A stretch of DNA of 32,258 nt from Candidatus Nealsoniibacteriota bacterium (GTDB lineage: Bacteria; Patescibacteriota; Minisyncoccia; Minisyncoccales; PWPS01), in the NCBI GenBank assembly GCA_003557645.1, contig PWNV01000004.1, forward strand, positions 1 through 32,258, written 5' to 3'. How positions within the stretch are numbered: position 1 is the first letter of the stretch; every line of letters begins with the position of its first letter. This document shows positions 1-32,258 of this stretch, piece after piece. The notes beneath the pieces were generated by a model. The model was given only the letters and a program-made list of their open reading frames with translations, was not told the origin of the DNA and searched no databases. Both the position numbers and the translations under genes were made by a program.

Positions 1-2
1 CG

Positions 3-422
3 GAAAGATTAGAGTATCATATAGGAACCCGGGCAAAAGCAAGGGCAGGATATCTACACGAACTAACTCCCAGCACCTACTTTGACATAGCATGGCAAAC
101 TCCCGTAAGAATCACCTACTTCTATTTCGCCCCCCTCCCATGGCAAGTGGAAACAAAAGAAGACGTTATGGGGGTAATAGACGCTTCACTTTACCTTATT
201 CTCATCATCTTCTCTGCTATTACTCTTAAAAAGCTAAAAAAGAAAGACAAAGCGCTCTTCATTTCATTGCTACTTATCCTCCTCGTCTTTTCCACCACCT
301 TCGCCTGGGGAACATCCAATTACGGAACATCTCTCCGTCACCGGCAAAAAATAGCCTTCGTCCTTATCATCACCGCTTCTTACTCTATCGCCGAAAGGAG
401 ATCTCTCAAAGAGGGGGCTTGA
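3..422 (+). CDS. C-terminal fragment of a polytopic membrane protein (5' end outside window)
   Basis: The frame of the 147..422 ORF is open back to nt 3 (ERLEYHIGTRAKARAGYLHELTPSTYFDIAWQTPVRITYFYFAPLPWQVETKEDVM...), so 147 is not the true start. Hydrophobic helices follow; family uncertain. Confidence 0.6.
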   Translation, partial: ERLEYHIGTRAKARAGYLHELTPSTYFDIAWQTPVRITYFYFAPLPWQVETKEDVMGVIDASLYLILIIFSAITLKKLKKKDKALFISLLLILLVFSTTFAWGTSNYGTSLRHRQKIAFVLIITASYSIAERRSLKEGA

Positions 423-447
423 CACATATTCATTATGAATATATACT
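419..447 (+). promoter_or_regulatory. Sigma70-type promoter TTGACA-N17-TATACT; spacer is mostly a perfect 8-1-8 palindrome (ATATTCAT T ATGAATAT, 426-442)
   Basis: TTGACA 419-424, TATACT 442-447, exact 17-nt spacer; inverted repeat read directly. Confidence 0.75.
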
Positions 448-486
448 CATTATAGAAAGGTCGATTATAAACCAAAAAATAATACT

Positions 487-687
487 ATGCCAAGATTTGA
501 CGGAACTGGTCCTATGGGCTGTGGTCCCCTCACGGGAAGAGGCTTTGGCCCTTGCAATATGGGACGAAGAAGATTCTTCTCCAAGAAGAACGAACTTGCT
601 GCCTTAGAAGAAGAAGAAAGAATGCTTCAAGAAGAACTAGAAGCTATTCAAGAAGAGAAAAGAGCCCTTCAGGACCAGGCTAAATAA
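487..687 (+). CDS. DUF5320-like small Gly/Met/Cys-rich protein
   Basis: MPRFDGTGPMGCGPLTGRGFGPC resembles the DUF5320 N-terminal signature (GxGPMGxGPxTGRGxGxC), followed by a Glu-rich coiled-coil tail. Confidence 0.75.
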   Translation: MPRFDGTGPMGCGPLTGRGFGPCNMGRRRFFSKKNELAALEEEERMLQEELEAIQEEKRALQDQAK

Positions 688-690
688 AAA

Positions 691-735
691 GAAGGCACGG
701 GAGCCGGCCTCTTATAAAGGGGCCGCGTGACCTTC
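691..735 (+). other. Imperfect stem-loop between DUF5320 and DUF134 genes
   Basis: GAAGG/CCTTC, CACG/CGTG and GGCCTC/GGGGCC paired arms around a TTATAAA loop; only a weak T-rich tail. Confidence 0.5.
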
Positions 736-768
736 TTTCAACTTAAAGAGTAACACAAGAATAAAATC

Positions 769-1047
769 ATGCCAAGACCAAGACTTTGTCGGAGAGTAAG
801 GTTCCGGCCGAAAACAACCTATTTCAAACCCCGAGGAATACCGCTAAGAGAGCTTGAAACAATCACCCTAACTCCCGAAGAAATAGAAGCTTTAAGGCTT
901 AAAAACATAAAAAACCTCGACCAGAAAGAGTGTGCCAAGAAAATGGAAACTTCTCAGAGTACGTTTCAGCGAATCCTCTCTTCTGCTTATAAAAAAACAG
1001 CAAAAGCATTGACGGAAGGAAAAGCAATTGAAATAAGAGAAAATTAA
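769..1047 (+). CDS. DUF134 / UPF0251 family HTH protein (putative DNA-binding regulator)
   Basis: MPRPRLCRRVRFRP...YFKPRGIPLRELETITLTPEEIEALRLKNIKNLDQKECAKKMETSQSTFQRILSSAYKKTAKAL is a typical UPF0251 pattern with a sigma-region-4-like HTH. Confidence 0.85.
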   Translation: MPRPRLCRRVRFRPKTTYFKPRGIPLRELETITLTPEEIEALRLKNIKNLDQKECAKKMETSQSTFQRILSSAYKKTAKALTEGKAIEIREN

Positions 1048-1049
1048 AG

Positions 1050-1075
1050 CCGCCCCTAGAAAAGGGGCGGTTTTT
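1050..1075. terminator. Bidirectional intrinsic terminator between convergent genes
   Basis: CCGCCCCT-AGAAA-AGGGGCGG followed by TTTTT on +; the minus-strand reading lies directly after the stop of the 1074-2102 CDS. Confidence 0.85.
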
Positions 1076-2102
1076 AAAAGGGATCTACCTCTCTCCAGTC
1101 ATCGGGAAGTGGTGGCCTTACCGTAATAATCTCCGTATCAGTACAGCTTAACCCGTCTTTTGTAACGGTTAAAGTTACTTCTTTTGGCCCTTCTATCTCA
1201 AAAACTACACTCAGGCTCGCTTCCGAGCTTTCTTCCGGATCTCCTCCTTCAAACGTCCAGCTTCTAGTATCAAAATCGCCTCCACTATCAGAGAAGATAA
1301 CTTCTTTATCTACAATCGGCTTAGAAGGCTCCCAAGTAAAGCTTGAATCCGGGTACTCGGGGAGCGTTTCAAACGTAGTGCTTACCCAGTCCGACCATAA
1401 TCCATGGTCATTTCTTGACCTTATCTCCCAAACATAACTACTACTGTAATCAAGATTAGTGTAAACATACCCTCCTTCAGAACTGGTAGTAAACTCATCG
1501 GCATTTATCTTCATCTCAGATCTACTATATCCTCCTCCAAAATCTTCGTAATCCCAGTTAAGCGTTACTTGCGGAGTGATCTCACAGTAGTCCGGTGGGT
1601 GAGACACGTCTAAATTCGAGACCACCGGTTTTGGATATGGATAATATCCAGCCATATCCCAACTCATCCATCCTAAAAATCCATCTCCAAAAGAATATCC
1701 AGAGAGAGATCCTTCGTCATACAAAATTCCGTAACCCTCCCCGCTAAGAGATATCCACTCCTCAGGATCTAGTACTTTTGCCCATCCGGTTATCTCTCCT
1801 TCCTCCATGTCAAATCTCGGTACACACGGCACCTCAGGACAACCTCCTACATCAGTAAAACTAATCCACCCAAGAGCATCAGACCAAGCTTTTCCACTTA
1901 TATACCCCTCATCATCAATCTCAACTCCGTAGTTAGAGCCACAAAAACTAATCCACCCTACATTATCGGACCAAGCAAAACCAAAGATACTGTCTTCCGA
2001 GCAGTCCGTGTTAACACTACCCACTCTGTTAAAACTAAAAAGAAAAATCCCCATAAAGATTAAAAAAGAGAGGATTAAGATTTCAGTTTTTTTCAAAAAC
2101 AT
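1074..2102 (-). CDS. Exported multi-domain protein: AWSDxxGWISF-type repeats, FN3-like region, PKD-like domain, C-terminal PDDWREVDPF
   Basis: Likely start MFLKKTEILILSFLIFMGIFLF (signal peptide/TM), internal to the 2141 ORF start. Repeats FAWSDNVGWISF and KAWSDALGWISF, degenerate GWAKVLDPEEWISL, YSFGDGFLGWMSW; PKD-like SFTWEP...SWTFEGGDP...KEVTLTVTKDGLSCTDTEIITV. Confidence 0.8.
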   Translation of the reverse strand: MFLKKTEILILSFLIFMGIFLFSFNRVGSVNTDCSEDSIFGFAWSDNVGWISFCGSNYGVEIDDEGYISGKAWSDALGWISFTDVGGCPEVPCVPRFDMEEGEITGWAKVLDPEEWISLSGEGYGILYDEGSLSGYSFGDGFLGWMSWDMAGYYPYPKPVVSNLDVSHPPDYCEITPQVTLNWDYEDFGGGYSRSEMKINADEFTTSSEGGYVYTNLDYSSSYVWEIRSRNDHGLWSDWVSTTFETLPEYPDSSFTWEPSKPIVDKEVIFSDSGGDFDTRSWTFEGGDPEESSEASLSVVFEIEGPKEVTLTVTKDGLSCTDTEIITVRPPLPDDWREVDPF

Positions 2103-2110
2103 ATTTTTAT

Positions 2111-2368
2111 TTATAACTCCTCTTCCAGCTCCATCAAACAATCGATATTTATGAGCTGTACTTCTCCTTCGTCAGAGTAAATAAAGAAAGGCTCACAGTC
2201 TTCTTTAGCGTGCAGGATTATCTCGTTTACCGCTTGAGCATACCCTTGAACCCAGAAACTATTTAAAACTCTTGTTGAGATATCCCAGATTACGTAACTG
2301 GCAAGTAAAACGACAACAACAATTAACAGCGTGTTCTTTTGAAATATCTTCTTAAAATTACCAGACAT
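2111..2368 (-). CDS. Small single-TM hypothetical protein
   Basis: MSGNFKKIFQKNTLLIVVVVLLASYVIWDISTRV...; the start at 2368 is preferred over 2389 because a strong promoter ends 6 nt upstream of it. Confidence 0.65.
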   Translation of the reverse strand: MSGNFKKIFQKNTLLIVVVVLLASYVIWDISTRVLNSFWVQGYAQAVNEIILHAKEDCEPFFIYSDEGEVQLINIDCLMELEEEL

Positions 2369-2374
2369 ATCAAC

Positions 2375-2403
2375 ATTATAATAAAGCAAAGATTAAATGA
2401 CAA
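2375..2403 (-). promoter_or_regulatory. Promoter TTGTCA-N17-TATAAT positioned for a leaderless transcript
   Basis: -35 at 2398-2403, -10 at 2375-2380 (minus strand), then GTTGAT and the ATG at 2368. Confidence 0.7.
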
Positions 2404-2413
2404 GTAATAAATG

Positions 2414-2497
2414 CGGAGGAGGTGGGATTCGAACCCACGTGAGCTTGCGCTCGCACGCTTTCCAAGCGTGTGGAATAGACCGCTATCCGACTCCTCC
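2414..2497 (-). tRNA. tRNA-Ser (anticodon GGA)
   Basis: Acceptor GGAGGAG/CTCCTCC, anticodon arm CACGCTTGGAAAGCGTG, long variable arm CGAGCGCAAGCTC, T arm GTGGGTTCGAATCCCAC; CCA not encoded. Confidence 0.95.
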
Positions 2498-3031
2498 CTA
2501 TGCGCTTGGAAGATTGGAAATGGCTTTCGAGAGAAACGGCCTCTTTCCCGCAAAGCGGTACTTTAAGAGACTAAGCACAGTGAGAACATCACCGACTTCT
2601 TCTCTTAGTGGCCCAGGACCAACAAAAACCTCACCTACTTCCTCAAGCAGTGTCCTCGCGTAATCGTTCATTATCTTCTCTCCGCCCTCCTTTTTTAAAT
2701 ACGTCATTATCTTTTTAAACTCCCCTCTATCAAGCCACACCCCCTGGCAAACGTTACAGACATCTACTTTTATTCCAGAATCACCATAATTTACTTCATA
2801 AAGCGGCATGATACAAGTCGGGCAGTGTTTCTTTTCTTTGGAAACACGAAAATCTTTCTCGTTTTTCCATAAATCAACATCCAGCCAATCCAACTTCTTT
2901 TCCTTCATATCTTTAGCTTGAAAAAACTCATCTTTTTCAAACCAAATACCCAAGCAAGTCGGGCAGTGATCAATCTCCGTGTTCTGAAAAACCGCCTTTT
3001 CTAATTTCTGCTCACAATTTGGACAATTCAT
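2498..3031 (-). CDS. TFIIB-type zinc-ribbon protein (two zf-TFIIB modules)
   Basis: MNCPNCEQKLEKAVFQNTEIDHCPTCLGIWFEKDEF and HCPTCIMPLYEVNYGDSGIKVDVCNVCQGVWLDRGEF. Confidence 0.85.
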   Translation of the reverse strand: MNCPNCEQKLEKAVFQNTEIDHCPTCLGIWFEKDEFFQAKDMKEKKLDWLDVDLWKNEKDFRVSKEKKHCPTCIMPLYEVNYGDSGIKVDVCNVCQGVWLDRGEFKKIMTYLKKEGGEKIMNDYARTLLEEVGEVFVGPGPLREEVGDVLTVLSLLKYRFAGKRPFLSKAISNLPSA

Positions 3032-3924
3032 ACATCTATTGATCTTAAGTTTTTAATACGCTCCTCTACCGGAGGATGAGTCATAAAAAGCTTTCTGATA
3101 CGACTCTTCGCCTCCTTCCCTCGAAAGGGACTAACAACATAAAGATGTGCTGTAGCGTCATTTGCTGCCTTGAGCTGGTGAGGATCACTGGAGATCTTCT
3201 CTAAAGCTCTGGCAAGTGCTTCTGGATATCGCGTAGTAAGTGCTGCTGTAGAATCAGCAAGATGTTCTCTTTTACGGGAAATAGCAAACTTCATCACTTG
3301 AGCTAAAACAGGGGCAAGGATGAGGAAAAGGAGAGCACCAGCTAAAACGGCGAGACCAACTCCTCCTTCTCTCTGTCTCATTCCTCCAAAAAACGCCATA
3401 CGGAAGAAGAAATCAGCAATAAGAACAACTACCCCTACCAGCACCACTACCACAGATTGAATAAGAATATCACGGTTTCCGATGTGAGCAAGCTCGTGCG
3501 CTATAACCGCCTCCAGTTCCACTCTTTCCAGCCTCTCTAAAAGCCCTGTGGTAACAGCAATAACACCGTGCTTAGGATCGCGCCCTGTGGCGAAGGCGTT
3601 GGGCTGTTTATCTTCTATCACAAAAAGACGAGGGACCGGAAGACCATTTGTAATCGCCAGATTCTCTGCAATACGATACAGCTCTGGATTGTCATCCTTT
3701 TTTATCGGCGTGGCCTTACTCATTCTCAAGATAATCTTGTCCGAGTACCAGTAAGAGCTAAAACTCATCACCACCGAAATCCCTACCGCCAAGTAGAGTA
3801 TCCACTGCCCTTCAAACACGTAACTTAAAACCCATCCCACGGCCATAATGAGAAGAAAAAATCCAAACAAATAAAGATACGTGCGAAAAATATTCTTTTC
3901 CGCTTCTCTGTATAGTGTTGCCAT
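3028..3924 (-). CDS. htpX: M48 family membrane metalloprotease HtpX
   Basis: HELAH zinc motif, NAFATGRDPKHGVIAVTTGLL, multiple TM helices. Confidence 0.93.
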   Translation of the reverse strand: MATLYREAEKNIFRTYLYLFGFFLLIMAVGWVLSYVFEGQWILYLAVGISVVMSFSSYWYSDKIILRMSKATPIKKDDNPELYRIAENLAITNGLPVPRLFVIEDKQPNAFATGRDPKHGVIAVTTGLLERLERVELEAVIAHELAHIGNRDILIQSVVVVLVGVVVLIADFFFRMAFFGGMRQREGGVGLAVLAGALLFLILAPVLAQVMKFAISRKREHLADSTAALTTRYPEALARALEKISSDPHQLKAANDATAHLYVVSPFRGKEAKSRIRKLFMTHPPVEERIKNLRSIDV

Positions 3925-3927
3925 GTT

Positions 3928-4494
3928 TTAGAAACTTACGTTTACAGGATCTCTTTCTTCTTTATTTTCTATTTCAAAGAAATCCTGCTTTTCAAATCCA
4001 AACATACCAGCGACAAGATTTACCGGGAACATCTCTACTTTAGTATTAATCTCTTTGACGTTGCGATTGTAGAATCTTCTGGAAGCCTGAATCTTGTCCT
4101 CGGTATCCCTAATCTCTTTTTGTAGTTCAATGAAATTTTCTGATGCCTTTAAATCGGGATAATTCTCTGAAACCGCAAAAAGACTCTTTAGTGCGCCCGC
4201 AAGTTGGTTTTCCGCTTCTCCCACTTTCTTGGGATCACCGGACTGCTCTGCGCTCATTGCACTCGCTCTCGCCTTGGTTACTCTTTCAAAAATCTCTCTT
4301 TCGTGAGTTGCATATCCTTTCACCGTCTCTACTAAGTTAGGGATAAGATCATATCTTCTCTTAAGCTGTACGTCTATATCTGCCCAAGCTTCCTTTACCC
4401 TGTTTCTTAAAGTTACAAGGCGGTTATAGGAAAAGACAAGCCAGAGAAGAAGTAAAACAATCAGTCCTATTAAAATATTAACTGGCGTAAACAT
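3928..4494 (-). CDS. lemA: LemA family protein
   Basis: YNRLVTLRNRVKEAWADIDVQLKRRYDLIPNLVETVKGYATHE...; N-terminal TM; adjacent to htpX. Confidence 0.93.
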   Translation of the reverse strand: MFTPVNILIGLIVLLLLWLVFSYNRLVTLRNRVKEAWADIDVQLKRRYDLIPNLVETVKGYATHEREIFERVTKARASAMSAEQSGDPKKVGEAENQLAGALKSLFAVSENYPDLKASENFIELQKEIRDTEDKIQASRRFYNRNVKEINTKVEMFPVNLVAGMFGFEKQDFFEIENKEERDPVNVSF

Positions 4495-4525
4495 ATTTTT
4501 GTTAAATTACTTTATTACTTCTTAG

Positions 4526-4554
4526 ATTATAAATCACTTTCGCCATCCTTACAA
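4526..4554 (-). promoter_or_regulatory. lemA-htpX operon promoter TTGTAA-N17-TATAAT
   Basis: -35 at 4549-4554, -10 at 4526-4531 on minus strand, predicted leader about 25 nt. Confidence 0.6.
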
Positions 4555-4593
4555 GAAAACCGCAAAGAAAACAAGTCCTTCGCGGTTTCTTGT
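4551..4593 (-). terminator. groEL 3' hairpin / intrinsic terminator
   Basis: ACAAGAAACCGCGAAG...CTTTGCGGTTTTCTTGT, long stem with one bulge, just after the groEL stop. Confidence 0.7.
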
Positions 4594-4606
4594 CTTCTTT
4601 TTCTTT

Positions 4607-6537
<1,931 letters not shown>

Positions 6538-6571
6538 ATTAATTAATACTTTACTTTTAAAACGACCATTT

Positions 6572-6598
6572 TTAGCAGTTAACCTGCAAGAGTGCTAA
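6572..6598 (-). promoter_or_regulatory. CIRCE element (HrcA operator) upstream of groES
   Basis: Plus strand TTAGCAGTT-N9-GAGTGCTAA; consensus TTAGCACTC-N9-GAGTGCTAA, one perfect arm and one arm with two mismatches. Confidence 0.88.
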
Positions 6599-6602
6599 GT
6601 CC

Positions 6603-6631
6603 ATTATTACCTATCTTTTATTCTCTGTCAA
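6603..6631 (-). promoter_or_regulatory. groESL promoter TTGACA-N17-AATAAT
   Basis: -35 at 6626-6631, -10 at 6603-6608 on minus strand; overlaps the 3' end of the upstream CDS. Confidence 0.6.
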
Positions 6632-7261
6632 GTAGATAAAAAAAACAGGGCAGAACAACAGCTCTACCCTTCTTTCGATATAAATAATAAACAAAGAAAA
6701 AAATAATCCTTGATAAAAAAGAATCTTTTTATCTAGAGGAACAGGGTCAAGAAACGCTAATTGAAAAGAACTCTTTTTATGTTTAATGTCAATTTCAGGA
6801 CGACTAAAAGAACGCCTTTCTTTATCTGCAACAATCATTGCTACTTCGTTATTTTCTCTCTTCGTTGGCTTTTTTCCTTCATACTCTAACCATATATGCG
6901 TAGGAGAAAATACTGCCTTGTAAGGAATATCAAGGAACTCAAACACGGAAGCTAAAATAATAAATCTTGTTTTACAGTCCCCTTTTCCCATCAACAACGC
7001 CTCTTTTGTGCTAGGGAAGTACCAAGGCTTGCCGTAAGTTTTCCAGTCATGGCTGTAAGGAACAGCAGATTTAATAAAATTCTCAATCTCTGCGGGTTCC
7101 TCTGGAAGATCCTCAAAAAATCCTGCTACAGCAATCTCATCTACTGGAGAATTAAAAAGACGATAAACACTTTTCCCAAGGTCCAGTGGATTAGGATAAC
7201 AAACAAAGAACGTCCATAAAAATAAAAACCCAAAACCAAAAAAGAGACCTTTCTTTGTCAC
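6611..7261 (-). CDS. Transglutaminase-like (papain-like fold) membrane protein
   Basis: VPYSHDWKTYGKPWYFPSTKEALLMGKGDCKTRFIILASVFEFLDIPYKAVFSPTHIWLEY (Cys/His catalytic-like motifs); terminal TM segments; GTG start with a perfect AGGAGG. Confidence 0.75.
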   Translation of the reverse strand: MTKKGLFFGFGFLFLWTFFVCYPNPLDLGKSVYRLFNSPVDEIAVAGFFEDLPEEPAEIENFIKSAVPYSHDWKTYGKPWYFPSTKEALLMGKGDCKTRFIILASVFEFLDIPYKAVFSPTHIWLEYEGKKPTKRENNEVAMIVADKERRSFSRPEIDIKHKKSSFQLAFLDPVPLDKKILFYQGLFFSLFIIYIERRVELLFCPVFFIYLTENKR

Positions 7262-7294
7262 TGTTTATTACCTCCTTTCAAATGAACTGCTGAG

Positions 7295-7303
7295 ATTATA
7301 GCA
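7295..7303 (-). promoter_or_regulatory. Extended -10 promoter TGCTATAAT for the transglutaminase-like gene
   Basis: Minus strand TGC-TATAAT, about 28-nt leader containing AGGAGG (7271-7276) 9 nt before GTG. Confidence 0.6.
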
Positions 7304-7348
7304 CAAAAACCTTGCAAAATCCACTATTTATGGTACACTGCGGAAAGT

Positions 7349-7693
7349 ATGAATCTTCTCTCGCATATTGTCGCTGGAATAGTAGGGTTCTTCCTAGCAG
7401 AATGGCTCATAGAAGGCGTAACGATAGATCCCTCACAAATAATTATCTATGCAGGAGTGGTCTTGGGAATTCTTAACTTCTTTGTAAGGCCTGTCTTAAG
7501 GCTTCTTACTTTCCCTTTTCACATAATTACTCTCGGCCTCTCCTCATTTCTTTTAAACATTATTATTATCTGGTTCGTGCAGGCAATTTTTCTAGAGATA
7601 CGTATTGACGTTTTTCTCCCCTTGCTTTACACTACCATTATTATCTGGCTTTTGGAGTTTGCACTTCAATCCTTTGCTGAAAACAAAACATGA
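7349..7693 (+). CDS. YvlD / 'phage holin family 4' (PF04020-type) membrane protein
   Basis: IVAGIVGFFLAEWLIEGVTI...VLGILNFFVRPVLRLLTFPFHIITLGLSSFLLNIIIIW, four TM helices. Confidence 0.85.
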   Translation: MNLLSHIVAGIVGFFLAEWLIEGVTIDPSQIIIYAGVVLGILNFFVRPVLRLLTFPFHIITLGLSSFLLNIIIIWFVQAIFLEIRIDVFLPLLYTTIIIWLLEFALQSFAENKT

Positions 7694-7905
7694 AAGAAAT
7701 ACTACCTTTTCTACAAATCATTATTTCTATACTTCTTATCACTGTAATTCTCCTCCAACAAGGAAGAGCGGCCATGGGATCTGCCTTTGGTCAAGGAGAG
7801 GGGTTTCACTCGGAAAAAAGAGGGATGGAGAAAACTCTTTACCTTGGGACTATTATTCTCGGGATAACTTTTGTTTCTCTTGCTGTCCTCAATCTCTTCC
7901 TGTAA
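7690..7905 (+). CDS. secG: Preprotein translocase subunit SecG
   Basis: 71 aa, ISILLITVILLQQGRAAMGSAFGQG...two TM helices; ATGA overlap with the upstream CDS. Confidence 0.88.
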   Translation: MKEILPFLQIIISILLITVILLQQGRAAMGSAFGQGEGFHSEKRGMEKTLYLGTIILGITFVSLAVLNLFL

Positions 7906-7911
7906 TAGAGT

Positions 7912-9876
7912 ATGTACAATAATCTAAAGGAACTCTGGCCAAAAGAATGGCCGTCTAGAGGAAAGTGGAAATACTTGCCTCGAGTACTAAACAAGAAAGA
8001 AAAAATCATCTTTTCCGGGATGTGTCTTGTTTTTTTGATTTCCGGATTTTTCCTTCTTCTCGGAACTTACTACTCGCAAACAGAGGTCGTCCCTGGGCCC
8101 GGAGGAATTTATCGTGAAGGTTTTGTTAAATCAAGTCGCTGGCTTACTATTAATCCTCTTTACGCTTCACACAGCGACGCAGAAAGAGATATTATTGAGG
8201 TAGGCTTTGATGAATTGATGCGCTATGAAGATGGAGAGCTTGTTCCTCGGCTTGCAGAAAGCTACGAGGTCACAGACAACCGTATCTTTGAAATAGAGCT
8301 TCGTGATGATATTTACTGGTCAAACGGAGAAAAAATTACTTCTCAAGATGTTCTATTTACCGTAGGAGCCATTCAAAACCCCGCTTTCCAAAGCACTTTA
8401 AGACAACAATGGACAGGAGTGAAAACAGAAAAACTGTCCGAAAGAAAAGTACGTTTTACGCTTGACAGTCCTTCCGCCGTTTTCGCACAAAATCTCACAT
8501 TAAAAATCATTCCCGAGCACATCTTTAAAGATACCACTCCTCAAAATCTTCGTTACGATATTCATAATATGCAGTTTGTCGGCTCCGGCCCTTATCGCTA
8601 CAAGGACTTTGAGGAAGATGAAGAAAGAATTAAGTCTATCACTTTGGAGCGTAATCCTTACTATGTTTTTTCTGATCCTTTTATAAATGAAGTTGTTTTC
8701 CTTTTTTACGAAAGCGAGAGTGACCTTTTAGAAGCACAAAGAAAAGGAGAGATTGATGGATTTACGCCATCACGAAGCATGCAGGATTACCAAACCTCAC
8801 TATCAACTTATGAGTTTTTCCTTCCCCGATACTTCTCCGTTATTTTTAATCTGGAGCAAGAAAGTGTCTTAGAAGATCACAACATCAGAAAGGCTTTAAA
8901 CTACGCCACAGATAAAGAAGAGATTCTTCGCAAAGTTCTTAATAATAAAGGAACTGTTGTCGACTCTCCAATTCTTCCATCTTTTTACGGAATAACACCA
9001 CCAGAAAAAAGGTATGACTATAATCCCGAAAAAGCAAAGGAGTTAATAAGCAGTGCTGGGTTTGTAGACGGAATAAAAGTAGATGAAGATCCTTTCCGTT
9101 TTACAGAAGACCTGAAAGAGGGATCACAAGGAGAAGAGGTAAGAAACTTGCAAAGATGTTTTATTAGTATAGAAGAAGATTTTTACCCTGAAGGAGAGGT
9201 CACCGGATTCTTCGGATCAGAAACAAAAGAAGCTGTAAATCGCTTTCAAGAGTTCTATTTTGAAGATATTCTTGCTCCACACGGATTTACCAAAGGAACG
9301 GGTATGGTTGCGGGAAGCACAAGAGAAAAATTAAACGAACTTTGCGCTGACATCTTTAAGGGGGCGATCCCGCTAGAAATCTCAGTTACTACCATTAATG
9401 ATCCAACCCTTGTTGAGCTTACAGAAGTCCTTAAAGAGCAGTGGGAAAAAGTAGGGATTAATTTGATTGTAAAAGCAAAAGATGTGCAAAGATTTACAAC
9501 AGAAACGATTCCATCTAGGGATTACGAGTCTCTTCTTCTTGGAACAACACTTACCGCAATCCCCAACCCTCTCCCCTTGTGGCACTCTACGAAAAGAGAA
9601 GAGCCGGGAATAAATCTCTCTGGATACGAAAACGAAACGGTAGACGAGCTTACTGAGATTATAATTAAGAAAACCGGAGAAGAGCGAGAAGAAGCGCTTT
9701 TACAATTGCAAGAGTTAATTCTAGAAGACGCACCAGGAATATTTCTTTACAATCCTTCTTTTTCCTACTACGTTTCTCCAAGAATAAAGGGAATTGAGGA
9801 GGGAAAACTTATTGACGCATCAAAAAGACTAAAAAACATTGACAAGTGGTATATAGCCACTCGAAGGACGTTTTAA
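7912..9876 (+). CDS. Membrane-anchored ABC-transporter family 5 solute-binding protein with inserted peptidoglycan-binding domain
   Basis: SBP_bac_5 features (YASHSDAERDIIEVGFDELMRYEDGELVPRLAESYEV..., LRDDIYWSNGEKITSQDVLFTVGAI); N-terminal TM; PG_binding_1-like segment LKEGSQGEEVRNLQRCF...GEVTGFFGSETKEAVNRFQEFY at 9109-9345. Confidence 0.9.
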   Translation: MYNNLKELWPKEWPSRGKWKYLPRVLNKKEKIIFSGMCLVFLISGFFLLLGTYYSQTEVVPGPGGIYREGFVKSSRWLTINPLYASHSDAERDIIEVGFDELMRYEDGELVPRLAESYEVTDNRIFEIELRDDIYWSNGEKITSQDVLFTVGAIQNPAFQSTLRQQWTGVKTEKLSERKVRFTLDSPSAVFAQNLTLKIIPEHIFKDTTPQNLRYDIHNMQFVGSGPYRYKDFEEDEERIKSITLERNPYYVFSDPFINEVVFLFYESESDLLEAQRKGEIDGFTPSRSMQDYQTSLSTYEFFLPRYFSVIFNLEQESVLEDHNIRKALNYATDKEEILRKVLNNKGTVVDSPILPSFYGITPPEKRYDYNPEKAKELISSAGFVDGIKVDEDPFRFTEDLKEGSQGEEVRNLQRCFISIEEDFYPEGEVTGFFGSETKEAVNRFQEFYFEDILAPHGFTKGTGMVAGSTREKLNELCADIFKGAIPLEISVTTINDPTLVELTEVLKEQWEKVGINLIVKAKDVQRFTTETIPSRDYESLLLGTTLTAIPNPLPLWHSTKREEPGINLSGYENETVDELTEIIIKKTGEEREEALLQLQELILEDAPGIFLYNPSFSYYVSPRIKGIEEGKLIDASKRLKNIDKWYIATRRTF

Positions 9877-9877
9877 A

Positions 9878-9960
9878 GGGCAGGTGGTGAAATTGGTAAA
9901 CACGCCAGATTCAGGTTCTGGTGCCCTTGCGGCTTGAGGGTTCGAATCCCTCCCTGCCCA
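9878..9960 (+). tRNA. tRNA-Leu (anticodon CAG)
   Basis: Acceptor GGGCAGG/CCTGCCC, anticodon arm CCAGATTCAGGTTCTGG, variable arm, T arm GAGGGTTCGAATCCCTC. Confidence 0.95.
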
Positions 9961-10001
9961 CCTTAAAAGGTTCTAAATTAAAAGATAAACTAAAACAAAG
10001 T

Positions 10002-11660
10002 ATGAACGAAGAAGACTTAAAAATTATTCCCCTGGGAGGCTTAGGGGAAGTAGGACGTAATATGACGCTGTTTGAGTGGGAAGATAAAGTTCTTATTGTT
10101 GATATGGGATTTAACTTTCCAGAAGAAAGAACTCCGGGAGTTGATTACGTAATTCCCAACATCTCCTACTTAACCAAAAACAAAAAACAAGTATTAGGAC
10201 TTGTTCTTACACACGGTCATTATGATCACATCGGAGCAATTCCTTATCTCATGGAAAAAGTAGGAAATCCTCCTATTTTCGGTTCTCCTCTTGCTTTGGG
10301 AATAACCAAGAAAAGACAAGAAGAGTTTCCAAACAAACCTAAATTAAGAACTACAGAGATAAGCGACGGTTCTAAGATTGAGCTTGGTCCTTTCTCGTTA
10401 GAATTTTTTCACCAAAATCACAACATTCCGGATAATCTCGGTTTTCTGATGGAGACTCCGGTGGGAAACATTGTTAACACTTCCGATTTTAAGTTTGACT
10501 TTACTCCCACCAACGCTCCCGCTACCAGCCTTGAGACCTATAAGAAGATCGCCTCTAAGGGTGTGCTTTTATTAATGTCCGACTCTACTGGTGCAGAGTC
10601 AGAAGGAAAATCGCTCTCGGAAAAAGTAATTCAAGAAAATCTGGAGAAAATATTTCAAAGATCAAAGGGGCGTATTATCTCTTCTACTTTTGCTTCTCTC
10701 ATAAACCGTGTTCAAGATATCATCGCTCTTTCAGAGAAGTACGGAAGAAAAGTAGCAGTTGAAGGATACGGAATGAAAACCAATCTGGAAATTTCTAGAC
10801 AGCTTGGCTTCATTAGGTCCAAGAAAGGGACCATTATTCCTTCAGAGAAAGCCGCAGACTACCCAGATAATAAGATAACCGTACTTTGCACAGGAGCACA
10901 AGGAGAAGGCAACGCCGCTCTCATGCGCATTCTAAGCAAACAACACCGTTTTTTCCAACTAAAAGAAGGAGACACCATCGTTCTCTCTTCTTCCGTAATT
11001 CCAGGAAACGAGCGCGCTGTTCAAAACTTGAAAGACGACATGATACGCCAAGGAGCAGACATTTATCACTCCCAAATGATCGACATTCACGCAAAAGGAC
11101 ACGCCCAAGAAGAGGAACTACAAGAGATGATAAGAATCATGAAACCAAGGTTCTTTATGCCAATTCACGGTCAGTACTCTATGCTGGCAAGTCACGCTAA
11201 GATTGCAGAAGGAGAAGGACTCCCAAAAAGCCGTATCGCTCTTACTGATAACGGGCATGTTATAAGGCTCAATTCGGAAAAACTAAGCATTGATAAAAAA
11301 CCACTCCCTGTAAGTCCAGTAATGGAAGACGGCCTAGGAGTTGGAGATGTGGGAGGAGTAGTTTTACACGATCGTATGGAGCTAGCAGAAAGTGGTATTT
11401 TTGTCATTATCGCCGTTATCGACAAGAAAACAGGTAAACTCAAAAACTCTCCTGACATTATTTCTCGTGGTTTTGTGTATCTTCGGGAATCACAAACCCT
11501 ACTGACAGAAACAAGAAAAAAAGTAATGGAAACCATCAACAAAGAAAAAGGAGGTGATAAAAAGGAAATCCGAGCAAAGATCAAGAAAAGGTTGGAAAGT
11601 TTTCTCTTTAGCAAAACACAAAGAAAGCCAATAGTGCTTCCCGTGATAATCGAACTATGA
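10002..11660 (+). CDS. rnj: Ribonuclease J family
   Basis: MNEEDLKIIPLGGLGEVGRNMTLFEWEDKVLIVDMGFNFPE..., THGHYDHIGAIPYL metallo-beta-lactamase motif, beta-CASP and C-terminal domain. The upstream ORF start at 9921 lies inside the tRNA, so 10002 is preferred. Confidence 0.95.
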   Translation: MNEEDLKIIPLGGLGEVGRNMTLFEWEDKVLIVDMGFNFPEERTPGVDYVIPNISYLTKNKKQVLGLVLTHGHYDHIGAIPYLMEKVGNPPIFGSPLALGITKKRQEEFPNKPKLRTTEISDGSKIELGPFSLEFFHQNHNIPDNLGFLMETPVGNIVNTSDFKFDFTPTNAPATSLETYKKIASKGVLLLMSDSTGAESEGKSLSEKVIQENLEKIFQRSKGRIISSTFASLINRVQDIIALSEKYGRKVAVEGYGMKTNLEISRQLGFIRSKKGTIIPSEKAADYPDNKITVLCTGAQGEGNAALMRILSKQHRFFQLKEGDTIVLSSSVIPGNERAVQNLKDDMIRQGADIYHSQMIDIHAKGHAQEEELQEMIRIMKPRFFMPIHGQYSMLASHAKIAEGEGLPKSRIALTDNGHVIRLNSEKLSIDKKPLPVSPVMEDGLGVGDVGGVVLHDRMELAESGIFVIIAVIDKKTGKLKNSPDIISRGFVYLRESQTLLTETRKKVMETINKEKGGDKKEIRAKIKKRLESFLFSKTQRKPIVLPVIIEL

Positions 11661-11673
11661 TATCCTTAAAGTA

Positions 11674-12651
11674 ATGCGTATCTTTAGTGGAATACAACCG
11701 ACAGGAGAACTGCACATCGGAAATTATCTGGGCGCGATAAAGCAGTGGAACTCCTTACAACACCAGAACAACTGCATCTTTTGTATTGTAGACCTTCACG
11801 CCATAACCGTGCCCTACGATACAGAAAAGCTGTCTAATCTTATCCTTGAGAAAGCGGTAATCTATCTTGCTGCTGGTATAGATCCGGAAAAAGCCATCAT
11901 CTTTGTGCAATCACACGTAAAAGCACATACTGAACTTTGCTGGCTCTTAAATACTATCACTCCTCTCGGAGATCTCTACAGAATGACACAGTACAAGGAA
12001 AAGTCACAGAAAGGCAAAAAGAACGAAAACGCTGGGCTTCTAAATTATCCTATTCTAATGGCGGCAGATATTCTTCTCTACGACGCGGATATCGTCCCTG
12101 TAGGAGAAGATCAAAAGCAACACGTTGAACTCGCTCGAAGTATCGCCCGTAAGTTTAACAGTAAGTTCGGGGAAACCTTTACTCTTCCCAAGGAGCAACT
12201 CCCAACTGAAGGGGCTAGAATAATGAGTATCACCAACCCCAAAAAGAAGATGTCCAAATCAGACCCCGAAGCTTCTTACATCTCTCTTTTCGACTCTCCT
12301 GAAGCAATAAAGAAAAAAATAAAATCGGCGGTAACCGATACTTATAAAACTATTAAATATGATAAGGAGAAGCGTCCCGGAATCTCTAATCTTTTAACCA
12401 TTTATTCTCTTTTTTCTGAAATTGAAGTCAAGGAAGTGGAAAAAGAAATGAAAGGAAAAAGTTACAAGAAGTTTAAGGACGAGCTTGCCGAGTTAATGAT
12501 AATTAAACTTGCTCCTTTCCGAAAAAGAAGGGAAGAATTTCTCTCGAGAGAAGTTTACGTAAAAGAGATACTAAAACAAGGACAAGACGCGGCCAACTCT
12601 CTTGCTGAGTCTAAAATAAGCGAGGTAAAAAGAAAGATGGGGCTTATTTAG
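11674..12651 (+). CDS. trpS: Tryptophanyl-tRNA synthetase
   Basis: MRIFSGIQPTGELHIGNYLGAIKQW, KKKMSKSDP. Confidence 0.98.
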   Translation: MRIFSGIQPTGELHIGNYLGAIKQWNSLQHQNNCIFCIVDLHAITVPYDTEKLSNLILEKAVIYLAAGIDPEKAIIFVQSHVKAHTELCWLLNTITPLGDLYRMTQYKEKSQKGKKNENAGLLNYPILMAADILLYDADIVPVGEDQKQHVELARSIARKFNSKFGETFTLPKEQLPTEGARIMSITNPKKKMSKSDPEASYISLFDSPEAIKKKIKSAVTDTYKTIKYDKEKRPGISNLLTIYSLFSEIEVKEVEKEMKGKSYKKFKDELAELMIIKLAPFRKRREEFLSREVYVKEILKQGQDAANSLAESKISEVKRKMGLI

Positions 12652-13975
12652 TCAAAACAGAAATAATTCTCATTCTCTTATCTTCCAACAATTCTTTGTT
12701 TTCTGCTTCTATTCTAAGACGAACCACATCTTCCGTGTTGGATTTGCGAAGGTTAAACCACCATTTGGGATAACGCACGTATAGTCCATCAATATCCAAC
12801 TCCTCTCCATCACTAAAAAAACTTTTTACTCTGTCTATCGCGATATCCTTATTTCTTACCCTCAAACTAATCTCTTCACTTTGATAATATTTTTTGTAAG
12901 GGGCGAGAACTTGAGAGAGAGTCTTTTTTTCCTTAGAGAGAGTGTTCATCGCTTTTGCAGCAGCAAAAAGTCCGTCGTCTATTCCAAAATTTTCTCTAAA
13001 CATGATGTGCCCGGAAAGCTCGCCTCCCAGAAGACCGTTTTCTAAAATAATTTTTTCCTTATAAAAAGGATTCCCAACACGCATCATTACCGGCTCTCCT
13101 TTATTTTTTGTAATTACCTCTTCAATCACTCTGCTAAAACGTAAATCATAATAAACCTTCTCTCTTGGAAAAAGAGAAAGTTGCTCTTCTGCAAACAAGG
13201 CAAGCAGAATGTCCGGGGAGACAATCTCCCCTACTTCGTCAACCAAGATACTTCTATCAGCATCTCCATCAAAGAAAATTCCTAGATCTGCATTTTCCTT
13301 TAAAACTCTTTTTTGCAGTGAAGCGATATTCTGTAAGTTATGAGGATCTGCCGGGTGATTGGGAAAACTTCCATCAACCTCTTCATACATAAAAACAGTT
13401 TCTACTGGAAACCTGGAAAAAAATGGTCTTGCTGTAATACCTCCCGTTCCGTTTCCACAGTCCACCACTACTTTTAAATTTCTCATTTTTCCGATAAGAG
13501 GAGTGATGTGATTTAAATAGTCTTCTAGTGGATTTATCTTTTGAACATCTAACTTTTCATTCTCGTAGCTCTCTCTTACTTCTTCCGCTATTTTCTTAAT
13601 TCTTTTTATTTCATCTCCGTGTACCTGCAAAGCCTTTTCTTTAATCAGCTTTATTCCATTAAACTGTGCTTCGTTGTGCGAAGCAGTAATCACTGCTCCC
13701 CCATTGCAGTCGTAATTAATCACCGCAAAGTTTAAAAGAGGAGTTGGAGCAACACCGATATCAAGAACTGTTGCCTTTGCATCAATAACTCCTTTTATAA
13801 AAGCAGCTGAAAGAGAAGGAGAAGATTTTCTTCCATCACGAGCAACGACTACTCGAGGTTTGTCCTCGTTCAAGAAAAGCACGAAAGCTCTTCCTATCTT
13901 GTAAGCCATGTCTTCGTTTATCTCATCTCCGTAAATGCCTCTGATATCGTATGCTTTGAAAATTTCTTTTTTCAT
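12644..13975 (-). CDS. Phosphomannomutase/phosphoglucomutase
   Basis: KAYDIRGIYGDEI, TASHNEAQFNGIKL, FDGDADRSILVDE, GGELSGHIMF motifs. Start MKKEIF at 13975 preferred because the -10 lies at 13983-13988. Confidence 0.93.
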   Translation of the reverse strand: MKKEIFKAYDIRGIYGDEINEDMAYKIGRAFVLFLNEDKPRVVVARDGRKSSPSLSAAFIKGVIDAKATVLDIGVAPTPLLNFAVINYDCNGGAVITASHNEAQFNGIKLIKEKALQVHGDEIKRIKKIAEEVRESYENEKLDVQKINPLEDYLNHITPLIGKMRNLKVVVDCGNGTGGITARPFFSRFPVETVFMYEEVDGSFPNHPADPHNLQNIASLQKRVLKENADLGIFFDGDADRSILVDEVGEIVSPDILLALFAEEQLSLFPREKVYYDLRFSRVIEEVITKNKGEPVMMRVGNPFYKEKIILENGLLGGELSGHIMFRENFGIDDGLFAAAKAMNTLSKEKKTLSQVLAPYKKYYQSEEISLRVRNKDIAIDRVKSFFSDGEELDIDGLYVRYPKWWFNLRKSNTEDVVRLRIEAENKELLEDKRMRIISVLTK

Positions 13976-13982
13976 TGCTTCC

Positions 13983-14010
13983 ATTATACTAAACAATCTG
14001 TCAATTTCAA
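13983..14010 (-). promoter_or_regulatory. Promoter TTGAAA-N16-TATAAT, -10 ends 7 nt before the phosphomannomutase ATG
   Basis: -35 at 14005-14010, -10 at 13983-13988 on minus strand. Confidence 0.55.
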
Positions 14011-14039
14011 AATTTTGAGTATTGTGATAGCATTAAAAT

Positions 14040-14981
14040 ATGAGTTTAAAAATAGGAATCATTGGACTTCCTAACGCTGGAAAGTCCACTCTCTTTAAAG
14101 CGATTACCAAAAAGAAAGTTCTTATCGCTTCTTATCCCTTTACTACCATAAATCCTAATATTGGAGTTACGGAGGTTTTAGATGAAAGGCTCTTGGAAAT
14201 ACAAAAAAAGATAAAACCGAAGGAAACCGTGCCCGCAACCTTGGAGTTTGTAGACATCGCCGGCTTGATAGAGGGAGCACACAAGGGAGAGGGTCTTGGA
14301 AATCAGTTTCTTTCACATATTCGAGAATGTGATGCCCTTGTACAGGTAATAGACGCCTTTAAGGAGAAAAACATCGCCGAAGATAAGAGGATAATTCAAG
14401 AAGAGCTTCTCATGAAGGATGTTGAAACACTAGAAAGAATGATAGAAAAAATTCAAAAGAAAGAAGGGAAAAATAGCAAAGAAGTGTTTCGTTTAGAAAA
14501 AATAAAAGAAAACCTAAAAAATAAAGAAAGCTGTAATGATTTGCAACTACTCTCATCCAAGCCGGTTCTTTACCTCTATAACGGCCCAGAAAACAAAGAC
14601 GATTATTTCTATCTTGATCTAAAAACAGAAGAAGAAATTACCGAGCTTACAGATGAAGAAAGAAAAGAGCTGAATCTCTCTTCTTCTCTTGACCGTCTTA
14701 TTAAGGAGTGCTATAATTTGCTAGATTTAATTACATTTTTTACCGTCGTCGGAGGAGAAAAAGCACAAGCTTGGGCACTAAAAAGAGATGAAAACATCAT
14801 TACTGCTGCTGAAAAAGTGCACACCGATTTCAAAGAAAGATTTATTCGGGGAGAAGTGATCTCTTATGATGATTTTCTTGAAATAAATTCCCTACAAGAG
14901 GCAAGGTCAACGGGCAAGATAAAAACTGTTGGCAGGGATTACATTGTGCAAGACGGAGATATAATCGAGTTTAAAATATGA
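14040..14981 (+). CDS. ychF: Redox-regulated ATPase / GTPase YchF (OLA1 family)
   Basis: KIGIIGLPNAGKSTLFKAITKK, FVDIAGLIEGAHKGEGLGNQFLSHIRECDAL, NGPE (NxxE) motif, TGS-like C-terminus; compact, 313 aa. Confidence 0.95.
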   Translation: MSLKIGIIGLPNAGKSTLFKAITKKKVLIASYPFTTINPNIGVTEVLDERLLEIQKKIKPKETVPATLEFVDIAGLIEGAHKGEGLGNQFLSHIRECDALVQVIDAFKEKNIAEDKRIIQEELLMKDVETLERMIEKIQKKEGKNSKEVFRLEKIKENLKNKESCNDLQLLSSKPVLYLYNGPENKDDYFYLDLKTEEEITELTDEERKELNLSSSLDRLIKECYNLLDLITFFTVVGGEKAQAWALKRDENIITAAEKVHTDFKERFIRGEVISYDDFLEINSLQEARSTGKIKTVGRDYIVQDGDIIEFKI

Positions 14982-15418
14982 ATATTTACGAAATAACTTA
15001 CCTATTTGATTCTTCTCTTTCCTTGGAAGAGGCGAAGTCTTATCAGGAAAAAATAAAAGAAATGATTAAAAAGGCGGGAGGAGAAACAGATAAAGAACAA
15101 TCCCCCTCCAAGAAGACGCTTGCTTATCCTATTAAAAAGAAGGAAGAAGCTTATTTATCCTGTTTTGACTTTAAAATAGAGGAAGAAGGGATAAAAAAAA
15201 TAACATCAAAAATAAAGGAAGAAGAAGAAATTTTACGCTATCTTTTGATTAAAAAGCCAATATTTAAGAATAAAGAAGAAGGCATTGCTGGGAAAAGAAG
15301 ATCTTTAAAGCCTCAAGATAAGATAGAAATAGAGGAAGAACCAGCAAAAGAAAAACCTGCGAAGCCAGAAAAAAGAAAATTAAGCGACATCGACGAAAAA
15401 ATAGAAGAAATATTATAA
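14978..15418 (+). CDS. rpsF: 30S ribosomal protein bS6
   Basis: MNIYEITYLFDSSLSLEEAKSYQEKIKEMI...KKTLAYPIKKKEEAYLSCFDF; precedes ssb and rpsR. Confidence 0.93.
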   Translation: MNIYEITYLFDSSLSLEEAKSYQEKIKEMIKKAGGETDKEQSPSKKTLAYPIKKKEEAYLSCFDFKIEEEGIKKITSKIKEEEEILRYLLIKKPIFKNKEEGIAGKRRSLKPQDKIEIEEEPAKEKPAKPEKRKLSDIDEKIEEIL

Positions 15419-15425
15419 AAAAAAT

Positions 15426-15854
15426 ATGAACTTCAATAAAGTAATAATCGCAGGAAATTTAACCAGAGATCCGGAGAAAAGAACCCTTCCGGATAGTGGA
15501 ACAAGCGTTGTTTCCTTGGGAATAGCTACCAATAGCTATTTTAAAGACAAGTCTGGTCAAAATCAGCAAAGAGCGGAGTTTCACAACGTCGTTCTTTTCG
15601 GCAATGTTGCTGATACTGTCGCAAAGTACTTAAAGAAAGGTTCTGTTGCCCTTGTTGAGGGAAGACTTCAGACCAGTAGCTGGGACGACAAGGAAGGAAA
15701 TAAAAGATATCGCACCGAGATAGTAGGCGAAAGAGTGCAGTTTGGACCAAAAGGCGATGACTCCCCGAAACAAGACTCCGAAGATAAAAAAGAACGAGAC
15801 ATTCCAGTAATAAACGAAGACGATGAAATCGATGTAGAAGATATTCCTTTTTAA
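15426..15854 (+). CDS. ssb: Single-stranded DNA-binding protein
   Basis: [33 protein letters not shown]...; acidic C-terminal tip DVEDIPF. Confidence 0.98.
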
Positions 15855-15858
15855 TACT

Positions 15859-16056
15859 ATGCAGTGTTATTTTTGCCAAAACAACATCAAAAGAATAGAC
15901 TTTAAAGACAAGGACCTCCTTTTGAGGTTTATGTCAGAGATGTACAAGATAAAACCAAAAAGAAAGACTGGAACGTGCTCCAGTCATCAAAGAAAGCTTG
16001 CACAAGCGATAAAGCGTGCTCGCTACTTGGCTCTTATTCCTTACACCCGACTCTAG
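15859..16056 (+). CDS. rpsR: 30S ribosomal protein bS18
   Basis: [15 protein letters not shown]...[27 protein letters not shown]. Confidence 0.96.
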
Positions 16057-17054
16057 TCCTTCTCTTTAGTTAGTTTTTCTTTAACCTCTTCCTCGATCTT
16101 TTTTGCAAGATCGGGGTTTTCTCTTAGAAACTTCTTGGACTGCTCCATTCCCTGTCCAAGCTTTTTACTTCCGTAATTATACCAAGCTCCACTCCTACTT
16201 ATTATTTTCTCCTTTAGTCCTAGATTGATAAGCTCTCCTTCGCGTGATATTCCTTCATTATAATAAATATCGAACTCTCCGTTTCGGAAAGGAGCGCCTA
16301 CTTTATTTTTTACAACTTTTGCCCTGATGCGATTTCCAATAATATCTTCCTTGCTTTTGATTTGCGCTATCTGTGCTAGATTGATTCTTACAGAAGAATA
16401 AAACTTCAGTGCCAATCCTCCGGATGTGGTTTGCGGGTTTCCGAAACGTTGACCAATATTCATTCTTGTCTGATTCAAAAATACCACCACCGTACCGGTT
16501 TCAGAAATTATTTTTGAAAGCTTTCTCAATGCTGAAGACATTAATCTCGCTTGCAATCCAATTTGAAACTCACCTATCTCCCCCGCAATTTCTGTCTTAG
16601 GAGCTAGTGCCGCCACCGAATCCACCACAACCATATCTACTTCACCTGATCTAACCAGCGTTTCTACGATCTGAAGCGCTTGTTCGCCAGAATCAGGTTG
16701 AGATATTAGCAAATCATCCACGTTTACTCCTATTTTGCGCGCATACTGAGGATCTAGAGCATTCTCTACATCAATAAAAGCACCAACCCCATCATCTTTT
16801 TGCGCTTCCGCGAGAAGGTGAAGCGAAAGTGTTGTCTTCCCAGTAGAAGCACTACCGAAAATCTCTACCACTCTCCCTCGAGGAACTCCCCCAACACCAA
16901 GCGCTGTATCAAGAGCAATTGATCCAGTAGAGATGCTGTCCACATCCACCATCTTCATATCTTCTAGCTTCATAAGAGAGCCTTCTCCAAAGCGTTGTTT
17001 AATTTCTTCTATCGCCTCCTCTAGTCCTTTTTTTTCTTTTTTCTTTTTAGTCAT
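16053..17054 (-). CDS. recA: Recombinase RecA
   Basis: [26 protein letters not shown], full-length without intein. Confidence 0.99.
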
Positions 17055-17067
17055 ATAAATTATTATT

Positions 17068-19152
17068 TTATACCTTAGTCCAAGAATCTTCTTCGGGATT
17101 ATCGTCTTCCCTTATTGGTGTCTCGTATATCTCTCTTGGTTTTGCTCCTTCTGCAGGACCAACAACTCCTCTCATCTCCAGTATATCAAGTAGACGAGCT
17201 GCGCGAGCATATCCTACACGCAACCTCCTTTGCAAGAGAGAGGCAGAAGCTTTTCCTGATTCAACTACTAATTTCTTAGCATCCTCGTAGAGAACATCGT
17301 CATCTTCATCGCTATCTATGGTGTTTTCCTGCTGTTTCTTTTCCAAAGACTCTCCTAGATTTTCTGCTAGCTGATCGTCATCTGTCATCTCCACATTCTC
17401 TTTAAGCCAGCTTACCACATCTTTTGCTTCTTTTTCTGAGATATAAGGAGCCTGAATACGTCTTGGTTTTGAGTTTTCCGTGGAAACACATAACATGTCT
17501 CCCGAGCCAAGCAACTTTTCTGCTCCTGCCATATCAAGAATAGTTCTTGAATCAACCTGAGAAGCAACACGAAAGCTTACTCTTGAAGTAATATTCGCCT
17601 TAATAAGTCCGGTAATTACTTCCACCGAAGGCCTTTGTGTAGCAAGCACAAGATGAATTCCTACCGCTCTTGCCATCTGTGCGATACGTACAATTCCTCC
17701 CTCAATTTCATTGCCTTTTGTCGCCATTAAATCGGCTAACTCATCAACTATGAAAACAATATAGGGCATCTTTTCAAGTTCCGGTTTTTTAAGACAAACA
17801 TCTTGATAACTAGCAATATTTCTTGACCCTACTTCTGAGAGCACTTTAAATCTTCTTTCCATCTCTCCGATAACCCAACCTAAGGCGTTCGAAGTTTTCT
17901 CTGCGTCATAGATCACGGGAGTGAGAAGGTGAGGAAGGTTCGCGTAAAGCGAAAACTCTACTCGTTTGGGATCAACCATAATAAGTCTTAAATCTTCCGG
18001 AGAGTTCTTATAAATCAGACTGAGAATAAGAGTGTTAAGAAAGATCGTTTTACCACTTCCTGTGGATCCTGCAACAAGGAGATGTGGCATCTTAGAGAGA
18101 TCGGTATAAAGCGCCTCCCCTGAAACAGCCTTTCCAATCACAACAGTAAGAACTGAGTCCGACTGAAAAAAGGTTTTGTCCTTGAGAAGACCACCCAAAG
18201 TTATCTGCGCTCTTTTTCTGTTTGGCACTTCAATTCCAACCAGGGATTTCCCGGGAATCGGAGCTTCTGTTCTTACCGGATGCATCGCAAGGGATATTGC
18301 AAGATCATCGGAAAGAGAAGTAATACGGGAAAGCTTTACTCCTTCTGCCGGCTTAAGGGTGTACTGAGTTACGGAAGGACCAACGTTTACCTCGTTCATG
18401 CCAACAGCGATATCAAAATCACTAAAGGTCTTCTTAATAATAGAAGCATTTCTTTTTATGTCACCCGGATCCGCCTTTTCATCAGCAGCCTTTAGAATGT
18501 CTAAAGGAGGAATAAGGCTGGGAAGATCTCTGCTCTTGGGAGGAGACACTTCCTTTTTCTCTTCCTCTTTCTTCTCTTCTTTTTCTTTTCTCTCGTTGTT
18601 TGAAGAAATAAACACCTTACGAACTCTCGATAGTTCCGCCTCATCCTTTTTCTTGAAGATTCCTTTTAAGATATCAAAAAAAGAGAACTCTTTGTGTAGT
18701 AAGTGTAAAAAAATCATTACTCCTGCAGTAATGAGAGTTAGAAATATAATGTAAGCAGCAAAACCTAAGAAATCGACAAAAGGAAACCCGAGAACCCTTC
18801 CCCAAAAACCCCCGTTGTTTTTAACACTAGTAGCAATAAGAGTGGAAACTCCAGTAATTAAAAAAATATTAGATAAAAGAAGAGGTAAAAGAAAATTCTC
18901 ATACCTAGTACGAAAATAAACAAGAGCAGAAAAAAGGAAAAGAAAGGGAATTATAAACACCGTATTTCCAAAAAGAGAAAAGAAGATTTCGTAAATTATT
19001 TCTCCACCTCTTCCTGCTAAGCCGTCAAAAAAACTAAGAGCAGTAATTATTGAAAGAAGAAGAAAGACTACTCCAATGAGATTCCTTTTTATTTTATCGG
19101 AAAGAAACGGCTTCCTTTCTTCCTTGTTTTTCTTTTGCTTTCTCTTCGCCAT
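17068..19152 (-). CDS. ftsK: DNA translocase FtsK/SpoIIIE
   Basis: N-terminal TM helices, Walker [25 protein letters not shown]-terminal gamma domain [29 protein letters not shown]. Confidence 0.97.
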
Positions 19153-19161
19153 AATAGTTGT

Positions 19162-19170
19162 ATTTTACCA
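19162..19170 (-). promoter_or_regulatory. Putative extended -10 TGGTAAAAT, 9 nt upstream of ftsK ATG
   Basis: Minus strand TGG-TAAAAT-N9-ATG. Confidence 0.45.
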
Positions 19171-19180
19171 TAAAAAGCAC

Positions 19181-19206
19181 AAAAGAACAGGAGAGCCTGT
19201 TCTTTT
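19181..19206 (-). terminator. rpoBC operon terminator
   Basis: Minus strand AAAAGAACAGG-CTCT-CCTGTTCTTTT, perfect 11-bp stem with a U-rich tail. Confidence 0.85.
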
Positions 19207-19232
19207 TTTTCTCTCCTTTTTACTATCAAAGC

Positions 19233-22200
19233 CTATTCTTTTTCTTTAAATCCACTTCCGGAGGGAATAAGTTTTCCAATGATAACGTTCTCTTTTAATC
19301 CTCTTAATCGATCTTCTTTGCCTTCTAGGGCGGCATCAATTAAAACTTTAGATGTTTGCTGAAAGGAAGCCGCAGAAAGGAACGAGTCTGTAGTAAGTGC
19401 TACTCTAGAGATTCCAAGAAGAATATCCTCTTCCTTAGGTGGCTTTTTCCCTTTCTTTTCCAACTCTTTCTTTTCTTCCAAAAATCTCTCTCTTTCAACA
19501 GTCTGTTTGTAGGTGAAAGAACTGTCTCCAGGATCAACGATACTAACTCGAGAAAACATCTGTCTGACAATTACTTCCAGGTGTTTTTCATGAATATCAA
19601 CTCCTTGTGAAACATACACCTTCTGTGCTTCTTTTAAAATGTATTTCTGAGTCTCTTCGGTTCCTCTTAACTTAAATAGCTTATTTAAATCAATGTTTCC
19701 TTCACAAAGGGCGTCTCCTTTCTTCACCTTGTCCCCTTCTTTCACGTAGAGAGCTTTTTTAGGTTCTATCTGGTAGTTTACCGTCTTAACCTTCTTTTCT
19801 TTGCTCTCAGGCCTTATTTTGATGACTTTAGTGTCTGTTATCTCTACTACTCGTCCATCCACTTCAGAGATATGAGCAAGTCCTTTAGGAACACGACGTT
19901 CAAAAATCTCTTGAATTCTCGGAAGACCGAGAGTAATATCTGCTCCCCCAGCAACTCCTCCTGTATGAAAAGTTCTCATAGTAAGCTGTGTTCCGGGCTC
20001 TCCAATTGCTTGTGCTGCAACAATACCAACCGCATCTCCTATTTTCACTCCTTTGTTTAGTCCCATATCCCAGCCGTAACACTTCGAACAAACCCCACCA
20101 ATCGTTTTACACTTAATAGCGGACCTTATATGCACCGAATCAATATCTGAATTCTCTATTTCTTTTGCTTGTCTCAAATTAATGATCTCTCCTTTCTTAA
20201 CCAAGGTCTTTCCTCCTACTTTAATGTCTTCCATAGTCGTCTGCCCTACAATCTTAAAAGAGAAGTCTTGCCCGATCTCATCCGCATCACTTCTTAGTGC
20301 TTTTTCTCCCTTTTTATCCTTACAGTCTTTCTCTCTAACGATTACTTCATGAGCAACATCGATAAGACGGCGAGTAAGATACCCTGCTTGTGCTGTCCTA
20401 AGAGCGGTATCTACCGTACCTTTCCTTGCTCCGTGAGTGGAGATAAAGTACTCAAGCACATCAAAGCCCTCTTTATAAGAACTTTTAATAGGAAGTTCAA
20501 GAATGTCTCCGGAGGGGTTTACTACGAGCCCTTTCATTCCCGCCATCTGAATCGGCTGAGACCAAGATCCACGAGAGCCAGAGTCTGTAATAACAAACGC
20601 TGAGCCGTCTTTGGGGAGAGTCTTTGGAACAAGCTCTTCAATCTTACCTTTAGCTTTGGTCCAAACTTCAACAATCTTTTCTGTTTTCTCTTCTTCTGAA
20701 AAGAATCCTTGCTCAAAGTAATTCTCTATCTCCTCTCTTTCTTTTTCCGCGGTTGCAAGAATCTCCGGTTTCTCCTCGGGGGTTATAAGATCACCCATTC
20801 CCCAAGAAACCCCTGACCTTGTAGCGTATTCGAATCCAAGATCTTTAATCTTGTCTAGTAAAAGATGTGCTTCTTCATTTTCGTGCTCTTGAATGATGTT
20901 TCCAACAAGCGCTTTCAGTTCACGAGACCTCATCGTTTTGTTTTGAAAAGGAATACTTTCCGGTAATACTTGATTAAAAATAACTCTCCCTGCGGTAGTT
21001 TCAATCATCTCTCCGTTGTGCCTCACTTTTATCTTGGCTTGAAGATCTATTGCTCCACTTTCTAAGACAAGCTCTACCTCTTTAGGAGAAGAAAAGACTC
21101 TTCCCTCTCCTTTTCCTTTTTCTTTTATAATCGTGAGCCAGTAGCATCCCAAAACAATATCCTGAGAGGGGGAGATAACAGGAAGTCCAGTTGCTGGCTT
21201 TAAAAGATTCAAGGAAGAAAGCATCTTTTCCTTGGCTTCTTTTTGTGCTTCATCAGAGAGCGGAAGATGAACCGCCATTTGATCTCCATCAAAATCAGCG
21301 TTAAATGCCTCACAAACAAAAGGATGAATACGAATAGCAAGCCCTTCAATTAAGATAGGCTTGAAAGCTTGAATTCCGAGCCTGTGTAGTGTGGGGGCAC
21401 GGTTAAGGAGTACTACCCGATCTTTAACAACTTCTTCAAGTATTGCCCACACTTCATCGGTCTCATCTTCAATGAGACGAGTCGCTCCACGCACATTATA
21501 GGTAAGTCTTTGTTCTAGTATCTTAGAAATCACAAAAGGCTTAAAAAGCTCTAGTGCCATTTTTTTAGGTATTCCGCACTGGTCAAGTCTTAAGTCAGAA
21601 CCAACTACAATTACCGATCTTCCCGAATAATCCACCCTCTTTCCAAGTAAGTTCTGTCTAAATCTTCCTTGTTTACCCTTAAGCATGTCCGCAAGTGATT
21701 TTAGAAGCCTTTTTCCTCCCGTAGAAGCCTGCGTTACCACTCCTTTTCTCATTTGATTGTCTAGGAGTGCGTCCACTGCTTCCTGAAGCATTCTTTTTTC
21801 GTTTCTAATAATTACTTCCGGAGCACTTATCTCTAATAAATACTTCAGACGATTGTTACGATTAATTACTCTTCTGTAAAGATCGTTTAAGTCGGAAGAA
21901 GCGTATCTTCCTCCGTCAAGTTGAATAATGGGGCGAAGATCGGGCGGAAGAACAGGGATAACGGTTACAAACATCCACTCTGGCCTTATTCCCGCTTTTT
22001 CCATTCTGCGAAAAAGGTCTAATCTTTGAAAAAGCTTTCTTTTCTTTGCCGAAGATGTTGTTCTGATCTTCTCTTTGTTCATCTCTTCAATTTTTTCCCG
22101 AAGATTGATCTTTTCAAAAAGATCTCTTAGAACTTCAGCTCCCGTTCCCGCATCAAACATCTCTCCGTATTTCCCAGAAAGTCTGTGATACTCCATTTCG

Positions 22201-22793
22201 GAAAGAACTTCTTTTTCCTTTATTAGCCTTAACTCTTCTTTAACTTTTTCTTTTTGTTTGTCCAGTTTTGCAATCTCTTCTTGCAAAGCCTCTCCTTTTA
22301 GTTCTGTCTTTAGACTCTTTACTCTTTCCTTGTACTCTTTATCTACTTTCTTTAGAATCTTTTTCTTTTCTTCTTTGTTGATATCAGTAATAATATAAGC
22401 AGCAAAATAAACAACTCTCTCCAACTTTTTCATGGGAATATCCAAAATAAGCCCCATTCGGGAAGGAACTCCTCGCAAAAACCAAATATGAGAAATTGGA
22501 CAGGCAAGCTTAATGTCTCCCATGCGTTCCCGACGCACAGAAGCTTTGGTCACCTCTACACCACAACGATCACAAACAACTCCTTTATAACGCACCTTTC
22601 GATACTTACCGCAGTAACACTTATAATCTTTCTCCGGACCAAAAATCTTTTCGCAAAAAAGACCATCTTTCTCTGGCTTTTGGTTGCGGTAATTTATCGT
22701 TTCCGCTTCTAGTACCTCGCCATATGACCATTTTAAAATATCTTCAGGAGAGGCAAGTTTTATTCTAATAGCGACTAAATCTTCTACGCGCAT
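19233..22793 (-). CDS. rpoC: RNA polymerase beta' subunit
   Basis: NADFDGDQMAVHLPLS, zinc finger CYCGKYRKVRYKGVVCDRCGVEV, bridge-helix/trigger-loop region. Confidence 0.99.
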   Translation of the reverse strand: MRVEDLVAIRIKLASPEDILKWSYGEVLEAETINYRNQKPEKDGLFCEKIFGPEKDYKCYCGKYRKVRYKGVVCDRCGVEVTKASVRRERMGDIKLACPISHIWFLRGVPSRMGLILDIPMKKLERVVYFAAYIITDINKEEKKKILKKVDKEYKERVKSLKTELKGEALQEEIAKLDKQKEKVKEELRLIKEKEVLSEMEYHRLSGKYGEMFDAGTGAEVLRDLFEKINLREKIEEMNKEKIRTTSSAKKRKLFQRLDLFRRMEKAGIRPEWMFVTVIPVLPPDLRPIIQLDGGRYASSDLNDLYRRVINRNNRLKYLLEISAPEVIIRNEKRMLQEAVDALLDNQMRKGVVTQASTGGKRLLKSLADMLKGKQGRFRQNLLGKRVDYSGRSVIVVGSDLRLDQCGIPKKMALELFKPFVISKILEQRLTYNVRGATRLIEDETDEVWAILEEVVKDRVVLLNRAPTLHRLGIQAFKPILIEGLAIRIHPFVCEAFNADFDGDQMAVHLPLSDEAQKEAKEKMLSSLNLLKPATGLPVISPSQDIVLGCYWLTIIKEKGKGEGRVFSSPKEVELVLESGAIDLQAKIKVRHNGEMIETTAGRVIFNQVLPESIPFQNKTMRSRELKALVGNIIQEHENEEAHLLLDKIKDLGFEYATRSGVSWGMGDLITPEEKPEILATAEKEREEIENYFEQGFFSEEEKTEKIVEVWTKAKGKIEELVPKTLPKDGSAFVITDSGSRGSWSQPIQMAGMKGLVVNPSGDILELPIKSSYKEGFDVLEYFISTHGARKGTVDTALRTAQAGYLTRRLIDVAHEVIVREKDCKDKKGEKALRSDADEIGQDFSFKIVGQTTMEDIKVGGKTLVKKGEIINLRQAKEIENSDIDSVHIRSAIKCKTIGGVCSKCYGWDMGLNKGVKIGDAVGIVAAQAIGEPGTQLTMRTFHTGGVAGGADITLGLPRIQEIFERRVPKGLAHISEVDGRVVEITDTKVIKIRPESKEKKVKTVNYQIEPKKALYVKEGDKVKKGDALCEGNIDLNKLFKLRGTEETQKYILKEAQKVYVSQGVDIHEKHLEVIVRQMFSRVSIVDPGDSSFTYKQTVERERFLEEKKELEKKGKKPPKEEDILLGISRVALTTDSFLSAASFQQTSKVLIDAALEGKEDRLRGLKENVIIGKLIPSGSGFKEKE

Positions 22794-22804
22794 ATTACTA
22801 AAGT

Positions 22805-25800
22805 TTATCTACTACTTTTTTTTATTTCCACACTGAGCCCCATCGCCTTAAGTTCGGCAACCAGCAGCTCAAAAGAAGCCGGTATATTTGGAGTTTGAAT
22901 AGGCTCTCCTTTTAAAATAGATTCGTAAGCTGCTGCTCTTCCGGGAACATCATCTGATTTAATAGTGAGCATTTCCTGCAAAATATATGCTGCCCCGTAT
23001 CCTTCGAGAGCCCACACTTCCATCTCCCCGAATCTTTGTCCTCCAAATTGTGCTTTTCCTCCAAGGGGTTGTTGGGTAATAAGCGAATAAGGACCGATAG
23101 AGCGCATATGAATCTTATCTTCAATCATGTGCTCTAGTTTCATCATATAAATATATCCTACAGTAACTCTTTCGGGAAAAACTTCTCCTGTTCTTCCATC
23201 AATAAGTTTCATCTTTCCATCTTCCGGAAGTCCCGCTTTCTTGAGTTCGTTTTTAATATCTTCCTCGTTAGCACCAGAAAGGGAGGGAGTAACTGCGATG
23301 TAATTTAACTTTTTAGCCGCAATTCCAAGATGTGTTTCCAGCACTTGCCCTAAATTCATTCTAGAAACAACAGAAAGAGGATTTAATAAAATATCAACCG
23401 GCGTTCCGTCTTCAAGAAAAGGCATCTCCTCTTCAGGAAGAATTTGAGAAATAACCCCCTTATTACCGTGTCTTCCTGCGAGCTTATCACCAGCCCTGAT
23501 CTTTCTCATTTGGCTCACTTTCACCTCAATCCTTTTTATTACTCCAGTGTCTAGTTTATGTCCCTCATCTCTGGAAAAAACCTTTACTCCGATAACTCTT
23601 CCTCTCTTTCCATGCTCCATAACAAGAGAAGTGTCCTTAACATCCTTTGCCTTCTCTCCAAAAATAGCTTTCAATAATCTTTCTTCCGCAGTGAGATCCG
23701 TTTTTCCTTTCGGAGATATCTTTCCTACAAGAATATCATTGGGACCAACTTCTGCTCCAGGACGAACAATTCCCTCTTCGTCAAGATCTTTGAGTTTTTT
23801 CTCTGAAACATTGGGAATATCACTAGTAGTAATCTCTGGACCAAGCTTTGTCTCTCTTACATCACAAACAAAGTTCTCTATTTGAATGGAAGTATAGGTA
23901 TCGTCTTTAACCAGCTTTTCAGAGATAACTATTGCATCTTCGAAGTTCTTTCCTCTCCAAGAAAGAAAAGCTACTAAAAGATTCTGCCCAAGAGCAACTC
24001 TTCCTTGTGCTATCGCCCCTCCGTCGCTTAATACTTGTCCTTTCTTAACTTTCTCTCCTTTTTTAACAACTGGTCTTTGATGAAAACAGGTATACTGATT
24101 TGTTTCTGAAAAAACTTCTAAATCGTATCTTTTCTTTCCGTTCTTTGTTTTTAATAAAATATGGTCCGCATCAACCTCTTTTACTTCTCCTGCTTCTTCT
24201 GCAATAACAATTTGACCAGAATCAAGTGCAATTCTCTCTTCTATTCCGGTAGAAACTAAAGGAGCTTCCGGGTTTATTAGAGGAACGGCTTGTCTTTGCA
24301 TATTTGACCCCATCAATGCTCTGTTAGCATCATCACTTTGCAGAAAAGGAATAATAGAGGAAGCAACCGAAACCAGTTGTTCTGCGGAAACATCAATCAA
24401 ATCTATGTCTTTTTTTTCAATAATCATTGGATTTCCTTTCACTCTGGCTTCAACTTTGTTTTTGACAATATTTCCTTTTTCATCAACATCTACTCCGCCG
24501 TGAGCAATACGATACTTCTCTTCTTCATGAGCATCGAGATAAATCATCTCTTTGGTGACCTTCCCTTTTTTTACTTTAAAGTAAGGGGTTTCCAAGAAGC
24601 CGTAACGGTTTGTCCTTGCGTACAAAGATAAATGACCTACCAGCCCTACGTTTTGTCCTTCTGGGGTTTGAATAGGGCATATTCTTCCGTAGTGAGAAGC
24701 TTGAACATCTCTTGCTTCAAATCCAGCACGTTCTCTCCTTAATCCACCCGGTCCAGTTGCAGTGAGTCTCCTCTTGTGTTCTAGCTCAGAGAGTGGATTG
24801 TCGCAATCCATAAACTGAGATATCTGAGACGAGGCAAAAAATCTTTGCACTGCTGATGCAAAAGGACGAGAATTTATAATCTTTCCAGGATTAATGCTAT
24901 CAACTTCTAACGTAGATATCTTGTCTTTTACATTTCTTTCTATTCTCGCAAGCCCCACACGTAAGGTGCTTTCTAAGAGCTCTGTAAAAAACCTCATTCT
25001 TCTGTTGCCGAGATGGTCTATTTCATCTTCCTTAGCGGTAGGATCATTGTTCAACCTTATAATCTCTCTTAAGGTTGCCACAATATCTTCTGGATAAAGC
25101 AACCTGTCCTCAATCTCAATTTCCTTTTTCCTTGTTATTTCAGGAAGCCTTTGCCACATTCTCCAACGCCCAACATCAGAAAAATCGTAACGCTCAAAAT
25201 TAAAAAAAGTATTCTCTATTAGTTCCCTGGCTGTTTCTGGGGTTACCACATCTCCAGGACGTATTCTCTTATATATCTCTACAAGAGCTTCTTCCCTGTT
25301 TTTTGCCGAGTCACGTTCAATTGTTTTTTCAATATATCTTTTCTCTCCTTTATCAACATCTTTAAAGAGATCCATTACTTCCTTATCGCTAGCTTCTTTC
25401 CATCCAGGATACTTCATTCCTGGAAGTCCGAGAGCACGAAGTAACGTTGTTGCAGAAACCTTTCTCCTACGATCTATCTTCACTCCGATAAAACCGGATG
25501 ACTCCGTTTGAAATTCAAGCCAAGTCCCTCTGTTAGGAATGATTTTTGCTCCGAAACACTTTTCACCACGTGACATTTGAGCAGTAAAAAATGCTCCCGG
25601 AGAGCGAATAATTTGTGCAACAAGAACTCTTTCTACGCCGTTAATAATAAAAGTTCCCCTCTCTGTCATAAGGGGGAAGTCACACAAGAAAATCTCTTGT
25701 TTGCTTGTTTTTTTTGTTTTAAGATTACGAAGCTCTACCTCAACTTTCAAGGGTGCCTCGTAAGAATCGTTGTTCTCCTTTGCTTTTTTTCCGTTTTCGT

Positions 25801-25999
25801 ACTTAGGCTTTCCAAGACGATAGTCGGAAAAATAAAGTTCCCACTCTTTTCCGGTATAATCCCGAATAGGAGACGCTTCATGGAAGAGAGTCTTTAATCT
25901 TTCATCCCAAAAGTTTTTCCAAGGATCTTTTTGGGTACTTAAAAGATAGGGAGGAGGAAGCGATATTTTTTTCTTTCCAAAATATTTTACTTTTTGCAT
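22805..25999 (-). CDS. rpoB: RNA polymerase beta subunit
   Basis: MQKVKYFGKKKISLPPPYL..., SSQISQFMDCDNPLSELEHKRRLTATGPGGLRRERAGFEARDVQASHYGRICPIQTPEG. ATG at 25999 preferred over the TTG-initiated ORF start at 26011. Confidence 0.99.
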   Translation of the reverse strand: MQKVKYFGKKKISLPPPYLLSTQKDPWKNFWDERLKTLFHEASPIRDYTGKEWELYFSDYRLGKPKYENGKKAKENNDSYEAPLKVEVELRNLKTKKTSKQEIFLCDFPLMTERGTFIINGVERVLVAQIIRSPGAFFTAQMSRGEKCFGAKIIPNRGTWLEFQTESSGFIGVKIDRRRKVSATTLLRALGLPGMKYPGWKEASDKEVMDLFKDVDKGEKRYIEKTIERDSAKNREEALVEIYKRIRPGDVVTPETARELIENTFFNFERYDFSDVGRWRMWQRLPEITRKKEIEIEDRLLYPEDIVATLREIIRLNNDPTAKEDEIDHLGNRRMRFFTELLESTLRVGLARIERNVKDKISTLEVDSINPGKIINSRPFASAVQRFFASSQISQFMDCDNPLSELEHKRRLTATGPGGLRRERAGFEARDVQASHYGRICPIQTPEGQNVGLVGHLSLYARTNRYGFLETPYFKVKKGKVTKEMIYLDAHEEEKYRIAHGGVDVDEKGNIVKNKVEARVKGNPMIIEKKDIDLIDVSAEQLVSVASSIIPFLQSDDANRALMGSNMQRQAVPLINPEAPLVSTGIEERIALDSGQIVIAEEAGEVKEVDADHILLKTKNGKKRYDLEVFSETNQYTCFHQRPVVKKGEKVKKGQVLSDGGAIAQGRVALGQNLLVAFLSWRGKNFEDAIVISEKLVKDDTYTSIQIENFVCDVRETKLGPEITTSDIPNVSEKKLKDLDEEGIVRPGAEVGPNDILVGKISPKGKTDLTAEERLLKAIFGEKAKDVKDTSLVMEHGKRGRVIGVKVFSRDEGHKLDTGVIKRIEVKVSQMRKIRAGDKLAGRHGNKGVISQILPEEEMPFLEDGTPVDILLNPLSVVSRMNLGQVLETHLGIAAKKLNYIAVTPSLSGANEEDIKNELKKAGLPEDGKMKLIDGRTGEVFPERVTVGYIYMMKLEHMIEDKIHMRSIGPYSLITQQPLGGKAQFGGQRFGEMEVWALEGYGAAYILQEMLTIKSDDVPGRAAAYESILKGEPIQTPNIPASFELLVAELKAMGLSVEIKKSSR

Positions 26000-26016
26000 A
26001 AGACAAAACAAAACTG

Positions 26017-26037
26017 CCCCACAACGAAACCGTGAGG
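26017..26037 (-). promoter_or_regulatory. Leader hairpin immediately upstream of rpoB
   Basis: Minus strand CCTCAC-GGTTTCGTT-GTGGGG then CAGTTTTGTTTTG, about 17 nt before the rpoB ATG. Confidence 0.45.
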
Positions 26038-26101
26038 TCTTAAAAACTTTTATTCACGAGCTATTAAAATGATATCAAACAAGAGAGTAATAATTTAAAC
26101 A

Positions 26102-26125
26102 AAAAAAGGGTCTTTCTGAGGACCT
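26102..26125 (-). terminator. Putative rodA-distal terminator
   Basis: Minus strand GGTCCTCAGAAAGACCCTTTTTTT: short stem with a 7-U tail. Confidence 0.5.
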
Positions 26126-26151
26126 GTTGCTATAAGTAGTCCTAATTTTAC

Positions 26152-27264
26152 TTATAATATATTTTTTGTCAACCCCTCGTGGAAAGAGATGTCTTTTCTT
26201 ATGCTTTCCATTATTCCAAGTCCCAGAAAAACAAAAAGCAGATTACTTCCTCCATAACTTACCAAAGGAAGCGGTGTACCGATAATCGGCAGAACACCTA
26301 GATTCATTCCCATATTTATAAACGCCTGGGTAGCTATAATAACAACAAAACCAAAAACAAAAAGACGTGGAAAGTTCGTGTTTGAGTGTAAAATAACAAG
26401 GAAACTTCGCCAAAAGAACACAATGAATCCAAAGACAAGCAATACTACTCCGATAAAACCCATCTCTTCTGCGATGGCGGCAAAAATAAAATCTGTTTGG
26501 GGAAGAGGAAGAAAGCCTAGTTGGGTTTGAGAACCACTTCCAATCCCCTGACCAAGAAAACCACCGCTTCCTACCGCTATCTGTGCTTGCGTTTGCCCCC
26601 ATCCTATCCCTTGAGGATCAAGCTGAGGCTCCAAGAAAGCAATAACACGATCTTTTTGATAATCTTGCAAGAAAACCGACCAACCGACTCCTAAGAAAAC
26701 TACCCCTAAAAGACAAATAGCTATAAAGTGGCGTAACTTAATTCCAGAAAGCAAAAGTACACCGATCCACATAATAACAAGGATTAGTGCAGATCCAAGA
26801 TCTGGTTGTCTAAAAATAAGAAAGGTAGGAATAAGAACATATATCCCAGCAAGTACAATATGAGAAACCTTGTACATCTCCACGTGTCTGTTGGAAAAAA
26901 ACTTAGCCAATAAAATAATAATAACTATTTTGAAAACTTCTCCTGGGTCAAAAAGAAACGGCCCTATCTCATACCCCCTCCTTACATCTCTTATCTCTGG
27001 AGCAAAAAAGAAAAGTCCCACCAAAAGAAATAAGGAAAAGAAATAAAGTGCCAAAATTAAATAAGAGTTTTCTCGGAAAATTCGCCAGTCAATGAAAGAG
27101 ACTAAAAACATTAAGAAAATCCCTCCAACAAGAAAAAAGGCTTGCCTTACCGCAATTTCACTGTTAGACCCATAAATAGAAAGCATTCCGATCACAGCAA
27201 GAAGGAGTACAGAAGACAAAAGAATAAAGTCAAATCCCTTAATATGATCAATTATTTTTTTCAT
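26152..27264 (-). CDS. rodA: SEDS family peptidoglycan glycosyltransferase RodA/FtsW
   Basis: FRQPDLGSALILVIMWIGVLLLSGI, PLPQTDFIFAAIAEEMGFIGVVLLV, PLPLVSYGGSNLL. Confidence 0.95.
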   Translation of the reverse strand: MKKIIDHIKGFDFILLSSVLLLAVIGMLSIYGSNSEIAVRQAFFLVGGIFLMFLVSFIDWRIFRENSYLILALYFFSLFLLVGLFFFAPEIRDVRRGYEIGPFLFDPGEVFKIVIIILLAKFFSNRHVEMYKVSHIVLAGIYVLIPTFLIFRQPDLGSALILVIMWIGVLLLSGIKLRHFIAICLLGVVFLGVGWSVFLQDYQKDRVIAFLEPQLDPQGIGWGQTQAQIAVGSGGFLGQGIGSGSQTQLGFLPLPQTDFIFAAIAEEMGFIGVVLLVFGFIVFFWRSFLVILHSNTNFPRLFVFGFVVIIATQAFINMGMNLGVLPIIGTPLPLVSYGGSNLLFVFLGLGIMESIRKDISFHEGLTKNIL

Positions 27265-29329
27265 TGATAAGATTCAAAAACTCTGCTTCGTTAATAATAT
27301 TTCTTTTTAAGGCTTTCGCCTCCTTAAGCTTGGACCCCGGATTATCTCCTACTACTAGATAGTTTGTGTTGCGAGAAACTGATGATGAAACTTTCCCTCC
27401 TAAATGAGAAATTTTTTGTTTCGCCTCTTCTCTTGTCATCTTCTCAAGACTACCAGTAATAACAAAAACTTTCCCATCAAACTTTTTTTGTGTTTTTTCT
27501 TTCTTTATTACTACTCCCACATCTTTTAACTTTTTAATGAGGTCTCTATTTTTTTCATCTTGGAAAAATTTAAAAATCTGTTTTGCAGTTTTTGGACCTA
27601 CATCAGGAACATTTTCCAGTTCTTCTAAAGAGGCACTTTCTACTTTTTCTAGGCTACCAAAAGCTCTTGCTATATCACGCGCAACACCCTCTCCCACATA
27701 AGAGATTGAAAGTGCTTGCAGAAACCGAGAAAGAGAGATGTGTTTGCTGTTTTGAATAGACGCAACCAATTTCTTGGAAGATAGTTCCGCGAAACGCTCT
27801 AGATGAGTTAAATCTCCTTCGTGAAGCATAAAGAGATCAGCCGGATCAGAGATGATTCCTTCCATTAACAGCTGATCAATAACTTTTTCTCCTAATCCAT
27901 CAATATCAAACCCTTTTTTGGAAACAAAATAACTAAGTTGTTGCCTTCTCTTTCCTTGACAGTTTTTATTAATACAGTACCATCTCGCCTCATCTTTCGG
28001 TCGCAAGACCTCTCCCTCACAAAGCGGACACTTTTTGGGGAAAACAATTTTCTTTTCTTCTCCCTTGCGAAACTCTTTTAATACTTTCACAACACGAGGA
28101 ATAACATCTCCCGCCCTTCCAACTATCACCGTATCTTTTTTCTTTACGCCCAAACGCTTGATCTCATCTTCGTTGTGCAGTGTAGCACGAGATACGGTTA
28201 CTCCTCCAAGAGAAATCGGTTCAAGTAAAGCCACCGGAGTAATCGCTCCCGTTCTTCCTATTTGAAAATGCACGTCGTTTATTGTTGTTGCTCTTTCCTC
28301 TAGTGGAAATTTGTAAGCAATCCCACCACGAGGAGACTTTCCAGCAACTCCCAATACTTCAAACAACTCGTTGTCATTTACAAACACAGCCACTCCGTCA
28401 ATTTGATAAGTGTACCTTTCTCTTTCCTTTTCCGTTTTTCTGTAAAAATGAAAAACCTCAGAGAGATCTCGACAGTACTTTTCACGATCCACTGTTTTAA
28501 ATCCAAGAGCACGTAGGAGAAGATGCTTTTCTTGGTGCGTTTTGGCTCCAAAGGGAGTCACCATTTCTTTTTCTTCTTTGTCCGCTACTAGGTTATAAGC
28601 AAGAAAACCAAGATTGCGGCTTGCAGCAATCTTTGGATCAAGCTGTCTTATTGATCCAGCGGCAATATTCCTTGGATTGGCGTAGAGAGGAAGTCCCATT
28701 TTTTCTCTTTCTTTGTTCTGTTTTAAAAACTCTTTTTTGGAAATAAAAACTTCCCCGTGAACAACAATACTTTTCCCGTCTTTTCTCCATCCAAAGCTCT
28801 GAGAAATTTTCTTTTCTTCTTTAGAAAAACTGCTTGGAGATCGAAGTCGTAAAGGAACTGCTTCTATGGTCTTCAAGTTTTGCGTTACATCCTCGCCAAT
28901 TTTTCCATCACCTCTTGTAGAGCCACTAACTAAAACATCATCTTCATAAACAAGCTCTACCGCTAAACCATCCACTTTAAGTTCACAAAAGTAATCTATC
29001 TTAACTTCGGGAGGAAGGAGACGTTTTATTCTTTTTTCAAAATTACACATATCCTCCTTACTAAAAGCATCTTGGAAAGAGAACATCTCTCTGTAGTGCT
29101 CTACTTTTTCAAACTCATCAAGCGTCTTTCCTTCCACTCTTTGTGTCGGCGAATCGGGAGTTACAAGATCAGGAAAATCGCTCTCCAAATCAAAAAGCTC
29201 TTTTTTAAGAGAGTCCAGTGCATCGGCGGACACCTCCTCTCTGTCGTGAACATGATAGAGATAGCGATAATGATTAATAACTTTCTTGAGATCTTCTATT
29301 CTTTTTTTTGCCCCCTCTTTATTCTTCAT
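27248..29329 (-). CDS. ligA: NAD-dependent DNA ligase LigA
   Basis: CELKVDGLAVELVYEDDVLVSGSTRGDGKIGEDVTQN, Zn finger CPLCEG..CINKNCQGK, HhH and BRCT domains. Confidence 0.99.
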   Translation of the reverse strand: MKNKEGAKKRIEDLKKVINHYRYLYHVHDREEVSADALDSLKKELFDLESDFPDLVTPDSPTQRVEGKTLDEFEKVEHYREMFSFQDAFSKEDMCNFEKRIKRLLPPEVKIDYFCELKVDGLAVELVYEDDVLVSGSTRGDGKIGEDVTQNLKTIEAVPLRLRSPSSFSKEEKKISQSFGWRKDGKSIVVHGEVFISKKEFLKQNKEREKMGLPLYANPRNIAAGSIRQLDPKIAASRNLGFLAYNLVADKEEKEMVTPFGAKTHQEKHLLLRALGFKTVDREKYCRDLSEVFHFYRKTEKERERYTYQIDGVAVFVNDNELFEVLGVAGKSPRGGIAYKFPLEERATTINDVHFQIGRTGAITPVALLEPISLGGVTVSRATLHNEDEIKRLGVKKKDTVIVGRAGDVIPRVVKVLKEFRKGEEKKIVFPKKCPLCEGEVLRPKDEARWYCINKNCQGKRRQQLSYFVSKKGFDIDGLGEKVIDQLLMEGIISDPADLFMLHEGDLTHLERFAELSSKKLVASIQNSKHISLSRFLQALSISYVGEGVARDIARAFGSLEKVESASLEELENVPDVGPKTAKQIFKFFQDEKNRDLIKKLKDVGVVIKKEKTQKKFDGKVFVITGSLEKMTREEAKQKISHLGGKVSSSVSRNTNYLVVGDNPGSKLKEAKALKRNIINEAEFLNLINEKNN

Positions 29330-29693
29330 GAGTTCTTCTAACTATCCAGATAGCTCTTCTGGTTCCTCTGTGCAGTCCTACAGATTTAATCTCCGTCTCA
29401 TAGTACCAGTCAATAAGAACCGGTCCTTCCTTTTCATACATATAATAAGTGTCTTCTGCAAGTTCATGTTCTGTGTCCCAATCAAGCTCGTCAAAACTTT
29501 CATCATCCCAAGAATACAGGATCTCTTCTATCCCTGTGTCAGCAGCGTAAAAAGCGGTTACCGATTCTCCGATATCTTCAATCATTCTAAGTTGACTGAT
29601 GAACATGTTCGTAGAGGAAAGTCCAAGAATAAAAAGCACTCCCATTATTATAATAGTAAAGTATAAAGCTGATCCTTTTTGTTTTTTATTCAT
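29319..29693 (-). CDS. PilX-like pilus assembly protein / hypothetical
   Basis: NKKQKGSALYFTIIIMGVLFILGLSSTNMFISQLRMIEDIGESVTAFYAADTGIEEILY: PilX-like N-terminal helix and AxxAAxxGIE motif, within a pilin operon. Confidence 0.7.
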   Translation of the reverse strand: MNKKQKGSALYFTIIIMGVLFILGLSSTNMFISQLRMIEDIGESVTAFYAADTGIEEILYSWDDESFDELDWDTEHELAEDTYYMYEKEGPVLIDWYYETEIKSVGLHRGTRRAIWIVRRTHEE

Positions 29694-29695
29694 AA

Positions 29696-30277
29696 TTAAG
29701 GGGTTGCAAAATCAATACCTCTTCTTGTAATAGTGGTCTGAATATCAAGCTCAAACCAGTCTTGATCTTCCTCTTTTGCGGTAAAGAGAACTGTTATCGA
29801 CGGTTGTATTTTATTAATATCCTTTTCTGCTTTTCCCTGATCTTCTTCTGGGTCTATAATCGTTCTAATCTGAAAGTTTTCAATAACGATATTAGAGGAT
29901 GTCAAAAATCCTTCCACTGTTTCTTCCCCCTCAATCACTATTTTCACTCTCTCATCTTCCTCAAAAAAACTAATACACCTCCCTTGATAATCGAAGAATT
30001 TCAATACTTCATTTTCTAGATTGTAAGTATAATCCTCGTATCCAATACAACTTCCATCGATGTCTTTTCTTGCCATTCTTGCTAGTCTGCTTATGTACTC
30101 CATCGCATAGTTTATCTCTCCCAGATTTCTTTGTGTAGTGAAAATTCTTTGTTTTACTCGAAGATTGGTAATAAGTGTTCCTGTAAGCATTACGATTATA
30201 AGTGAAAATATAAACATCGACACCAGCACCTCTACTAGCGTTATTCCTTTTTCATTTTGAAATATTTTCTTAGTCAT
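29696..30277 (-). CDS. Type IV pilin-like protein (prepilin N-terminal methylation motif, PilW/PulJ-like)
   Basis: EKGITLVEVLVSMFIFSLIIVMLTGTLI; G(-1) and E(+5) present. Confidence 0.85.
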   Translation of the reverse strand: MTKKIFQNEKGITLVEVLVSMFIFSLIIVMLTGTLITNLRVKQRIFTTQRNLGEINYAMEYISRLARMARKDIDGSCIGYEDYTYNLENEVLKFFDYQGRCISFFEEDERVKIVIEGEETVEGFLTSSNIVIENFQIRTIIDPEEDQGKAEKDINKIQPSITVLFTAKEEDQDWFELDIQTTITRRGIDFATP

Positions 30278-30779
30278 ACCATCTGTATAATTTAAGGTAA
30301 GCCTCTCTTCTCTCTTCTTCTCCTCTTTCTTCCCAAAAAACAGTGACCGTTACAAGTAAATAATCTTCTTCTGCGGTTTCTACTCTCTCAACATTTACTT
30401 CTCTTCTAAATCCAGAGTAATCTCCTGCGTCGTCGTGGCTGAAGAGACCGTCTCCATCAACGTAAAGCCTAAAAAAGTTAGCTCCTAAACCACCTTCAAT
30501 TTCTTCAGAGTTGTAATCAATTCTTCCTGTTCCCTCCATCTCGTCTACTATATCTTCCCACCCCTTCCCTTGAAGCCATCCCGAATCCCTAACTCTTCTA
30601 ACAGATTCAACCCCCTCTTGTGTTAGGTAAGAAGCTGTTAACTTATCAGCTAAAGGCATCGTAGATGTAAAAGCACTGGTAATCATGGCAACAGAAGCCA
30701 CCACTCCCGTGGAGATCACGCCAATAACAACTAAAAGCTCGATAAAAGTAAGTCCTTTTTGTAGTTTTTTTAATCTCAT
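30270..30779 (-). CDS. Type IV pilin-like protein (PilV/GspI-like)
   Basis: QKGLTFIELLVVIGVISTGVVASVAMI. Confidence 0.85.
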   Translation of the reverse strand: MRLKKLQKGLTFIELLVVIGVISTGVVASVAMITSAFTSTMPLADKLTASYLTQEGVESVRRVRDSGWLQGKGWEDIVDEMEGTGRIDYNSEEIEGGLGANFFRLYVDGDGLFSHDDAGDYSGFRREVNVERVETAEEDYLLVTVTVFWEERGEEERREAYLKLYRWYD

Positions 30780-31315
30780 AGATGCTTAATGCTTACAAGG
30801 CCGACACTATTAACAATGATAATCATCTTAGGATCGTTTTCATAAGCATACCCTATCTCTATCTCAACTTCATCTACTTCTTCTTCGCTAAAGCGCACCG
30901 TCGGATCAGGAGGAGAAAAAGTAACCTCTAACGGATCTTCTGGTGAGAACACAACAACTTCTCTCTCCAGTTCTTTTTTTCTAATTATAACTCTTCTTAT
31001 CTCCTCATCTCCGCCACCAGTTGGAACTATTCGAGTTTCTGCAAACAATTCATAATTATCACTCTCAAACCTTATTCCGTATCTTCTCCCAGGAACAAAG
31101 TCATACAAATTCTCATCTATCTCAAAATCAACCTCTTTAGCAGAGATTGACATACCTCTTACTCTTTCTATCTCTTTTGCTATATTATTTACTTCTTCTT
31201 CCAAGAAAATATTTCTATTAAAAATCCCATAACCAGGAAAAACAAGCACCGAAACAATTGCTATTATCCCTATAGCTACCATTAACTCTATAATACTAAA
31301 TCCTTTTGTGCTCAT
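30776..31315 (-). CDS. Type IV pilin-like protein (GspH/FimT-like)
   Basis: TKGFSIIELMVAIGIIAIVSVLVFPGY. Confidence 0.85.
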   Translation of the reverse strand: MSTKGFSIIELMVAIGIIAIVSVLVFPGYGIFNRNIFLEEEVNNIAKEIERVRGMSISAKEVDFEIDENLYDFVPGRRYGIRFESDNYELFAETRIVPTGGGDEEIRRVIIRKKELEREVVVFSPEDPLEVTFSPPDPTVRFSEEEVDEVEIEIGYAYENDPKMIIIVNSVGLVSIKHL

Positions 31316-32082
31316 ATAATAAAACTAAAATACCAATCTACTAAAAAATCTCCAAAAAAATAGGAAAGAATTGTACCGGTAATAAGAAAGGGTCCAAAAG
31401 GTATCTCACTTTTCATTCCCTTTTTTTTCAGTGTTAATAAGATTAATCCTATTATAGCACCAAGAGAAAAAGAAAGAAAAAGGCCAACGATGATTTCAGG
31501 AAATCCAAGGAAAAGACCCATGAAAATAACATATTTAACATCACCAAACCCCATCCCTTTTCCTTTAGAGAGATAGAAAATAAGAAAAAAGAATACAAAC
31601 GCTCCCAGAGCGGAAAAAACAGGATAAAGAAGATTATTTACATCTCCTTCTGTGAAAAAATGGAAAAAGCGATAAAGGAGAGCTATTCCTATAAGAGAGA
31701 AAACGGCAAAATCAGGAATAATATAATACTTTAAATCATAGACAAAAACAAAGGAAAGCAAAGACAGAACAAAAAACAAATAGAAAAGTGTAGCAAGAGA
31801 AAGTGCAGGAACGATAAATAAATAAGAAGACAGAAAAACCAACCCAACAGCAAGCTCTACCAGAGGATACTGTACTGATATTTTTTCTTTACAATACCGG
31901 CATCTTCCAAATAAAAAAACCCAACTTAAAAGAGGAACCAGGTCCTTGGCAAAAAGACTGTGCCTACAGTGAGGACAAAAAGATGTGCCTCTCATGCTTT
32001 GCTCGGTATAAACGCGATAAACGGCACAATTAATAAATGAACCGATGGCAAGTCCTAGTAAAAAAACAAATAGAAAATCCAT
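31312..32082 (-). CDS. pilD: Prepilin peptidase / N-methyltransferase
   Basis: FLLGLAIGSFINCAVYR, CPHC...CRYC zinc motif, GMGFGDVKYVIFMGL. Start MDFLFV at 32082 preferred over 32106 (inside the terminator). Confidence 0.93.
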   Translation of the reverse strand: MDFLFVFLLGLAIGSFINCAVYRVYTEQSMRGTSFCPHCRHSLFAKDLVPLLSWVFLFGRCRYCKEKISVQYPLVELAVGLVFLSSYLFIVPALSLATLFYLFFVLSLLSFVFVYDLKYYIIPDFAVFSLIGIALLYRFFHFFTEGDVNNLLYPVFSALGAFVFFFLIFYLSKGKGMGFGDVKYVIFMGLFLGFPEIIVGLFLSFSLGAIIGLILLTLKKKGMKSEIPFGPFLITGTILSYFFGDFLVDWYFSFII

Positions 32083-32088
32083 ATCACA

Positions 32089-32117
32089 AGAATAACAAAA
32101 AAACACTGCCTCTTCAA
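32089..32117 (-). promoter_or_regulatory. Putative pilD-operon promoter TTGAAG-N17-(TGT)TATTCT, -10 ends 6 nt before ATG
   Basis: -35 at 32112-32117, -10 at 32089-32094 on minus strand; overlaps the upstream terminator hairpin. Confidence 0.5.
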
Positions 32118-32129
32118 TAGAAGGGCAGT
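32096..32129 (-). terminator. Intrinsic terminator of the upstream PKD-type gene
   Basis: Minus strand ACTGCC-CTTC-TATT-GAAG-A-GGCAGT followed by GTTTTTTTG. Confidence 0.85.
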
Positions 32130-32136
32130 ATCTCTC

Positions 32137-32258
32137 TTAGAAAGGATCCACTTCTCTCCAGTCATCGGGAGGTGGTGGACGAACGCTAACTGTCTGTGTG
32201 TTTTCGCAGGATTCAGTTGCACTTGAAACCTCCAGTGTCACTTCTTTGTCTCCTTCTC
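32137..32258 (-). CDS. C-terminal fragment of a second PKD-type exported protein ending PDDWREVDPF (truncated by window edge)
   Basis: Translated on minus strand: EGDKEVTLEVSSATESCENTQTVSVRPPPPDDWREVDPF-stop; aligns without gaps to the end of the 1074-2102 protein. Confidence 0.85.
   Translation of the reverse strand, partial: EGDKEVTLEVSSATESCENTQTVSVRPPPPDDWREVDPF

Follow-up and report, generated by a model that had tools for sequence, protein, structure and literature searches.

The window analysed here is a stretch of 32,258 bases, which is contig C11 of a 596 kb genome (G000) that is 98.5% complete. Its minus strand carries two genes whose products share a C-terminal peptide, together with a run of pilus genes, and the features are collected in Table 1. 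Protein 1 ends in VRPPLPDDWREVDPF and protein 2 in VRPPPPDDWREVDPF, each directly followed by a stop codon. The initial annotation took the shared end for a short tag serving surface display, secretion or assembly. In both translations the last 10 residues are the same (PDDWREVDPF-stop), a single L/P difference separates the last 15, and the six synonymous codon differences that had been listed (V, R, E, V, P and F) are all correct. The domain upstream has diverged as described, with about 46% identity by eye over the preceding 24 residues. The six synonymous differences and the diverged upstream domain together rule out chance or a recent copy for this pair of proteins.

Table 1. Features of the window that bear on the tagged proteins and the adjoining pilus genes.
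Feature	Position	Strand	Basis
Tagged protein 1, 342 aa, putatively exported	1074..2102	(-)	Signal sequence, WSEN module, Ig/FN3-like, PKD, tag
Protein 1 C-terminal tag (PPLPDDWREVDPF), past last PKD strand	1077..1115	(-)	Predicted coil beyond strand 318-329, with pLDDT down to about 53
Protein 1 C-terminal PKD domain	1116..1364	(-)	Pfam PKD_4 E=7.7e-5, under curated cut-off; AlphaFold block pLDDT about 87-97
Protein 1 aromatic-rich "SDNVGWISF" N-terminal module (WSENIGWISF family)	1650..1988	(-)	Profile A2 match E=4.4e-30
PilX-like minor pilin	29319..29693	(-)	Alignment A1; profile matches 93/100 order relatives
PilW-like minor pilin	29696..30277	(-)	ORF; prepilin N-terminus and operon order
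PilV-like minor pilin	30270..30779	(-)	ORF; prepilin N-terminus and operon order
GspH/FimT-like minor pilin	30776..31315	(-)	ORF; prepilin N-terminus and operon order
PilD-like prepilin peptidase	31312..32106	(-)	ORF; name from sequence and operon order
Tagged protein 2, C-terminal fragment, truncated by contig end	32137..32256	(-)	Translated sequence
Protein 2 C-terminal tag PDDWREVDPF	32140..32169	(-)	Sequence

Both proteins are real, but two was too low a count, as the genome holds four proteins ending in DDW[RQ]EVDPF-stop. A genome-wide motif search placed the third at C10:487-516, with exactly the same peptide, and the fourth at C7:2392-2418, where it reads DDWQEVDPF-stop, while the reversed pattern used as a control had zero matches in this genome. 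For G000 the analysis covered searches and the sequence surrounding hits and control sites. The final domain is nearly identical among the C7, C10 and C11-end copies, and these are therefore recent paralogues. The claim that the peptide is not a recent copy stands for protein 1 against the others but not among these three. The tagged genes on C7, C10 and C11 each lie at or near a contig end, and the assembly was probably broken there because near-identical tagged paralogues are repeats.

Carriers of the motif occur across the order, not only in these two proteins, as a C-terminal motif search established. Among about 100 order relatives the consensus is LPLP-[ED]-[WY]-[KRQ]-E-[IV]-x-P-F, or roughly Pro-x-Trp-Lys-Glu-Ile-x-Pro-Phe, at the C-terminus of exported-looking proteins. 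The pattern W-x-E-[IV]-x-P-F-stop is present in 24 of 100 relatives, with matches to the reversed control rare, and nearly all matches are the ends of long exported-looking proteins (for example PLPEWKEITPF, MPVPDWEEIAPF, IPLPEWYEVTPF and LPDDWREVPPF). Where the motif is not followed directly by a stop in PKD-type proteins, it still lies at most 45 residues from the C-terminus (as PFPD, PFEE, PFNW, PFN or PFIWLKNFFASILENLGKIFS). Other matches lacking the stop, such as EIYYPKTQNSPEGWREIEPF and one in FtsW, are coincidental and fall in unrelated proteins or non-coding sequence. No paper describing the motif was found in the open-access literature.

The tag is lineage-specific. When the P-x-W form was sought in 389 genomes across the phylum, it was found in one member of the order, one member of the class and 0 of 355 genomes from other classes; the scan undercounts because it demands P-x-W, and the spacing in the window itself is P-D-D-W. 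In G477, a genome from another order of the class, PNWKEILPF-stop is matched twice (L219 and L221), with about 2 kb between the matches. Across GTDB, WKEIxPF-stop occurs in at least 120 stretches, mostly by chance. Among the matches listed, about 18 form the end of an ORF 100 aa or longer, and all but one of these are in Patescibacteria or on contigs that are also in the order. The exception, L277, is a PKD-type protein ending in WKEILPF-stop on a contig labelled Aminicenantes, possibly through mis-binning or horizontal transfer. Named carriers are Staskawicz-, Nealson-, Wildermuth-, Portnoy- and other Parcubacteria.

Many carriers begin with an aromatic-rich module of about 130-150 aa built of G[WY]AWSENIGWISFN repeats, and a profile of this module gave us a set of proteins chosen without regard to the tail. 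The profile matched in 57 of 100 genomes; in the carriers scanned, neither Pfam nor NCBIfam had a match to the module, which is a candidate new surface domain. A core scored as [WYF]-x-[ED]-[ILVMAT]-x-P in the last 50 residues was found in 31 of 38 complete module proteins versus 7 of 618 control ORFs (Fisher p about 1e-39, overstated because the 38 are homologous), and three of the seven control matches are true tagged proteins. Of the seven module proteins that lack the core, two look degenerate (AIPQIREIAPY and LPLPEIIEIPPR). Mean pairwise identity was 48% in the 12-residue tail versus 26% in the preceding 105 residues, the former inflated because the regular expression served for selection. 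The module proteins are homologous, so common ancestry accounts for some of the conservation.

The tag almost always directly follows a PKD-like beta-sandwich, and many carriers are orthologues. Both facts would suit an ordinary tail, conserved in one PKD-type domain family as an extension whose role is structural and intramolecular. Pfam PKD or PKD_4 matched the C-terminal domain in several carriers, some under cut-off, and a PDB fold search returned generic Ig/FN3/PKD folds only. However, across the 35,070 aa of 64 non-redundant carriers and module proteins, all 51 occurrences of the core are C-terminal and none is internal, even in a carrier with three PKD stretches, which bears out the C-terminal anchoring that had been proposed. 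In AlphaFold models of protein 1 and a Nealsonbacteria orthologue, both built from shallow alignments of 12 and 10 sequences, the last strand ends at residue 329 and 407 and is followed by 12-13 residues of coil with falling confidence (final block pLDDT 53 and 63). The models thus support a tag that would lie outside the PKD fold. Two extra residues or an entire helix may also follow the motif, and the tag is found on a 190-aa Gly-rich protein in which no PKD domain was detected. We rejected the tail as a generic last strand of PKD domains on the zero internal cores and the two models, and we regard a structural extension of the domain family as improbable. The architectures that carry the tag are varied: WSENIGWISF, PKD/Ig, Kelch plus FISUMP, InlB B-repeats and DUF2341.

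The initial annotation had named, as an outcome that would count against a tag, a PKD strand with neither anchoring nor enrichment in exported proteins. Enrichment among exported-looking proteins was found, with a strong N-terminal hydrophobic segment in 24 of 24 full-length tagged proteins versus 71 of 229 control ORFs. By a loose pattern, an Ala-type cleavage-like site was present in 50 of 52, and one protein had a lipobox-like match. From these sequence features, the carriers are probably exported via a Sec-type signal sequence. What the data contain, then, is a conserved, C-terminally anchored, portable and lineage-specific tail on exported-looking proteins.

Past the core proline, the 31 tails fall into two forms. 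In 16, the protein ends after 0-3 residues, and in the other 15 it runs on for 16-34 residues in an amphipathic, helix-like stretch right after the motif (for example LPLPEYQEVPPTTWFKNLFAEIVNLFDGFLKI; hydrophobic moment maxima 0.39-0.69). The best 15-residue Kyte-Doolittle mean of the long tails is at most 1.63 and a basic end is inconsistent. The description of a tail with no trailing helix therefore fits the window's proteins but not about half of the orthologues. It was right, however, that this is not a classical LPXTG or PEP-CTERM signal, since the short forms stop at PF and the long forms are amphipathic.

The nearest parallels are the CTERM-type sorting tags, namely LPXTG/sortase, PEP-CTERM/exosortase, GlyGly-CTERM/rhombosortase and MYXO-CTERM/myxosortase (PMC3237569, PMC11980579). 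As in those systems, a short C-terminal signature sits on otherwise unrelated exported proteins, is lineage-restricted and has one to several carriers per genome, and the tail here often has LP just before the core. In contrast to them, it lacks the transmembrane helix and basic cluster, and it may stop at Phe. The layout, and the amphipathic stretch that extends about half of the orthologues, leave room for a processed or membrane-associating sorting signal, in which the long form would associate with the membrane and be cut or passed on by an unrecognised enzyme, with the short form a reduced version. The extension fits membrane association equally well and keeps this a serious rival. Against it, more than half of the tails (the 16 short ones) have no hydrophobic part, and the helices of the rest are amphipathic, not membrane-spanning. 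A co-occurring processing enzyme, which the initial annotation had suggested seeking, was not found: G000 had no match to sortase (PF04203), rhomboid (PF01694) or exosortase (PF09721), and neither sortase nor rhomboid was present in 16 of 24 short-tag genomes. The presence of sortase does not follow that of the tag; if anything, sortase is rarer with it (5 of 24 short-tag genomes versus 32 of 76 others). Ten tagged proteins searched against NCBIfam with E up to 0.1 gave no CTERM model match. We therefore reject a sortase, rhombosortase or exosortase substrate as a general explanation, on the absence of these enzymes from G000 and the failure of sortase to track the tag, and consider a sorting signal of the broader kind rather unlikely. 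The Por_Secre_tail of type IX secretion is similar in that conserved terminal residues follow a C-terminal beta-sandwich on diverse secreted proteins, but motif and phylum differ, and none of the carriers scanned matched a Por secretion tail model of Pfam or NCBIfam.

The gene neighbourhood suggests a candidate partner. In the window the gene for protein 2 is followed by PilD-GspH-PilV-PilW-PilX, and elsewhere the PilY1 gene is placed near minor pilins, in the same position. The order tag-(PilD)-GspH-PilV-PilW-PilX recurs in G000, G001, G022, G031, G040, G060, G091 and Portnoybacteria, while the tagged gene of G050 is inside the operon, between PilW and PilX. A type IV pilus gene was found within 8 kb in 12 of 27 tagged contexts versus 2 of 20 random 16-kb windows (p=0.02), as called with reference proteins; of the 12, L071 at least is probably spurious. 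PilX-like genes are near-universal in the order (93 of 100 genomes), so co-occurrence of tag and PilX is uninformative. Over half of the tagged genes lack a pilus gene within 8 kb. Of 40 minor-pilin operons collected without regard to the tag, few of those listed have a tagged neighbour. Two genomes with a long-form tag (G059 and G069) had no PilX-like match, yet both have PilC-type proteins. Strict dependence of the tag on the minor-pilin operon was rejected on these two genomes and on the many carriers away from operons. The proposed link to pilus genes thus holds for a substantial minority of tagged genes, those next to minor pilins or to a second PilB/PilC cluster, and not for many others.

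That second type IV pilus-like cluster, rny - histidine kinase - response regulator - PilB - PilC - pilins, adjoins tagged genes in several genera (at L058, L059, L060, L072 and L084). Its position raises the alternative that type IV pilus-like (pseudopilus) export machinery reads the tail as a signal for secretion. However, Sec export alone would already put the protein outside, barring an outer barrier, and no short linear C-terminal signal is generally known from type II substrates; we think such an export signal improbable. Two further kinds of neighbour were observed. Genes read from their sequence as LemA, an M48 protease (HtpX-like) and a Zn-ribbon protein adjoin a tagged gene in the window (2498-4494, beside protein 1) and in Nealsonbacteria at L268 and L282, and phage-tail-fibre-like proteins with GNVGIGTT repeats adjoin tagged genes at L059, L061, L067, L076 and L282.

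The carriers resemble the PilY1/PilC tip adhesins of type IVa pili in that the tagged gene adjoins the minor pilins GspH-PilV-PilW-PilX in several families and the proteins are large, modular and beta-rich, as secreted adhesins are. They differ in being PKD/Ig/Kelch/InlB proteins and in being encoded also away from pilus operons, and the Neisseria_PilC/PilY1 beta-propeller C-terminal domain had no Pfam match in 19 carriers. Beta-strand complementation between PilX and PilY1 has been predicted for pilus tips in other systems (PMC13190605). This prediction and the recurrent PilY1-like position make the pilus tip the best candidate for a partner.

We speculate that the peptide is a lineage-specific docking or retention tag that acts non-covalently, plausibly at the pilus tip. 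We favour this reading tentatively, at somewhat below an even chance. The tag would consist of the core P-x-[W/Y]-[KRQ]-E-[IV]-x-P followed either by Phe as the last residue or by a short amphipathic helix. Carriers would leave by a Sec-type signal sequence, with no recognised C-terminal anchor, and the last PKD-like domain would present the flexible tail to a cell-surface partner that binds it non-covalently. If one acceptor binds the tail, adhesins with very different N-terminal modules would therefore be interchangeable. The best candidate acceptor would be the tip complex of a type IV pilus or pseudopilus (GspH-PilV-PilW-PilX), with the tagged protein in the PilY1 role. The pilus link is not universal. 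The tag itself is well supported, whereas binding, non-covalent retention and a pilus partner are what we infer from it and its surroundings. Of the original proposal of a tag for surface display, secretion or assembly, the conserved, anchored and portable tail on exported-looking proteins stands, and its partner can only be suggested. In its most specific form, the idea of a new anchor-free peptide of about 10 residues that plugs swappable adhesins non-covalently onto the minor-pilin tip of a type IV pilus, or onto another surface scaffold, is possible but doubtful.

The tag bears on how Patescibacteria, with their reduced genomes and episymbiotic habit, display host-contact proteins. For relatives in the same class, a life on methanogenic archaea and high expression of PKD- and Ig-fold proteins have been reported (PMC10936435). 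A recognisable C-terminal tag allows candidate surface and host-contact proteins to be listed from sequence alone, including those of uncultivated Nealson-, Staskawicz-, Wildermuth- and Portnoybacteria. Should the pilus tip prove to be the partner, this would explain how one pilus could bear many adhesins, and episymbionts in an order of Patescibacteria would have a modular, swappable tip for contact with their hosts.
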